NCBI RefSeq assembly: GCF_900142535.1
Contig: NZ_FRBE01000002.1
Location: 186,001-250,000, forward strand
Length of the DNA stretch: 64,000 nt
Reading direction: 5' to 3'
DNA from: Fibrobacter sp. UWEL
GTDB taxonomy: Bacteria > Fibrobacterota > Fibrobacteria > Fibrobacterales > Fibrobacteraceae
Under the pieces are notes generated by a model. The model was not told the origin of the DNA. It did no database searches and was given only the letters and a program-made list of their open reading frames with translations. Of the stretch, positions 1 through 64,000 are shown one piece after another. Position 1 is the first letter of the stretch. Each line of letters starts with the position of its first letter. Both the position numbers and the translations under genes were made by a program.

Positions 1-68
1 TTTTTCTTACATTCGTCATGAATAGAACAAAACTTCCCGTTTTTATCTCATAGCATGCTTGCCACTTT

Positions 69-74
69 TACTAT
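69..74 (+). promoter_or_regulatory. Possible -10 element for leuCD
   Basis: TACTAT lies within TTTTACTATCTTT about 45 nt before leuC. A very similar stretch (TTTTACTATTTTT) precedes leuB at 44131-44143. No clear -35 box is visible, and the window start cuts off upstream context, so any leucine attenuator cannot be judged. Confidence 0.35.
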
Positions 75-119
75 CTTTGAGCACGAATTTTTGTTAAAAC
101 AAAACAAACGAGACACATT

Positions 120-1529
120 ATGGGAAAATCATTATACCAGAAAATCTTCGAAAGCCACACTGTTGCTAAGCTTCCCAGCGGCCAGTGCCAGCTTTTCATC
201 GGTCTCCACCTCTGCCACGAAGTGACCAGCCCCCAGGCTTTCGCATCTCTCCGTGAAGATGGCACCAAGGTTCTGTTCCCCGAACGCACCTTCGCTACCG
301 TTGACCACATTATTCCCACCACTTTCCCGGAACGTAACCGCCCCCTTCAGGACGGCATTTCCGAAGAAATGTTCTCCCATATCGAAAAGAACACCGAATC
401 CAACGGCATCAAGTTCTTTGGCCCCAAGACCTGCGAACAGGGCGTGATCCACATCGTTGGCCCGGAAGAAGGCGTGACCCAGCCGGGTATGACCGTCGCT
501 TGCGGTGACTCCCATACAGCAACCCACGGTGCATTCGGTGCAATCGCATTTGGTATCGGCACCAGCCAGGTGGCAGACGTTCTCGCTACCCAGACTTTGG
601 CCATGAGCCCCCTCAAGACCCGCCGCATCAACTTCACCGGCACCTTGAAGGCTGGCGTTACCGCTAAGGACGTTGCCCTCGCCTACATCGCCAAGCTTGG
701 CGTGAACGGTGGCGTTGGCTACGCATACGAATTTGCAGGCCCGGTTATCGAAGCTATGAGCATGGAAGGCCGTATGACCATCTGTAACATGGCTATCGAA
801 GGCGGTGCACGCGTTGGTTACTGCAACCCCGACGAAAAGACCTTCGAATTCCTGAAGGGCAAGCCCTACGCTCCCAAGGCAGACAAGTGGGATGAAGCAG
901 TCGCTTACTGGAAGTCCGTCGCTACCGACGCCGACGCACAGTTCGACGACGAAATCGAAATCAACTGCGACAACCTGGAACCCATGGTGACCTGGGGTAT
1001 CACTCCGGCACAGGCAATCCAGCTCAACGACAACATGCCGAAGATTTCTGAATTCGAAGGCTCCGAAAAGAAGGTCATCTCCGAAGCTTATGAATACATG
1101 GGCTGGGAAGAAGGTGGCAAGATGATCGGCACCCCCATCGATATCGCCTTCGTTGGTTCCTGCACCAACGGTCGTTTGTCCGACCTCCAGGCCGCAGCAG
1201 AAATCATCAAGGGCCACAAGGTTGCCGACACCGTCAAGATGTGGGTCGTTCCTGGTTCCATGAAGATCAAGGTGGAAGCAGAAGCTCTCGGTCTTGACAA
1301 GATCTTCAAGGAAGCTGGTGCAGAATGGCGCGAAGCCGGCTGCTCCCTCTGCCTTGCCATGAACCCGGATAAGCTGAAGGGCCGCCAGGTAAGTGCATCT
1401 TCCAGCAACCGTAACTTCAAGGGCCGTCAGGGCTCCCCCACTGGCCGTACCATTTTGATGAGCCCCGCCATGGTTGCAGCAGCTGCAATCGAAGGCAAGG
1501 TCACCGACGTCCGCAAGTACATCAAGTAA
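120..1529 (+). CDS. leuC: 3-isopropylmalate dehydratase, large subunit
   Basis: Isomerises 2-isopropylmalate to 3-isopropylmalate in leucine synthesis, as a cytoplasmic heterodimer with LeuD. The 469-aa length is normal for the family. The three cysteines expected to hold the [4Fe-4S] cluster are visible: Cys348 in GSCTNGR, and Cys408 and Cys411 in AGCSLCL. Early substrate-site motifs such as [13 protein letters not shown] (about residues 128-140) are also present. leuD follows after 21 nt with its own strong ribosome binding site, so the two form an operon. The partner gene leuB lies 43 kb away at 44175. The gene uses no TTA, CTA or TCA codon, which leaves a full-length open frame on the opposite strand; that frame is not read here as a gene. 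Confidence 0.97.
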
Positions 1530-1550
1530 TAGGAACAAGGAGATTTAAAA

Positions 1551-2153
1551 ATGAATTCTATTGACATCGTTAAAGGTTCCGGCGTTCCTGTTCGCGGTAA
1601 CGACATCGATACCGACCGTATCATTCCGGCTCGCTTCCTCAAGTGCGTGACCTTCGAAGGTCTTGGCGCAAACGCTTTCGCCGACGACATCGCCGGCCTC
1701 GAAGCCCAGGGCAAGGTTCACCCCTTCCGTGACCCGGCCTACAAGAACGGCACCATCCTGGTTTCCAACCAGAACTTCGGTTGCGGTTCCAGCCGTGAAC
1801 ACGCTCCCCAGGCTCTGAAGCGTTGGGGCATCAAGGCTATCATCGCTGAAAGCTACTCCGAAATCTTCTTCGGCAACTGCGTCGCCCTGGGCGTTCCCTG
1901 CTACAAGGTAGACCACGCTACCGCCGACAAGATTCTCGCATGGATCGAAGCAAACCCCTCCAAGGAATTGGAAACCAGCACCGACAAGTGCACCCTGAAG
2001 CTGGGCGACGAAACCATCGCCCTCACTCTGGCAGATGGTCCTCGCGGTCAGTTCCTGGACGGTTCCTGGAATGCTCGCTCCGCCCTTCAGGCTAACGCCG
2101 ACAAGGTGCAGGAACTTGCCTCCAAGCTCCCGTACATGAACTTCCTTAAGTAA
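1551..2153 (+). CDS. leuD: 3-isopropylmalate dehydratase, small subunit
   Basis: The swivel subunit that completes the substrate pocket of LeuCD. The protein has 200 aa, the usual length. The motifs RGNDIDTDRIIPARF near residue 15 and GCGSSREHAPQAL near residue 83 are typical of LeuD. The start is fixed by AAGGAG just upstream, 21 nt after leuC. The operon ends at the strong hairpin at 2211-2245. Confidence 0.97.
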   Translation: MNSIDIVKGSGVPVRGNDIDTDRIIPARFLKCVTFEGLGANAFADDIAGLEAQGKVHPFRDPAYKNGTILVSNQNFGCGSSREHAPQALKRWGIKAIIAESYSEIFFGNCVALGVPCYKVDHATADKILAWIEANPSKELETSTDKCTLKLGDETIALTLADGPRGQFLDGSWNARSALQANADKVQELASKLPYMNFLK

Positions 2154-2210
2154 TAGCTCACCAACCTTATTAAGGTCACTGAGCGGACCCGATCGGGAAT
2201 CTAGCATTAC

Positions 2211-2245
2211 AAAAAGGTCCGAGTCGAATTGACTCGGACCTTTTT
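2211..2245. terminator. Bidirectional terminator between leuD and the GGDEF gene
   Basis: A perfect GGTCCGAGTC/GACTCGGACC stem has five A on its left and five T on its right. It can therefore stop transcripts from both convergent neighbours. Confidence 0.9.
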
Positions 2246-2259
2246 GACATCAAGAATTT

Positions 2260-3342
2260 TTACTCCATGCAAATCTGATTCTTGCCGTTGGCTTTCGCCT
2301 TGTAAAGCAGGGCATCAACACCACTTAACATCTTGTTCTGTCCAGAAAAAGCTGGATCAGCACAGTTCACCAAACCGCCACTGATAGAAATTCTCATTTC
2401 CGGCTTATCGTCATAAGTCAGTCCATTCACCTGAGTACGTATATACTCCGCCTTGGCAAACGCCATTTCTATGGAGTTAGCACGAATGAGCTGGATGAAT
2501 TCCTCCCCACCATAACGTACCGCACGTTCCCCCTTCTGGAGATCCTCAATACGATGTCCAACAGCGGACACCCCACGAAGGACTACATCCCCAAAAGGAT
2601 GTCCATAGGTATCATTAATTTTCTTGAAATTATCGATATCGTACATGAATACGTAATAGCCTTCTTTACGGTCCGGCCAAACAGTATCGGTTAGATAATC
2701 AATGAAATGTCTACGATTATACAAATCCGTAAGAGGGTCTTTTTCCGCAAGATACTGCAACTTCGCCACCAACATTTCACGACCTCTCTGGTTCAATGCA
2801 TAAAGTTTAAGCAAATAGGAAACCGTGGCAGCCAAGCAGATGGAAAGAACAAGGAACGTCAAGCAATAATCCACAAAAGTTGTCTGTACATCAATATGAG
2901 TCACCCACTCCGGATACAGCCAAGACATCACAAAGGAAGCCTCCCCCGACAAGATGGCAAACGACACTAACAAGAAACGTACGGACTTTTTCTCGTGAAG
3001 GGAACAGAGGAATACAGAGCCAAAGAAATAAATGATAATACTGCTGTTCAAAGCCCCGTACATGAAGAACTGAAGAGGCAAAATCACGCCACACATTATA
3101 AGGCACAACACCACATAGCATGACGCAATCTTTTTCGTTTTCTTGGCAATAATGCCCAAAAGAACAACGCACAAGAAACAGCAAACACAAAAAGAAACGG
3201 TTGAACCCTGCAGTCTTTCAATGACAGAAGATACAGCAGACAAAAAGGATGCCAAGCCAACCAAGCCCAACGTCACCCAAAAGAAGACATCTTCCAACGT
3301 ATTTTGCTTACGCAGGAATGCATCCATTTTCTCTTGAACCAT
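2260..3342 (-). CDS. Membrane diguanylate cyclase (GGDEF domain)
   Basis: Likely makes cyclic di-GMP from two GTP. The 360-aa protein has about six hydrophobic segments in its N-terminal half, then a GGDEF domain from about residue 200 with the active-site sequence YGGEEF near residue 277. The substrate-side sequence DIDNFKKINDTYGHPFGD is intact, so catalysis is expected. The RxxD product-inhibition site at the canonical spacing before GGEEF is absent (QKGE instead). The start at 3342 was chosen over an upstream in-frame one at 3456 because AAGGAGG lies just before it. The N-terminal membrane domain is not one I recognise, so its signal is unknown. No phosphodiesterase (EAL) domain is attached. 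Confidence 0.88.
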   Translation of the reverse strand: MVQEKMDAFLRKQNTLEDVFFWVTLGLVGLASFLSAVSSVIERLQGSTVSFCVCCFLCVVLLGIIAKKTKKIASCYVVLCLIMCGVILPLQFFMYGALNSSIIIYFFGSVFLCSLHEKKSVRFLLVSFAILSGEASFVMSWLYPEWVTHIDVQTTFVDYCLTFLVLSICLAATVSYLLKLYALNQRGREMLVAKLQYLAEKDPLTDLYNRRHFIDYLTDTVWPDRKEGYYVFMYDIDNFKKINDTYGHPFGDVVLRGVSAVGHRIEDLQKGERAVRYGGEEFIQLIRANSIEMAFAKAEYIRTQVNGLTYDDKPEMRISISGGLVNCADPAFSGQNKMLSGVDALLYKAKANGKNQICME

Positions 3343-3491
3343 TGAAATCCTCCTTATTAAACCCATCCACCGGCGATTTAATATAACATTGCGTTCTTTG
3401 TTTTCCAACAAAAAAAAAGCCGTTTTTTCACGAGATGTTAATAAAACAACCCTCATTTTTTAAATGTTCTCAAAAATTTTCTCATTTTCTA

Positions 3492-3520
3492 TTGACATTC
3501 AGTTCGTCAGAAGTTATATT
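3492..3520 (+). promoter_or_regulatory. Sigma-70-like promoter of the pectate lyase gene
   Basis: TTGACA at 3492-3497 and TATATT at 3515-3520 are separated by exactly 17 nt. Transcription would begin near 3527, leaving a leader of about 60 nt. This is the best match to a textbook promoter in the window. Confidence 0.75.
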
Positions 3521-3586
3521 CTAGTCATAGAATCAAGCAAATAAAGCATATTCTATAAAAAACGGTGTAAAAGGGATTGGTAAAAT

Positions 3587-5218
3587 ATGTTCTCAAAATT
3601 TCTTAAAGACTACAAGCCGAATTCAAATTTCGCTTTAATCACAGCCGCAACCATGATGGCCCTACTGATTTTATGCGGAACAGCAACGGCAGCAACCCCG
3701 AACTTCGCCATGACCGGTTACGCCACCTTGGAAGGGGGCACCACCGGTGGCAATGGCGGTAAAATCGTCGAAGTATCCAACTTTGCCGAGTTCAAGCAGT
3801 ACGCCGAAGACCTGGAAACCCCTTACGTCATTATCGTGAAGGGCGAAATCAACACCGGCATCAAGACTTTCATTGACGAAAACGGTCATGTAGCCACTTC
3901 CGGCACCGAAACCACCTACGGCGAACTGGTCCAGGTCGGTAACAACAAGACCATCATTGGTAAGGGAACATCCGCATTCTTGAACCGCGTTGGCCTAATG
4001 ATCCAGAATAAGCACAACATCATTATTCGCAATATCAAGTTCACCATGAGCGACGTGCCCATTAGCAAGACCGACGAAAACAAGGTCATTGCATTCCGTA
4101 ACGGAGCCGAAGTCATCCTGAACGACCCCGACTGCATCGCCATTTCCGCAGACTCCGCCATCACCGTTTGGGCCGACAAGAAAAAGCAGGCCAGTCACAA
4201 CATTTGGATTGACCATTGCGAATTCTATAACGCCTACACCAGCAACAAGGACCGCTACGACGGTCTTCTGGACGCAAAGAACAACATCTACAACGCAACC
4301 TTCAGCTGGAACTACTTCCACAACCATCACAAAGCCAGCCTGATCGGCAATAGCAACAGCGACAGCCTCCGTCACGAAATCACCATCCACCACAACTTCT
4401 ACAAGGATCTGGATGCCCGCACCCCCATGATGCGCCACACCAAGATTCACCTCTACAACAATTACGTTCTGGGACAGGGAACTGGCAACGGTCCCAACGT
4501 CCGTTACGGTTCCGACGACTACTTCGAAAACAACCACTACGCAGGCCTCAGCAAGGCAATCTTTGTCGGGGACAACGGCGTTGCAACTATCGTAGGCAAC
4601 TACTACGAAGGCTGTGCCAACTTCCAGAGCAGCGGTTGCAACAGCAAGAAGATGAAGATTTCCGTAAACCCCGGCACCACCCTTACTTCCAAGGACACCG
4701 CATGGGTCACCTACGACACCGAAATTCCTAAGGGAACCTTCAACCCCAAGAGCATTTACAGCTACACCGCAGACCCTGTTAGCGACGTTAAGAGCCTGGT
4801 CACCAATTATTCCGGCATCGGAAAAATCGACATTAGCGAATACGAAAAAGGAACCAAGATCGATCCAGTCATCGTAAGCTCCAGTTCCAGCCAACCCGTC
4901 GTGGAATCAAGCTCTAGTATTGAAACAGAACCCGTGGTAGAATCCAGCTCTAGCGCTGTTGAAGAACCGGCTGTTGAATCCAGTTCCAGCGTTGCAGAAG
5001 AACCCGCATCAAGCAGTTCCGAAGAACCCCAGCACTTGACAACCAGCAGCGTCGAATACACAATCTCCCCCACCACCAAGGTCCAGATTTTCTCCGTGAC
5101 AGGCAAGTTGATTCGTCAAGGATTCCACAGCGAACAAGCACAGCTCAAGGCAGGCCTCCCCCAGGGCACATACCTCATGCGAATCCAGAACAAAACAACT
5201 CGATTCAACGTAAAGTAG
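3587..5218 (+). CDS. Secreted pectate lyase (PL1) with serine-rich linker and sorting domain
   Basis: Cleaves pectin backbone (polygalacturonate) by beta-elimination outside the cell. In order, the 543-aa protein has an N-terminal membrane/signal segment (about 20-36), a parallel beta-helix catalytic domain of polysaccharide lyase family 1 (about 40-410), a serine/glutamate/valine-rich linker (about 430-485), and a C-terminal module of about 50 residues ending in QGTYLMRIQNKTTRFNVK. That last module resembles type IX secretion sorting domains. Family motifs are WIDHCEF near residue 206, a downstream HNHHKASLIG, and TIHHNFYKDLDARTPMMRH near residue 266, which carries the expected catalytic arginine region. 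The start is supported by AGGGATTGG upstream. Confidence 0.9.
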   Translation: MFSKFLKDYKPNSNFALITAATMMALLILCGTATAATPNFAMTGYATLEGGTTGGNGGKIVEVSNFAEFKQYAEDLETPYVIIVKGEINTGIKTFIDENGHVATSGTETTYGELVQVGNNKTIIGKGTSAFLNRVGLMIQNKHNIIIRNIKFTMSDVPISKTDENKVIAFRNGAEVILNDPDCIAISADSAITVWADKKKQASHNIWIDHCEFYNAYTSNKDRYDGLLDAKNNIYNATFSWNYFHNHHKASLIGNSNSDSLRHEITIHHNFYKDLDARTPMMRHTKIHLYNNYVLGQGTGNGPNVRYGSDDYFENNHYAGLSKAIFVGDNGVATIVGNYYEGCANFQSSGCNSKKMKISVNPGTTLTSKDTAWVTYDTEIPKGTFNPKSIYSYTADPVSDVKSLVTNYSGIGKIDISEYEKGTKIDPVIVSSSSSQPVVESSSSIETEPVVESSSSAVEEPAVESSSSVAEEPASSSSEEPQHLTTSSVEYTISPTTKVQIFSVTGKLIRQGFHSEQAQLKAGLPQGTYLMRIQNKTTRFNVK

Positions 5219-5234
5219 ATCCTCCTAACCCCCA

Positions 5235-5272
5235 AAAAAAGGAACACCAGATTCGTCTGGTGTTCTTTTTTA
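5235..5272. terminator. Terminator after the pectate lyase gene
   Basis: Ten-bp stem GAACACCAGA/TCTGGTGTTC with a TTCG tetraloop, preceded by A7 and followed by T6. It can work in both directions and also serves the convergent gene at 5294-6391. Confidence 0.9.
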
Positions 5273-5293
5273 CGTTTAAAAGGATGGAAGAAG

Positions 5294-6391
5294 CTAGATA
5301 GAGCTTTCGATGAATTCCTTACGGAAGGTTCCATTACCAAGCAAGATGTCGATGGGCAGCTTGTGGTATTCGTATTCGTAAGGCGGCTGCTTCCAGGCGA
5401 AATCCTTAGGATATTCGTTGAAAATGTACTGCAGCAGCTTGATTGCCATATCGAAACTGCGGAACTTGTCGCGATCCAGAACGTGAATCTGTGCGCCGCC
5501 GCAAATCTGACCAGCGCCCTTGTGGAAGGTAGGCTGGAAGTAGTTTTCGCGGAAGTATACGCCAGGCAGCTTCAGTCCGTTCATATACTTGCAAAGCTTA
5601 ACTGCATCGATGAAGGGAGCGCCAAAGATTTCAAAGGGACGGGTGGTACCGCGGCCTTCGCTGACGTTAGTGGCTTCAAAGAGGCACATACCCGGATAGA
5701 CAATAGCCGTATCCAAGGTGGGCATGTTGGGGCTGGGCAAAATCCAGGGCAAGCCAGTCTGATCGTACCACATTTTCTTATCATAGCCATCCATGTGCAT
5801 CACGTAAAGTTCGCACTTGGGGAAGCATTCAGCCTTGAACTGTTCTGCCAGTTCGCCGATGGTCTTAGCATGTCGGGTACGGATGCTGTGGAGACCAACA
5901 AAGCTTGTGTAATTCAAATCCAGAACCGGACCTTCTTCGTCCACGCAGTTAATGGGGTTCGGACGGTCCACAACCACAACGGGAATGCCCAGCTTTTCGC
6001 AGGCCTTCATGCAAAGGTAAAGAGTCCAGATGAAGGTGTAGTAACGGGCGCCCACGTCCTGCAAGTCCACCAGAAGGGCATCCACATGAGAAAGCATTTC
6101 CGGGGTGGGTTCGCGGTGTTCACCGTACAGGCTATAAACGGGAATACCAAGTTCCGGATCGGTGTAACCTTCCCATTCGATCATGTTGTCCTGAGTGTGG
6201 CCCTTGATGCCATGCTGGGGGCCGAACAATGCAGACAACTTAAACAACTTGCCGTCGTAGGACTTCAACAGATCCAAGGTGTAGCTTAAATCTGCACAGA
6301 CAGAAGCCGGATGGAGGACTGCGCCGAGGCGCTTGCCGCGAAGGGCGGCGGGGAAAGACTTTTCGAAATTGGAAAGAGCGAGAGTTACCAT
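5294..6391 (-). CDS. DUF1343 family protein, NamZ-type exo-N-acetylmuramidase-like
   Basis: A 365-aa member of the DUF1343 family; the characterised member NamZ removes terminal N-acetylmuramic acid from peptidoglycan fragments. The recognisable stretches are LFGPQHGIKGHTQDNM near residue 57, VDLQDVGARYYTFIWTL near residue 108 and a late SEGRGTTRPFE. Unlike NamZ there is no obvious signal peptide at this start, so the protein may act in the cytoplasm, or the true start may differ. It is flanked by terminators and an AT-rich repeat block, so it is probably transcribed alone. Substrate specificity is inferred from the family only. Confidence 0.8.
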   Translation of the reverse strand: MVTLALSNFEKSFPAALRGKRLGAVLHPASVCADLSYTLDLLKSYDGKLFKLSALFGPQHGIKGHTQDNMIEWEGYTDPELGIPVYSLYGEHREPTPEMLSHVDALLVDLQDVGARYYTFIWTLYLCMKACEKLGIPVVVVDRPNPINCVDEEGPVLDLNYTSFVGLHSIRTRHAKTIGELAEQFKAECFPKCELYVMHMDGYDKKMWYDQTGLPWILPSPNMPTLDTAIVYPGMCLFEATNVSEGRGTTRPFEIFGAPFIDAVKLCKYMNGLKLPGVYFRENYFQPTFHKGAGQICGGAQIHVLDRDKFRSFDMAIKLLQYIFNEYPKDFAWKQPPYEYEYHKLPIDILLGNGTFRKEFIESSI

Positions 6392-6397
6392 ACTGAG

Positions 6398-6522
6398 TTA
6401 TGAGTGACGAGTTATGAATGACGAGTTATGAATTATGAGTTATGAATCATGAGTTCGTAATTCATAATTTTTCATTCTTCATCCTTCACCTTTCGTTGTT
6501 AATTGTTAATTGATCTTTGCGA
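6398..6522. repeat. AT-rich composite simple-repeat block
   Basis: Repeated GAGTTATGA/GAATTATGA units are followed by TTCATAATTTTTCATTC and TTGTTAATTGTTAATTG. The same composition, in a different order, recurs at 43020-43187. It contains no plausible gene. Confidence 0.75.
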
Positions 6523-6676
6523 ATTATAGTTTTTTAGGTCGATTCGCGTCGCCTCTTGTTTGCAAAATGGGGTTTTTACAGCTGAAAACACCTTGAATCG
6601 AAAATTGACACTTTTGTGACAATCATTTTTTTTATCTTTCCCATAGAAATAAAAATTAAAATAGGATAATAGTAAT

Positions 6677-7147
6677 ATGGCATATTTAAATAAAGTGATG
6701 CTCATTGGTAACGTAGGTAAGGATCCTGTCATTAGCGCAGGCGCAACTGGTCGCAAGCGCGTATCCTTCTCTCTGGCCACCTCCCGTCGCTACCGCGACA
6801 ATAACGGCGAACAGAAGGAACAGACCGACTGGCACAACATCGTCGGTTGGGGCAAGGTTGCCGACACTATGGAACAGCTGGGCGTCAAGAAGGGTACCAC
6901 CCTCTATGTGGAAGGTTCCCTCACCAACCGTAGCTGGACCGACCAGAGCGGTCAGAAGCGTTACTCTACCGAAGTGAGCCTGGATACTTTCCAGCTTCTC
7001 TCCAGCCGTAGCTCCAACGGCGGCCAGAGCGGCAGCTTCAACCAGGCAGGCAACAGCTACAGCCAGTCCAACAACTTTAACCAGCAGAGTTCCGCTCCGG
7101 CATACGACGCTCCCATGCCGGAAGAAGAAGACGGCCTTCCGTTCTAA
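6677..7147 (+). CDS. ssb: Single-stranded DNA-binding protein
   Basis: Coats single-stranded DNA in replication, repair and recombination. The 156-aa protein has an OB-fold domain (about 1-105) beginning MAYLNKVMLIGNVGKDP, a flexible Gln/Ser/Asn-rich linker, and the acidic tip EEEDGLPF that recruits partner proteins. Length and layout are those of ordinary bacterial SSB. Confidence 0.97.
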   Translation: MAYLNKVMLIGNVGKDPVISAGATGRKRVSFSLATSRRYRDNNGEQKEQTDWHNIVGWGKVADTMEQLGVKKGTTLYVEGSLTNRSWTDQSGQKRYSTEVSLDTFQLLSSRSSNGGQSGSFNQAGNSYSQSNNFNQQSSAPAYDAPMPEEEDGLPF

Positions 7148-7207
7148 CGAACGGTTCTAGAGAATAGTCCAAACGGGCCGTTCTAGTCGGAACCTTAAGT
7201 AAGGTAA

Positions 7208-8176
7208 ATGAATCAACAAATCGCAGATATTGCACTGATGTACGTACTACCGCTGGGGATCACCTTCGTGGCGATCCTCCAGGCGGCGTCCGCCTATTAT
7301 CGCTACCAGAAACTTCTGGGAGTGATTTTCTCGTTTTTGATTGTAGCAATGGACTGCGTGTTCTATTTCGCGCAGAATTCCTTTATTGTCTACAACTGCG
7401 ATGGCGGACTTCTACTCGCTTTTGCTAGCCTGTTCCTTTACAGCATCATCCTCGCCATCAAGAGCGATGACCGTCCTGCAAAGGTTGGGCATTTTATTTT
7501 CTCCGCCCTAATGTTCGTCAGCTTCTGGGGAATCGCCTACTGGGATCGCCCCACATTCATTCCCACACAGGATTACTCACCTGCAGAAATCGCCGAACTC
7601 AACGCAAAGTACCAGGAATACATTGCATCTTTCGAGAACAGCGACAGCCCCGACTACAAGCAGGGCAAGGCACACAAAAGCAACGGGATTACCGGCGAAC
7701 AAGGCAGAGCCGATATTGGCAGCAACAGTGCCGCTCTTGCCCGTCTTGACAGCTACACGAAAGAAGCTCAGACGGTCATCAGCCGTATGCGCGCCATTGC
7801 AGAAGCTGTCAAGAATTTCGAGAAGGTTCCGTCTAACATTAACGAGCAACAGCGTGAAACTCGTGGCAGACAAGCGCTCGCCATCAGCAACAATGCTGTA
7901 GCATTGAACAAGAAAGTGCTGGGATTATTCCACCCCCATGAATCCAGCGAGGCTCATTCCGAACTGATTCAGGCAAGCGAAAGCGTAAGGCTTGCTGCCT
8001 ATTCCCTGTACAACTACGCCATTCAGGAAAATCCAGAAGAACAGCAGAATCAGTATAGTCAGGCCATGGGACAGATTGCCCAGATGAACGCCTACATTGA
8101 TCGCTTCTGGAACGATATCGAGAATTTAAAATCAAACAACCAACCTCAGCAACAAAACGCTGAGAACGATAACTAA
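7208..8176 (+). CDS. Unknown membrane protein with coiled-coil-like cytoplasmic or periplasmic part
   Basis: I do not recognise a family. The 322-aa product has about four hydrophobic segments in its first 115 residues, followed by a soluble, mostly helical region rich in Ala, Glu and Gln (about 125-322) and a Gln/Asn-rich tail. It lies between ssb and asd with AAGG before the start and only 14 nt to asd, so it is probably cotranscribed with both. A structural or scaffolding role is possible, but nothing in the sequence shows one. Confidence 0.8.
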   Translation: MNQQIADIALMYVLPLGITFVAILQAASAYYRYQKLLGVIFSFLIVAMDCVFYFAQNSFIVYNCDGGLLLAFASLFLYSIILAIKSDDRPAKVGHFIFSALMFVSFWGIAYWDRPTFIPTQDYSPAEIAELNAKYQEYIASFENSDSPDYKQGKAHKSNGITGEQGRADIGSNSAALARLDSYTKEAQTVISRMRAIAEAVKNFEKVPSNINEQQRETRGRQALAISNNAVALNKKVLGLFHPHESSEAHSELIQASESVRLAAYSLYNYAIQENPEEQQNQYSQAMGQIAQMNAYIDRFWNDIENLKSNNQPQQQNAENDN

Positions 8177-8190
8177 GGATCAACAACACT

Positions 8191-9201
8191 ATGATTCGTA
8201 ACGTAGCCATCATGGGCGCCACCGGTGCCGTCGGCCAGGAACTGCTTTCCATCTTGGAACAGCGCAACTTCCCTCTCCAGAACCTCAAGCTCCTCGCTTC
8301 TGAACGTAGCGTCGGTAAGGAATACACCTTCAAGGGTGAAAAGCTGAAGGTTGAACTGACCTGCGCTGATGCATTCAAGGGCGTGGACCTGGTTCTCTCC
8401 TCTGCAGGTGCAGCTGTTTCTAAGGAATTTGCTCCTATCGCTGTTGAAAACGGCGCTGTAGTTGTGGACAACACCAGCTACTTCCGTATGATGGACAATG
8501 TTCCCCTGGTCGTTCCCGAAGTGAACGCTTGCGACATTCCTCTCCACAAGGCTGAAAACGGCGGTTGCGGCATTATCGCAAACCCCAACTGCACCACCAT
8601 CATGATGGTTGTGGTTCTCAACCCCATCGAAAAGATTTCCCACATCAAGAAGATCCGCGTTTCCTCTTACCAGAGTGCAAGTGGTGCAGGTGCAGTTGCT
8701 ATGGAAGAACTCCAGCAGCAGTACAAGGACATCATCGAAACCGGTTCTACCACTCACATCAACAAGTTCCCCTTCCAGCTGGCATACAACGTCATTCCTC
8801 AGATCGACAAGATGACTGAAAATGACTACACCAAGGAAGAAATGAAGATGTACAACGAAACCCGCAAGATCATGCACTCTGATGTTCGCACCAGCGCTAC
8901 TTGCGTACGCGTTAGCTCTCTCCGTTCTCATTCCGAATCCGTCTGGTTCGAAACTGAAAAGCCGGTTTCCGTTGAAGAAATCCGCGCAGCCCTCAAGAAC
9001 GCTCCGGGCGTATTCCTGAAGGACGATCCGCAGAACTACGTCTACCCCATGCCGCTGGAAAGCGCTGGTCACGACGACGTTTACGTTGGCCGTATCCGTA
9101 AGGACCTGGCAGACGATTGCGGCAACACTCTGTGGCTTACCGGTGACCAGATCCGTAAGGGTGCTGCACTGAACGCAGTTCAGATCGCAGAGCTTTTGTA
9201 A
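8191..9201 (+). CDS. asd: Aspartate-semialdehyde dehydrogenase
   Basis: Reduces aspartyl phosphate to aspartate semialdehyde with NADPH, the branch point to lysine/diaminopimelate, threonine and methionine. The 336-aa protein starts with the nucleotide-binding motif GATGAVGQELL, has the catalytic cysteine in NPNCTTIMM near residue 132, and the substrate loop SYQSASGAGAVAMEEL. AAGGATC precedes the start. Its product feeds the pathway that ends with ddh at 30808-31791. Confidence 0.97.
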   Translation: MIRNVAIMGATGAVGQELLSILEQRNFPLQNLKLLASERSVGKEYTFKGEKLKVELTCADAFKGVDLVLSSAGAAVSKEFAPIAVENGAVVVDNTSYFRMMDNVPLVVPEVNACDIPLHKAENGGCGIIANPNCTTIMMVVVLNPIEKISHIKKIRVSSYQSASGAGAVAMEELQQQYKDIIETGSTTHINKFPFQLAYNVIPQIDKMTENDYTKEEMKMYNETRKIMHSDVRTSATCVRVSSLRSHSESVWFETEKPVSVEEIRAALKNAPGVFLKDDPQNYVYPMPLESAGHDDVYVGRIRKDLADDCGNTLWLTGDQIRKGAALNAVQIAELL

Positions 9202-9221
9202 GGCGAACGAAACTTTCGCTA

Positions 9222-9258
9222 AAACAAAGGACCTGGTTCACACCAGGTCTTTTGTTTT
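9222..9258. terminator. Terminator after asd
   Basis: Stem GACCTGG/CCAGGTC (with an extra unpaired A/T register) flanked by AAAACAAAG and CTTTTGTTTT. It sits between the convergent asd and the secreted protein gene at 9300. Confidence 0.8.
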
Positions 9259-9299
9259 GCTCACGGAGAGATCGTTCCAAATCTCATTTAAGAAAAGCC

Positions 9300-11606
9300 T
9301 TAATATCCGTATTTGTGCTTTGTTTCGTACCAGAACTTTCTCAATAACCAGTAGTCATATTCAGTTACAGTACTAGATGAGCCGGAGTTCATTACCATAG
9401 TCCTTGCAACGCCGGAGTAACTCGTATTTGCAGTGATGCCACCGCCGGAAGCATCGCCAGCCTTGGGAGAGGAGTAATTTGCGTCGGGGAAATCCCAAGA
9501 CTCGTAATAGTCCGGCAGGCCGAAGTTGTGACCCGATTCGTGAGCAACAATATGAGGAATGCCTTCGCCAAGCATACTTTCCACATGTTCTGCGGCAACC
9601 CAGAGGCCACCGCCGGCAAAGCCCCACATATTGGTGCTGTATTCAGTATAGCCATCAACCACCTGGAATATTTCATCGTAAGTTCCGTCAGGGCAATAAG
9701 GCTGAACGCTACCTCCAAAATTCAAGGTATAGTACGAGCCCACCATTCCGTCCGTCTTTGTAGACGTATAGACGTTTTCATCAGACTGCTTATCCTGAAT
9801 GTAACTAGCATCATATACAGCCCAGCCTGTGGCAACCACATTCACATTGTCATAAGGCCAGCCCTCAAAGCCCGTCAGATACTGGGTCCACGCATGAGTA
9901 ATATCGTTAATCATCTGACGAATCTGATCGCGTTTAGACTTGGACAGTGCAGATTTCTTTTCCCACACAATGCAATATTTCAAAGTTCCCTTACCATTGA
10001 TAATGTGTTCGAAGGTAAGGCCGGAGCTATTTTCCGTACGGTAGTCATCGTAAGTTCCATCGCTACCGCTAACAATCCCATTACTGCTTAAACGATAATC
10101 CCACTGCCAGTTCACGAACTTGTAAATCTCAGGATTGCTTGTGGCCAAGCTTGCCATGGTGATTTGCGCAACCGAGGAACTGGACTTAACGCTAGAGCTA
10201 CTTGATTTTGCACTGGAGGAGCTAGACTTTGCGCTAGAGGAACTTGACTTTGCGCTGGAGGAACTACTTGATACAGCAGCGTTCTTCATGTTCAAGGTAA
10301 TGGTGAACACAACGGATTTATTCCCGTAGCTCACGCCCTGCTTAATTGTATAATCACCAGCAGAAAGTGCAGCGGGGTACTGGCCCACGTTTGCCTTCAT
10401 GGAAGAAAGGTCCAGCTCCGAATATATAACGGATCCATTGTCATAAGTTGTTACATTACCACTAACGTCGAACCAATGACCAGGATCGTTTGCGGTAGAG
10501 GCTGTGCTATTTGCAGAGCCGTCCGGATTTACAGCGAAGTACGAAACACTGGACAATTGAGAAGTGCTTATACCCAGAGCGGAGGCAACTTGAGACGCAC
10601 CCAAATCAACGGTAACGTAGGAATAATCTGTTGAACTGATTTCAAGTGTGGCAGAATAGTTCAGATATTTGGTTTCCACAGCAGCAGAACTACTAGATAC
10701 CTCGACTACGCTCGGGATGACAGAAGAGGAACTAGATAAAGATGCAGCCACAAGGTTCAGTGTTATGTTTTGAACATTATCTTCTACGTTCGCACGCGTT
10801 GCTGCGGTTGCACCGTCGGCACTTGCAGAAATATTCCAACTGCGATTTTCCTTAAGAATCATCCAATTGGAAGCGACCTCATATTTGTCACCAACCGCAG
10901 ATGAAGTCAAGACAACATTTTCACCGAGGCTTCCCTGCAAAGTCACATTCACAGATGTACCAGTCTTTGCAGAACCCGACACAACCTTGCGAGAAATAAT
11001 CACATCCCCGACGGAAGCGTCATCGTCCAATACAGGAACCTTATCGTTCAGGGTTCCACCACCGTATTGAAGCACTAGGGAATCAACCGAAGCCAAGACC
11101 TTGCGCAAACCAGTCATTTCAACAGAAACGGAGCTGTGATTTACACCCTTGTAGTTAACCTTGTAGGTATATTCGGAATGATCAACACTGATCTTAACCA
11201 GATAAACGCCAGGATTTGCATTCTCGGGAATTGCATTTATGGAATGAGCACCCGCATTCATCATCTGACGGTGGCTGCGGAAGACATTCTGTCCCAGCAT
11301 GCCATAAGTAGAGACCTGCACAGACGCAATTCTTGCTACGGAAAAATGCAGGAAGCCTCTTTCAAAAGAAAGACCGGAAACAGATGATCTCAAACCCAAG
11401 GTTTCTGCATATTCAGTTTCAATGGAGAAGTATCCATTTGCATCCGTAACCGCAGTCGCTCCACTTGAAAGCAGGCTAACAGAAACACCACTTACACCAG
11501 CCTTGGAAACATCCTTCACAAAACCAGATACATTTGCATTGGCTGCTGATGCAATCAGGCCAATAGATCCCAGTGTTACAAACACTTTTGAGAATACATT
11601 TGTCAT
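9300..11606 (-). CDS. Secreted multidomain zinc-metalloprotease-like protein
   Basis: A 768-aa exported protein. In order: signal peptide (1-24); a carboxypeptidase-regulatory-like beta domain (about 26-65); a module resembling a T9SS sorting domain, unusually placed near the N-terminus (about 85-150); a middle beta domain (about 150-280); a serine linker; a domain like DUF4859 (about 315-445); a long SSSSAK-type serine/alanine/lysine repeat linker; and a C-terminal domain of about 270 residues. The last domain has HESGHNFGLPD near residue 689, matching the HExxHxxGxxD zinc site of snapalysin-like peptidases, and a later TMVMNSG that could be the Met-turn. The substrate is unknown. A copy of a dispersed palindromic repeat lies inside the coding sequence at 10692-10728. 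AGAGGATTAG supports the start. Confidence 0.82.
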   Translation of the reverse strand: MTNVFSKVFVTLGSIGLIASAANANVSGFVKDVSKAGVSGVSVSLLSSGATAVTDANGYFSIETEYAETLGLRSSVSGLSFERGFLHFSVARIASVQVSTYGMLGQNVFRSHRQMMNAGAHSINAIPENANPGVYLVKISVDHSEYTYKVNYKGVNHSSVSVEMTGLRKVLASVDSLVLQYGGGTLNDKVPVLDDDASVGDVIISRKVVSGSAKTGTSVNVTLQGSLGENVVLTSSAVGDKYEVASNWMILKENRSWNISASADGATAATRANVEDNVQNITLNLVAASLSSSSSVIPSVVEVSSSSAAVETKYLNYSATLEISSTDYSYVTVDLGASQVASALGISTSQLSSVSYFAVNPDGSANSTASTANDPGHWFDVSGNVTTYDNGSVIYSELDLSSMKANVGQYPAALSAGDYTIKQGVSYGNKSVVFTITLNMKNAAVSSSSSSAKSSSSSAKSSSSSAKSSSSSVKSSSSVAQITMASLATSNPEIYKFVNWQWDYRLSSNGIVSGSDGTYDDYRTENSSGLTFEHIINGKGTLKYCIVWEKKSALSKSKRDQIRQMINDITHAWTQYLTGFEGWPYDNVNVVATGWAVYDASYIQDKQSDENVYTSTKTDGMVGSYYTLNFGGSVQPYCPDGTYDEIFQVVDGYTEYSTNMWGFAGGGLWVAAEHVESMLGEGIPHIVAHESGHNFGLPDYYESWDFPDANYSSPKAGDASGGGITANTSYSGVARTMVMNSGSSSTVTEYDYWLLRKFWYETKHKYGY
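10692..10728. repeat. Dispersed palindromic repeat inside a serine-rich coding linker
   Basis: CTAGATACCTCGACTACG followed by CTCGGGATGACAG matches the intergenic repeat family seen at 33451, 49050 and 53095. Here it encodes the linker segment SSVIPSVVEVSSS of the secreted protein. Confidence 0.7.
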
Positions 11607-11748
11607 GTACTAATCCTCTTTTTTACACCTGTGCAAAAAATATTTCCCCGCCCCCTGTTTTCCCATAGTGTTGAGGAATTATCCGTGCAAAAAACGTGTT
11701 ATAACAATTTTTTTACGAAGTACAGTATAACGTGATTCGGCATGACAA

Positions 11749-11787
11749 AATAAGGACTCTCTTACGAGAGTCCTTATCAAAAGTTTT
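11749..11787 (-). terminator. Distal copy of the rplU-rpmA terminator
   Basis: Perfect ten-bp stem AAGGACTCTC/GAGAGTCCTT with flanks (AAAAT, ATCAAAAG) nearly identical to the hairpin 100 nt closer to rpmA. On the minus strand it is followed by ATTTTG. Confidence 0.75.
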
Positions 11788-11848
11788 AAAGCTTATTTAC
11801 CCTGATTCTAGGAAAGGGTCCAGGGGAAACCATGAGGTTTCCCTTGCA

Positions 11849-11890
11849 ACAAAATAAGGCCACTCTTGCGAGCGACCTTATCAAAAGCTT
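11849..11890 (-). terminator. Proximal rplU-rpmA terminator
   Basis: Imperfect stem TAAGGCCACTC/GAGCGACCTTA with TTGC loop. On the minus strand it is followed by TTTTGTT, about 30 nt after the rpmA stop codon. Confidence 0.75.
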
Positions 11891-11916
11891 TAAAGCTTGT
11901 TCAGCAAAAGAGAAAC

Positions 11917-12177
11917 TTAGTTTTCTTCTGCGTAAACAGAGACCTTCTGACGCTTTGCATCGAGGCGTTCAAACTTCACAACGCCATCAACGAGGGAGAA
12001 CAAGGTGAAATCCTTGCCCATGCCCACATTGTTGCCCTTGTGGAAGTGAGAGCCACGCTGACGGACGATGATGTTGCCAGCCTTGACAACTTCACCAGCA
12101 TACTTCTTAACACCAAGATACTTGGCGTTAGAGTCGCGACCGTTACGAACAGAACCTTGACCTTTCTTATGTGCCAT
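11917..12177 (-). CDS. rpmA: 50S ribosomal protein L27
   Basis: Ribosomal protein near the peptidyl transferase centre. The 86-aa product begins [20 protein letters not shown], the standard L27 N-terminus without the cleavable extension seen in Firmicutes. It follows rplU by 3 nt, the usual rplU-rpmA operon order. Confidence 0.97.
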
Positions 12178-12180
12178 GGA

Positions 12181-12666
12181 TTAAGCCTCCTTAGCCTTAC
12201 GCAGAGAGTTCTTCTTGACCTTAGCAGGCTTCGGAAGGCCCTGAGCGATCTTTTCCTTGCGAGTGAGGGGCTTGTTCTGCACCTTCTGCTTAGCAAGGGC
12301 AGCCACGCGAGCGCGGTTGCGGGTAACAACTTGAGAGTCTACAACTGCAGATTCTGCGCCGGAGCGGAGTTCCGTTACGAGCACTTCGGTGTAGCCCTGA
12401 CGATGACCGTTACGACGTTCGTAACGAGTACGACGCTTCTTCTTAAACACGATAACAGTATCGTACTTGTCATGGGCGAGAACTTCGACCTTGACGGAAG
12501 CATCATTCAGGACAGGGGTGCCGATTTGCACTTCTTTTCCTGCGAAAAGAAGAACGGACTTCAGTTCCACTTCAGAACCAACAGCGGCGTCGATGGTCGG
12601 AACCTTGTAGGTCTTGCCGAGTTCGACTTTATACTGGAAACCACCTGTTTCAACAATAGAATACAT
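12181..12666 (-). CDS. rplU: 50S ribosomal protein L21 with basic C-terminal extension
   Basis: Ribosomal protein L21. The first ~103 residues are the normal domain (MYSIVETGGFQYKV to about VTEL). A further ~58 residues follow, rich in Lys, Arg and Ala and ending KKNSLRKAKEA. Most L21 proteins have about 103 aa, so the tail is an addition. AAAAAGGATTAC supports the start. First gene of the rplU-rpmA operon. Confidence 0.95.
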   Translation of the reverse strand: MYSIVETGGFQYKVELGKTYKVPTIDAAVGSEVELKSVLLFAGKEVQIGTPVLNDASVKVEVLAHDKYDTVIVFKKKRRTRYERRNGHRQGYTEVLVTELRSGAESAVVDSQVVTRNRARVAALAKQKVQNKPLTRKEKIAQGLPKPAKVKKNSLRKAKEA

Positions 12667-12923
12667 TTTGTAATCCTTTTTAGGTTGCTATTGGAGTCCC
12701 AAATTTAGCAATACTGTCAAAAAAATTAAAGGGGTTTATCCACAGAAAATGAACAAAAAGTCCGTATTTTGGAGTAAAAAAGTTGATTTTCCGATTTTTT
12801 TTTTACAAATACTAGCGGTTTTGTCCCTTCTGGGTCCTTTTTTGCCCCCACTTTCGTCATTAAGGGCTGACCGCTCCCTGGGAAATTCCTAATTTTGCGG
12901 CGTATTTTATAAAGGACACTCTA

Positions 12924-15773
12924 ATGAGCAAAATTTTGAGCCTTGCAGGCGATTGGCAGATGATCTGGGACACCGAAGACGCAGGTATCACCAACCGCTG
13001 GTATGCAACTTATCCTGAAGACACCGAAACCGTCACCGTTCCCCACATCTGGGAACGCGCATTTGACAAGCTTCTGATGTCCCAGGACTGCGCCTACTAT
13101 TTCAAGCGTTTCACTATTGAAGACGAAAAGCAAGTTACCAAGAGAATTTTCCTCCGCTTTAACAGGATTGCAACTCATGCCACTGTATGGCTGAACGGTA
13201 AGCTGCTGGGCACTCACTTTGGTGCATACACGTCCTTCACTCTGGAAACTCAGAAGGCTCTGAAGATTGGCGAAGAAAACATTCTTTGCGTCCGTGTTGC
13301 AAATATGGGTGCCGCCAATAGCCGTATCGACCTTGGTCGCGAATCCAAGGAAGGCGCAGACGACCGCTTTGCCCATCCCAGCGAAATGCCTGTGGGCCAG
13401 CCCTGGAATCAGTATCCCTTTGGCGGTATCTACGGTGACGTGGAACTGATCCTGGGTACTGCAGCATTCATCGACCACGTTCAGGTGGAACCGGACCTGG
13501 ACCAGGAACGCGTCGCTTGCGAAGTCAGCTTTAACAATCCCCGCGGTTTCATGACCCGCCTCCGCGTGCTCATGAGAAATCCCGCCGGCGAAGTATTCGA
13601 ACATTTCATCGACAACATCAAGCTGGACAAGGAAAACGCCACCCAGCGTTACGTCTTCGAAGTGAAGGACGTGAAGAAGGACAAGTTCCTGTGGGCTCCG
13701 GAACATCCGAATACCTATGCTATTGAATTCCAGCTGGAAATCAAGGCCGGTAAGGAAAAGGACGGCAAGGAAGTAAAGCGTCCTGAATACGCCTTCCCTG
13801 TCGTCAAGACTTTCGGTTTCCGCAAGTTCGACTGCCTGAAGGGCGACTACTACCTGAACGACCAGATCTTGAAGATTCAGGGCATCAGCTACAACCAGCA
13901 GTGGAGCGAAGGCGGCCTGTGGACCTACGACAACCCCAAGCTGGAAAAAGACCTGAAGTCCATCAAGGACAAGGGTTTCAACGCCATTCGTAGCTGCGGC
14001 GCTCCTCTTACCGAAGAAGCGCTGAACATCTGCGACAAGTTGGGTCTCATTGTCTTCCAGGAATTCCCCATCCACACCATGCGTTCCACTACGCAGGGTC
14101 TGGAAATCGCAAAGAAGCTTATTAACGACATCGTTGCAGAACAGCACAACCATCCCAGCATTGGTGCATGGGTTCTGGGTTCCGAAAACGGCACCTTCCT
14201 GCTGCAGAACGGAAACAAGATGTTGAACGCAATTAGCCCGGTGGACATGACCCGTCCGGCTATCAGCAACCTGAACTCCATCTACCTGGATAACGAAGGC
14301 AACTTCCACAAGGATACCGGCAAGCTTCTTCCGGTGACCGTGGACCGCATTTCCCAGTACGCTACTCTGCGTATCAACCCCAGAATGAGTCCCAACGCAG
14401 GCTACACTCATTATCTGGCACACTGCTTTGACCGCGACAACGAAGAACTGATGGTTCCGGATGCAGGTCTGGGCGACGCAGTCTTCCAGGATGAAGAAGA
14501 AAACGTAGCAAGCGACATCAGTAACAAGATGCTGGTGACCTTGAAGAACCACACCTTGCTTCCCGCTTCCGCAACATCCATCTCCGGTCCTCGCAGCGCC
14601 AAGAACCAGAAGGCCATCAAGAGTTTCGTAAAGCAGATTGAAACCTTCGTGGACAGCGATCTTTCCGTATGGAAGAGCTACAGCGACTTTGTGGCTGACG
14701 CAAACCGCATCGCCCTCAAGAGCAAGCTGGATCAGATTACCGCTTTCCAGAGCAACCCCCAGATTTCCGGTTTCTTCCTGGATCAGTGGTCCGACTGCAA
14801 CACCGACTTCTGCGGCCTGAATGACGAAAACCGCGCAAGCAAGGGCTTCGAAGATTTCGCAACCGAAATCACCGTTCCCAGCCGCGCCCTCATCAGCGAA
14901 CTGGACCACGTCGTCGCTCCCCAGGGCGAAGTCAGCTTCCAGGTCACCGTGCTGAACAACAAGCGCTATGAAGAACTGACAGTCCAGATCAAGCTCCTGG
15001 ACGAAAAGGGCAAGGAAGTTTCCAGCCAGGTGATGGAACCGGAAGAACCGGCCGGCAAGACCAGCCTTACCCAGCTGGGTATCTGCACCATGATGGCACC
15101 CCGCAATGTAGGCAAGTACCAGATTCAGGTGACCCTGCAGGACAACGGCAAGGCAATTCACACCTCTACCGAAGACTTGATCGTGATCGAACAGGCCGAC
15201 GTGAAGAGCGCAGAAAAGAAGGTCTGCTTCCTGGATAACTGCGAAGAATCCAGCGACGCTCTGGCAGCCCTTACCGGTCCGGAACAGATTATCTTCACTG
15301 CAAACCTCAGCTCCTGGCCGGATGAAATTCTGGACAAGATCGTGGACGTCACCAAGAACGGCGGCAAGACCTTGTTGCTCTCCGACATGACTCAGGAAGA
15401 TATCGACTACATGACCCAGAGCCATCTGTTTGATTTCGAAATCCAGTCTCACTGGAGTACCGGCGCAAACGAACTGTCCCTGCACTACCTGACTAAGGGT
15501 TCCGCACTGGCATCCATCTTCGGTGAAACCGCCGTGCTGGATCACAATGCAGCAGCGGTGATGCCCAGCATCTCCCTGAACGAACTGCCCGGTGCACAGG
15601 TATTCGCTCGCGACCTGACCCTGAAGGACGGCGCAGTAGTTACCGGCGCAGACATGCAGCTGGTACCCTTCGGCAAGGGCAAGATTATGTTCAACCAGTT
15701 CAACGTCTTCGAAGGCCTGGAAACCAGCGCCCTGGCAGACGCCCTGTTTGCAAAGATCGTAAGCCTGCTGTAA
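12924..15773 (+). CDS. Glycoside hydrolase family 2 protein
   Basis: A 949-aa protein with the GH2 layout: an N-terminal jelly-roll sugar-binding domain (about 1-190), immunoglobulin-like domain (about 190-300), TIM barrel (about 300-600), and extra C-terminal domains. Family members are beta-galactosidases, mannosidases or glucuronidases. The acid/base region is visible as GAWVLGSENGT near residue 419, where the usual Asn before the catalytic Glu is replaced by Ser. I could not identify a convincing nucleophile motif, so specificity and even activity are uncertain. No signal peptide is seen, suggesting action on imported oligosaccharides. AAAGGACAC precedes the start. The gene has no TTA, CTA or TCA codons over most of its length. 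Confidence 0.83.
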   Translation: MSKILSLAGDWQMIWDTEDAGITNRWYATYPEDTETVTVPHIWERAFDKLLMSQDCAYYFKRFTIEDEKQVTKRIFLRFNRIATHATVWLNGKLLGTHFGAYTSFTLETQKALKIGEENILCVRVANMGAANSRIDLGRESKEGADDRFAHPSEMPVGQPWNQYPFGGIYGDVELILGTAAFIDHVQVEPDLDQERVACEVSFNNPRGFMTRLRVLMRNPAGEVFEHFIDNIKLDKENATQRYVFEVKDVKKDKFLWAPEHPNTYAIEFQLEIKAGKEKDGKEVKRPEYAFPVVKTFGFRKFDCLKGDYYLNDQILKIQGISYNQQWSEGGLWTYDNPKLEKDLKSIKDKGFNAIRSCGAPLTEEALNICDKLGLIVFQEFPIHTMRSTTQGLEIAKKLINDIVAEQHNHPSIGAWVLGSENGTFLLQNGNKMLNAISPVDMTRPAISNLNSIYLDNEGNFHKDTGKLLPVTVDRISQYATLRINPRMSPNAGYTHYLAHCFDRDNEELMVPDAGLGDAVFQDEEENVASDISNKMLVTLKNHTLLPASATSISGPRSAKNQKAIKSFVKQIETFVDSDLSVWKSYSDFVADANRIALKSKLDQITAFQSNPQISGFFLDQWSDCNTDFCGLNDENRASKGFEDFATEITVPSRALISELDHVVAPQGEVSFQVTVLNNKRYEELTVQIKLLDEKGKEVSSQVMEPEEPAGKTSLTQLGICTMMAPRNVGKYQIQVTLQDNGKAIHTSTEDLIVIEQADVKSAEKKVCFLDNCEESSDALAALTGPEQIIFTANLSSWPDEILDKIVDVTKNGGKTLLLSDMTQEDIDYMTQSHLFDFEIQSHWSTGANELSLHYLTKGSALASIFGETAVLDHNAAAVMPSISLNELPGAQVFARDLTLKDGAVVTGADMQLVPFGKGKIMFNQFNVFEGLETSALADALFAKIVSLL

Positions 15774-15797
15774 CAGCGCAAAGCGTAAAGGTTAAAG

Positions 15798-15830
15798 AAA
15801 AAAGTCGCGGAGATAATTCGCGACTTTTTT
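15798..15830 (+). terminator. Terminator after the GH2 gene
   Basis: AGTCGCG/CGCGACT stem with a nine-nt loop, followed by T6 and preceded by A6. Confidence 0.88.
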
Positions 15831-15857
15831 AGTTTATACGTAAATTTCTAATACAAC

Positions 15858-15967
15858 AAAAAAAGACTCGGTGCCTTTTGAGAGAGAAGGCAAGCACCGA
15901 GTCTAAACACCCAAGTCCGATACCCGAGCGACAATCCGACAACGTCGCAGATAACAACAAACCTGAT
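15858..15967 (-). ncRNA. Candidate small RNA
   Basis: On the minus strand, TTGATT (15997-16002) and TAGTTT (15974-15979) are spaced by 17 nt and would start a transcript near 15967. It would end at a strong hairpin (outer stem GACTCGGTGC/GCACCGAGTC plus an inner GCCTT/AAGGC stem) followed by T7. No minus-strand protein gene ends here, so the terminator needs another explanation. The ~110-nt product matches no RNA family I know. Confidence 0.42.
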
Positions 15968-15973
15968 GTAATT

Positions 15974-16002
15974 AAACTACACTAAAAAGAGATGAAAATC
16001 AA
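15974..16002 (-). promoter_or_regulatory. Possible promoter of the small-RNA candidate
   Basis: TTGATT, 17-nt spacer, TAGTTT on the minus strand. Confidence 0.4.
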
Positions 16003-16066
16003 GTTCAATCTTGAGCAGGACTAGGCCCCGTTTATTCCAAGTTGGAACATTCATGAAATCATTAGC

Positions 16067-16072
16067 TATATT
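16067..16072 (+). promoter_or_regulatory. -10 element, leaderless-type, proA
   Basis: TATATT seven nt before the proA ATG. TTGGAA at 16042-16047 is a possible -35. No Shine-Dalgarno sequence is present. Confidence 0.55.
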
Positions 16073-16079
16073 TGGACTC

Positions 16080-17354
16080 ATGAACACAACTGAATTGGCA
16101 AACTATTCCGACCTTCTGGCACAAAACGCCCGTAAGGCAAGCAAGAAAATTCGCACTCTCAGTGCAGAAACTCGCAGCAAGGTTTTGGCCCGCGTGGCAG
16201 AACTGCTCCGTGCAAGCAAGCCGGAAATCCTGGCAGCAAACAAGCTTGACGTCGATGCAGCCCAGGGCAAGATTAGCGACTCCATGCTGGACCGCTTAAC
16301 GTTGAACGACGCCCGCATTGAATCCATGGCTAAGGGAGCAGAAGAAATTGCCGCCTTTACCGATCCGCTGAACAAGGTTCTGGAATCCCGAGAACTGAAG
16401 AACGGTATCAAGATTAGCCGTGTTGCTGTACCTATCGGTTCTGTGTTCTTTATTTTTGAAAGCCGCCCCAACGTGACTATCGATGGCGCTTGCCTCTGCT
16501 TCAAGGCTGGTAACGCCGTGATCCTCCGTGGCGGTAAGGAATCCTTGAATTCCGCAAAATGCCTGGCTGATATTTTCCGTAAGGCTCTTGCAGAAAATGA
16601 CGTAGAAGCGGATGCAGTCCAGCTGGTCACTGAAACCAGCCACGACCTGGTAGACATGCTCCTCCAGCGTAACGACTGCATTGACCTGGTAATCCCCCGC
16701 GGTGGCGAGCGTCTGATTCGCGCAGTGGTGGACCAGAGTAAGATTCCTGTGATCAAGCACTTCAACGGCATCTGCCATGTTTACGTGGACAAGGCTGCCG
16801 ATATTGCCAAGGCAGAAAACATCTTGATCAACGCCAAGACCCAGCGTACCGGCGTATGCAACGCTATGGAATGTGTGCTGTTCAACAAGGCCCTCCCCTC
16901 TACCGACGTGAAGCGCTTGGTAGACGCCCTTACCAGCCGTGGCGTAGAACTGTTCGGCAACGCCGACGCCCAGAAGCGCCTGGAAGGCATCGCTAACGTC
17001 ACCGACATCGGAGACGAAGCCAACTACCACACCGAATATCTGGCATTGAAGGCCAGCGTGAAGTTCGTGGAAAACGTGGAAGAGGCCTGCGACCATATCG
17101 AGAAGTACAGCAGCCGCCACACAGAAGCCATCGTTTCCGAAGACGCAGCCGCACAGGACTACTTCGTGGCAAACGTTGACTCCAGCAGCGTTATGGTGAA
17201 CGCAAGTACCCGCTTTGCAGATGGTGGCGAATACGGCCTTGGCGCAGAAGTCGGCATTTCCACCGACAAACTCCACGCCCGTGGCCCTATGGGCGTTGAA
17301 AGCCTTTGCACCTACAAGTGGGTGCTTCGCGGCGAAGGTCAAGTAAGAGGTTAA
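16080..17354 (+). CDS. proA: Gamma-glutamyl phosphate reductase
   Basis: Reduces glutamyl-5-phosphate to glutamate-5-semialdehyde with NADPH in proline synthesis. The 424-aa product from this start matches the family length. The catalytic cysteine lies in [12 protein letters not shown], and [11 protein letters not shown] and the nucleotide-binding VIPRGGERL are present. The start at 16080 was preferred to in-frame starts at 16011 and 16053 because family similarity begins here and a TATATT element lies 7 nt upstream. proB is not in the window. hisI follows after 2 nt. Confidence 0.95.
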
Positions 17355-17356
17355 AT

Positions 17357-17707
17357 ATGAAGTTTGAAGATATCATGAAAGAAGTGAAGTTCGAAGTGGA
17401 AGTGGACGGCGTTAAGCTTGCTCCCGCTATCGTTCAGGATGCAGACAAGGGCGACGTTCTCATGATGGCATGGATGAACGAAGAAGCACTCCGCCGTACT
17501 CAGGAATGTGGCGAGATGGTTTTCTGGAGCCGTAGCCGCAAGGAATACTGGCACAAGGGCGACACCAGCGGTAACGTCATGACTGTTGTGGAATGGGCAA
17601 CCGACTGCGATAGCGACGCCCTGTTGTTCAAGGTCCGCATGCAGGGGCCCCAGGTGGCTTGCCACACCGGAGCCCGCAGCTGCTTCTTCAAGATCTGCGA
17701 AAAATAG
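17357..17707 (+). CDS. hisI: Phosphoribosyl-AMP cyclohydrolase
   Basis: Opens the purine ring of phosphoribosyl-AMP in histidine synthesis. The 116-aa protein shows [25 protein letters not shown] and a zinc-binding end with CHTGARSC. It is the stand-alone HisI domain without the HisE pyrophosphohydrolase often fused to it. The start at 17357 has GTAAGAGG just upstream, inside the end of proA, which implies translational coupling. No other his gene is nearby. Confidence 0.94.
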
Positions 17708-17716
17708 AACTAACGA

Positions 17717-18850
17717 CTAGAAGTTCTTGCACTGACCGTCCCAATTTCCCTGAGCGCCAAGGATGGGGCCGTTAATGTACTTGCCGGAAGTTCCAACAAA
17801 ATCTGCCTGACGGTCTTCGCCACCGATTTTCCAGCGAATCCAAGCAACGGTTGCACCGATACCGCTCCAGGAAGCGGAACCATGGCCCCAGCCGCCTTCA
17901 CCGCCCTGAGGGCCACCCACCATCTGAATAAGGCATGCCTGAGCCTTCACGTTTTCGTTGTTATAATCCGCACGGGCATTATCTTTTTCGATACCCGCTT
18001 CGCCATAAATATTCACAGCAGACTTTTCAGCAGGAATCTGCCCCATGGCCACATGCTTCTTGTCGCCGCTGTTATTGAGGATTGCAGTTACAACGCGAGC
18101 ATCCTTGATGGCAGCCTGTTCCGATTCGAGACCGCCCATGGAGTGCCCTGCGCAGGCTACATGTTCCAAGTCCATTTTCTGATAGAGTGGTCCGTTTGAA
18201 TCCTCGTTCTTTTCTTCCAGCCAGTTAATGGCTGCGGTTGCATTTTCTCCAGTGCCCGGAGAAATGCTAAGCGCAATGACCACAAAGCCGTGGGAAGCCA
18301 GTCGGCGGATCATGCCGCCATACATGCCAGGAGCGGTATCGCCACCAGGTCCCCAGACGACTACGCCCAACTTTTCGCCAGCAGCCAAGTTCACATTCTT
18401 GGGGAAAGCAAGAATTCCTTGACCGTTATAGCCCGTATTTTCAATAAATTCTATTTCAACACCATCGCTTTCGTCGGCAGCTTGAGCCAGATAAATCTTT
18501 GATCTGGCAGCAACACTAGAACTAGAAATTTCTTCTGCGGAGCTGGATTCCGGAGTAATTGAACTTGAAGAAACTTCGGGAGCAACCACCTGACTTGAAC
18601 TGGATTCCAAAACAATTGAACTTGAGGAAATTTCAGGAGCAACGACCTGGCTCGAGCTAGATTCTACCGGCATCACATCAGTAGCACTGCTAGAAGAAAG
18701 CACTTCTTCCGCAACCGAGGACAGGGAAATTTCCTGAGATGGATCAGGCGCGACATTGGAACCGGAGCTAGCGGAAACGCTATCATTACCGCAATTCATG
18801 AAAACTAGAGAACTTGCAACCAGCAAGCCTTTCAATATTTTTGACTTCAT
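17717..18850 (-). CDS. Lipoprotein with serine-rich linker and alpha/beta-hydrolase domain
   Basis: A 377-aa exported esterase-like protein. A lipoprotein signal ends in VFMNC (residue 20). A linker of repeated valine-proline-glutamate-SSSS units follows to about residue 117, then an alpha/beta-hydrolase domain of the dienelactone hydrolase / chlorophyllase / PET-hydrolase type. The nucleophile serine is in GHSMGG near residue 217, with the oxyanion strand LGVVVWGPGG upstream and WGHGS as a likely catalytic histidine region. An acyl or cell-wall ester substrate is plausible but is inference. ATGAGGAT supports the start. It is convergent with hisI. Confidence 0.83.
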   Translation of the reverse strand: MKSKILKGLLVASSLVFMNCGNDSVSASSGSNVAPDPSQEISLSSVAEEVLSSSSATDVMPVESSSSQVVAPEISSSSIVLESSSSQVVAPEVSSSSITPESSSAEEISSSSVAARSKIYLAQAADESDGVEIEFIENTGYNGQGILAFPKNVNLAAGEKLGVVVWGPGGDTAPGMYGGMIRRLASHGFVVIALSISPGTGENATAAINWLEEKNEDSNGPLYQKMDLEHVACAGHSMGGLESEQAAIKDARVVTAILNNSGDKKHVAMGQIPAEKSAVNIYGEAGIEKDNARADYNNENVKAQACLIQMVGGPQGGEGGWGHGSASWSGIGATVAWIRWKIGGEDRQADFVGTSGKYINGPILGAQGNWDGQCKNF

Positions 18851-18989
18851 TGTATCCTCATGATTTCACTCCAATGACAATAAACTAAATTCGCGACCTA
18901 TCCAAAAATCATAACGGGAACAAAAAGCATGGACAAAATGTCCATTATTAAGAAAGACAATCGTTCAGCCTGAACGGTCATTATACCAA

Positions 18990-19021
18990 AAACGCCGGGG
19001 ATTGCTCCCCGGCGTCTTTTT
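18990..19021. terminator. Strong two-way terminator
   Basis: Perfect stem ACGCCGGGGA/TCCCCGGCGT with TTGC loop; CTTTTT on the right, and GTTTTTGG when read on the minus strand. Confidence 0.85.
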
Positions 19022-19145
19022 GGGATGTGTGTAGAGAAGATCTCTAGAGAACCGCCTGTGAAGACAGGTGTTCAAATACAAAACCAAATATGTATGGGAA
19101 CTTTTTAGCAGAAAGCTCTGAAGTTCTCCTTTTTTACCCAACAAT
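18990..19145 (-). ncRNA. Candidate structured small RNA
   Basis: Minus-strand TTGTGT and TACTAT (18-nt spacer) would start a transcript near 19145. It has a hairpin GGAGAACTT/AAGTTCCC with inner CAGA/TCTG (19096-19129), a small CCTG/CAGG hairpin (about 19051-19072), a TCTCTAGAGA palindrome, a possible closing pairing TTGGG/CCCAA, and ends in the ten-bp GC-rich terminator. The general plan recalls 6S-like RNAs but the sequence is not recognisable as one. Confidence 0.4.
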
Positions 19146-19250
19146 CTAAAGATAGTAAAATCCTGTATACAGCGTACACAATTGTTAAAAAAAATTATGG
19201 ATAAAAAGTCAATGATTCAAGATTTCAAATAAGAGCGATTGGATTATTGC

Positions 19251-19256
19251 TATATT
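19251..19256 (+). promoter_or_regulatory. -10 element, leaderless-type, tilS
   Basis: TATATT six nt before an in-frame GTG at 19263. This spacing is the main reason for choosing GTG as the start. Confidence 0.5.
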
Positions 19257-19262
19257 CCGACT

Positions 19263-20603
19263 GTGAATTTAAGCAACGTCCTCCCCCACATTGCAAACGC
19301 CATAAAGCAACACCAATGGAGTTCTCTTCTATTGGCGGTTTCGGGAGGTTTGGACTCCATTTGCCTAGCACATTACTTTATCCAAAATAAGTCAACCCTA
19401 GGGATTGACCATCTTGCCATCGTCCACGTTCATCATGGTTTGCGGGAAGGTTCTGCCGACTTGGACGAAAAATCGGTCCGAGATTTCGCAGCAAAATACA
19501 AGGTTCGGTATTTGATGAAAAAGCTGGACGGAACCGCCCTGAAGGAAGCGGGTGGATCCCTGGAGGAAAACGCCCGAAACGCCCGCTATGACGCCCTGAA
19601 AGAATTTGCGAAACAATGTAAGGCCGACGCCATCGTGACGGCGCACCACGCAGGAGACCAAGCAGAAACGGTTTACTTGAGACTCCGTCGCGGTGTTGGC
19701 CTGGCGGGACTTCGAGGAATTCAATCCGTACGAAAATTTCAAAACGAGGGTGACGTGGAATTATTCCGCCCCTTCCTGAAGGTGACCCGCGGGGAGCTGA
19801 AGGATTATGCGGAAGCCAACGGCTTAAGTTGGCGAGAAGACGAAAGTAATTCAGACACCGCCTTCGCTCGCAATAAGATTCGTCACGAAAGCCTCCCCCA
19901 TCTGGAAAGTTTGAATCCGGGAGCAGCCCAGCAGCTCTGTCGTGTAGCAAGCCTTGCGGAAAACGTTTACCGCAAGATCGTTTCAACAAATCACAAGCTT
20001 TTCGAGCCGGCGGAAATACCTCAAGAGCAATGGCCCTTTGAGGCAAAGCACGCCTGTTATCAAAAGGTCCTGGCCCTGAATTTGAACGTTCTCAAGTCAG
20101 TCTTTGAAAGCGGATCCCGAAACGAGTTCGGGACGACAACAAGGGATGTGTTCGGGATGACGGAATTGTTCCGTCTCTGGCTAGGAGAAAAGGGGTTCCG
20201 CATCCCCTTGAAGGAACAGGGAACATCCATTCCCTACCCGTTTTTACAAAGATTGCAGTGTAAGACAATTCTGATGGAAAAGTGCCGCAATATTCTATGG
20301 ATTTGTGACGTTTCTACCAGTTCCTCCGGAAAAAATAATCCCGAGATTTTGTATTTTAACACCGATAAAATTTCTGGCCTGGACGGTCAATGGCGCTATC
20401 GCTCAAAAGGGGATACGCTATGGCCTCACGACGAGAAAATCAAGGCCCGCAAATTGGAACAGTGGCTCCGTGAACAGGGAATTCCCCAGTGGATGTACGA
20501 CAGCCTCCCCCTCTTTGCCAGTGGATCCAGGATTTATTTCGTCGAAGGAATCCGACAAAAGCCAAAAGTTGACGAATTAAAGAGAACAAACGATAAAGGC
20601 TAA
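19263..20603 (+). CDS. tilS: tRNA(Ile)-lysidine synthase
   Basis: Modifies the wobble cytidine of the CAU-anticodon tRNA-Ile to lysidine with ATP. The PP-loop motif VSGGLDS lies near residues 25-31, and [14 protein letters not shown] and [12 protein letters not shown] follow. There is no ATG near the N-terminus; a GTG at 19263 (446 aa) or a TTG at 19239 (454 aa) are the options, and the -10 spacing favours GTG. A dispersed palindromic repeat at 20112-20163 is inserted in frame and adds about 17 residues (near 284-301) between the N-terminal and C-terminal domains. ftsH follows by 26 nt, a common gene order. Confidence 0.93.
20112..20163. repeat. Palindromic repeat inserted in frame in tilS
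   Basis: GGATCCCGAAACGAGTTCGG runs into GACGACAAC and then a second half TTCGGGATGACGG. It resembles the intergenic element at 45271-45298 (GGATCCTCGATCAAGTCGAG then GATGACAAC). The reading frame is kept. Confidence 0.65.
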
Positions 20604-20629
20604 AAAAGCCTACCGTAAAAAAGGACACT

Positions 20630-22789
20630 ATGAGTCAAATTCCGGGTAAACCCACGCCCCCGTATCGTAGCAAGAATTTCATTATTCTCATTGTTATGAT
20701 CCTCCTTCTTTTTATCATGTTCCCGCTGGCCTCCAAGGACGACGGCGCAGACATGACGCGAACCGAGTTCCTAGCCATGATGGGAGATTCCACCAAGGTC
20801 ATTACGGAACTGAGCCTGCAGAAAACTAAGGACGGCATCATCATCGAAGGTGCTCGTGAACTTACTGCAGAAGAATCTGCAGAAGCAAGCAAGGAAAAAG
20901 GTCTTTTCGCCAAGTTCTCCAGAGGGGCTAACGAAGGTTCCAGCGGCAAGCGTTTTAGAAGCCACATGCTGGAAATTACCAACGAGCAGATTTCCGGCTG
21001 GGAACATTACAAGAATGTGAAGGTGAAGGTCATTCACGAGGAAACCTCCTGGATGGATACCCTGGTGGCATTCCTGCCAGCAGTTCTCCTGATTGCATTC
21101 TTCTACATCATGATGCGCAACCAGATGGGCGGCGGCAGCAAGAGCCCCTTCGCCTTCGGCAAGAGCCAGGCAAAGCAGCTGGACCAGAAGAAGAAGACCT
21201 ACTTCAAGGATGTGGCAGGTTGCGACGAAGCTAAGCAGGACCTGCAGGAACTGGTAGAATTTTTGAAGGATCCCAAGAAGTTTGACGCTCTTGGTGGTCG
21301 TATTCCCAAGGGTGCTTTGCTGGTAGGTCCTCCGGGTACCGGTAAAACCTTGCTGGCTCGTGCAGTGGCCGGCGAAGCAGGTGTACCCTTCTTTAGCATG
21401 AGCGGTTCCGACTTCGTAGAAATGTTCGTGGGTGTGGGCGCAAGCCGCGTCCGTGACTTGTTCGAAACCGGTAAGAAGAACGCCCCCTGTATTTTGTTCA
21501 TTGACGAAATTGACGCCGTAGGTCGCCAGCGTGGCGCTGGTCTGGGAGGCGGTCACGATGAACGCGAACAGACTTTGAACCAGTTGCTGGTGGAAATGGA
21601 CGGCTTTACTGCAAACGAAGGCGTAATCCTCATTGCAGCCACCAACCGTCCTGATGTTTTGGACAAGGCTTTGCTCCGCCCGGGTCGTTTCGACCGTCAA
21701 ATTGTGGTGGGCTTGCCCGACCTGAAGGGCCGTGAAGAAATTCTCCGCGTCCACCTGAAGAAGCGCAAGGTACCTCTGGCAGATGACGTAGATGTTAAGG
21801 CTGTTGCAAAGGGCACTCCTGGTCTTGCTGGTGCAGACCTGGAAAACCTGGTGAACGAAGCCGCCTTGATGGCCGCCCGATTCAACAACAAGAAGGTGAC
21901 CATGCTGGACTTCGAAGAAGCCCGCGACAAGCTTTCCATGGGCGCAGAACGCCGTACCTTACTCATGACCGACGAGGAAAAGCGCCACACCGCCTATCAC
22001 GAAGCTGGCCACGCCCTCATGACCTTGCTGTGCAAGCATTCCGACCCGTTGCACAAGATTACCATCATTCCTCGTGGACGCGCCCTGGGCGTGACCATGA
22101 GTCTGCCGGAACGCGACCAAGTTTCCTACAGTCGTGAATATGCTGAAGAACGCATCATGATCATGATGTCTGGTCGTCTGGCTGAAATGATTTTCTTCAA
22201 CCATCAGAGCACGGGTGCATCTAACGACATCCAGCGAGCAACGGAACTTGCCCGCAAGATGATTACGGAATGGGGTTTCGACGAAGAAATCGGTCCCGTA
22301 TGCTACAGCCGTACCGATGGCGAAGTCTTCCTGGGCCGCGAAATCAGCAAGCCTAAGGAAATGTCCGAAATGATGGCAGAAAAGATTGACAATGCAGTCA
22401 ACACTCTCATCAAGAATTTGGACAAGCGTGCTAAGGACTTGCTGGAAGAAAACCGCGAACAGCTGAAGACTTTGGCAGAAGCCCTCTTTGAATTCGAAGT
22501 TCTGGACCGCGAAGAAATTGACCGCGTTATGGCAGGCGAAAAGCTGGAAGGCACCAAGAAGAGCCGCCAATACAAGGCTATGGAAGAACTCGCCGCCAAG
22601 AAGGAAAAGGAAGACACCCCTCCTCCTGATCCGGGTAAGCAGCCGCCGGTTGCACCCGTACCCGACGCACCCGTCAGTGAAGTGAAGCCGGCACCTGCAG
22701 AAGGCAACCATACCGCTGATGCTAGTGTCGCTGCAGATACCTCCTCCGAAAGCGAAGCTCATTCCGAAGAACAGAACCCTCAGGCATAA
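20630..22789 (+). CDS. ftsH: ATP-dependent zinc metalloprotease FtsH
   Basis: Membrane-anchored hexameric protease for misfolded and regulatory membrane proteins. The 719-aa protein has two N-terminal membrane segments (about 17-36 and 143-163), an AAA module with Walker A GPPGTGKT near residue 233 and Walker [13 protein letters not shown], and an M41 protease domain with HEAGHA near residue 457 and the third zinc ligand region [11 protein letters not shown] near 533. The last ~80 residues are a Pro/Ala/Glu-rich tail unlike the compact tail of E. coli FtsH. AAGGACAC precedes the start. Confidence 0.97.
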
Positions 22790-22802
22790 TCGAGATTTTA
22801 AA

Positions 22803-23687
22803 ATGTTGAATCAGTTGCTATCCAAGTCACGCGCCCTGCCCTGGAAGATTGGCGACCAGGTGGAATCCTGCATTCCGACCCCGCTAATCATGGGCATCGT
22901 AAACGTTACTCCGGATAGTTTCTTTGACGGCGGTCAACACAACACCCTGGAGGCCGCCTACCAGCATTCCCTAAAGCTTCTGGACGAAGGCGCCCGCATT
23001 CTGGACATTGGCGGCGAAAGCAGTCGTCCCGGAAGCAAGCCCGTTCCCGTAGATGAAGAACTGGAACGCGTTTGCCCGCTGGTGGAACGCCTTGCCCCTC
23101 TGGCAAAGGAACGTGACTTTTACATTTCCATCGATACCGTAAAGTCCAAGGTAGCTCTGGAAACCATGAAGCTTGGCGCTCACATCATCAACGACATTAG
23201 CGCCTTGACCATGGATCCTAACATGGCTCAGACAGTAGCGGATACAGGGGCAGCCGTTGTGCTGAACCACATTCGCGGAAACTTCGGCACCATGCAGCAG
23301 GACTTCAAGCCCTACGAAAACGTGGTGAAGGAAGTTCACGACGAACTGATGGACCAGGTGCTGAAGCTCTTGGCTCTGGGCGTAGACCCTCAAAAGATTT
23401 GTCTTGATCCGGGTATTGGATTCGGAAAGACCCCGCAGGATAACGTGGACCTGATGAAATCCGTGGAAGATTTCCTGACGGATGGTTACCCCGTCCTGAT
23501 CGGATCTTCCAGAAAGTCCTACATCGGCAAGATGAAGGGGCTTGAAAATAGCGACCGCCTGATTCCTACCGTGACCGCAGGCATTGTTGCAGCCCTTGGT
23601 GGCGCAAGCTGCATTCGCGTTCACGACGTGAAGGAAGCAAAAGAATCTATGCTTTATCTGGAGGCCATGAGTAATGGTTCTATTTAA
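22803..23687 (+). CDS. folP: Dihydropteroate synthase
   Basis: Joins p-aminobenzoate to hydroxymethyl-dihydropterin pyrophosphate in folate synthesis. The 294-aa product shows IMGIVNVTPDSFFDGG near residue 30 and GGESSRPGS near 70. The start at 22803 was chosen because family similarity begins here; an in-frame start at 22719 lies inside ftsH. The ftsH-folP-cdaA order is found in several bacteria. The 3' end overlaps cdaA by 14 nt. Confidence 0.95.
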   Translation: MLNQLLSKSRALPWKIGDQVESCIPTPLIMGIVNVTPDSFFDGGQHNTLEAAYQHSLKLLDEGARILDIGGESSRPGSKPVPVDEELERVCPLVERLAPLAKERDFYISIDTVKSKVALETMKLGAHIINDISALTMDPNMAQTVADTGAAVVLNHIRGNFGTMQQDFKPYENVVKEVHDELMDQVLKLLALGVDPQKICLDPGIGFGKTPQDNVDLMKSVEDFLTDGYPVLIGSSRKSYIGKMKGLENSDRLIPTVTAGIVAALGGASCIRVHDVKEAKESMLYLEAMSNGSI

Positions 23688-24510
23688 GCTATTCGATATT
23701 ATTGACGTCCGTATGGCAGACATCCTGGATGTGCTGCTGGTCTCCATCATCGTCTACTACATCTTCTTGCTGTTCCGAGGAACTCGTGCTGCACAGATGT
23801 TGTTCGGCGGCCTGTTACTGATCCTCGTGTGGTTCATTGCCCAATGGTGGGAACTGCATACCATCGCCTGGATTATCAGCAACCTTGCAACCCTAGGTAT
23901 TGTAGCCATCGTGATTTTGTTCCAGCCGGAAATTCGAAGTGCACTGACTCGAATTGGCCAGGCAGCCAGTAAGCTGGATTTCAAGACCATCTTCTTCCAT
24001 TCCAGCGGTCTGGACGAAATCACCAAGACCATTACCGTTGCCGTACAGGATTTGGCAAAGACAAAGACTGGTGCATTGATCGTTCTTGAAAAGCGAGTGG
24101 GCCTGAAGAACTATGCCGACACCGGTGAAATTCTCAACGCAGAAATCAGCTCCAGACTTCTCCGCGCCTTGTTCTTCCCCAACTCCGCCCTTCATGACGG
24201 CGCAGTCATTGTCAACAGCAAGCGCATTGTTGCTGCAGGCTGTATCTTGCCTATGCCTACCGGCAACGCCGAAAAGGAAGCGGGTTATGGTATGCGCCAC
24301 CGCGCAGCAAAGGCCTTGGCCGCAGAATGTGATGCGCTTGTGATTGTTGTTTCCGAAGAAACCGGTTTCATCTCTATCGCCTATCGAAACACTCTGAGAC
24401 GCAATATTAGCGTTCAGGAATTGAAGCACGAAATTATCCGTCACTGGGGTGAACTGTTCAACGATGTCCGTGATCAAAAGACCGACGGTGCAGCAGAACA
24501 GGCAGAATAA
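23674..24510 (+). CDS. cdaA: Diadenylate cyclase (CdaA type)
   Basis: Makes cyclic di-AMP from two ATP at the inner membrane. The 278-aa protein has three N-terminal membrane helices (about 10-85), then the DAC domain with the catalytic DGA motif (NSALHDGAVIV, Asp near residue 175) and the RHR motif (MRHRAA near 208). The start overlaps folP, with GGAGG inside folP serving as ribosome binding site, so the two are translationally coupled. In the window it stands with a diguanylate cyclase, so both nucleotide messengers are represented. Confidence 0.94.
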   Translation: MVLFKLFDIIDVRMADILDVLLVSIIVYYIFLLFRGTRAAQMLFGGLLLILVWFIAQWWELHTIAWIISNLATLGIVAIVILFQPEIRSALTRIGQAASKLDFKTIFFHSSGLDEITKTITVAVQDLAKTKTGALIVLEKRVGLKNYADTGEILNAEISSRLLRALFFPNSALHDGAVIVNSKRIVAAGCILPMPTGNAEKEAGYGMRHRAAKALAAECDALVIVVSEETGFISIAYRNTLRRNISVQELKHEIIRHWGELFNDVRDQKTDGAAEQAE

Positions 24511-24540
24511 AAAACACAGAACTTTGTATTCGAGAAGACT

Positions 24541-25761
24541 ATGGATCAACAGAATAATCAGCAGAACGCAAACCAGCAGAACAAGAAGTCTAACAAGACT
24601 CGCAATACCATCATCCTGTTGGTAATGTTCCTTTTGCTGGTGGCCCTCTTTGTAGTGCAGTGCCATCTGGATGACGTAAAGCAGGAAGCTATCGCCAAGG
24701 CTCAGGAAACAGAACTGGAAGCACAGCGCCGCCATAAGTTGGACAGCATCCTCCAGGCAGAAAAACTTCGTGCCGACAGTCTCCGCGCAGCCCAGGTCGT
24801 TGACTCCGCCAAGGCAGATACCGTCCCCGCCGTTGACACCACTCCGGCAGCACCGAAGCCCGTCATCAACCGCGACAGCATCCGTCACGTCCGTGATAGC
24901 ATCAAGCATGTAAACGACAGCATTGCCGCAGTCAACAAGGCCATCGCCGACAGCATCGCCGCAGCAGAAAAGGCTCAGGCCGAAGAAGCCGAAAAACAGC
25001 GCATTCAGGATAGCATCCGCAACTCCGACAAGGTTCCGCCGGTTGCCGAAATCGCACCTCCCGCAGGTCGTTACTACGATCCCATCAAGCTGAAGGTGAA
25101 ATGCGACGAAATCAAGTGCAAGACATTCCTCTCCATCGGTGACACCTTGAATCCGGTGGAAGCAGGCAAGGCCATGGAATACAACAAGACCGGTTCCGTA
25201 TTCTACTACGCCGTGGACTCCGTGGGTAACCGCACCGCCTGGGAAGAAGCGAAGTACGACATGGCCAGCGACAACATTTGCGGCAAGAACGCCTACCCCG
25301 TTCCCGTGGGCGGCAAGACCGTTTGTGTGGACGCCTACGAATATCCCAACAAGGCTGACGAAAAGCCCCGTGACATGGTATCCCAGGAAGAAGCCGCAGC
25401 CCTCTGTGTCAAGGAAGGCAAGCACCTGTGCTCCATTGACGAATGGCAAGCAGCCTGCCGCGGTAAGGACAACACCAAATACTCTTACGGCGATGCCTAT
25501 CGCCAGAACAAGTGCAACACCAACACCACCGCAGCCAAGCGCGCAGGCCGCAAGGAACAGTGCCGTAGCTGGTGGGGCATGTACGATATGAACGGAAATC
25601 TCTGGGAATGGACATCCACCACCAGCAAGGATCACCCCAATATGTACCTGGTGGCTGGCGGTGCCTGGAACACCAATAACGGAAGCAAGTGTACCGAAAG
25701 CAAGTTCAGCTTCTACCCCCAGAACCAGTATCCCAGCGTGGGCTTCCGCTGCTGTAAGTAA
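24541..25761 (+). CDS. Membrane-anchored SUMF1/FGE-like protein
   Basis: A 406-aa protein with a cytoplasmic Gln/Asn-rich start, one membrane helix (about 23-40), a long charged helical stalk rich in Ala, Asp and Ser with repeated DSI units (about 45-165), a beta domain, and a C-terminal formylglycine-generating-enzyme-like domain (about 240-406). The end shows GNLWEWTST, VAGGAWN and VGFRCCK. Many bacterial members of this fold are not sulfatase activators, and I cannot confirm the catalytic cysteine pair, so the role is open. It follows cdaA by 30 nt and is probably in the same transcript. It would face the periplasm. Confidence 0.82.
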   Translation: MDQQNNQQNANQQNKKSNKTRNTIILLVMFLLLVALFVVQCHLDDVKQEAIAKAQETELEAQRRHKLDSILQAEKLRADSLRAAQVVDSAKADTVPAVDTTPAAPKPVINRDSIRHVRDSIKHVNDSIAAVNKAIADSIAAAEKAQAEEAEKQRIQDSIRNSDKVPPVAEIAPPAGRYYDPIKLKVKCDEIKCKTFLSIGDTLNPVEAGKAMEYNKTGSVFYYAVDSVGNRTAWEEAKYDMASDNICGKNAYPVPVGGKTVCVDAYEYPNKADEKPRDMVSQEEAAALCVKEGKHLCSIDEWQAACRGKDNTKYSYGDAYRQNKCNTNTTAAKRAGRKEQCRSWWGMYDMNGNLWEWTSTTSKDHPNMYLVAGGAWNTNNGSKCTESKFSFYPQNQYPSVGFRCCK

Positions 25762-25764
25762 GGT

Positions 25765-26316
25765 TTAATCCTTCGGGATAAACTGATCCAGCAGTTCAAC
25801 ATGGAGGTGTTCCGCCTCCCCCTTTTCCCAGATGACTTTACAACGGTTGCCGATTTTATCGGCAACCATTTCTGTTAAGCGTTTACGATTATTCAAAGGA
25901 AGGTCCACAATACGGAAATCAAAGGCCGCATTCATATAATGCTTGGATGTTCGAAGATGTCCCGGAAAATCATTTCCACTGGTAATGACAGGCGTGTAAT
26001 CATCCCCCGCCACCAGATGAAAGGCATGAACAATTTCCAGTCCAATAGTATCCATGACGGCAGGCATACTTTCCAAATACACGCCCTGTTTCTGGCGGGT
26101 CCGCTTTAGCAGCAGACGATGAACCTCATCATTATTAAAGGGCCGCAGATTCAAGTGACGCATGTATTCTTCGGCAGACCAGGTATCTTCCGTATATTTA
26201 GGTTCGTATTTAGGGATAGCGCGCTTATTTTCCTGAATGAACTGGTATACAAAGTATACCGCCACCACCGACAAAACAGGAAGAAGAAGGAAAATATGCC
26301 TATACAGAAATTTCAT
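25765..26316 (-). CDS. Membrane-anchored M15-like peptidase domain protein
   Basis: A 183-aa protein with one N-terminal membrane segment (about 8-27) and a periplasmic domain. SKHYMNAAFDFR (near residue 128) and AEHLHVEL (near 171) give the His/Asp and His-x-His zinc ligands typical of the M15 group of D,D- or L,D-carboxypeptidases and related endolysins. A peptidoglycan-trimming role is inferred. It is convergent with the SUMF1-like gene (3 nt apart) and divergent from the next lipoprotein gene. Confidence 0.72.
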   Translation of the reverse strand: MKFLYRHIFLLLPVLSVVAVYFVYQFIQENKRAIPKYEPKYTEDTWSAEEYMRHLNLRPFNNDEVHRLLLKRTRQKQGVYLESMPAVMDTIGLEIVHAFHLVAGDDYTPVITSGNDFPGHLRTSKHYMNAAFDFRIVDLPLNNRKRLTEMVADKIGNRCKVIWEKGEAEHLHVELLDQFIPKD

Positions 26317-26353
26317 TTTACAAAAGGGTTGTATTTTCTGAAGGCAAAAATAC

Positions 26354-26359
26354 TATTTT
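26354..26359 (+). promoter_or_regulatory. -10 element, leaderless-type, small lipoprotein
   Basis: TATTTT seven nt before the ATG at 26367, with no Shine-Dalgarno sequence. Confidence 0.5.
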
Positions 26360-26366
26360 TAAAACC

Positions 26367-26768
26367 ATGAAAAAGATTATCCTGTTCTCTGCACTTTCTA
26401 TTCTCGCAGCAGCATTCACTGCTTGCGGCGACAAGTCCTCCACCAACTTCATCGGTTACTGGCAGGAAAGCGAATCCAACATTGTGTTTGAAGTCCTCCA
26501 GAACGATCAGAACTTCATCATCCGTAACCAGAATGGCGACCTTTTCGCTCAGGTCACCAGCGACAGAAAGCTTTGCGGCAAGAACACCCTGAATATGGAT
26601 TACTGCATGACCGTCAAGGGCGACTCCGCTTACTACGAATTCAGCGGTATCGTTACCGGTTACAAGCGTATCGACCAGGCAACCTACGAAAAGATTTTCG
26701 CAACCCTTCCCAAGGCAACCTTCACCGCTCCGGTTGAAGAAGCTCCCGCAGAAGACGCCGCAAACTAA
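26367..26768 (+). CDS. Small lipoprotein of unknown function
   Basis: A 133-aa product with a lipoprotein signal ending in FTAC (residue 19), then a compact beta-rich domain beginning FIGYWQESESN, reminiscent of small lipocalin-like lipoproteins but not assignable. The tail is Ala/Glu/Pro-rich. Its stop codon overlaps the stop codon of the convergent ppaC gene by 3 nt within CTAA, with no terminator between them. Confidence 0.75.
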   Translation: MKKIILFSALSILAAAFTACGDKSSTNFIGYWQESESNIVFEVLQNDQNFIIRNQNGDLFAQVTSDRKLCGKNTLNMDYCMTVKGDSAYYEFSGIVTGYKRIDQATYEKIFATLPKATFTAPVEEAPAEDAAN

Positions 26769-27778
26769 TTTAGAGCCTTCGTAAGCATGGGGATCACATC
26801 CAGCTTACGACTCAATCTGCGATTGACAAATATCATGCCAGGGCATTTGGATTTTCCAAATGCCTTTTCTGCTATCGAGAGGGTTTGGGCAGAATCAGTC
26901 CCGTAGTAGACCATGCAGGTCTTTTCCTCATAGCCAACCCTACAGAAAATCATCTGGTTGCCAGTTTCCCTCATAATAGAGGGCATTACCCGCAACATTC
27001 GTTCTGCAAATTGATTGATGGTAGCAGAATCCTTCCAGTCCAGACTTCCTAGGCGGAACTTAGCCCCACCCATGACGTAATCCTTTGCGTCTGAATTAAA
27101 GATTTCCTCGTCCGACATGGAGCTGAAATCGTGAGCGGCCACCACCATTCCCTTATAAATTTCATTGACCTTGCTACGGGCGGCAGAGATGTCCATATTC
27201 CAGGCGTTTGCGAGAATCTGGAGCAGTTCTTCGTAAATCTGGCGGTCCACATCCGTCGTGGTCACCTTTATCAAATTCAACGTATCGGAAAGAATACCTG
27301 CAAAGAGAATCTTGGCCACATCAGCCGTAATTTCTACCCCCAGCTCCTTATAGCTGGTGTAGACGATACTACAAGTGGATCCCACTGGCATATATTTTGC
27401 GAACAAGAGCTTGGATTCCGCAATGTCACCGATTCCGTGATGGTCGATTACCTGAAGAATTCGAGCATTTCGGGCACCGTCCACCGCCTGGGCATAATCA
27501 CTATGATCCATCAAGATCAAACGAACCGGATCCGCAGCGGTTTCTATGGACAAAAGCGTCTCGGGCAGGTCTATCCCAAAGGCCTTGGCCGCAAAAACAG
27601 TCTCGTTATTGGCCTTCCCCGCCATTCGGGCAAGGGTCTTGTGGCCCAGCGCATCCATCAGGTAGGCATAAGCCAAAGCAGACATAACAGAATCCCCATC
27701 GGGAGTCTTGTGTCCAATGACAACAGCGGGCGCATCACCCCAACCTAGAGAGTCAATTGCTTTACGATATAAATTCAT
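26765..27778 (-). CDS. ppaC: Manganese-dependent inorganic pyrophosphatase
   Basis: Hydrolyses pyrophosphate; family II (DHH) enzyme of 337 aa, slightly longer than the ~310 usual. The N-terminal DHH domain shows GHKTPDGDSV, LMDHSD, VIDHHGIGD and VGSTCSIVY; the C-terminal DHHA2 domain ends with SRKLDVIPML, matching the substrate-binding SRK motif of family II pyrophosphatases. This motif favours PpaC over the related NrnA/oligoribonuclease proteins. No clear ribosome binding site precedes the start. Confidence 0.88.
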   Translation of the reverse strand: MNLYRKAIDSLGWGDAPAVVIGHKTPDGDSVMSALAYAYLMDALGHKTLARMAGKANNETVFAAKAFGIDLPETLLSIETAADPVRLILMDHSDYAQAVDGARNARILQVIDHHGIGDIAESKLLFAKYMPVGSTCSIVYTSYKELGVEITADVAKILFAGILSDTLNLIKVTTTDVDRQIYEELLQILANAWNMDISAARSKVNEIYKGMVVAAHDFSSMSDEEIFNSDAKDYVMGGAKFRLGSLDWKDSATINQFAERMLRVMPSIMRETGNQMIFCRVGYEEKTCMVYYGTDSAQTLSIAEKAFGKSKCPGMIFVNRRLSRKLDVIPMLTKALN

Positions 27779-27898
27779 AGTTCTTAACGGTTAATGTAAA
27801 AAATAAAATAAGATGAAAGATTGCGTTGACAAATTGTAAATGGAAAGATTCGCAAAACCATTTGAAACAAAAAACTCATTTTTTACTTTTAAATTAGG

Positions 27899-29398
27899 AT
27901 GGGTGTACACATGAAAGAAATCAAATTTACAATCCTGGCAGCGTTCAGCCTTGCTTTTTGGGCATGCGAGCAGTCCGCCTCCGATTCTCCTGTTGACGAA
28001 AACGAATCCAACGCCACCTTGAATTGCTATACCGAAAGCCTGGAGGATAGCACCGGCATCAAGATCATCTGTAACGGAGACTCCATCGGCGTCTTAATGA
28101 ACGGCACCGACGGTAAAGACGGCAAGGATGGGTCTGATGGTAAGGATGGCGAGGACGGATCCGACGGAAAGGACGGCGAGAATGGTAAAAACGGTGAGGA
28201 TGGAATCGACGGCTACACCCCCACGGTAACCACCTCCAACGTCGAGCCCTCCAAGGAACATCCCAATGGGGGCATCCAGATTGTCGTTACATACAAGGAT
28301 GCAGAAGGTATTCTTAAGGGGGACACCTCCTATGTATGGAACGGGACAGATGTTGTGCCAGTTTCTTCGTCCAGCGAAAGTATTCCTGTCATAGAATCTT
28401 CTTCCAGCAGTAGCGAACTGATCCCGGAATCCTCTTCCAGTAGCGACGAACCCGTTTTAGAGGTTTCTTCCAGCAGTGATGTTCCCGTTCTGGAAATCTC
28501 ATCCAGTAGTGAAGAACCCGTTGTTCTGGAATCATCTTCCAGCAGTGTTGAACCGGTGTTGGAAATCTCAAGTTCCAGCGAAGAAGTGGAGGAACCGATT
28601 TCATCTTCCAGCGAAGAACTGAGCGAGCAATGCTTGACTATCAGGAACACCATTGACAAGTTCAACTATCTCGATGACGTTCTCCCCTGTATTCGCAGCA
28701 ACGAAAAAGTCGCCTACATCATTAGGCATGCAGAAAGAAACAAAAGCGATACCGGGCACGAAGGCGTACTGAACGACAATGGACGCACTCAGGCAAGAGA
28801 TATAGGTTCTCGGTTAAAGAATCTTGACTATGTCGGTAACATTTACTTCATGCACACCAACGTGTATAGGACCATGGAAACCGCCATGCTTATCGCAGAA
28901 GGCAAGGGCCAGGAATACTCCGAAACCCAAATTCCCTACGTTTACGACACTGGCGTTGACCATGAAATAAACATGGACCTGACCGATGGTTATATCATTA
29001 AGGACAAAGAAAAGTTTGACGCCTGCAAAAGTCCGCAAGGCTGGGGCTGGAGCGCCTATTCCAAGGCCGCTTACGAAGAAGATGACAATGAAGCCTGTAA
29101 AGAAGTTTTCTACGATGTGGACGATCGCCTCAACGAACTGGTCAGCACCCACTTCACCTACGAGAAAATGCACGATATTACTATCGCCATCTCTCACGAC
29201 CAGCTTCTTGTACCTTTTGTAGCTTCCGTTAGCCAAAGGCAGATTGACTTAAGGTTCCATCTGCACGAAAACGACTTTGATTACTGGATTAACTACCTCA
29301 CAGGAATTGCCATCATCGTCAACGAAAATGACGAAGTGACCATGATACCCGTCACCGCGTTAAATGACGGATTCCTGAGAACCTATCCGGACACCTAA
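27899..29398 (+). CDS. Lipoprotein with collagen-like tract, serine linker and histidine-phosphatase-like domain
   Basis: A 499-aa surface lipoprotein. The signal ends in FWAC (Cys23). After a short domain comes a collagen-like run of Gly-Lys/Ser/Glu-Asp triplets (about residues 70-103), a small beta domain, a serine/glutamate/valine linker (about 155-240) and a histidine-phosphatase-type domain (about 245-499). That domain has IIRHAERNKS in place of the usual RHGE, a conserved VYRTMETA, and a late ISHDQ. The change of Gly to Ala after RH is shared with the next gene. A second in-frame ATG at 27911 is an equally good start. The substrate is unknown; phosphate release or a structural role are both possible. 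Confidence 0.8.
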   Translation: MGVHMKEIKFTILAAFSLAFWACEQSASDSPVDENESNATLNCYTESLEDSTGIKIICNGDSIGVLMNGTDGKDGKDGSDGKDGEDGSDGKDGENGKNGEDGIDGYTPTVTTSNVEPSKEHPNGGIQIVVTYKDAEGILKGDTSYVWNGTDVVPVSSSSESIPVIESSSSSSELIPESSSSSDEPVLEVSSSSDVPVLEISSSSEEPVVLESSSSSVEPVLEISSSSEEVEEPISSSSEELSEQCLTIRNTIDKFNYLDDVLPCIRSNEKVAYIIRHAERNKSDTGHEGVLNDNGRTQARDIGSRLKNLDYVGNIYFMHTNVYRTMETAMLIAEGKGQEYSETQIPYVYDTGVDHEINMDLTDGYIIKDKEKFDACKSPQGWGWSAYSKAAYEEDDNEACKEVFYDVDDRLNELVSTHFTYEKMHDITIAISHDQLLVPFVASVSQRQIDLRFHLHENDFDYWINYLTGIAIIVNENDEVTMIPVTALNDGFLRTYPDT

Positions 29399-29475
29399 AC
29401 CAAAAACGTTGTTTTTCCAAGAAAAAACAACAACGCTTTATTCATCAACCTTATTCTCAAAAGAGAGAAAAAAGA

Positions 29476-29481
29476 TATTTT
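29476..29481 (+). promoter_or_regulatory. -10 element, leaderless-type, second phosphatase lipoprotein
   Basis: TATTTT seven nt before the ATG at 29489; no Shine-Dalgarno sequence. It implies the paralogue is transcribed on its own. Confidence 0.5.
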
Positions 29482-29488
29482 TCCCTTC

Positions 29489-30727
29489 ATGAGGAATAAG
29501 AGGAAACATTGTATAGCCATACTGGCGGTTATGCCTGTTTTGGCATTTTTTATGTTGACATTGTCCGCTTGCAAAGGACATACTGGCATTACTGATCCCA
29601 ACGGGGATGATGATCCACAAGCAGTTTTAGACACGACCCATTACCGTCCCTGGGATAAGTACAGTTCCGCAAGGCAGAGTTCCAGTAGCATAGAATCATC
29701 CAGTAGCTCGATTCCAAAATCGTCCAGTTCCTCTGCGGTCCTTTCATCCAGTTCAGCTAAGACTCGTTCGTCCAGTTCAGCTAAGATAAGTTCATCCAGT
29801 TCTCAAGAAAACTGGGATCAGCAATCCTCCAGTTCCAAACAGAACCAGCAGTGGAATCCTTGGGGTAATTGGAACCAGTCATCTTCCAGTTCCTCATCAA
29901 AACAGAGCAATTCTGGCAGCAAGATTGCAGAACTGAATGGCGATACCGATTGCCAGGTCATTCGAAGCACCACCGACAAGTTCAGCAGGCTTCAAGACAT
30001 CCTCCCCTGCGTCAAGTCAGACGAAAAGGTGGCATTCATTATTCGACATGCCGCACGTAACAAGAGTGCCTCCGGCGACCAGGCGGGTCTCAATGACGAA
30101 GGACGCAAGCAATCTAAAGCCTTTGGCGAAGAACTGAAAGACATTGGCGATATCTACTTCATGAATACCAAAGTATACCGCACCATGGAAACAGTCCTGA
30201 AGATTGTAGAAGGAAAGGAACAGGCCTTCTCGGAAACCAACGTTCCCTTCCAGAGCAAAGAAGCCGATGACCACCTGGAAACCAGCGATATAGAAGACAC
30301 CTACCTCGTTACCGACGATAGAAAACTTCAAAACTGCAGAAATACGCTCCAGTCCAAATACAACTGGAGTTGGGGCTGGTCCCCTTACTCCTACATCGCT
30401 TACGAAGAAAAGCCCGTTCCCGAATGCAAGGAAGCATTCTACGACATTGACGAACGTATGGCAGAACTGATGGAAACGCACTTTACCTACAACAAGATGC
30501 ACCCCATTACCATGGCAATTTCCCATGACAAGTTTTTGGTGCCCCTGGTTATTGCAGCAAGCGATCGGCAAATCAACCTGCAGTTCCACCAGCACGAAAA
30601 CGATTTCAACTACTGGATCAACTACCTGACAGGAATCGCCATTATTGTGGATGCATCCAACAACAGAGTCATCCTACCAACGACAGCGTTAAGCGATCCC
30701 ATCCTCAGAGTTTTCCCCGATAATTAA
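29489..30727 (+). CDS. Lipoprotein with serine linker and histidine-phosphatase-like domain (paralogue)
   Basis: A 412-aa tandem paralogue of the preceding gene. The signal ends in LSAC (Cys28). A serine/lysine/glutamine-rich linker (about 55-145) replaces the collagen tract. The domain at about 155-412 aligns throughout with the neighbour: DKFSRLQDILPCVKSDEKV against DKFNYLDDVLPCIRSNEKV, IIRHAARNKS, VYRTMETV and ISHDKFLVP. Here the Glu of RHAE is also lost (RHAA). The linkers differ far more than the domains, so the duplication is old or the linkers evolve fast. Confidence 0.82.
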   Translation: MRNKRKHCIAILAVMPVLAFFMLTLSACKGHTGITDPNGDDDPQAVLDTTHYRPWDKYSSARQSSSSIESSSSSIPKSSSSSAVLSSSSAKTRSSSSAKISSSSSQENWDQQSSSSKQNQQWNPWGNWNQSSSSSSSKQSNSGSKIAELNGDTDCQVIRSTTDKFSRLQDILPCVKSDEKVAFIIRHAARNKSASGDQAGLNDEGRKQSKAFGEELKDIGDIYFMNTKVYRTMETVLKIVEGKEQAFSETNVPFQSKEADDHLETSDIEDTYLVTDDRKLQNCRNTLQSKYNWSWGWSPYSYIAYEEKPVPECKEAFYDIDERMAELMETHFTYNKMHPITMAISHDKFLVPLVIAASDRQINLQFHQHENDFNYWINYLTGIAIIVDASNNRVILPTTALSDPILRVFPDN

Positions 30728-30732
30728 CGCAA

Positions 30733-30769
30733 CGAAAAAACGGCCGGCAAAACCGGTCGTTTTTCTTTT
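30733..30769. terminator. Terminator between the phosphatase lipoprotein and ddh
   Basis: ACGGCCGG/CCGGTCGT stem (one G-T pair) with A6 before and TTTTTCTTTT after; usable in both directions. Confidence 0.85.
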
Positions 30770-30807
30770 GAAATTTCTTTCAAGTACGCAGGAACTGCGC
30801 GAATTTC

Positions 30808-31791
30808 TTACAGAAGATGTGCGCGGAGTTCTTCGCCGCTCTGTTCGCTCAAGTATGCAGGAGGAACATCGAGCACAGTGAAGCAACCGGTCTTGCCTTC
30901 AGCCTTCATGCGGAGAGCTGCGCGGGCAAATGCGATCACGGCAGCGGTAGTGAATTCCGGATTGGAGTCCAGCTTGAGGCTGTATTCGATCACATGAGTG
31001 TGTTCGTTGTTCATGCCAGTCTTGCCGGTACGAATCACGAAACCGCCGTGAGCGAGACCGCTGTGGTTTGCATTGAATTCTTCTTCGCTGATGAAGTTTA
31101 CGGTAGTGTCGTATTCATCGAAGTAGTTCTTCATGGTCTTGATTTCGTTTTCGACGTAGGCTGCATCTGCGCCTTCTTCAAGAACCACGTAGCAGAGGCG
31201 GGTGTGCTTCTGACGGGTAGTCAGTTCAGGCATAGAACCGCTGCGGACAGCTTCCAGAGCTTCCGGAACCGGGCAGGTGTACTGCTTAGCATTCTTAACA
31301 CCCTTGATGCGGCGAACAGCGTCGGAGTGCCCCTGAGAAACGCCCTTGCCCCAGAAGGTGTAGTCCTTGCCATCAGGGAGGATTGCGTTTGCATAGACGC
31401 GGTTCAGGGAGAACATACCCGGATCCCAACCGACGGAGATCATGGCGATCTTGCCAGCAGCCTTAGCAGCGGCGTCAACGTTGGCGAAGTGAGTGGGGAT
31501 GTTTGCGTGAGTGTCGAAAGTATCGATGACATTGAACTTTGCGGCCATTTCCGGAGTCATCTTCGGAAGGTCGGTAGCGCTACCGCCGCAGATCACCAGC
31601 ATGTCGATCTTGTCAGCCCACTTTTCAATTTCAGAAACGTTGAGAACGGGAATGTTCGGGGTCTGAATCTTAACAGTAGCGGGATCACGACGGGTGAATA
31701 CTGCAACAAGTTCCATGTCCTTGGTCTTCTTGACTGCGCATTCGATGCCGCGGCCCAAGTTACCATAACCGAGAATAGCGATTTTTGCCAT
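30808..31791 (-). CDS. ddh: meso-Diaminopimelate dehydrogenase
   Basis: NADPH-dependent enzyme that makes meso-diaminopimelate from tetrahydrodipicolinate in one step, bypassing the acylated routes. The 327-aa protein begins with the Rossmann motif LGYGNLGRGIECAV and shows the family stretches VICGGSATDLP, SVGWDPGMFSLNR and FWGKGVSQGHSDAVRRI. AAGGACTTTATT precedes the start. It supplies lysine and peptidoglycan precursor from the asd product. Confidence 0.95.
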   Translation of the reverse strand: MAKIAILGYGNLGRGIECAVKKTKDMELVAVFTRRDPATVKIQTPNIPVLNVSEIEKWADKIDMLVICGGSATDLPKMTPEMAAKFNVIDTFDTHANIPTHFANVDAAAKAAGKIAMISVGWDPGMFSLNRVYANAILPDGKDYTFWGKGVSQGHSDAVRRIKGVKNAKQYTCPVPEALEAVRSGSMPELTTRQKHTRLCYVVLEEGADAAYVENEIKTMKNYFDEYDTTVNFISEEEFNANHSGLAHGGFVIRTGKTGMNNEHTHVIEYSLKLDSNPEFTTAAVIAFARAALRMKAEGKTGCFTVLDVPPAYLSEQSGEELRAHLL

Positions 31792-31996
31792 AATAAAGTC
31801 CTTATAGAGGCTTTTTTGTTATAAATTTTTGCAGTTGAAAAATAACAAAGAGTGAAAAACAAAACTACAAGTTTTTTGTCAATTTTTAGAGAGAAAAGGG
31901 CATTTTAGGGCCATTTCTTTACGTTTTATGTAAAAAACGCCATTTTTACACTTTTTGTTTTACACTTTTCGTAAATGAAATTTTTTGACAATAATT

Positions 31997-32980
31997 TTAA
32001 TCCATTAAACAACGAACTGAATAACCCAGGTTTTTGGGATCCGCATCACCTGTAGTGTAGTCATACCCATAAACAAGTTCTTCGTAGCTAGCATTCGTTT
32101 TCGACCATTCATCAGCCATCCAGAAATGAGCATCATACCCAAGCCGAGAATAAAAAACAGAGTTAACATGTCTGTAACCCGACGGATAGACGGAAAAGCC
32201 ATATGCATTTGTTCCATTGCCATCCGTTCCATTGCTATTGTTGTGCCAATCACTGGTCGTCCGAAGCATTTTACCAGCTGTCAGATACCCACCAACAGAA
32301 CTATGCAGGGCATACCACTCTTCAGAACTAGGCAAGTGCCACCCTTCAGGGCAAACCCCGCGAACGATTCCGTTAGGATTACATTCCACACCGAATCCAC
32401 AACCGCGTCCTGATTCGCTGAATACTGCAGCGCTATCCATCGCCGCGCTCCACAAATACAAGCGACCATATTTAGCACAGTTATCAAGCTCATCATCGTA
32501 GCAGAAACTAGAAGAATCCCATTCAGCAGTTGGCACAACATAAGCATAATTCAGGTTTTCCGCCATCCATACCTGATCACCTATTTTTACACTTTTATAG
32601 ACTTGACCATCTCGTTCATCCGTAAATTCTTCATATTCAATATCAGTATTAAGGTAAGACCAAACAAACTTATCTACGGAAGAAGAACTGCTTGAAGAGG
32701 ATAGCTGATTCTGAGACGAGCTCAGACTGACATTTACGCTGCTGCTGGAAGATGAGCTGCTACTAGATTCCTCGACTCCGGCAGAGCCTACGCTCGGAAT
32801 GACACTTGAGGAGGAGCCGAGAATGACACTTTCGCTGAAGGAGGAACCATCGCTCGAGATGACACTTGAGGAGGAACCGTCGTCCTTTGCGTCGGTTGGT
32901 GAGCCAGTCGAACTATCGTCGCCACATGCAATAAACCCAACGACAAGAGCCATTACAGCCAAATTCTTGAACATATTCAT
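31997..32980 (-). CDS. Lipoprotein with Fibrobacter succinogenes major paralogous domain
   Basis: A 327-aa lipoprotein: signal ending in FIAC, a long linker of SSS/VI/G units (about 25-115), and the paralogous domain (about 120-327) with VYKSVKIGDQVWMAENLNY, CPEGWHLPSSEEW and GYSVRCLMD. The domain is expanded in F. succinogenes and related to formylglycine-enzyme-like folds; its function is unknown. The start at 32980 was chosen because AGGAG lies 7 nt upstream; an in-frame start at 33001 lacks this. Copies of the dispersed repeat lie inside the linker (32763-32812 and fragments to 32880). Confidence 0.85.
   Translation of the reverse strand: MNMFKNLAVMALVVGFIACGDDSSTGSPTDAKDDGSSSSVISSDGSSFSESVILGSSSSVIPSVGSAGVEESSSSSSSSSSVNVSLSSSQNQLSSSSSSSSVDKFVWSYLNTDIEYEEFTDERDGQVYKSVKIGDQVWMAENLNYAYVVPTAEWDSSSFCYDDELDNCAKYGRLYLWSAAMDSAAVFSESGRGCGFGVECNPNGIVRGVCPEGWHLPSSEEWYALHSSVGGYLTAGKMLRTTSDWHNNSNGTDGNGTNAYGFSVYPSGYRHVNSVFYSRLGYDAHFWMADEWSKTNASYEELVYGYDYTTGDADPKNLGYSVRCLMD
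32763..32812. repeat. Dispersed repeat inside a serine-rich coding linker
   Basis: CTAGATTCCTCGACTCCGG and CTACGCTCGGAATGACAC match the dispersed palindromic family, here split by an 11-nt insertion. The partial unit ending ATGACACTTGAGGAGG recurs to the right. Confidence 0.6.
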
Positions 32981-33011
32981 ATTTGTTCTCCTAACAACCA
33001 AAATTTGATAA

Positions 33012-33440
33012 TTACTTCACGCCAGTGCTGCCGAAGCCGCCGCGGTCCTTATCGGACAGGAAGCCTTCTTCGAATTCCAGCTTGGGCTGGATTTCCATGA
33101 TGCGGAACTGGGCGATGCGGGAGCCTTTTTCGATGGTCACGTCTTCGGTGGCATAGACCGGCATTTTCCACCAGTCGTTCGCGCCGCAGTAGCTGGAATC
33201 TACAACCCCAACAGAATTGGTCTGCAGGATCTTGAAGTTCTTGAAAGTGGAGCTGCGGGGAGCCAGGTGAGCCTCATAACCTTCCGGCAGCTTCATAGCA
33301 ACTCCCAAGTGAATCAGGCGGAATTCGCCTTTCTTCAGAGTAACGGTTTCCGCAGCGCTAAGGTCGATCCAGTCAGACTTGCCGCCCACATATTCCAGGC
33401 GAGGAATAGTGTCGTCGAGGTATTGAATAACAATCTTCAT
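33012..33440 (-). CDS. dut: dUTP diphosphatase
   Basis: Converts dUTP to dUMP, keeping uracil out of DNA. The 142-aa trimeric-type enzyme shows HLAPRSSTFKN (motif 2), TNSVGVVDSSY (motif 3, with the catalytic Asp) and the C-terminal RGGFGSTG (motif 5). The motif-3 surroundings (SSYCGANDWWKMP) are closer to phage- and Firmicute-type dUTPases than to E. coli Dut. AGGAGAAAGA precedes the start. Confidence 0.93.
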   Translation of the reverse strand: MKIVIQYLDDTIPRLEYVGGKSDWIDLSAAETVTLKKGEFRLIHLGVAMKLPEGYEAHLAPRSSTFKNFKILQTNSVGVVDSSYCGANDWWKMPVYATEDVTIEKGSRIAQFRIMEIQPKLEFEEGFLSDKDRGGFGSTGVK

Positions 33441-33450
33441 TCTTTCTCCT

Positions 33451-33530
33451 AGATCCTTCGACTCCGCGCTTCGCGCTTCGCTCAGGATGACATTCTATCG
33501 TATTTCGCGCTTCGCTCAGGATGACATTCT
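33451..33530. repeat. Double copy of the dispersed palindromic repeat
   Basis: AGATCCTTCGACTCCGCGC, then CGCTTCGCTCAGGATGACAT, then a second CGCTTCGCTCAGGATGACAT. It lies between trmJ and dut and contains no gene. Confidence 0.8.
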
Positions 33531-33532
33531 AA

Positions 33533-34327
33533 TTAATCCGCGTTACCTTCGGCAGCGTCCTTCGCAGTTGCAGCGGCCTTAGCCTTAGCAGCGCGGTCTT
33601 CGGCCTGTTCCAAACGGGCGGGTTTTCCAGCAACGTTACGGAGCAAGCCGAACAATGCAGAAAGTTCGTTGCGAGTGGGGTGCAGTCTCTGGAGCAGAGT
33701 ATTCAAGAAGTTATCGCGCCAAGCCTGATCATGGTACTGGCCAGTCAAATAGCGATCCAAGAACTTTTTGAAGCCGTTAATCTGATCAATGGTGGCAGGC
33801 TGAGTTTCGCAGGCGCCCTTGGAGCCACGCTTGGCACGGCCTTCACCGTTTGCAAGAGCACCGGAGCGGCACAGTTCATACAAAGAAATAGAGACAGCCT
33901 GACCCAGGTTCAAGCTCATAAGGCCAGGTACCGGAATTTCGCACTGGTAAGTGCAAGCATTCACTTCTTCAAGAGCGAGGCCGCAAGATTCACGACCGAA
34001 CACCAAGGCAATAGTTCCATCTTCGGGAAGCATGCCGGACAAGTCGGGCACCATGCAATGCTTGATGGCGCTACCGAAAATGCGACGGCTGAAAGCTACT
34101 GCGCAGGAGCAGTCACCGATAGCATCCTGGAAGGTATGAACGATGGTGGCCTTATCCAAAATATCGTGGCTATTGGCAGCAGTATGGTAGGAATTCTCAA
34201 TTACCTTGTTACGCTTGGGGTAAACAATGTACAGTTCATCCAAGGCATAGCAATGCATGGCACGGGCAACAAAGCCCACGTTGTGAGGATGTTCCGGTTC
34301 TACTAGGACTACTCTAAACTTACGCAT
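33533..34327 (-). CDS. trmJ: TrmJ-type SpoU family RNA methyltransferase
   Basis: Probable tRNA (Cm32/Um32) 2'-O-methyltransferase. The 264-aa protein has the SPOUT knot motifs VEPEHPHNVGFVARAMHCY (motif 1), LVFGRESCGLALEEV (motif 2) and SLNLGQAVSISLYEL (motif 3), and a C-terminal helical extension. The start at 34327 has GAAGGA upstream; an in-frame start at 34342 overlaps that site and is less likely. An Ala/Lys-rich tail follows the fold. Confidence 0.88.
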   Translation of the reverse strand: MRKFRVVLVEPEHPHNVGFVARAMHCYALDELYIVYPKRNKVIENSYHTAANSHDILDKATIVHTFQDAIGDCSCAVAFSRRIFGSAIKHCMVPDLSGMLPEDGTIALVFGRESCGLALEEVNACTYQCEIPVPGLMSLNLGQAVSISLYELCRSGALANGEGRAKRGSKGACETQPATIDQINGFKKFLDRYLTGQYHDQAWRDNFLNTLLQRLHPTRNELSALFGLLRNVAGKPARLEQAEDRAAKAKAAATAKDAAEGNAD

Positions 34328-34353
34328 CTTAAATTCCTTCAATTCTAAACATT

Positions 34354-34423
34354 CTAGATCCTTCGACTACGAACCCAAGGTTCTTCGCTCAGAGCCTGCC
34401 CTGAGCCTGTCGAAGGGATGACG
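34354..34423. repeat. Composite dispersed palindromic repeat
   Basis: Outer stem CCTTCGAC/GTCGAAGG encloses a GCTCAG/CTGAGC hairpin and the end GGATGACG. It is a longer, nested version of the family and lies between two minus-strand genes. Confidence 0.75.
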
Positions 34424-34428
34424 TCAGA

Positions 34429-35298
34429 CTAAATATTCCACACGAATCCAGGGCCGCGGATTTCGTTTTCCACCACTTCACCCTCGCCCACTTCGGCACC
34501 GGCAAACACGATGGAACGTTTTGCGGCGTCCACCGTCAGCGCGGCACTACTCCAGCGGTCCACACCAAGTTCTTTAAGGCGGGCAGCGGTTGCATTCCAC
34601 AAGCCTTCCGGAGAGCCCATGTCAATCCAGGTGGCATTCATCTGGCTCATGTCCACAAAGGGCGGGCGGCCAGCGGCAATTTCCTGTTTCCAGAATTCAC
34701 GGATATCGAATTCTCCGTCTGCGATGCGAGCAAGAGCCTCGTCGCTGTAATAGGAAACTCCAGAGAATGTAGCAGCAGCACCTTCCTCAGATCCAAAACG
34801 ACCAGCAACCCCCACCAGACGGCCTTCTGCATTCACGCGGAAGGTGTTTACCTTAGGAAAGTCAACGGCCAGCAAGGCCACACCCGGCGAACAGTCCCCA
34901 CCCGCGGCAAACACGCGATTAGCGTTTTCCACAAACTTTTTCAAGTCAAAACCGCAGTAGGCATCTCCGTTCATAATGAGCAAGCCACCGCGGTAACCTT
35001 CCCGATAAATACGCTTTAACGGTCCAGCCGTTCCTAAAATCTCAGGATATTCCACCCAGACCTTTTCAAAGCCCAGGCGTTCACCTTCTGTCACAATCTG
35101 GTCGGCCAAATAGTGGGCATTGGCATGCAAACGAACATCGCCAATAGAACGAGCCTTAAGAGCCTGCTGCTCCAGAATACTCTTGTCCACAACAGGCACG
35201 AGAGGTTTAGGCACATCGCTAGTCAAGGGGCGGAGACGGGTTCCCAGGCCTGCCGCCAGGATAAGAACGTTCAACTCATCTGAATCACAGGATTTCAT
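34429..35298 (-). CDS. Sugar-phosphate nucleotidyltransferase
   Basis: A 289-aa enzyme that would activate a sugar 1-phosphate as a nucleotide sugar. The signature LILAAGLGTRLRPLTSDVPKPLVPV is followed by NGDAYCGF. Length and the variable second half suggest mannose-1-phosphate guanylyltransferase-like or MurU-like members, but specificity cannot be read. The start at 35298 was chosen over 35541, which runs into the divergent gene; TATTTT lies 6 nt upstream of this ATG. Confidence 0.85.
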   Translation of the reverse strand: MKSCDSDELNVLILAAGLGTRLRPLTSDVPKPLVPVVDKSILEQQALKARSIGDVRLHANAHYLADQIVTEGERLGFEKVWVEYPEILGTAGPLKRIYREGYRGGLLIMNGDAYCGFDLKKFVENANRVFAAGGDCSPGVALLAVDFPKVNTFRVNAEGRLVGVAGRFGSEEGAAATFSGVSYYSDEALARIADGEFDIREFWKQEIAAGRPPFVDMSQMNATWIDMGSPEGLWNATAARLKELGVDRWSSAALTVDAAKRSIVFAGAEVGEGEVVENEIRGPGFVWNI

Positions 35299-35304
35299 GC
35301 TCCA

Positions 35305-35310
35305 AAAATA
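35305..35310 (-). promoter_or_regulatory. -10 element, leaderless-type, nucleotidyltransferase
   Basis: On the minus strand TATTTT is followed by TGGAGC and ATG. GGAG lies too close to the start to be a normal Shine-Dalgarno sequence. Confidence 0.45.
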
Positions 35311-35349
35311 GTATATTAAAGCACCGAGAAAAACTAGTAGGCTTAACCC

Positions 35350-36237
35350 ATGGCATTGAATCAATTCAAGAACGAAACCGTAGACGTACTCAAGGACTTT
35401 TCCTCCAAGCAGGCCATCCGCGAGAACAGTAAGAAGATGCACCCCCTGCGTGTATTCGCCATGGTGTTCATCATCTTTACCCTGGTATTGAATATCGCCG
35501 CCACCGCATTTACAGTGGTCAATGGCTGGACCAGCGGCCACGATTACGACTTCGGAAAGGGCTTAGAACACATTAGCGCCACCTTCAATTACGAAGCCAT
35601 TCTCATTACCCTGGCAGCTCTAGCTTTCTCCCTGATTTACCTGATTCGGGCCTACAAGTGCAAGGGCTATACCTGGATTCCGGCACTGTTCATTCCCATA
35701 GTGGCATTCGCCTCCCTGTTCTACACCACCCAGCACTTATCCTGGTACGGCATGGGTGCGGACGTTGCCAAGGGCTGTGCCAACTTCTCCGCCATTCTCT
35801 CCCTCCCCACCATCTTCCTGGAACTTTCCGTTACCGGACAATCCCAGAAAGCGGGGGGAGCGATTCAGAATTTCTTTATCAACCTGAAAAAAGATGACAT
35901 TCACATTTTGCGAATCGTAGGCATCGGCCTTGCCATTCTCGCCTTGCTGGTGCAACAAGTGGGTCTGCTATTCATCGCTGTAGAAGACTCGCTGGAAGCA
36001 ATTCCCCTGGAATCTTCCATTCTATTCTTTACCGCAGCCATCCTGGCTTTGATCGTATACGTGGTCTTAATCAAGAAACGATATAAGTTCGCTGTAATCT
36101 GCCCCATCGCCTTTGTGACCTTGAACATTTTCGTTGCCACGGCAGATTTTAGAAATGCAGTTCTAGTGATTAGCAGCAGTTTCCTAATTCTAGAAATCAT
36201 CACCATGATTCTTACCCGTCAGAAAAAAGAACAGTAA
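35350..36237 (+). CDS. Unknown polytopic membrane protein
   Basis: I do not recognise a family. The 295-aa protein has a ~35-residue hydrophilic start, then about seven hydrophobic segments (near 38-58, 78-97, 104-123, 140-158, 180-205, 220-238, 243-262 and 265-288, some short). It ends in a short basic tail. It is divergent from the nucleotidyltransferase and has no clear ribosome binding site. Confidence 0.75.
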   Translation: MALNQFKNETVDVLKDFSSKQAIRENSKKMHPLRVFAMVFIIFTLVLNIAATAFTVVNGWTSGHDYDFGKGLEHISATFNYEAILITLAALAFSLIYLIRAYKCKGYTWIPALFIPIVAFASLFYTTQHLSWYGMGADVAKGCANFSAILSLPTIFLELSVTGQSQKAGGAIQNFFINLKKDDIHILRIVGIGLAILALLVQQVGLLFIAVEDSLEAIPLESSILFFTAAILALIVYVVLIKKRYKFAVICPIAFVTLNIFVATADFRNAVLVISSSFLILEIITMILTRQKKEQ

Positions 36238-36261
36238 GTGAGACTAAAACATTTTGATGCA

Positions 36262-36291
36262 AAGAAGGACCCCGAAGGGTCCTCCTTTTTT
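36262..36291 (+). terminator. Terminator after the membrane protein gene
   Basis: AGGACCC/GGGTCCT stem with CGAA loop followed by CCTTTTTT. Confidence 0.85.
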
Positions 36292-36320
36292 GTAGCAGTA
36301 TATCCGATATATTCAAGTTC

Positions 36321-36866
36321 TTATTTGCTATAGAAGCGGACAAAGAGCATTGCACCTCCATTTGACATGGTCTCACCATCTCCAACTCCCACGGTGGTTG
36401 CGAAAAGCTTAGCACCCACTAAAGCACCTTTGTCCTTTCCTATTTCATAACCGAAGGACAAAGCCATACCCAGGCCGTTTCCATCCGAAAGGCTGACTTC
36501 GTCAAAATCAACCCTGTTGGCAGTCCAGGCATATCCCAAAGAACCAGACAGCTGCCAATGTTCTCCAGGATAGAAGATCAAGCTAGGTCCAACAAAGAAG
36601 GAGTTAAACATCATATAGTCATCCCCATCCACGTAGACATTTGCCAGTCCGTCAAATTCACCTGCGAGTACAAATTTCTGTCCCAGATGCCCACCAATAC
36701 GAACACCATATTCGATAGCGCCGTTGGTGCAATTGGAACCGCATTCATCGGTCACGTCAAAATTATCGGATAATACAGCTCCATTTCCCGAGCCTGCGCC
36801 AAAATCAATGTAGGCGGCGAAAGCATAGAAGTTGATTGCCATAATCAAGAGAATTATCTTTTTCAT
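36321..36866 (-). CDS. Small outer-membrane beta-barrel-like protein
   Basis: A 181-aa protein with a signal peptide (MKKIILLIMAINFYAFA, about 1-18) and alternating aromatic/glycine strands such as YGVRIGGHLGQKFVLAGEF and GLGMALSFGYEIG. The end is MLFVRFYSK, a typical terminal barrel strand with an aromatic residue near the C-terminus. AAAAGGAG precedes the start. Function unknown. Confidence 0.72.
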   Translation of the reverse strand: MKKIILLIMAINFYAFAAYIDFGAGSGNGAVLSDNFDVTDECGSNCTNGAIEYGVRIGGHLGQKFVLAGEFDGLANVYVDGDDYMMFNSFFVGPSLIFYPGEHWQLSGSLGYAWTANRVDFDEVSLSDGNGLGMALSFGYEIGKDKGALVGAKLFATTVGVGDGETMSNGGAMLFVRFYSK

Positions 36867-37094
36867 TTTAAACTCCTTTTAAAAGTTTTTTTGATGTTTT
36901 CTCTTTCGATGGCCACAAGGTAGACATTCCTGAAGAGGGATTCAAATACATTATTCGTATGGCATTTATCACGCAAAATGATAGATTATTATTTAAATCA
37001 TAATTTTAGAGAATATTTTGTTTTTTACCGAGTCAAAATGACACTGAAATTCTTGTTAAAAAATAAAACTACTGCACATTCGTACACTTTTTAT

Positions 37095-37100
37095 TATATT
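37095..37100 (+). promoter_or_regulatory. -10 element, leaderless-type, recQ
   Basis: TATATT, six nt, ATG. The T-rich stretch CTTTTTAT lies immediately upstream. No Shine-Dalgarno sequence. Confidence 0.55.
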
Positions 37101-37106
37101 TGACGT

Positions 37107-38969
37107 ATGAACGAACTGTACCCCACCGCCCTCAAGAAGCTGAAAGAGTATTTCGGGTTTAGCGATTTCCGCCCGAAACAGAAGGAAGTAATCCTCCAGA
37201 TTCTAGACCAAAAGGATACCCTGGCGCTAATGCCTACAGGGGGCGGCAAGTCCATATGCTACCAGATTCCAGCGCTTGTATTTGACGGGTGCGCCGTGGT
37301 GGTTTCGCCCCTGATCGCCTTGATGAAAGATCAGGTGGATTCCCTGAAGGAAAACGGAATCCCGGCGGCGGCATTGAACAGCGGTTTATCCTCAGAGGAA
37401 GCGGCAGAAATCCGTAGGGCATTTTGCGAAGGGAAACTGAAACTGCTCTACATCTCTCCGGAACGTTTGACTTTCGAAATGGACCATCTTTTGCCTCAGG
37501 GTTGCATCTCCATGTTCGCTATTGACGAGGCCCACTGTATTTCCCAGTGGGGTCACGATTTCCGCCCGGAATACACCCAGCTGTTTAAACTGAGGGAGAA
37601 ATTTCCCAGCGTACCCATGCTAGCCCTGACGGCAACTGCGGACGCCATTACCCGCGAAGACATCCTGAAGCAGCTTTCCATACCTGCAGAAAACCTGATC
37701 CAGGACAGCTTCGACCGCAAGAACCTATCCCTGACAGTCAAATGCAACTACACGAAAAAGAGCAAGCTGGGCGAAATAACGGACTTCATCCGAGATCGCC
37801 GTAAGGAAGCGGGCATTATTTACTGTCTCTCCCGAAAGTCCACGGAGACGGTAGCGGAAGAGTTGTCCAAAGTGGGTATCCATGCGGAAGCTTATCACGC
37901 CGGCATGAGCCCCGAGGATCGAGCCCGCGTTCAGGACAATTTCCTGTTTGACCGCACCCGAGTCATCTGCGCCACCATTGCGTTTGGCATGGGAATCGAC
38001 AAAAGCAATATTCGTTACGTGATTCACTATAACACCCCGAAAAATATGGAGGGTTACTACCAGGAAATCGGGCGTGCAGGTCGCGATGGCTTGCCGGCGG
38101 ACACCCTTATGTTTTATTCCGACGGGGACGTGGTACAGCTGGCAAAATTCGCCAAGGAGTGTCCCGACGCCGCCCAACGAAACCTCCAGCTAGAAAAGTT
38201 GAATCGCATCCAGCATTACGCCACCAGTCTCATCTGCAGGAGGCGAATCCTTCTGGGGTATTTCGGCGAGATTATGGAAAGCGATTGCGGAAACTGCGAT
38301 GTCTGCAGGCACCCGCCCCGACGATTCGACGGAACCATCCTGGCGCAAAAGGCGTTGAGCGCCATCGCCCGAACCCACGAGACGGAAAACGCCGCCATGA
38401 TCATTGACATCCTGCGGGGTTCCAACCGTTTCGAAATCATCACTAAAAAATACGACCAGCTGAAAACCTTTGGTGTGGGGATTACCACCCCTGCCGAGAA
38501 ATGGAAATCCTACATCCAGCAAATGATTCACCTGGGTTGCCTCACCATGAGCTATACGGACCAGAAGACCTTGCGTATTACAGATTTCGGAAGGCAAGTC
38601 CTTTTCGGCGAAAAGAAGATTGAACTGGCCCAAGTCTTAGACGAAATGGTGGCCCCCAAGGAAAGACGCAGTCTGGATCGTCGCGGATTACAAAAGACGT
38701 CTAGCGAACCCACCCACGTTCGTCTGAGCGCCAAGGAGGAACTGGAAGGCAGCGACGCCACCCTCTTCGAAGCCCTCCGAATACACCGCCGGAATCTGGC
38801 GGACCACGCGGGAGTGCCGCCCTATGTAATCTTCAGCGACAAGGTGCTGCTGGAAATTGTCCACAGGCGTCCCACCTGCCTTACAGAACTTGCGGAAGTG
38901 CCCGGCATCGGCCAGATGAAGCTCAGTAAATACGGCAAGGAATTTCTGGACGTGATTAACGAAAATTAA
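37107..38969 (+). CDS. recQ: ATP-dependent DNA helicase RecQ
   Basis: 3'-5' DNA helicase in recombination and repair. The 620-aa protein has the full layout: Walker A TGGGKSICYQ near residue 45, DEAHCISQWGHDFRPEY near 140, helicase C domain ending RAGRDGLPA, a zinc-binding RQC region with CGNCDVC, and a C-terminal HRDC domain (about 545-620). Nothing is missing. The start is fixed by family length and by the -10 spacing. Confidence 0.96.
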   Translation: MNELYPTALKKLKEYFGFSDFRPKQKEVILQILDQKDTLALMPTGGGKSICYQIPALVFDGCAVVVSPLIALMKDQVDSLKENGIPAAALNSGLSSEEAAEIRRAFCEGKLKLLYISPERLTFEMDHLLPQGCISMFAIDEAHCISQWGHDFRPEYTQLFKLREKFPSVPMLALTATADAITREDILKQLSIPAENLIQDSFDRKNLSLTVKCNYTKKSKLGEITDFIRDRRKEAGIIYCLSRKSTETVAEELSKVGIHAEAYHAGMSPEDRARVQDNFLFDRTRVICATIAFGMGIDKSNIRYVIHYNTPKNMEGYYQEIGRAGRDGLPADTLMFYSDGDVVQLAKFAKECPDAAQRNLQLEKLNRIQHYATSLICRRRILLGYFGEIMESDCGNCDVCRHPPRRFDGTILAQKALSAIARTHETENAAMIIDILRGSNRFEIITKKYDQLKTFGVGITTPAEKWKSYIQQMIHLGCLTMSYTDQKTLRITDFGRQVLFGEKKIELAQVLDEMVAPKERRSLDRRGLQKTSSEPTHVRLSAKEELEGSDATLFEALRIHRRNLADHAGVPPYVIFSDKVLLEIVHRRPTCLTELAEVPGIGQMKLSKYGKEFLDVINEN

Positions 38970-38977
38970 AACATTTC

Positions 38978-38983
38978 TATTTT
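38978..38983 (+). promoter_or_regulatory. -10 element, leaderless-type, DUF748 gene
   Basis: TATTTT seven nt before the ATG at 38991; AGGGA also lies in the gap, so a ribosome binding site role cannot be excluded. Confidence 0.4.
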
Positions 38984-38990
38984 AGGGAAC

Positions 38991-41396
38991 ATGAAGAAGC
39001 GTTATATAGTCCTGATTGTCCTAGGGGCACTTATCGCCCTGCTGATTACCGCCATCAAGGTGGCACCCTCCATCGCCCGAAACTATATCGAAGGGCACGC
39101 CCAGGAACTGATAGGTCGCGACATCAAGGTTGCCGACATCAGCTTCAGCCTTACTTCCTTTACCCTGTCCATCGACTCTCTCATGGTTTATGAACAGGAC
39201 GGCAAGACGCCTTTTGTAGGCTTTGACGCCTTCAGGATCAACCTGGATCCCACACGCCTCCTGGCCAAGGAAATCAACGTCAGCGAAATCTACCTGAGAG
39301 GTCTTTACGCCCAGGTGATTCAGAACGGGGACCAGTTCAACTTCACAGATATTCTGCAGAAGCTCGCTGCGGCAGACACCAGCGCCCAGGACTCCGCCGC
39401 TCAAGATTCCACCGCTATCGAAGCTGTTCCCGCTCAGGACTCCGTCGTGGCCCAGGGTGATTCCGCCAAGACGGACACCTTGAACATCAGCAATAGCGTC
39501 TCTCAGGCACTGCACGGTCTAAACCTTGCCATTGATAACATTACCATCGAAAAGAGCAACATCATCTATAAGGACCAGAAGGTGGGTTCCAAGTTCAAGC
39601 TGGTGGACTTCTCCCTGCTGATTCCCGCCATCTATTTCAGCAACAAGGATACGGACATTGGCCTTACCCTGAAGTTTGCCGATGGCGGCGACCTGGATGT
39701 GAAACTGCTCTTCAATATGGAAACCTCCAACTTCAACGTGATTGTGGGCCTCCACAACTTCAGTCTGGCGGTAGCAAATCCCTACCTGAAGGATTTCCTG
39801 ACCTATAAGGACTTCGGCGGCATGCTGGATGTAGATCTGGATGTGGCCGGTAACGTGAACGCCCCCATCGCTTCCGACGTGAAGGGAACCGTTTCCTTAA
39901 GCGATATCGTGCTTACGGAAACCTCCGGCAAGACCATTAGCCTGAACAAGATTAACGTAGGCGTCGCCAAGGCAAATATCAACGACATGGACATTAAGGT
40001 GGATTCTGTCGTAGTAGACGGTGTCAACGCACACTTCGACATGTTCAAGAAGGGCAACAACTTTGCCACCCTGCTCAAGAGCAATTCCAACGCCACCTTC
40101 GAAAGCGATTCCGCCAGCGCCGCTGTGGACATGACCGACTCCATCACCGTGGCAGACGCCCCCGTGGACACCTCTGCAGCAGCCCAGGCAGCAGCTAAAG
40201 CCGCCGCTAAGGAAGAAGCTAAGGAAGAAGCCAAGAAGGAAGCCAAGGAACCCGCAAAGCCCCTGAAATTTGTGCTGAACAAGTTGCTGGTCAAGAACAC
40301 CAACTTTACTGCCAACGACATGACCCTGAAGAAGCCCTTCAGCTTTACCGTCAGCAACATTACCGTCACCGGCAACAACATTAACTTCAACACCCCCTGC
40401 GCCGTGAACGTAGGAGCAAACTTCCCCGATGGCGGCAGCTTGAGCGTCAAGTACAAGGGCGCCCTCTCCGACATGAGCACCATGGACGCCTACGTCAGCG
40501 TCAAGAACCTGGCCCTGAAGCATTTCACCCCCTATAGCCACCACTTTACGGGCTATCCCATCAGCGCAGGCACCCTGGCCTTTGCCAGCGACAACAAAAT
40601 CAACAAGTACGATCTGGACAGCAAGAACACCATCGACATCTACAACATCAACGTCGGCGACAAGGATCCCAATACGGATCCGGAATTCACCGTCCCCATG
40701 AAGATTGGCCTGTACATCTTAAAGGATAAGGACGACAAGATCCAATTCGATATCCCCGTGAAGGGTAACCTCCAGGATCCGGAATTTTCCTACGGAAAGA
40801 TCATCTGGAAGACCGTCATGAACCTGCTGATCAAGGTGGCCGTGTCTCCCCTGAAGTTGGTAGGCAACCTGGCGAACTCCGGTGCAGGCGCTCTTGGCAT
40901 TAACACTGGCAAGAACGACGAAGTCCTTATTGATCCCATGAACGTCAGCTTCGAAAGTGAACAGTTCGAGAAGGCCGGCAAGATGGTCCAGGCAGTCACT
41001 GCCGACCCGAAATTGAAGATGGTATTCGTCCAGAGCTTCAACATGAAGAAGACTGTGGACGCCTTCCGCACCCGCAAGCTGAAGACGGAATACTACAAGG
41101 CAAAGAACAACAAGACCGCCCTGAACGAACTGGATGAACGCGAAATCATCGCCATCGACGATAAGGACAGCCTGTTCACCGCCTACGCCAAGGAACATTC
41201 CAAGGACCTGAACCGTTCCGCTCTGGAAAAGGAAATCTTCGCCATGGCCGACAAGCGCAACCAGGAAATGCTGAAGGTTCTCCAGCAGCAGAAGGGTGTT
41301 ACCAAGAAGAACCTGCAGGTCATTACCGCTCCCCGCAAGGACCTGGTGAACTACAGAGGCAAGCCGGCCTACAAGGTCCAGCTGGACGTTCAATAA
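38991..41396 (+). CDS. AsmA/DUF748-like envelope protein
   Basis: An 801-aa protein with one N-terminal membrane helix (about 4-24), followed by repeating beta-rich modules of the AsmA/DUF748 type. KVAPSIARNYIEGHAQELIGRD and the pattern around ISFSLTSFTLSIDSLMVY open the fold. Such proteins are thought to act as bridge-like lipid transport proteins between the membranes; that role is inferred from the family. A low-complexity Ala/Lys/Glu helix (about 395-425, repeated AKEE units) splits the domain. A charged C-terminal region (about 690-801) follows. AGGGAAC precedes the start. Confidence 0.8.
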   Translation: MKKRYIVLIVLGALIALLITAIKVAPSIARNYIEGHAQELIGRDIKVADISFSLTSFTLSIDSLMVYEQDGKTPFVGFDAFRINLDPTRLLAKEINVSEIYLRGLYAQVIQNGDQFNFTDILQKLAAADTSAQDSAAQDSTAIEAVPAQDSVVAQGDSAKTDTLNISNSVSQALHGLNLAIDNITIEKSNIIYKDQKVGSKFKLVDFSLLIPAIYFSNKDTDIGLTLKFADGGDLDVKLLFNMETSNFNVIVGLHNFSLAVANPYLKDFLTYKDFGGMLDVDLDVAGNVNAPIASDVKGTVSLSDIVLTETSGKTISLNKINVGVAKANINDMDIKVDSVVVDGVNAHFDMFKKGNNFATLLKSNSNATFESDSASAAVDMTDSITVADAPVDTSAAAQAAAKAAAKEEAKEEAKKEAKEPAKPLKFVLNKLLVKNTNFTANDMTLKKPFSFTVSNITVTGNNINFNTPCAVNVGANFPDGGSLSVKYKGALSDMSTMDAYVSVKNLALKHFTPYSHHFTGYPISAGTLAFASDNKINKYDLDSKNTIDIYNINVGDKDPNTDPEFTVPMKIGLYILKDKDDKIQFDIPVKGNLQDPEFSYGKIIWKTVMNLLIKVAVSPLKLVGNLANSGAGALGINTGKNDEVLIDPMNVSFESEQFEKAGKMVQAVTADPKLKMVFVQSFNMKKTVDAFRTRKLKTEYYKAKNNKTALNELDEREIIAIDDKDSLFTAYAKEHSKDLNRSALEKEIFAMADKRNQEMLKVLQQQKGVTKKNLQVITAPRKDLVNYRGKPAYKVQLDVQ

Positions 41397-41443
41397 CGAA
41401 AGCCAGCCCGCACCTGCAGGCCATCTCAAACATTACCTTTTAA

Positions 41444-41478
41444 ACGAAAGAAGGCTCCCCAAAGGGGAGCCGTTCTTA
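41444..41478. terminator. Hairpin between convergent genes
   Basis: GGCTCCCC/GGGGAGCC stem, AAA loop, with flanking AAAGAA and GTTCTT that extend the pairing. The T-run is weak, so termination strength is uncertain. Confidence 0.6.
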
Positions 41479-41525
41479 CTTGCATTCAGCACCAGCGGGG
41501 CCAAAAGCCAAGCCGAAACGAAAGA

Positions 41526-42449
41526 CTATTCGTGAATAATGACGTTATCCAATTTCTTGTCGGAAATCTTAATGCCGTCCCAGACCACCACATCCTGCAG
41601 GGAGCTGTTCTCGATAATGCAGCCGTCGCCAATAGAGACATTGGGACCAATCTTGCAATTGGAGAGCTGCACGTCCTTACCGATGTAGCAGGGAGCGATA
41701 ATTTCGCAGCCTTCAAAGCTAGCTTCGGCAGAGTTGTCGTTACGATTCAGCACGATGGCGTTGGTTTCCAGCAAGGTCTCGGCAAGGCCGCAATCCAGCC
41801 ACTTGGTCACAGGAGCGGTACGGAACTTGCAACCCTTCTGGATCATCATCTCGAGGGCGTCGGTCAGCTGGAATTCGTTCTTGGTACGGATGTTATTATC
41901 CATGAGGTACTTCAGGGATTCCTTCAGGACCTTGGTATCCTTGATGTAGTAGATGCCCACGATAGCTTCGTCGGAAACGAATTCCTGAGGCTTTTCCACC
42001 AGGCGTTCAATGCGGCCGGTAGAGTCGGTAACTGCCACTCCGAAACGGCGGGGATCTTCCACCTTGTAAGTGTAGAGGATATTGTCCTGAGCATTTTCCA
42101 GAACGGTAAGGTCCGCTTCGAAAAGGGTATCGCCCAAAATAATCAGGAGCGGTTCGCCGTCTTCCACATACGGGAGAGCCAGGCTAATAGCTTCACCCAA
42201 GCCCTGAGGATTGGACTGCACCACCGTGCGGGTCTTGCCCCAGTCCTTGCGAGTTTCCAAAAAGTCGTCTACAACTTCTGCCTTATAACCCGTAATGAAC
42301 ACGGTTTCGGAAGGCTTCAGGAACAAGGAATCTTCGACGATCCAATCCAAAATTGTCTTTCCGGCAACAGGAAGCAAGCACTTGGGAACATTCTCCGTAT
42401 AAGGACGGAGGCGCAATCCGTTACCGGCAACAGGCAAAACAATCTTCAT
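41526..42449 (-). CDS. NDP-sugar pyrophosphorylase with left-handed beta-helix tail
   Basis: A 307-aa nucleotidyltransferase. KIVLPVAGNGLRLRPYTENVPKCLLPV is a variant of the signature with N in place of the usual G-T. VGIYYI and RTKNEFQLTDAL are shared with glucose-1-phosphate thymidylyl/uridylyl transferases. The last ~70 residues have hexapeptide-like repeats (IIAPCYIGKDVQLSN, IGPNVSIGDGC). It could supply an activated sugar to the glycan cluster at 55121-60756, but sugar and base are unknown. Confidence 0.83.
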   Translation of the reverse strand: MKIVLPVAGNGLRLRPYTENVPKCLLPVAGKTILDWIVEDSLFLKPSETVFITGYKAEVVDDFLETRKDWGKTRTVVQSNPQGLGEAISLALPYVEDGEPLLIILGDTLFEADLTVLENAQDNILYTYKVEDPRRFGVAVTDSTGRIERLVEKPQEFVSDEAIVGIYYIKDTKVLKESLKYLMDNNIRTKNEFQLTDALEMMIQKGCKFRTAPVTKWLDCGLAETLLETNAIVLNRNDNSAEASFEGCEIIAPCYIGKDVQLSNCKIGPNVSIGDGCIIENSSLQDVVVWDGIKISDKKLDNVIIHE

Positions 42450-42648
42450 CTAGAACAACCAGTCTGTTAAAAAATTTACTCTAATGTTATAAAAAGATAG
42501 GATTTTCTTACGTTTTTTTCAACCACTTTGCTGAACGAGTGACCTGATATTTTATCCGACTCCTCGCCGTTAAAAATCCTTTAACTAGGTCCGCGGGAAC
42601 GGTAAGCCAGTATTTTATAACGTACAAAAAAATCTTTCGAGAAAACGC

Positions 42649-42678
42649 AAAAAGACCTCTCTTTCGAGAGGTCTTTTA
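42649..42678 (-). terminator. tRNA-Lys operon terminator
   Basis: Perfect 12-bp stem AAAAGACCTCTC/GAGAGGTCTTTT with TTTC loop. On the minus strand it is followed by TTTTTG right after the second tRNA. Confidence 0.9.
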
Positions 42679-42679
42679 G

Positions 42680-42752
<73 letters not shown>

Positions 42753-42858
42753 ATTGTTGGTAACGATCGCAAAAATAAAAGTCGAAGTTTCAAAGTTCGT
42801 TCTCTTTCGAGTCGCTTATCTTTGTCTGTCGCTTTTACGCTCCCTTTCGAGAGCTTAG

Positions 42859-42931
<73 letters not shown>

Positions 42932-42960
42932 ATTGTCGCTTTGTCTCATCGACGGGCACA

Positions 42961-42989
42961 ATATTAGAATTATTCGGGATGGTTGGCAA
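42961..42989 (-). promoter_or_regulatory. Promoter of the tRNA-Lys genes
   Basis: On the minus strand TTGCCA (42984-42989) and TAATAT (42961-42966) are 17 nt apart, placing the start near 42954, about 22 nt before the first tRNA. Confidence 0.72.
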
Positions 42990-43019
42990 GGGGAAAGGGC
43001 AAATTTTTTTAAAAAAATT

Positions 43020-43187
43020 TCGCAATTATGAATTACAAATGATTAATTACGAATTATGAATCACGAAAAAGGTCGTACCATCAGCAAAAACCCCGAAAAT
43101 TTCATAATTTATACATCGCATCTCATAACTCATCATTCATCCTTCATTGTTAATTGTTCATTGTTCATTGTTAATTATTAATTGCTC
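43020..43187. repeat. AT-rich composite simple-repeat block (second copy)
   Basis: Units such as AATTATGAAT, TCATAACTCATCATTCATCC and TTGTTAATTGTTCATTG resemble the block at 6398-6522, partly in inverted order. It runs up to the start codon of the Xer recombinase gene, which lacks a visible ribosome binding site. Confidence 0.7.
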
Positions 43188-44129
43188 ATGAGCCTAAATT
43201 CCAACCGTCTTGACGCCTTTCTGGCATACCTTGGAGTGGAGCGAAACCTCTCCCCCATGACCATCCAGAGCTATCAGGAAGACCTGCGACATTTCGTAGG
43301 CTGGCTGGACGAGCAGGCACTGGACTTGAAGGATTTGACTCCGGAAAAATTGGATGAATTCTTGACAGTTGCCGCTGGCAAGGTAACTAGCGGGAACGGC
43401 AAGTCAGAGGGGCGCAGCGACGACCAAATTGAATACGCAGCCACAAGCATCGCAAGGCACTTCTCCAGCCTCCGCGGGTTCCTCAAGTACATGCAGAACC
43501 AGGGTGAGTACGACTTCAGCACCGAAAGCATGCTGGCAACGCCACGCCTTGGGCATTACCTGCCCCAGTACCTCACGCGGGAAGAAGTGGACAGTGTATT
43601 TGAGAGCGCCGCCCACGGCAAGAACCCACTGCGCGACACAGCCCTCTTTGAATTAATGTACAGCGCAGGCCTCCGAATTTCTGAGACATTAGGAATCAAG
43701 CTAGCCCAGCTGGATCTGGACAACGAATGGCTGACACCCATAGGCAAGGGCAACAAGCAGCGTTTGATTCCTCTGGGAAGCAAGGCCAAGGAAAACCTTA
43801 AGGAATGGATTGAGCGTGGTCGCCCCCTCACCCACCCGAGTACAGACAACGTAATTCTAAATTCTCGCGGCAAGCCCATGAGCCGTATGGGTGCCTGGAA
43901 GATTGTGCAGCAACATACCCTGCACCTGACAAAGCAGGTTTCGCCCCATACCTTCCGCCATAGTTTCGCCACCCACTGCCTGGAAGCAGGCATGGACCTT
44001 CGCGTACTGCAGGAACTGCTTGGCCACGCCGACATCAGCACCACCCAGATCTACACCCACGTAGACAAGGAATTTATCAAGCAGGAACACCGCCAATTCC
44101 ATCCTCGAGAACTAGGCGGAAAGAAATAA
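43188..44129 (+). CDS. Tyrosine recombinase, XerC/XerD type
   Basis: Resolves chromosome dimers at dif sites or performs related recombination. The 313-aa protein has the N-terminal SAM-like domain (about 1-95) and the catalytic domain with the Arg in SAGLRISE (near 163), HTFRH (near 255), [15 protein letters not shown] with the His and the tyrosine nucleophile near 289. Length and motifs are those of chromosomal Xer proteins, not phage integrases. I cannot separate XerC from XerD by eye. The ATG at 43188 was preferred to the TTG at 43182. Confidence 0.92.
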
Positions 44130-44159
44130 TTTTACTATTTTTACGCCGTTCAAATTTAA

Positions 44160-45266
<1,107 letters not shown>

Positions 45267-45270
45267 TGCT

Positions 45271-45298
45271 GGATCCTCGATCAAGTCGAGGATGACAA
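45271..45298. repeat. Dispersed palindromic repeat, GATCCTCGATC variant
   Basis: Perfect stem ATCCTCGA/TCGAGGAT with TCAAG loop, then GACAAC. It lies between the leuB stop and its terminator. Confidence 0.75.
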
Positions 45299-45325
45299 CG
45301 GCACTTTGTTGTGCATGACAATGCA

Positions 45326-45363
45326 AGAAAAAGACCAGTCCTCAAAAGGGCTGGTCTTTTTTT
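45326..45363 (+). terminator. Terminator after leuB
   Basis: AAAGACCAG/CTGGTCTTT stem with a further CC/GG pairing, A-rich left flank and T7 right flank. Confidence 0.88.
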
Positions 45364-45381
45364 CACCAAACAAATTCTGAA

Positions 45382-47085
45382 TTAATATGCGGCGACTACG
45401 CTTGTGTAGTTGGCGATTCTTTTCTGCAGCCAGCTCTTGAGACTTGCAATGTCCGTAGTGTAGCTGCGCTTGGGCTGCCAGCGGGCGGCATCATTGTCCA
45501 GAGCATTTTTGCAAAGAGCCACATAGCCATCCAGTTCGCCAGTAGCGTAATTGTAGAGGACGTCCTTCAGTTCGTTCCAGCGGGCCTTATAGGCGGCAAG
45601 AAATTCTTCGTTTGCAAAGAGGTTGGTGAAGAAACCGCTTTCGCTGTAGCCGTCCCAAGAGGAAGCTGAACCACCAGGGAAACCTCCGCCAGCACCACCG
45701 AAGTTGTTCATTCCGCCGCGGCCACCCGCACTTCCACCAGAATTCCCGCTAGTGGTATTGCAGGTTCCCCAGTCGTTCATATTGGCGGCGACGCAGTTGT
45801 AAGGGCTCTTGCTGGGATTGCCACTGCTGAGAATCCAGGAATCCTCGCTGAAATACTGGAACGTATCTTCGTTCCAGCTGTAGCCGAAACCGCCGTCGTA
45901 ATCCCAGATGGGACCGAAAGCATACTTGCCATCGGCACTTTCCTTGTACAGATAAGTACTGCGGGGTGCTTCAATTTCCACGTTGCGGGTCACTTCCTGA
46001 ATAATCAGGTAATCGATGAAGGTTGCCACATCCATGAGGGACGAGAAGGTCGCGAAGTCGCTATCGGCAATAGCCTGTTCCACCTTGGCGAAGTCCGCCT
46101 GGATGGATTGCAAATCGTCGGACGTCACGTTCTTCGGGTACTTCACCGCCATAGGCAACTTATAGACGCTGCTCCAGAAATTGTTATTGTCCCAGGTATT
46201 CAATTCCGGACCGTCATCCTTGTCCATATTGAACAGCACGCCGGTGGTCTTGTCAATGTTGACGCGGTTTGCAGCCTGTTCGATCGGTTCTGTCAGCTGG
46301 TAAATCCCCTTGTAGTCGCCGTTCACTTCAACTTCTACAAAACGGTTGGCATTGACAAACTTGAAATTGCCCATGTTGCGGGCCATGTCGAAAACCACTG
46401 CGTTCATGAACTTGCTTTGATCGCGGTAATTGGCCAGCAGAACCCAGTCCTTATTTGCAGCCAAGCCCAGCACTTCCGTCTTTTCGCTGAACTTAATTCG
46501 ATAGGGCTTCTTGGGATACCAAAGGCGAGTGGAATTTCCGCGGTAGCGCACCTTCCCCGCCGAGGCCGGCACATCATTATACAGGCCGTTGCCCGCAATT
46601 TCGATGACAGCCTCACTATAAATAGATTCTCCATTTGCATCCGTATCGTTCAGGGCCGCGCTATCGGGAACCGTAATGCGGATGTATGGAATGCCGTTGT
46701 TGGGCATGGGATCGGTGGACGGCGCGACCACTGTTTCCGAGGAACTTGACACAACCAGAAAGCCCGAGGAACTTGACGTGGTCAGGAGCACAGAAGAACT
46801 AGATTCTACATGAAATGAGGGACTTGATTCCGCAAGAGAAGATGAGCTTGTGATATGAAATTCCGCTGATGAACTCATCTCATTTTGCAAGATGGAACTG
46901 CTGGAATGAAGAATTGTTTCAGCCCTATTGTTTTCAGAATCACTTGATGCAACAATTTCGGAACTTTCGGAATATCCAGGTGTAACAGGAGACTCCATTG
47001 GGGAAGTCGTCCCATCATCACCACAAGCAACCAGTCCTCCGCACACGGCAACAGCGGCCACCAAACGCAAAAACATCCTAGTCAT
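45382..47085 (-). CDS. CotH-like lipoprotein with serine-rich linker
   Basis: A 567-aa lipoprotein: signal ending in LVAC, a serine-rich linker (about 25-130), and a CotH-type domain of the atypical protein-kinase fold (about 140-560). KVRYRGNSTRLWYPKKPYRIKF, KDWVLLANYRDQSKFMNAV and FGPIWDYDGGFGYSWN are recognisable; the last contains the DxxxGF-like metal-binding region. A Gly/Ser-rich insertion (about 455-490) is present. CotH proteins phosphorylate spore-coat proteins in Bacillus, but a kinase role here is unproven; CotH domains are common in cellulosome-type proteins. The start at 47085 has GAGGTG upstream. Confidence 0.83.
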   Translation of the reverse strand: MTRMFLRLVAAVAVCGGLVACGDDGTTSPMESPVTPGYSESSEIVASSDSENNRAETILHSSSSILQNEMSSSAEFHITSSSSLAESSPSFHVESSSSVLLTTSSSSGFLVVSSSSETVVAPSTDPMPNNGIPYIRITVPDSAALNDTDANGESIYSEAVIEIAGNGLYNDVPASAGKVRYRGNSTRLWYPKKPYRIKFSEKTEVLGLAANKDWVLLANYRDQSKFMNAVVFDMARNMGNFKFVNANRFVEVEVNGDYKGIYQLTEPIEQAANRVNIDKTTGVLFNMDKDDGPELNTWDNNNFWSSVYKLPMAVKYPKNVTSDDLQSIQADFAKVEQAIADSDFATFSSLMDVATFIDYLIIQEVTRNVEIEAPRSTYLYKESADGKYAFGPIWDYDGGFGYSWNEDTFQYFSEDSWILSSGNPSKSPYNCVAANMNDWGTCNTTSGNSGGSAGGRGGMNNFGGAGGGFPGGSASSWDGYSESGFFTNLFANEEFLAAYKARWNELKDVLYNYATGELDGYVALCKNALDNDAARWQPKRSYTTDIASLKSWLQKRIANYTSVVAAY

Positions 47086-47206
47086 ATTACACCTCAACGG
47101 GTAATATAGACCAATGGAATTTGCGGGAAAAGGGGCGCGAAAAAAGTTCCGTGTTAAGGGTGTGTAAAAAAGAAAATAATAATCGTGAAAAAAGCGAGGT
47201 GGGAAA

Positions 47207-47701
47207 TTACTTCCCGTTATTTTTCAAGATTTCTTCAATGTCCTCGCGGGTCAGGCAGGTGCGCTGCACCAATTCTTCCGCAATAGTCAGCAAGGTTTTC
47301 TGGCAGGCCATAAGGATATTGTAGCACTGTTCCACCACGTTCACTTCGGACATCTGGAAGTAATAGCAGGCAGCCTGAAAACTCTGGTAGTCCGCATCGC
47401 TCTTGTACAGTTCCGCAGGCAGCTCACGCATTAACGTGTCCAGATCGCAGGCGAAATTTTTGCGGATGAGAAACTCGGAAATATGGCCCGCAATCGCGAT
47501 ATGGGCAGAGCCATCCAGCTCACTTCCCGTAATGCGGGTAATGCCCGAACGTTCCTTGGAGTTTGTCATCTTCACATATTCCAGAGGACGCTTAAACAAG
47601 AACGCAACTAGGGCATGGCCAGCTTCGTGGCGGCATAGACGAGTGTATTCTTCAGCACCGAAGAATTCCACCAAAGAATCACGAGTTAATTGTTCAGACA
47701 T
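47207..47701 (-). CDS. Stand-alone M41-like (FtsH peptidase domain) protein
   Basis: A 164-aa protein resembling only the zinc-peptidase domain of FtsH. CRHEAGHALVAFLFKRPLEYVKM aligns with [24 protein letters not shown] of the FtsH in this window, including both zinc histidines and the catalytic Glu. A later LTREDIEEIL resembles the end of the FtsH helical region. No AAA module and no membrane helix are present. DLDTL near residue 91 might supply the third zinc ligand. It lies alone between two minus-strand envelope genes. Protease or degenerate relative cannot be decided. Confidence 0.72.
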   Translation of the reverse strand: MSEQLTRDSLVEFFGAEEYTRLCRHEAGHALVAFLFKRPLEYVKMTNSKERSGITRITGSELDGSAHIAIAGHISEFLIRKNFACDLDTLMRELPAELYKSDADYQSFQAACYYFQMSEVNVVEQCYNILMACQKTLLTIAEELVQRTCLTREDIEEILKNNGK

Positions 47702-47769
47702 TTTTCACCAATCATTCGAACAAGAAATGCCGCGAAACGCGGCACCTCTAACTTAATCAGATCTAGGCT

Positions 47770-48879
47770 TTACTTCTTCTTTTTGGACTTAGCCTTAGAC
47801 TTCTTGGATGACTTTTTTGCCTTGGACTTCTTAGCAGCCTTTTTCTTGGAGGCCTTCTTAGCGGCAGGCTTCTTTTCCGGAGCAGGAGCTACGGTAGGCT
47901 CGGGTTCCGGTTCAGGTTCTGCTACAGTTTCTTCGGCAGGAGTTTCTTCCGCAACGGATTCCTCTGCAGCATCTTCAGCAGGAGATGCGTCTTCGGATGC
48001 GGGTTCTTCGGAAGCTACTTCAGACTCTTCAGAAGCCTGTTCATCAGAGCCTGCATAAGGTTCTTCAGATACAGGAGTCTGTTCACCTGCGGATTCTTCC
48101 GTCACGGATTCTTCTGCCGGCTGATCTGCAGCAGGTTCACCATAGTAATCGGAATAAGACGGTTCTTCAGTAGGCAAAGATTCCGTTGCACTTTCGTCAG
48201 AAGAATATCCGTAGGAATTTTCTTCGGCAGCAGGTTCTGCAACCGGTTCTGCGGCAACATCGTCCTTTACAGCAGAAGCAGCGTTCGATTCGTCATCGCT
48301 CTTGAACAGATCAAAATGAACCGTAATAGAACCGCCAAACTTCATGGAATTGAAGCGATAGTCAGCATCACTTTTCTTAAAGTTCTTTTCCATGGTCAAG
48401 TAAGACCAGTTGAGTTCAACACCCATATGGTAAGGCAGTTGCACGCCAACGTTTGCACTTGCATAAAAATTCAAGGGTTTGTTCCACCAAGTCATGAACT
48501 TAGAAGCAGGAATCGGGTAACCGAATCGGGCTTCAAAGTAAGGACGAGCATCCCATCTTTCGGGGCCGATTACGCCAACGGAAGCAAACAGGGGTACTGC
48601 GGGCATCACAACGTTATTGTCGCCATCCTTCTGCACACTAACAAAGCCAAGACCGCCACCCACCATGAGGGGACCAGCAGGGAATACCAGGAACTCGCCA
48701 CCCAAGCTATAGGCAATGTCGGAATGAAGGTCGTAATTAGATTCAACACCATTAACAGTCTGCTTCACCTTAACATCGCCAGGTGCATATCCAGAAACAA
48801 AACCCTGAATTTGAGCAGCGGAAGCTAATGTTGCAAATGCGCCCAGAGCGAGGGCGAGCGTAGTAGAAACTCTTTTCAT
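47770..48879 (-). CDS. Outer-membrane beta-barrel-like protein with acidic and lysine-rich tail
   Basis: A 369-aa exported protein. The signal peptide ends near ASA (residue 21). A beta-barrel-like domain (about 22-190) is followed by an acidic Glu/Ser/Ala/Pro-rich stretch (about 195-325), and then a ~40-residue tail composed almost only of Lys, Ala and Ser, ending KSKKKK. The tail resembles histone-H1-like repeats, which is odd on an exported protein. The start at 48879 was chosen because the signal peptide begins there and AAGGG lies upstream; an in-frame start at 48972 adds 31 implausible residues. Confidence 0.75.
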   Translation of the reverse strand: MKRVSTTLALALGAFATLASAAQIQGFVSGYAPGDVKVKQTVNGVESNYDLHSDIAYSLGGEFLVFPAGPLMVGGGLGFVSVQKDGDNNVVMPAVPLFASVGVIGPERWDARPYFEARFGYPIPASKFMTWWNKPLNFYASANVGVQLPYHMGVELNWSYLTMEKNFKKSDADYRFNSMKFGGSITVHFDLFKSDDESNAASAVKDDVAAEPVAEPAAEENSYGYSSDESATESLPTEEPSYSDYYGEPAADQPAEESVTEESAGEQTPVSEEPYAGSDEQASEESEVASEEPASEDASPAEDAAEESVAEETPAEETVAEPEPEPEPTVAPAPEKKPAAKKASKKKAAKKSKAKKSSKKSKAKSKKKK

Positions 48880-48997
48880 GTCAAAACCCTTTTTGATGGC
48901 ACAAATATAGCTTTGTATAGTGCCCATCACTAGTAAAATTTGACAAACATAGTGGAAGCCGATGGAGCACAAGGGTCAGTGAGTGACAAAGACGCAT

Positions 48998-49044
48998 AAA
49001 AAGAACATCCGCCCCTGCGGTGAGGCAGGAAGCGGATGTTTTTG
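48998..49044. terminator. Terminator after purL
   Basis: AACATCCGC/GCGGATGTT outer stem with CCTGC/GCAGG inner pairing; A5 on the left, T5 on the right. On the minus strand it follows purL. Confidence 0.85.
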
Positions 49045-49049
49045 AATGC

Positions 49050-49093
49050 TAGATCCTTCGACTACGTGCTACGCACTTCGCTCAGGATGACAA
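49050..49093. repeat. Dispersed palindromic repeat
   Basis: AGATCCTTCGACTACG, GTGCTACG, then CACTTCGCTCAGGATGACA. Lies between purL and its terminator. Confidence 0.75.
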
Positions 49094-49103
49094 TCGGGTG
49101 GGG

Positions 49104-52100
49104 TTAGCCTACGAAAATACGGCCGTTGCGGAACAGCTGCATCCACGGACCGTCTTCGCCCCATTCAGCCGGATGCCAGGAGTACTGGCAAGTACGGAAC
49201 ACGCGTTCCGGATGCGGCATCATGACGAGAGCGCGACCGTCTTCAGAGCAGAGGCCGTTGATTGCAAACGGAGAACCGTTGGGGTTCAGCGGGTAGCGTT
49301 CGGTGTATTCGTGCTTGCCGTCCACGTAGCGGAGAGCCACGAGGCCAGTCTTCAAGCAGGCTTCTGCAGCTTCGCGGGAAGCGAATTCTGCGCGGCCTTC
49401 ACCGTGAGCCACAGCGATCGGCAGAACAGAGCCAGCCATACCCTTCAGGAGCACAGCCGGAGTATCTTCAACCTTCAGAGAGCAGTAACGAGCCTCGAAG
49501 CGTTCAGAGAGGTTCTGAACGAAGCGGGGCCAGTGCTTTGCGCCCGGAATCAAGTCCTTCAGGTTAGAAACCATCTGGCAGCCATTGCAGACGCCCAGAG
49601 TGAAGGTGTCCTTACGGTTGAAGTAGGCTTCGAATTCTGCGCGAGCCTTGGGGTTGAACAAGATGCTCTTTGCCCAGCCTTCGCCAGCGCCAAGAACGTC
49701 ACCGTAGCTAAAGCCACCGCAAGCCACCAGACCGTTGAAGTCCTTCAGGCTTACGCGACCGCTCAAGATATCGGTCATATGGACGTCGATGGATTCGAAA
49801 CCGGCCTTAGCAAATGCGGCAGCCATTTCCAGTTCGCCGTTAACGCCCTGTTCACGGAGGATTGCCATCTTCGGGCGGCTGGAGTAATCCTTGATGATCT
49901 TTGCGCTTGCAGCCAGGTCAAAGGTGACCTTGGGGGTGATACCCGGATCATCCTGTTCCAGCTTGAGGGTGTATTCGCTTTCAGCGCAAGCCGGATTGTC
50001 GCGGAGGGCGGCGATGCGGCGAGTGGTATCGGACCAGATGGCGCGAAGGTCAGAGAGGCCTTCGGCGTAGTCACCAATCACGATGTTGTAAGTGTTGTTC
50101 AGCTTACCGATTTCAGAAACGGTATCAGCCAGGCCAGCAGCAGCGAAGGCAGCCTTAACAGCAGCAACGTCTGCGTTTGCAACCTGAATCACAGCGCCCA
50201 GTTCTTCGTTGAAGAGAGCGTCGATGACATTGCCCTGGAGAGCGTTCACATCCAAAGTAACACCAACGTGACCTGCGAAAGCCATTTCGGTAACGGTGGT
50301 ATAGAGACCGCCATCAGACTTATCGTGGTAAGCCATGATCTTGCCATCGGCATTGAGCTTCTGGATGGTTTCGAAGAAGGCGCGGAGTTCCTTAGCGGAA
50401 TCAACGTCCGGAGCCTTGTCGCCAAGCATATTGTAAACCTGAGCGGCAATGGATGCACCCATACGGTTCTTACCGCGAGCCAGGTCAACCAACATCAAGG
50501 TAGTATCGTTGTTCTGGATGAGCTGCGGGGTCATGGTCTTGCGAACGTCGGCGCAGGGAGAGAAGGCGCTGATGACCAGAGAAATCGGAGCAGTAACGCG
50601 GTGGCTACCCTTTTCGTCGGCCCAAACAGTGCTCATGGACATGGAGTCCTTACCCACCGGAATGGTAATGCCAAGTTCCGGGCAGAGTTCCATACCGATA
50701 GCCTTTACAGCTTCGTACAGGTCAGCACCGTCACCTTCGTAGTTAGGAGTTGCCATCCAGTTAGCGGACAGGTTTACGCGGCCCATATCCGGAACGTAAG
50801 CGGCAGCCATGTTGGTGAGAGATTCAGCAACAGTCATGCGAGCTGCGGCAGCCGGAGAAATCAAGGCGATGGGAGCGCGTTCGCCCATGGACATCACTTC
50901 ACCTTCGTAGGTGTCGAGAGTTGCAGAGGTAACAGCGCAGTCAGCTACAGGAACCTGCCAGGGGCCAACCATCTGGTCGCGGCAGATCATACCGGTCACG
51001 GAACGGTCACCGATGGAGATCAAGAAGGTCTTGTCTGCAACAGTGGGGTTAGCGAGAACGCGGTGTGCGATATCCTTGATGGAAGCGTCAGCAGGAACAA
51101 CCTGAGAAGTGAGCGGGCGCTTCTGGCTGGTTTCGTTACGGATCATGCGAGGCGGCTTGCCCAGCAGAACTTCCAGCGGCATATCGATGGGAGTAGAACC
51201 GAAGTGCTTATCAGTCAGAGTCAAATGCTTTTCGGGAATAGCTTCGCCAACCACTGCGTACGGGCAACGTTCACGCTTACAGATTGCGTCGAAGATGTCC
51301 AGCTTGTTGCCAGCCACAGCGATCACATAGCGTTCCTGGGATTCGTTACTCCAGATTTCGAACGGGCTCATACCCGGTTCGTCGTTGGGAACGTTACGGA
51401 GTTCGAACTTACCGCCCAGACCGCCATCGTTCACCAGTTCCGGGAAGGCATTGGAAAGTCCACCTGCACCCACGTCGTGGATGAAGGTAATGGGGTTTTC
51501 TTCATCCATTGCCCAGCAACGGTCGATCACTTCCTGGCAACGACGTTCCATTTCGGGGTTTTCACGCTGCACAGAAGCAAAGTCCAGAGATTCATTACCA
51601 GCACCGTTAGCCACAGAGCTTGCTGCACCGCCACCAAGGCCGATAAGCATAGCAGGACCGCCAAGCACAACCAGGTGGTCACCCGGATCAATGTGGCCCT
51701 TTTCGATGTGGTCGTGCTTGATGTTGCCGAGACCACCAGCCAGCATAATGGGCTTGTGGTAACCGCGAACTTCGTTGCCCTTTTCTGCAGAAACTTCCTG
51801 TTCGAAAGTACGGAAGTAACCGAGGATATTGGGACGGCCGTATTCGTTGTTAAAGGCAGCACCGCCAAGAGGACCTTCGATCATGATGTCCAGAGCGGAA
51901 GCAATACGGCTGGGGCTGCCGAAATCCTTTTCCCAGGGCTGAACGGCGCCAGGGAGTTTCAGGTTAGAAACGCTAAAGCCAGTGAGGCCTGCCTTAGGCT
52001 TGGAGCCCTTACCAGTAGCACCTTCGTCACGGATTTCACCACCACTACCGGTTGCAGCACCGGGGAACGGAGAAATTGCTGTGGGGTGGTTATGGGTTTC

Positions 52101-52979
52101 CACCTTCATCAAGATGTCCACTTCTTCGTTGTGGAAGTCATACTTGTTGGTGCGGGGGTCAGCGTAGAAACGACCGGCAGTTGCACCCTTCATCACGGCA
52201 GCGTTATCCTTATAGGCGCTGAAGATGTTGGTGTTGTGCAGAGCGTAGGTGTTCTTGATCATCTGGAACAGGGACTTGTCCTGCTTGACACCGTCGATGG
52301 TCCATTCAGCACCGAATACCTTGTGGCGGCAATGTTCGGAGTTGGCCTGAGCGAACATGTACAGTTCCACGTCGGTGGGATTGCGCTTGAGAGCGGTAAA
52401 GTTGTTGACCAGGTAGTCGATTTCGTCGGCGGAGAGAGCAAGACCCATGGACTTGTCTGCCTTGACGAGAGCTTCGCGGCCTTCGGTAAGGACCGGAATA
52501 ATGTTCAGGGGGCGCGGTTCTTCCTTGCTGAAGAGGACGCCCAGAGCGGCGGTGTCTGCGAACACGGCCTGAGTCATGCGGTCGTGGATCTTGGCTTCGA
52601 TAACCTTGCGGGCATCGGCAGAAGCAGCGCCTTCAAACTTTACGTAGTAGGCAATGGCGCGTTCGATACGCTTGATAGCGGGCAGGCCGCAGATGTGAGC
52701 GATATCGGTAGCCTTGGAGCTCCAGGGGCTGATGGTACCCGGACGGGGGCAAACCACGAACAGTTCACCTTCCAGAGCCTTGGCTTCGCGCATGGGGCCG
52801 TAGTGGAGCACCTTTTCCAGAGTTTCCTTTTCGGAAGCGCTGAGGTCGGCGGACAGATCCACCACATGGAGGAATTCAGCGTAAACGCTTGCGACGTTCA
52901 GGTTTTCTTTCTTGAAGTCAGCCAGAAGTTTCTGGAGACGGAAGTCCGACAGAGCCGGAGTACCACGAAGAATGAGCAT
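49104..52979 (-). CDS. purL: Phosphoribosylformylglycinamidine synthase (large, single-chain)
   Basis: Fourth step of purine synthesis; turns FGAR into FGAM using glutamine and ATP. The 1291-aa chain is the proteobacterial/eukaryotic-size fusion of synthetase and glutaminase. [28 protein letters not shown] marks the synthetase; the C-terminal glutaminase domain has its cysteine in [13 protein letters not shown] near residue 1130 and MMPHPERVF near 1258. AAGAGGTAAA precedes the start. The gene contains no TTA, CTA or TCA codon, so the opposite strand is open over its full length. Confidence 0.97.
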
Positions 52980-53094
52980 TTTTACCTCTTGCCGGGGGTT
53001 AGCCGGCGCCTTGTGTTATTTAAAATTTTACGAGGTAAAGATAGCTTTTGACAATCACTCTTTAAAGTTCAAAAATGCCGAAAAAAGCTTAAAA

Positions 53095-53133
53095 ACAGCT
53101 AGATTCCTCGACTTCGCTCGGAATGACAGCTGT
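53095..53133. repeat. Dispersed palindromic repeat with flanking inverted hexamers
   Basis: GATTCCTCGACTTCGCTCGG then AATGACA, bounded by ACAGCT and AGCTGT. Lies upstream of purL. Confidence 0.75.
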
Positions 53134-53153
53134 GGGCGCACACCCTAAAAACA

Positions 53154-53188
53154 ACAAAAAAATCCCGACCGAGAGGCCGAGATTTTTC
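53154..53188 (-). terminator. Terminator of the 54470-53239 operon
   Basis: Imperfect AAATCCCGACC/GGCCGAGATTT stem with GAGA loop; T7 on the minus strand. Confidence 0.75.
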
Positions 53189-53238
53189 GAGAAATTTGTA
53201 ACTCGTTGAGAGTCAAAGAGTTAGGATTTCAAAGCGAA

Positions 53239-53811
53239 TTACTTCTTCTTACCCTTCTTGCCCTTCTTAGCCTTAGCAGCCTTCTTGGGAGCGGGAGCAG
53301 GAGCTTCTTCAACAGCTTCTTCGCCTTCTTCTTCATCTTCGTCCAGTTCTTCATCAGCAGCTGCTGCAGAAGGATTGCCCTGGAGAGCGGAGATGTTCAA
53401 GCCAGCGTAACCAGCGAGAGTCTTCAAGTTGGTCTTCTTGTCTTCAGAAACGCTCTTGAAGGAGGCTTCGATGAAGTAACTGGGAGCCAGTTCGAAACGA
53501 TGAACCAGAGTCTTGAAGTTGTCGGAACCCTTCACGGAAGGAGCAACGGCACGTTCAATAGCCTTGATGTCGCTGGAAGTCTTGACGCCCTTTTCGGCAA
53601 TGCCGCAAGCCACAGCCCAAACCTGCTTGGAAAGCATGATGTTGGTGCCGACATATTCCAGAGTGCTGGAACCATACTTCTGGTAGGCAGTGCTGCTCTT
53701 ACCATAAGCTTCATTTGCCTGGGAGGCATAGCCATTCTTCTGGACAAGGATCATCACCAGGAGGAGTGCGGCTACGCAAGTAAATACGATGGAAAATACT
53801 TTAACGTTCAT
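53239..53811 (-). CDS. Unknown membrane-anchored protein with acidic/lysine-rich tail
   Basis: I do not recognise a family. The 190-aa product has an N-terminal membrane helix (about 6-24), a soluble domain with repeated Ser/Tyr (about 28-140), an acidic run of Glu/Asp (about 153-168), a short Ala-Pro stretch, and a lysine-rich end KAKKGKKGKKK. The last two parts resemble the end of the protein at 47770-48879. GTAGGAG precedes the start. It follows the next upstream gene by 11 nt. Confidence 0.75.
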   Translation of the reverse strand: MNVKVFSIVFTCVAALLLVMILVQKNGYASQANEAYGKSSTAYQKYGSSTLEYVGTNIMLSKQVWAVACGIAEKGVKTSSDIKAIERAVAPSVKGSDNFKTLVHRFELAPSYFIEASFKSVSEDKKTNLKTLAGYAGLNISALQGNPSAAAADEELDEDEEEGEEAVEEAPAPAPKKAAKAKKGKKGKKK

Positions 53812-53822
53812 TGTGCAATCTC

Positions 53823-54470
53823 CTACTCAAAGTGGAAGGGGGCCGGTTCACCCACCTTAAAGGTTTCGGTCATGTTGATCTTCTTGAGAGCTTCGTAGTC
53901 CACGGACTTGAGCTTCTTGCCATCAAAGTTGAAGGTCACCACGCAACCCTTACCGCAAGCCACTTCCTTCACGCTTGCTTCATCCTTCACCAGGAAGGTT
54001 TCAGCAAGACCACGTTCACCGTATTCAGCCAAAGCCTTGTTGATGATGGTTTCGGAGTTATACATGTTCAGGAGAGCGTTTCTATAGATGTAAGTCAGCT
54101 GAGTCAGACGAGCGTCCTTGTTTTCTTCTACAGCCTTCACATTTGCCTGGAAGGATGCCAGGGACTTGTCGCTGTTCAGAGTGGCATAGACCAGGTTCCA
54201 AGCCATGTTGTACTGGTCCACGGACTTCCACAAATCAAAACGAACTTCATCCACGGAGGACTTGTAAGCAGTCATCTGGGTGTCATAGGAAGACTTAGCC
54301 TGTTCCTCGTAAGAGCTCTTCATGCACATCATCAAGATGAACAGACCGATAATCAGAACGATATCGACAATGAGCAGAATCTTAAACTTCTTCATGTTAG
54401 CGGGAGCCTTTGCTGCAGTTTCGGCTGCATCGGTCTCCGTTGCCACGGTTTCAAGTTCTTCGTTATTCAT
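53823..54470 (-). CDS. Unknown single-pass membrane protein
   Basis: A 215-aa protein with an acidic N-terminal stretch (about 1-24), a membrane helix (about 30-49) and a mostly helical soluble part. Residues 50-70 (SSYEEQAKSSYDTQMTAYKS) resemble the corresponding part of the downstream protein, so the pair may be distant paralogues. A segment EVACGKGCVV has two cysteines that could form a disulfide. AAAGGAAA precedes the start. Function unknown. Confidence 0.75.
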   Translation of the reverse strand: MNNEELETVATETDAAETAAKAPANMKKFKILLIVDIVLIIGLFILMMCMKSSYEEQAKSSYDTQMTAYKSSVDEVRFDLWKSVDQYNMAWNLVYATLNSDKSLASFQANVKAVEENKDARLTQLTYIYRNALLNMYNSETIINKALAEYGERGLAETFLVKDEASVKEVACGKGCVVTFNFDGKKLKSVDYEALKKINMTETFKVGEPAPFHFE

Positions 54471-54566
54471 AGGTTTCCTTTTTTAAAGATTTCTGCATAG
54501 AATATAATTCCTTACAACAAAACTGCAAGTTAAGATTTGAAAAAATTGGGTAAATTAATGTTTTTA

Positions 54567-54591
54567 GGGACTAGGGGCTAGGGGTTAGGGG
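54567..54591 (+). other. G-quadruplex-type motif with telomere-like repeats
   Basis: Four G-runs (GGG, GGGG, GGGG, GGGG) separated by ACTA, CTA and TTA, directly upstream of the -10 element of the next gene. The unit GGGGTTA/GGGGCTA repeats in tandem. Confidence 0.7.
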
Positions 54592-54620
54592 CTAGTACTG
54601 CGGAATACTTCGTCTTTTTC

Positions 54621-54626
54621 TATATT
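54621..54626 (+). promoter_or_regulatory. -10 element, leaderless-type, gene at 54634
   Basis: TATATT, seven nt, ATG, with TTTTTC immediately upstream. The G-quadruplex motif ends 29 nt upstream. Confidence 0.55.
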
Positions 54627-54633
54627 GTGGCGC

Positions 54634-55161
54634 ATGAGTGAAAACGCAAGTAAACAAAAACTTCCTTCCCAGATTATCTTCGAGAACTTGAAAGAACTCC
54701 TGCGAGCAAAAAACACAGCCCACGAGTCCATGTTCAAGTTTCACTGGAAGAAAATGTGGCCTTTCTGCCTAATCTGGCCCCAGGTAGATTTTGAACGAAT
54801 TGTTCGACTCATGAGCGAACTGCGCAAGAACGTCATTAACCAGAAGAACCTCCTGGCACAGGCCAAGGGCAAGTCCAAGGATTTCGAGAAGACCTTCCTC
54901 AACGCAGTTCCTGCCTATCTTGACGCGCTGGACGTTTCCTGCAAATTCCTGGGTGAAGCCGCCCAATGGAAGCAGGACATGCTCTTGAAGCGTATCCATA
55001 AGGACGTGAAGTTTAAGCGAGATGTTGCCGAATGGAGCCGCATCCTGAAGGATTACGAAACCGCCCAAGGGAACCTGACTCGAGCAGGCGCATTTGTCCA
55101 GATGGGCTGGCAAGAATTTGTCAATGCAGGAGGCTTCGTAGCAGATCAAGCCGCCACTTAA
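54634..55161 (+). CDS. Unknown helical protein
   Basis: A 175-aa product I do not recognise. It is charged and mostly helical, with a single aromatic/hydrophobic stretch (FHWKKMWPFCLIWPQ near residues 34-48) that is not long enough for a normal membrane helix. The ATG at 54634 was chosen over a TTG at 54625 that lies inside the -10 element. The last 41 nt overlap the 3' end of the convergent glycosyltransferase gene. Confidence 0.68.
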   Translation: MSENASKQKLPSQIIFENLKELLRAKNTAHESMFKFHWKKMWPFCLIWPQVDFERIVRLMSELRKNVINQKNLLAQAKGKSKDFEKTFLNAVPAYLDALDVSCKFLGEAAQWKQDMLLKRIHKDVKFKRDVAEWSRILKDYETAQGNLTRAGAFVQMGWQEFVNAGGFVADQAAT

Positions 55162-55861
55162 GGCGCTGCACGAAACCACGAGATTTGCCGCCCACCAGCT
55201 GGGTGGCATTTTTTTTATGAATGCGATATTGGATCAGAGGCTTCTGGATAGCAGCCACCTTAAAATGACGTTCCGCCATCAGTCCTAACCACTGGTCATG
55301 CATAGGTAAATTCTTCGGGAAGGGCAACGCCTTTTCCAGCAGTTCCCGACGAAACGCCATGCAGCAACCTGTATAAGTATTCTTGAGCCAGTTGCAGAAC
55401 AGTCCCGACTTGTAAGGACGATCCTCCCACATGCGACTGACGGAACCACCCGACGTAGAAACGGTCAAGGGACGTCCTTCCCCATCCATGAAACTTGCAT
55501 CATGAACCGCCAGGATTGCCATACCTGCGGGAGCTGTGGAGACATCACCGCCCAAGGCATCCAGCATGGACTGCACTTTTCCCGACATCCAAACGTCGTC
55601 TTGATCCGCCAGGAAAATCACATCGCCCTTGGCTTCCTGCAGGGCACGTTCAAAATTGTACGTAGGCCCAAGATGGCTGGACGCGGGCAGCAACCGGATG
55701 CGGGCATCCTGAAGGGAGGCTATCACCTCCAGAGTTCCGTCTGTGGAACCATCATCGGCAATGACCACTTCAGCATTCTGGGGCAGCTGGGAAAGGATAC
55801 TCTCCAGCTGTAGCCTTACATAAGAGGCGCCATTGTAGGTTGCGACACAGACGGTAATCAT
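55121..55861 (-). CDS. Glycosyltransferase family 2
   Basis: A 246-aa transferase of GT-A fold. ITVCVATYNGASYVRLQLESIL opens the domain; DDGSTDGTLEV and LADQDDVW hold the nucleotide/metal-binding aspartates. Similar to rhamnosyl-type GT2 enzymes. Last gene of the fdtB-like operon; it starts 3 nt after the previous gene. It probably adds a sugar to the lipid-linked glycan. Confidence 0.88.
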   Translation of the reverse strand: MITVCVATYNGASYVRLQLESILSQLPQNAEVVIADDGSTDGTLEVIASLQDARIRLLPASSHLGPTYNFERALQEAKGDVIFLADQDDVWMSGKVQSMLDALGGDVSTAPAGMAILAVHDASFMDGEGRPLTVSTSGGSVSRMWEDRPYKSGLFCNWLKNTYTGCCMAFRRELLEKALPFPKNLPMHDQWLGLMAERHFKVAAIQKPLIQYRIHKKNATQLVGGKSRGFVQRLKWRLDLLRSLLH

Positions 55862-55864
55862 GAG

Positions 55865-56743
55865 CTAGTGTTTTAAAAGGAAAGACGGAATAAAAAGCTT
55901 AGGAAAGCGTTTCAAAAATTCAGGAGAAGTACTGGCCAGTTTCGGCAGATGTTTCAGGGCGTTCCACTTCTGGCCATAAGCCAATGCAGAAAACCATCGA
56001 GCCTTCCAGACTTTAACAGCCCTACGATAAAGCTCGTGATCCTTGTACAGTTCAATAATATTCAAGATTTCCCCGTACATGCGGTCATGATTAGCGTGCA
56101 TGTTACTCCCGTGATCCTCTCGATAATAACAGCACACAATATCCGGAGAAACCGGCTGGGGACCAAACTCATAAAGCACTCGCAAGTACAGCGGGTAATC
56201 CTCGAAGAAGAATCGGGTATCATAACCACCCAGCCCAAGAATCGTTTCCGTGCGGAACATTTCAGCACAGCCATGAAGAGCCTTCTTTCCCAGGAAAAAT
56301 TCATCAAAGTGAATTTCAGGAACCGCTTCCAGAAACTGCGGGTCCATCTTCTGTCCCACCACGCCACTTTCGGACATGGGGATAACCTGCCCAAAGCAGG
56401 CCACAGCCTCCGGATGACTTTCCAGGAATCGCACCTGTCGAGCCAGGCGATCGGGCGGCATCACGTCGTCAGAAGAGAACGTGCAGTAGTATTTCCCACG
56501 GGCATAGGTCAGCAATTCATTGAGGGTGCCGATCAGTCCCTTGTTAGGACGGTGAATCAGTCTAAAGCCAAGTTCGTCGGACAGTCGCTTTAACAGCTGG
56601 GGCGATCCATCGGGACTGCCGTCATCCACCACGATCAACTCGAAGGAAACACCCTTCTGTTCCATAACGGAACGTACGGCGGCCTCCACATACTTCTCAT
56701 GGTTGTAGCTTGCCAGCAGGACAGATACTAGGGGTTGTTCCAC
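55865..56743 (-). CDS. Glycosyltransferase family 2
   Basis: A 292-aa GT2 protein beginning VSVLLASYNHEKYVEAAVRS, with VVDDGSPDGSPQLL and FSSDDVM. The C-terminal part (about 220-292) is helical and basic. Its start overlaps the flippase gene by 16 nt. Acceptor and donor sugars unknown. Confidence 0.88.
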   Translation of the reverse strand: MEQPLVSVLLASYNHEKYVEAAVRSVMEQKGVSFELIVVDDGSPDGSPQLLKRLSDELGFRLIHRPNKGLIGTLNELLTYARGKYYCTFSSDDVMPPDRLARQVRFLESHPEAVACFGQVIPMSESGVVGQKMDPQFLEAVPEIHFDEFFLGKKALHGCAEMFRTETILGLGGYDTRFFFEDYPLYLRVLYEFGPQPVSPDIVCCYYREDHGSNMHANHDRMYGEILNIIELYKDHELYRRAVKVWKARWFSALAYGQKWNALKHLPKLASTSPEFLKRFPKLFIPSFLLKH

Positions 56744-57987
56744 TTGAGCCTCCGAACCATGACAAACAAGACAACAAAATACAGCAGATTTTCCAGGGCG
56801 TAGCCTACCATGGGGCCGTTAAATTCAAACATGGGCAATCTCATGCAGACTACCGCAGAAGTTGCCAGGAACACTTCGGAAATAATCTCTACCGTCAAGA
56901 ACTTCTTGGTTTCGCAACGGGCGATCAGGACCAGCGCAAGAGCAAAACCACCAGCCCTAAAGAAGTCTCCTACCAGCTGGTAGAACAGATGGTCGGCAGC
57001 TCCCATATAGGCCTTGGAGAACAAGACCTGCACCAGAATTCCCCTACCAAAATAAAGAGCACAGACTGCCACTAGGGAGATACCCATGACCCGCAACAGC
57101 AAGGGGTTAAACAGCCTAAAAAATTCCTGGCGAGTCTGTTTCGCGGACACCTTGGGTAGAATAATCACCGTCAGGATGGCTGACATCATCATGAATAAAA
57201 AGTCGGAAACTTTCCAGACGCTCTGCCAAATGCCAGCGGCGTCATTGCCAAAATTAGAAGCCACAGAAGTTCGAATGATGGTCAACACCACAGGGCTCAA
57301 GATCATGGGAACCAGTCCCATCAAGGCATAGGACAGCCAGGGGCCGCGAACATCAGCCGCCGTAGACCAGACTCGTTTAATGCTAAAGCCTGCCTGACTT
57401 GCAACGCGAATGGCAAAAAAGGCTGCCACCACCGACTGGGTCGCAATAATGGAAAGTACGGAAAGGCGCCCCGTATAGAGGAAAAACGCAACCCAAATCA
57501 CCTGCCACATGGAGGCTATCATATTGATGAGAGCCCATTTCTTATTCTCTCCCAGACCGTTCATTACGGCGGCCGTGATGGTAATAATATTGGAGGACAG
57601 AATGCCAGGCAAGGCAAACAGGATGGCAGCTTGCACCAGGCGGGTATTCATTCCCGGAAACAGACTTTCCAGAGGCGCCATAAAGCAGAACAGTACCGCC
57701 GCAATGCAGGTAAACAAGGTTGCGAAGGTGGTCAGTCTAAAACCGCCATGCCAAATCCCCAGCAATTCCTTATCATTGTCCTTATTCTGGGCAGTCAAGC
57801 TGGTCCACCCGTTTTGCAGAGCCAAGCTGGATGTGGCCTGCCCGATAGAGAGCAAGTTCATAAACTGCCCCACGCAGGCAAAGGCCGCCGGCGGCAGGAA
57901 AATTGCCAGCAACTTATTGATGGCAAAAGCCCGCAGAGCGTTAAATGCGGTTACTGCACCAGAGCCAAGAAAACTCTTCGCAAACAT
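56728..57987 (-). CDS. Wzx-type polysaccharide flippase
   Basis: A 419-aa membrane protein with about 12 hydrophobic segments, opening SFLGSGAVTAFNALRAFAINKLLAIFL, consistent with the MOP/Wzx family that flips lipid-linked oligosaccharides across the inner membrane. Its ATG overlaps the stop codon of the aminotransferase by 1 nt (TAATG), a typical coupled arrangement. It lies between the sugar-modifying gene and the transferases. Confidence 0.86.
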   Translation of the reverse strand: MFAKSFLGSGAVTAFNALRAFAINKLLAIFLPPAAFACVGQFMNLLSIGQATSSLALQNGWTSLTAQNKDNDKELLGIWHGGFRLTTFATLFTCIAAVLFCFMAPLESLFPGMNTRLVQAAILFALPGILSSNIITITAAVMNGLGENKKWALINMIASMWQVIWVAFFLYTGRLSVLSIIATQSVVAAFFAIRVASQAGFSIKRVWSTAADVRGPWLSYALMGLVPMILSPVVLTIIRTSVASNFGNDAAGIWQSVWKVSDFLFMMMSAILTVIILPKVSAKQTRQEFFRLFNPLLLRVMGISLVAVCALYFGRGILVQVLFSKAYMGAADHLFYQLVGDFFRAGGFALALVLIARCETKKFLTVEIISEVFLATSAVVCMRLPMFEFNGPMVGYALENLLYFVVLFVMVRRLKWNNP

Positions 57988-59228
57988 TAACGAGCCTCAA
58001 AACTATTGACGGCATCGATGACCGCCTGGATTTCCACTTCCGTCATAAAGGGATGAAGTGGCAAGCTCAATTCTTCCCTGGCCAGCTTTTCCGCGATGGG
58101 ATAGCCCACTACCCCATAGGCATCCACGAAAGCCTTCTGCAAATGAGGCGGGGTCGGATAATGAATCAAGGTTTCAATGCCATGATATGCCAAATGAAGC
58201 TGGAGGGCGTCGCGGCAGCTGGTCCCATCGGGATATCCACAGTGCACCGGGAAAATATGCCACACGCAATTGCAGTGGAATCTTAAATCGTCGTCAGTGG
58301 CAACCACCCCACACATGCAGTTGGGCCTCAAGTGTCCCGAAGGCAAAACAGTTGCTTCCAGAGGCAATTTTACCAGAGGATTCCTAATTTCAGAGAGGTA
58401 ACGCCCCGCAATTTCGTTGCGTCTAGCGTTTTCTTCATCCAGTTCCGGAAGCTTTACAGAAAGAACGGCAGCCTGGATTTCATCTAAGCGAGAGTTTTCG
58501 CCCACACATTCATGAACGTACTTCTTTTCGGAGCCGTAATTAGCGATCTTTCGGACCATCTGGGCTAGCGGTTCATCGTTGGTGACTACAGCGCCAGCAT
58601 CCCCAAGAGCCCCCAGGTTCTTGCCCGGATAAAAGCTAAAGCCTGCAGCATCGCCCAGATTACCGGCACGACGGGAATCGGATGAATTATTCCAATCCAT
58701 GGTGGCGCCATGAGCCTGGGCAGCATCTTCCAGCAAAAGAATTTCACGATCTTCCGCAAAAGCCTTCAGTCGATCCATAGGGCAAAGGCGGCCATACAGA
58801 TGTACCGCAAGAATCGCCTTGACGCGAATATTGCTATAGGTTGCGTTCAAGAAAGCCTGCTCCACAGAACCCAAGGTCAACACGCATGTATCAGCATCCG
58901 GTTCAGCAGGCACAGGCACAAGCCCCGCAGCCTTTACCGCAAGCCAGGTGGCAATAAAAGTATTGGACGGCACAATGACGCCATCGCCCGGTTCCAGGCG
59001 ACCAAGCTCAATATAACCCTTCAAGATTAGGGAAAGTGCCTCCAGACCGTTCCCTACCCCAACGCAATATTTGGCACCGCAATACTCCGCAAAGTTTGCC
59101 TCAAATTTGCGGCATTCCTCGCCACGAATATACCAGCCGGATTCCACCACGCGGCTTGCAGCCTTCTGCAGACGACCGCTATAAGAATCCACCACACGCT
59201 TTAAGGGATAATAGGGAACTTGAATCAT
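57987..59228 (-). CDS. DegT/DnrJ-type sugar aminotransferase, FdtB-like
   Basis: A 413-aa PLP-dependent aminotransferase that would put an amino group on a keto-sugar nucleotide. GLEALSLILKG, EDAAQAHGA and FSFYPGKNLGALGDAG (internal-aldimine lysine) are typical. With the 3,4-ketoisomerase gene at 60352 nearby, the likely product is dTDP-3-amino-3,6-dideoxyhexose (Fuc3N or Qui3N). The start at 59228 replaces a TTG at 59237. A cysteine/histidine-rich insertion near residues 305-335 (LRPNCMCGV, FHCNCVWHIFPVHCG) is odd for the family and could bind a metal. Confidence 0.87.
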   Translation of the reverse strand: MIQVPYYPLKRVVDSYSGRLQKAASRVVESGWYIRGEECRKFEANFAEYCGAKYCVGVGNGLEALSLILKGYIELGRLEPGDGVIVPSNTFIATWLAVKAAGLVPVPAEPDADTCVLTLGSVEQAFLNATYSNIRVKAILAVHLYGRLCPMDRLKAFAEDREILLLEDAAQAHGATMDWNNSSDSRRAGNLGDAAGFSFYPGKNLGALGDAGAVVTNDEPLAQMVRKIANYGSEKKYVHECVGENSRLDEIQAAVLSVKLPELDEENARRNEIAGRYLSEIRNPLVKLPLEATVLPSGHLRPNCMCGVVATDDDLRFHCNCVWHIFPVHCGYPDGTSCRDALQLHLAYHGIETLIHYPTPPHLQKAFVDAYGVVGYPIAEKLAREELSLPLHPFMTEVEIQAVIDAVNSFEAR

Positions 59229-59235
59229 GTAGCCC

Positions 59236-59241
59236 AAAGTA
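59236..59241 (-). promoter_or_regulatory. -10 element, leaderless-type, aminotransferase operon
   Basis: Minus-strand TACTTT, seven nt, ATG at 59228; no Shine-Dalgarno sequence. Confidence 0.45.
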
Positions 59242-59319
59242 GTAAATATCCCTTTTCAGGAAACCGCCAAATTCTTACAAAACCGACAAAACCGCTGTTT
59301 TGCTGGACGAATCTTTTTC

Positions 59320-59325
59320 TAACTT
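59320..59325 (+). promoter_or_regulatory. -10 element, leaderless-type, FemAB-like gene
   Basis: TAACTT preceded by CTTTTTC and followed after six nt by the ATG at 59332. Confidence 0.4.
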
Positions 59326-59331
59326 ATGGAC

Positions 59332-60318
59332 ATGTACGAAATTTTGCCCTACACCAAGGAACTGGACCAGCGACTGGACCGTTTTGTAGACCAGGAATCC
59401 GTCAACGGAACCTTCCTGCAAAGCAGACGTTTCCTGAACTACCATCCCGAGGGAAGATTCGTAGAAAAAAGCTTTATCCTGCACAAGGGTGGCGTTATCG
59501 TGGCCTACTTCCCGGGCGCAGAAATTGATGGGGAATTTGTCTCCCATCCCGGATCCACCTTTGGCGGCCCCGTGATTGCCAAGACCTGCTATAACGCAAG
59601 CCAGCTCAAGGAAATTCTGACCCAGGCCGACCAGCATCTTGCATCCCAATTCAAGAGTGCCCGCCTGAAGGTTACCCCAGCCTTGTTCGCCGAAGAGAGT
59701 CCCGACTTGCTGGACTACATGCTGGAACATCTGGGCTACAGCCGCTATACGGAACTGAGCAGCAGAAACCCGCTGTGCAAGGACATGGACATTGTGGCGC
59801 AATGCAACCGTAACCAGCGTAGGCTCTGGAAAGAATTCAACAAGTTCGCCGAAACCGTCCCCCAGGGAAGCATCCAGTATCGCGACCTCACCAGCGAAGA
59901 AGACATCGCCACCTTCTATAAATTTCTGGTCATCTCCAAGGAAAAACACCATACCAAGCCCATCCACACCCTGGAAGACTTGATGGACTTGAAGCAGAGA
60001 TTACCCGAGAACATCCGCTTTAAGGGACTGTTCTACAATGGCCGATACGTCTGCGGGATGTTGCAGTTCGTATTCCCCAAAACGAAGGTGATTCACGACC
60101 AGAACATCTCCCCCGATGAAAGCTTCGAGCAGTTCCACCACACCACGCCCATGAACATCATGGCATTGCAGGAAGCGGCACAGCAGGGCTACACCAGCTT
60201 CTCCTGGGGCATTTCAACAGAAGATCGAGGAAACATCCTCAACGAGGACCTGTTCCATTATAAGGAATCTTTTGGAGCCACGGGGACTGTAAACGCTAGC
60301 TATACCAAAAAATTCTAG
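59332..60318 (+). CDS. FemAB/GNAT-like acyltransferase
   Basis: A 328-aa protein of the FemAB-like N-acyltransferase fold (two GNAT-like domains). RNQRRLWKEFNKFAE and a central FYKFLVISKEKHHTKPIHT are followed by FKGLFYNGRYVCGMLQFVF and GYTSFSWGISTEDRG in the second domain. In glycan clusters such proteins can acylate amino sugars, so it may act on the amine made by the FdtB-like enzyme; this is inference. The start at 59332 (third codon of the longer frame from 59326) fits the -10 spacing. It faces the ketoisomerase gene. Confidence 0.8.
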   Translation: MYEILPYTKELDQRLDRFVDQESVNGTFLQSRRFLNYHPEGRFVEKSFILHKGGVIVAYFPGAEIDGEFVSHPGSTFGGPVIAKTCYNASQLKEILTQADQHLASQFKSARLKVTPALFAEESPDLLDYMLEHLGYSRYTELSSRNPLCKDMDIVAQCNRNQRRLWKEFNKFAETVPQGSIQYRDLTSEEDIATFYKFLVISKEKHHTKPIHTLEDLMDLKQRLPENIRFKGLFYNGRYVCGMLQFVFPKTKVIHDQNISPDESFEQFHHTTPMNIMALQEAAQQGYTSFSWGISTEDRGNILNEDLFHYKESFGATGTVNASYTKKF

Positions 60319-60351
60319 CATCCACATCCAGCGGAAAATCTAAATCGAAGT

Positions 60352-60756
60352 CTATTTCACTTCCTTCAGGAAGTCTTCGTACTCATATATATAGTCGGAC
60401 TCGTCATAGTGCTCGGAAGCCAAGACCATGCACACCGCACCGCTACTGAAATTTTCAATCTCACGCCAAGTCATGGTAGGGATATACAAGCCCTTGTAGG
60501 AACGATTCAGGGAGAACTTCTGTCGAGTTTTCCCGTTATCCAGCACCACGTCAAAACTGCCACTAGCGGCGATAATCAGCTGGCGGAGCTTACGATGGGC
60601 ATGTCCCCCGCGGGTTGCACCACCCGGAACGTCATACAAGTAATACAGGCGTTTGATGTCAAAGGGGATCAACTGACCGCCTTCCACCACGCTCAGGTTA
60701 CCGCGCTGGTCATGGGCAATAGGGATATCAATTAGCTGGGGTTCGTTCCAATTCAT
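60352..60756 (-). CDS. dTDP-4-keto-6-deoxyglucose 3,4-ketoisomerase, FdtA/QdtA-like
   Basis: A 134-aa cupin of the WxcM-like/FdtA family, which moves the keto group of dTDP-4-keto-6-deoxyglucose from C4 to C3. DQRGNLSVVEGG and TRGGHAHRKLRQLI carry the active-site histidines; PTMTWREIENFS and ASEHYDESDYIYEYEDFL close the domain. FdtA and QdtA differ in product configuration and cannot be told apart here. The start at 60756 was preferred to 60810 because TATATT lies 6 nt upstream. Confidence 0.9.
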   Translation of the reverse strand: MNWNEPQLIDIPIAHDQRGNLSVVEGGQLIPFDIKRLYYLYDVPGGATRGGHAHRKLRQLIIAASGSFDVVLDNGKTRQKFSLNRSYKGLYIPTMTWREIENFSSGAVCMVLASEHYDESDYIYEYEDFLKEVK

Positions 60757-60762
60757 GACGTA

Positions 60763-60768
60763 AATATA
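60763..60768 (-). promoter_or_regulatory. -10 element, leaderless-type, ketoisomerase gene
   Basis: Minus-strand TATATT after GTTTTCAC, six nt before the ATG. Confidence 0.55.
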
Positions 60769-60810
60769 GTGAAAACCCGTACTTCGGGGGGTAGTTCGCC
60801 CTATTTTCAC

Positions 60811-60839
60811 TTGAAACCCACCGCGAGTTTTTCTATATA
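60811..60839 (+). promoter_or_regulatory. Promoter of rpsD
   Basis: TTGAAA (60811-60816), 17-nt spacer, TATATA (60834-60839). Transcription would start near 60846, giving a ~72-nt leader. Confidence 0.7.
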
Positions 60840-60852
60840 TGGGTCACACTTA

Positions 60853-60901
60853 GCGTATGTCGTGTTAAGCTCTACCAGCATACGTGTTAACCAAAGAGCT
60901 T
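60853..60901 (+). promoter_or_regulatory. Possible S4-binding pseudoknot in the rpsD leader
   Basis: Stem 1 pairs 60853-60860 with 60878-60885 (CGTATG/CATACG plus two G-U pairs). Stem 2 pairs 60867-60873 with 60895-60901 (AAGCTCT/AGAGCTT). The segments interlock in the order 1-2-1'-2', the H-type pseudoknot layout. The ribosome binding site GAGG (60910-60913) lies 8 nt downstream. E. coli S4 represses its own operon through an mRNA pseudoknot; equivalence here is inference. Confidence 0.5.
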
Positions 60902-60918
60902 CCTTTTACGAGGTTAAT

Positions 60919-61524
60919 ATGTCCTCTTTCCGTGGACCTAAGGGCAAGGTTGCCCGTTCCCTGGACCTTGCTGTTTCTCAGAAGACTCAGAAGGCTCTCG
61001 ACCGTCGTCATTTTGCACCTGGCCAGCATGGTCAGAACCGCAAGAAGTCCGCTTCTGTGTACAAGCAGCAGTTGGTCGAAAAGCAGCGTCTTCGCTTCAC
61101 CTACAACATTTCCGAAGCACAGCTTTCTAAGGCTTATGCCGAAGCAAACCGTCGCGCCGGTTCTGCAGGTGACAACCTGATGATCTTGCTCGAAACCCGT
61201 CTGGACGCAGCAGTGCTCCGCATGGGCTTCGCTCGCACCATCTTCGCAGCACGTCAGTACGTTGCACACGGTCACTTCACCGTGAACGGCGTTCGTAGCT
61301 TCTCTCCCGCTCGTCAGCTCAAGGCCGGCGACGTGATCGCAGTTCGCGAACAGTCTAAGGAACACGTTCAGATCAAGGAAGCACTGGCCGCTGGCGCAGC
61401 TGTTCCCGAATATCTGACTGTTGATGCATCTAAGATGACCGGTTCTCTCGTGAAGCTCCCGCTCCGCGATCAGATCCCCGTTCAGCTGCAGGAACAGCTG
61501 GTTGTGGAATACTACTCTCGCTAA
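60919..61524 (+). CDS. rpsD: 30S ribosomal protein S4
   Basis: Primary 16S rRNA-binding protein and, in several bacteria, a translational repressor of its own mRNA. The 201-aa product from 60919 begins SSFRGPKGKVARSLD and has the S4 RNA-binding domain (RLDAAVLRMGFARTIFAARQ to about residue 155). The start has GAGG five nt upstream; an in-frame start at 60769 adds an implausible 50 residues. The gene is isolated from other ribosomal protein genes, unlike the alpha operon of E. coli. Confidence 0.96.
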   Translation: MSSFRGPKGKVARSLDLAVSQKTQKALDRRHFAPGQHGQNRKKSASVYKQQLVEKQRLRFTYNISEAQLSKAYAEANRRAGSAGDNLMILLETRLDAAVLRMGFARTIFAARQYVAHGHFTVNGVRSFSPARQLKAGDVIAVREQSKEHVQIKEALAAGAAVPEYLTVDASKMTGSLVKLPLRDQIPVQLQEQLVVEYYSR

Positions 61525-61560
61525 CGCTAGAGTTGATCCAACGACAACTGGAACATTTGG

Positions 61561-61596
61561 AAACACTCGCAGAAATGCGGGTGTTTCTTTTTTTGC
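61561..61596 (+). terminator. Terminator after rpsD
   Basis: AAACAC(T)CGCA/TGCG(G)GTGTTT stem with a GAAA tetraloop, then CTTTTTTT. Confidence 0.9.
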
Positions 61597-61660
61597 AAAA
61601 TGGTCGATCGTGCCTAGAATGGCTTTTGGCAGTTACGTCTAGCAGGGCTTTTGGCAAAAT

Positions 61661-61700
61661 CCTAGTGCAAAAGTTCTTTTTCTAAGCAACCTGCACTAGG
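61661..61700. repeat. CTAGTGC palindromic element, copy 1
   Basis: Nine-bp perfect inverted ends CCTAGTGCA/TGCACTAGG around a 22-nt centre. Confidence 0.75.
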
Positions 61701-61746
61701 GTTTTTGAACAAATTAATACAATTTACCATACCCAGCCCCACAAAG

Positions 61747-61784
61747 CTAGTGCAAAACATCGCCAGCCACCCTTTTCGCACTAG
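61747..61784. repeat. CTAGTGC palindromic element, copy 2
   Basis: CTAGTGCAAAACATCGCC to CCCTTTTCGCACTAG; ends and AAAA/TTTT arms are complementary. 38 nt. Confidence 0.78.
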
Positions 61785-61841
61785 TCCAGCCACTAAATAT
61801 TCCCCAAAACAGGCCTTACTACCACATACAAACTAAAAATC

Positions 61842-61879
61842 CTAGTGTAAAACATCGCTAATCACCCTTTTCGCACTAG
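61842..61879. repeat. CTAGTGC palindromic element, copy 3
   Basis: Same length and layout as copy 2 with only a few differences (CTAGTGTAAAACATCGCT to CCCTTTTCGCACTAG). Confidence 0.78.
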
Positions 61880-61987
61880 CAAATCACTAAAACACCACTC
61901 CGCGACAGCCTGTGGCACCCTCGCGGCCCCCGCCGTTTCACATTTTTTACTTAAATAGAACCCGAGCGCCAAGCCCGAGTTTTTTTT

Positions 61988-61993
61988 TAAAAT
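61988..61993 (+). promoter_or_regulatory. -10 element, leaderless-type, lipoprotein at 62001
   Basis: TAAAAT seven nt before ATG; GGG in the gap is a weak alternative ribosome binding site. Confidence 0.4.
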
Positions 61994-62000
61994 TTGGGTT

Positions 62001-62474
62001 ATGAACAAACTTTGCGCACTGATACCTTTCGCTAGTCTGCTATTGTTGGTGGGATGTCCTTATGTAGATCACGGAACATCTTACGCACAGAACCGCCTTC
62101 CCACCTTGGCAGAAGCCAGCGGCTGCTACTACCACGAAGGGCAGGAAACATACGGCGATTATTCGACCGGAGTTTATGTTTGTTCAGAACTATGCATCGA
62201 CACCCTCCATGCATACATCCACGAAATAAAGTATCGCCAAAGCGAACCAGAGCTTTCCGACAAATACGAGGACACCACCACCGTGTGGGATGTTCGGGAA
62301 AACCGTCCTGATACAGACGGAACCATAAAAGACGGTCATTTCTTATTCGAGACAAATGATGGGGAGTTCGGTCGCAAGGCGGTCGGAATCTATAACGGCG
62401 GCCCTGTTCGGGAAATTAAATTCGGTCTGGATATTTATTCTGCTGAAAAGGGAGAAAGCAAATGCGAATTCTAG
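62001..62474 (+). CDS. Small lipoprotein of unknown function
   Basis: A 157-aa product with a lipoprotein signal ending in LVGC (Cys19). The mature part has paired cysteines (SGCYYHEG, VCSELCID) and ends SKCEF. No family recognised. Its end overlaps the next gene by 13 nt, so the two are coupled and probably act together at the outer membrane. Confidence 0.75.
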   Translation: MNKLCALIPFASLLLLVGCPYVDHGTSYAQNRLPTLAEASGCYYHEGQETYGDYSTGVYVCSELCIDTLHAYIHEIKYRQSEPELSDKYEDTTTVWDVRENRPDTDGTIKDGHFLFETNDGEFGRKAVGIYNGGPVREIKFGLDIYSAEKGESKCEF

Positions 62475-63040
62475 TTCTTTGCCTTTTCCTTCTGGCTACC
62501 TACGCCAACGCATTCTTCGCGTTTGGCAATCTAGGCGACAACCGTTTACAGAGCGAGAATAACGTCTATCGTCCGGCAGGTATCGTGAACTGGTCCCTGG
62601 GCGTAGGCGTCTTTGACGAACCGCAAAACCTCATTGACTACAAGATGTCCTTCGGGCTCACCCGCATTGGATATTCCTTCGACGACGGAAACGAAAGCGT
62701 TTCGCTATACGTCATGGATTTCAATCTGGTTTCCTGGTCGGCCACCTACAAGAACGTTTATTTCGAGATCTATGGAGGCTTCTCCTATCTGCTATTCGCA
62801 AACAATTTCTCCGACTACATGCAGGAGAAAGTCGGTGACGAATTCATCGACCAGGAACGGGTTTACCCCAGATACGGATATCGTCTAGGTTACTACGTCA
62901 TGGACAACCTGATGGTTTCGCTAACCGCCAACTATAACATCGTGTGGTGGCGTTACGGCCATGGCAGCTGGAATAGCAACAACAATGAAACCCTACTTAT
63001 CGGCGGCATCGGCCTGTCGGTTCAGTACAATCTGTTTTAG
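62462..63040 (+). CDS. Outer-membrane beta-barrel-like protein
   Basis: A 192-aa protein with a signal peptide (MRILVLCLFLLATYANA) and amphipathic aromatic-rich strands throughout, such as YKMSFGLTRIGYSF, ATYKNVYFEIYGGFSYLLF and RYGYRLGYYVMDNLMVSL. It ends GLSVQYNLF with the terminal Phe typical of barrel proteins. GGGAGAAAG inside the preceding gene serves as ribosome binding site. Confidence 0.75.
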   Translation: MRILVLCLFLLATYANAFFAFGNLGDNRLQSENNVYRPAGIVNWSLGVGVFDEPQNLIDYKMSFGLTRIGYSFDDGNESVSLYVMDFNLVSWSATYKNVYFEIYGGFSYLLFANNFSDYMQEKVGDEFIDQERVYPRYGYRLGYYVMDNLMVSLTANYNIVWWRYGHGSWNSNNNETLLIGGIGLSVQYNLF

Positions 63041-63072
63041 ACAAGAACTTTTTGATAAGACGTTTTTCCCAC

Positions 63073-63105
63073 GGCCTCCCCTCAGATTCTGACGGAGGTC
63101 TTTTT
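63073..63105 (+). terminator. Terminator after the lipoprotein/barrel pair
   Basis: GGCCTCC/GGAGGTC outer and TCAGA/TCTGA inner stems followed by T5. Confidence 0.8.
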
Positions 63106-63277
63106 GCTGTATAATACAATGCGTATAATAAACAACAAGTAAACTCCACTAAAAACCAAAAATTTCAATATTTTTATTCGTTTTCTGTGTTTTTGTATAA
63201 CAAAACGCCTCACCAGCACATTCAAAACCTATATTGAAAGCAAGGGTTAAACAACAATGCTAAGGAGATTTGGTAAC

Positions 63278-64000
63278 ATGAAACACATCGTCAGTTACAC
63301 AAATTTCCGCCAATACATGCTGGACTTTTACGAGGAAAAGAAGCGCACCTCCGCATTTTCCTGGAGGGAGTTCAACAAGCTGGCAGGGTTCACCTCCCCC
63401 AACTACCTGAAGTTGGTTTGCGACGGAAAAAGCAAGCTGAGCAAGACGAAGGTGTCGGCGGTGGCCCAGGCCATGAACTTGGCGGGTTACGAGGAAACTT
63501 ATTTTGAATTGATGGTCTCTTTTGACAACGCAAAAGAGGAACGCAGGCAAAGGGAAATCCTGCTGGAAATGGACCGCATGGCGCGGGAACACAAGGCCCG
63601 CCTAGTTGACGGAGACGCCTTCGAGTTTTACCAGTCCTGGGAATATCCGGTGCTTCGGGAACTGGCGCCCATGATGCCTGGGGCAAATCCCAGCGAAATG
63701 GCGGCCGCCTGCAACGAAGATGTTTCCGCCGAGGACGTGAGCCGCATTTTAAAGTTCCTGGTGAAGCGAGGCTTCCTGAAGTCTGAAGGAGACAAGGTCT
63801 ACACCCAGACCGAAAAGACGGTAATCGCCTCCAAGGAAGCGCTACCGCTGGCCATCCGTTCCATGCACAAGGAAATGGCAGGCTACGCCCAGAAGGCCGT
63901 GGACAAGTATCCTGCGGGAGAACGTCACTTTCTGGGGATTACCATGGGCGTCAACGAAGAGCTTTACGGTAAAGTGGTGGAAGAGCTGGAAAATTGCTGC
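63278..64000 (+). CDS. TIGR02147-type regulatory protein (3' end beyond the window)
   Basis: Partial: 241 codons are open to the last base. The start has AAGGAG nine nt upstream; an ATG at 63257 is less likely. The product begins KHIVSYTNFRQYMLDFYEEKK, has a helix-turn-helix-like N-terminal region (WREFNKLAGFTSPNYLKLV), a long charged helix, and a second winged-helix-like part (VSRILKFLVKRGFLKSEGD). This matches the TIGR02147 proteins that are strongly expanded in F. succinogenes and assumed to be regulators. The target is unknown. Confidence 0.82.
   Translation, partial: MKHIVSYTNFRQYMLDFYEEKKRTSAFSWREFNKLAGFTSPNYLKLVCDGKSKLSKTKVSAVAQAMNLAGYEETYFELMVSFDNAKEERRQREILLEMDRMAREHKARLVDGDAFEFYQSWEYPVLRELAPMMPGANPSEMAAACNEDVSAEDVSRILKFLVKRGFLKSEGDKVYTQTEKTVIASKEALPLAIRSMHKEMAGYAQKAVDKYPAGERHFLGITMGVNEELYGKVVEELENCC

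Follow-up and report, generated by a model that had tools for sequence, protein, structure and literature searches.

The tilS gene is essential and codes for a tRNA-modifying enzyme, tRNA(Ile)-lysidine synthase. The copy studied here comes from Fibrobacter sp. UWEL and lies in a window of 64,000 nucleotides, the whole stretch of DNA that was analysed (G000:C2:186001-250000, G000 being the genome of the source organism). It is the single TilS match in that genome. Both the PP-loop (PF01171) and TilS_C domains are found in its product and the open reading frame is intact, which rules out a pseudogene. Upstream of the in-frame GTG at 19263, the gene begins at a TTG codon. An Rfam scan of the window returned two tRNAs only (Table 1).

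A palindromic repeat in frame within tilS

Inside tilS, positions 20113-20161 carry a composite element that is in frame and falls within residues 292-309. An in-frame palindromic repeat had originally been predicted at 20112-20163; the repeat is real, and its limits are now corrected. It consists of a REP unit, a spacer that separates this unit from what follows, and a second 3' half (Table 1). The tag of the REP unit is GACGAC, replacing GATGAC, and the second 3' half terminates in GGGATGAC. Read on the complementary strand, the inner unit gives GTCGT and the outer 3' half gives GTCAT. The second 3' half may in part overlap with native codons of the gene (GMTELFRLW in the window TilS, GMDEIFRLW in that of locus L066). 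RNA folding of the tilS copy gave z values of -0.59 (52 nt) and -1.63 (27 nt), indicating modest and not exceptional stability. AlphaFold modelling of the window TilS places the element between helices 282-292 and 304-317 with a pLDDT of 68-74, compared to 93 in the flanks; it is thus predicted to be a flexible surface loop of lower confidence between the two helices.

Table 1. Coordinates of features in the window (position 1 is the first nucleotide of the stretch)
Feature	Position	Strand	Description
tilS, tRNA(Ile)-lysidine synthase	19239-20603	+	454 codons, TTG start
REP unit of tilS element, GATCCCGAAACGAGTTCGGGACGAC	20113-20137	+	25 nt; perfect 7-bp inner stem, 5-nt loop
Spacer of tilS element, AACAAGGGATGT	20138-20149	+	12 nt
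Second 3' half of tilS element, GTTCGGGATGAC	20150-20161	+	12 nt; 8-bp outer stem with the 5' arm
REP of the same superfamily, GATTCC..GGAATGAC type	32766-32803	+	intergenic
REP, GATCCTTCG..CTCAGGATGAC type	33452-33491	+	intergenic; a second 3' half follows, up to 33525
tRNA gene	42680-42752	-	identical to the next
tRNA gene	42859-42931	-	about 107 nt from the previous
Sister REP	45272-45296	+	intergenic; the gene upstream ends near 45266
REP, GATCCTTCG..CTCAGGATGAC type	49052-49091	+	intergenic
REP, GATTCCTCG..CTCGGAATGAC type	53102-53127	+	intergenic
Two direct repeats	61725-61879		60 nt each, 77% alike, starts 95 nt apart

An alignment was made of 57 TilS sequences from Fibrobacter and other Fibrobacteraceae (56 loci and the window). 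Columns 640-649 are occupied in the window TilS only, and in another set of congener TilS sequences none has them as far as listed. The segment is thus missing from all of the other 56. Between the LNL and FRLW motifs the window TilS has 28 residues, compared to 14-19 in L043, L048, L066 and L041. By manual count on the alignments, the window TilS has gained a net 12-14 residues or so relative to most relatives and 9 relative to L041, which may carry a degenerate REP in this position (GAGATGACGAAGG); the 17 residues first proposed were an overestimate. These comparisons make an insertion event at 20113 probable. That it was recent is not supported for this copy, the TilS sequences of the nearest congeners being about 55-58% identical.

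The repeat family in the genome and genus

Members of the family were sought with the pattern GATYCN{8,36}GRATGAC, the reversed pattern serving as the control. The G000 genome holds 287 matches compared to 11 for the control, a slightly generous control, since more remote genomes of the phylum also give some tens of matches, mostly non-palindromic. With a stem requirement, there were 129 matches in 959 kb of Fibrobacter DNA and a single one in reversed sequence. Congeners hold between 55 and 651 matches to the family pattern each. The closest G000 copies that share arms with the tilS element have two mismatches to the fixed arm pattern (for example GATTCCGAAACTAGTTCGGAATGAC), and on the complementary strand the G000 copies take the form GTCAT(C/T)C... 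Many copies in Fibrobacter have a contiguous outer stem of 5 bp and longer interiors. In a 464-kb sample of G000, 36 raw matches were intergenic versus 20 within genes, several of the latter being chance. Intergenic REPs between co-directed genes are mostly oriented opposite to transcription (43 of 60).

Within the window, further REPs of this kind lie between genes (Table 1). A related element predicted at 45271 is confirmed in the sister REP, which has 9 paired positions, leaves 3 nt unpaired in the fold and gives a z of -3.12.

An extra 3' half on the same strand follows within 45 nt downstream of 19 of 157 distinct short REPs, and precedes one (loci with this arrangement include L137, L139, L153, L134 and L125). 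The tilS element has the same REP-plus-3'-half plan and, having outer arms that pair, was not counted among the 157. This polar plan may trace the mode of copying, because among the CGTC REPs described in the available text of Di Nocera, De Gregorio and Rocco (2013; PMC3733652) head-to-head dimers predominate and head-to-tail ones are negligible.

Recurrent inserts in tilS and other genes

Strict REPs are found in 35 of the 57 Fibrobacter and Fibrobacteraceae tilS genes, with 50 copies in 70,497 bp and none in the reversed sequences; 49 of the 50 lie on the coding strand. The 820 neighbouring genes, taken from our own gene calls and spanning 776,133 bp, gave 21 matches, of which 7 look like chance and 14 are a single motif in ftsH. 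The ftsH matches were rejected as REPs, being one conserved codon stretch seen in 14 loci. REP density in tilS is therefore 79-fold that of its neighbours (50/70,497 versus 7/776,133). In a partly overlapping TilS set from other assemblies, REPs occur in 17 of 29 loci, the window's own included, and further tilS stretches from six congeners carry them in 6 of 7 cases, with 19 REPs and up to six per gene. Elsewhere in Fibrobacterota, one of 20 TilS sequences has a match, which looks like coding chance. A REP conserved in distant phyla, which would speak against the original prediction, was not found: strict REPs occur in none of 24 TilS sequences from other phyla or more distant groups. From these two outside sets it follows that the hotspot is confined to Fibrobacter, within the sets tested.

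Inserts of at least 8 residues concentrate at three sites, being present at site A in 38 of the 57 proteins, at site B in 38, at site C in 12 and at any of them in 45. Most of the strict REPs fall into these three surface loops. In the same AlphaFold model, all three sites join elements of secondary structure: site A follows residue 124 (helix 108-126/strand 131-133), site B lies between strands 164-166 and 174-176, and site C precedes strand 277-281. The insert regions of the L092 TilS have block pLDDT values of 33-73, and some relatives have up to 80 additional residues in one TilS loop. Seven insert classes of our own definition were mapped onto a TilS phylogeny inferred from the core columns alone. 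Site A then requires a minimum of 26 switches of class and 9 switches between presence and absence. Close pairs with differing inserts include L045 versus L097 and L053 versus L063. Close species show filled versus empty tilS loops with boundaries that are not exactly fixable; no target duplication was readable from close tilS pairs, and inspection of such pairs by eye revealed no site-specific target motif. The same tilS loops also hold dispersed repeats other than REPs, namely TCATCAATTATCAATC and CTCGTCTCTCG units, which are found both inside and outside tilS.

Two side observations concern such repeats. AT-rich direct repeats at 6395-6527 and 43037-43192 of the window (GTTAATTGTTAATTG, GAGTTATGAATGAC) resemble in style the tilS-loop repeats of other species. 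A second palindrome-like stretch (GCGCACTAARCAACAAGTTG..) is nested in the loop of a tilS REP at L095:10783-10857 and also in the tilS of L029; no copy of the L095 palindrome was found outside tilS in the scanned loci, a scan that excluded L001-L030 (L029 has one).

Of 93 pairs of inserts from different sites of one tilS gene, 18 have 12-mers in common, compared to 3.8% of 4999 between-gene pairs (permutation mean 5.4, p 0.0005). Moreover, for certain REP variants tilS itself contains a good share of the exact genome copies (2 of 3 in G008, 3 of 5 in G006 and 2 of 4 in G001). Because of this sharing and these exact copies, copying among the loops of the same gene is suggested, and repeated hits by a locally frequent variant could also give the pattern. 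The 49:1 coding-strand bias is unusual because the REPs of hemA and mnmE and most intergenic REPs lie on the opposite strand. An ancestral insertion followed by in-place replacement would account for it.

At the sequence level, the tilS inserts are under frame selection: their 2548 codons contain no in-frame stop, compared to 108 and 164 stops in the other two forward frames, and among the 49 coding-strand REPs the phase in which the TGA of GATGAC would be read as a stop codon is never used.

The window element exemplifies a process that runs through the genus and affects other genes besides tilS. In the 464 kb of G000, REPs lie within or between the Pfam domains of a topoisomerase, an aminotransferase, a NirDL-like siroheme decarboxylase, HemA, a CbiX/siroheme-synthase-like protein, an OppD-like ATPase and MnmE, and another lies in the FeoB ORF. 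In 400 kb of G008, in-gene REPs were found in tilS, an OppD-like ATPase and a CobA-HemD-like fusion. Several further in-gene matches were discounted as insertions, among them one in an antisense ORF (L126:18772-19998), one at a doubtful hemC start and one in a C-terminal extension (L134), and several non-repetitive ones were likewise not counted. Strict REPs occur in 8 of 24 hemA loci, four of them in one loop, and in 5 of 23 mnmE loci, on the opposite strand throughout in both genes. After TKDEF.KA, a HemA loop carries different in-frame REPs on the opposite strand in L126:14618-15880, L161, L164, L166 and L177, and a REP near the C-terminus of hemA recurs in L172, L177-L179 and L184. MnmE loop lengths differ between species (L191:892-2394, L192-L214). 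In OppD-like ATPases of two species (L131:2421-3485, L142:10994-12109), REPs are found at different places of the same domain.

Origin of the inserts and relation to known systems

Mobilisation by a RAYT-type transposase (PF01797, Y1_Tnp) was considered and rejected. A profile search found no such gene in the G000 genome. PF01797 scores above cut-off in 11 of 36 congeners, and REP number does not differ between congeners with and without it (p 0.78). Nor do REPs flank RAYT genes, a strict REP being near only one of the 10 Y1_Tnp loci examined.

Our best explanation, in which we have considerable confidence, is that the element is a translated REP copy with a duplicated 3' half in a permissive TilS loop, and one outcome of a continuing process. 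A CGTC/TGTC-tagged REP with a duplicated 3' half would have come between two helices in the middle region of TilS, where it would be translated as about a dozen added residues of a flexible surface loop and would persist since frame and fold are kept. More generally, REPs and other short dispersed repeats would enter Fibrobacter genes and survive only in frame in permissive loops, the repeats of tilS being continually replaced and copied between the same loops. What carries this explanation is the observed family resemblance, the reading frame, the absence from relatives, the loop position in the model, the recurrence across the genus and the frame selection. The inserts would then be nearly neutral for TilS activity, and their turnover would probably proceed by transposase-free copying, such as gene conversion or template switching between hairpins, and not by repeated transposition. 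A bolder form of the argument, which we offer tentatively and which may well prove wrong, is that the loops of tilS and, less often, of hemA and mnmE are hypervariable landing sites. Hairpins would be inserted there, exchanged for others and copied between loops, all in one fixed orientation and without a transposase, leaving a polar hairpin-plus-3'-half scar, of which 20113-20161 would be one product.

Alternatively, REP occupancy could itself be selected, the hairpin or the loop tuning the level or activity of TilS, for example where AUA codons are rare. AUA is indeed rare in the G000 sample (2.0 per 1000 codons), and both the extreme recurrence in one gene and an orientation contrary to the intergenic trend would fit such a role. 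However, a strict REP is missing from 22 of the 57 tilS genes, the type and site of the insert vary freely, the same loops are also filled by repeats other than REPs, and a weaker version of the pattern is seen in HemA and MnmE. This makes selected occupancy improbable. Less credit still is due to the view that the segment is ordinary tilS coding sequence with a chance likeness to the repeat. The GMTE that precedes LFRLW in the 3' half does resemble the native GMDE/GMAE of L066 and L041, and the ftsH codons show that unrelated conserved sequence can mimic the pattern. Yet in 2000 codon shuffles of the window tilS, any strict match (stem of at least 5) arose in 21 and an 8-bp stem with these ends, as observed, in none. 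This result and the comparison with relatives, in which no other TilS of the 57 has the segment and 35 carry strict REPs, lead us to reject chance similarity. The least credible reading is that the insert is removed beforehand by RNA splicing, protein splicing or translational bypass, leaving the protein unchanged; apart from the great length of some loops nothing was found in its support, and it is disfavoured because removal would need no open frame, whereas the insert codons are free of stops.

Protein-coding palindromes are known mainly from Rickettsia, and the tilS element had been proposed as a case independent of the RPEs found there. It is not an independent kind, because the Fibrobacter elements fit the CGTC-REP superfamily, to which Rickettsia RPE-4 and RPE-6 also belong (PMC3733652). 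Their tag, the start of their stem, their size and copy number and their largely intergenic location mark them as REPs of this superfamily. With the CGTC REPs, as these are set out in the available text, they share a TGTC/CGTC tag, a stem starting with AT, a size of 20-45 bp, high copy number and a mainly intergenic location with some copies in genes. No transposase has been found for CGTC REPs (PMC3733652), and for RAYT-type genes the Fibrobacter elements may be alike in this. That account places CGTC REPs inside genes of several proteobacteria, including repair and tRNA-related genes. Its classic units have a stem of 8-9 bp, a loop of 4-5 nt and a 3-nt tail like CCA, compared to 7 bp and 5 nt in the tilS inner unit. 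The Fibrobacter elements differ in a wider range of loop and stem lengths than described, in the same-strand extra 3' half and in the recurrent hits in tilS. Fibrobacterota is not among the five phyla listed there, and the available text does not mention tilS, the gene list of Additional file 3 aside (PMC3733652).

RPEs are likewise palindromic repeats in frame in conserved genes and read as additional residues. However, they are long, about 150 bp, with a conserved peptide (reviewed in PMC10969869), while the Fibrobacter elements span 25-50 bp and are read in several frames and from both strands as variable peptides (DP..DD, IP..GMT, CHPE..EGS). The RAYT-mobilised GTAG REPs and REPINs are also short tagged hairpins in high copy number, but the Fibrobacter tag is TGTC and not GTAG, and Y1_Tnp is absent from G000. 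RepRanger (PMC12306157), in its available text, does not mention Fibrobacter. In the literature searched, Additional file 3 of PMC3733652 aside, we found no earlier description of REPs from Fibrobacter or from TilS. What is new is the recurrent, orientation-biased turnover confined to the loops of tilS across the genus, and the polar REP-plus-3'-half plan.

For annotation, these results are a warning that TilS, HemA and MnmE of Fibrobacter contain repeat-derived residues. A genus of gut bacteria in which conserved enzymes contain REPs, with dozens of insert changes in one essential gene, is a comparative system that bears on the spread of CGTC REPs, which have no transposase of their own, and on selfish DNA as a source of new protein loops. 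If the landing-site proposal is true, the spread of REPs without a dedicated transposase would be directly observable inside an essential gene.
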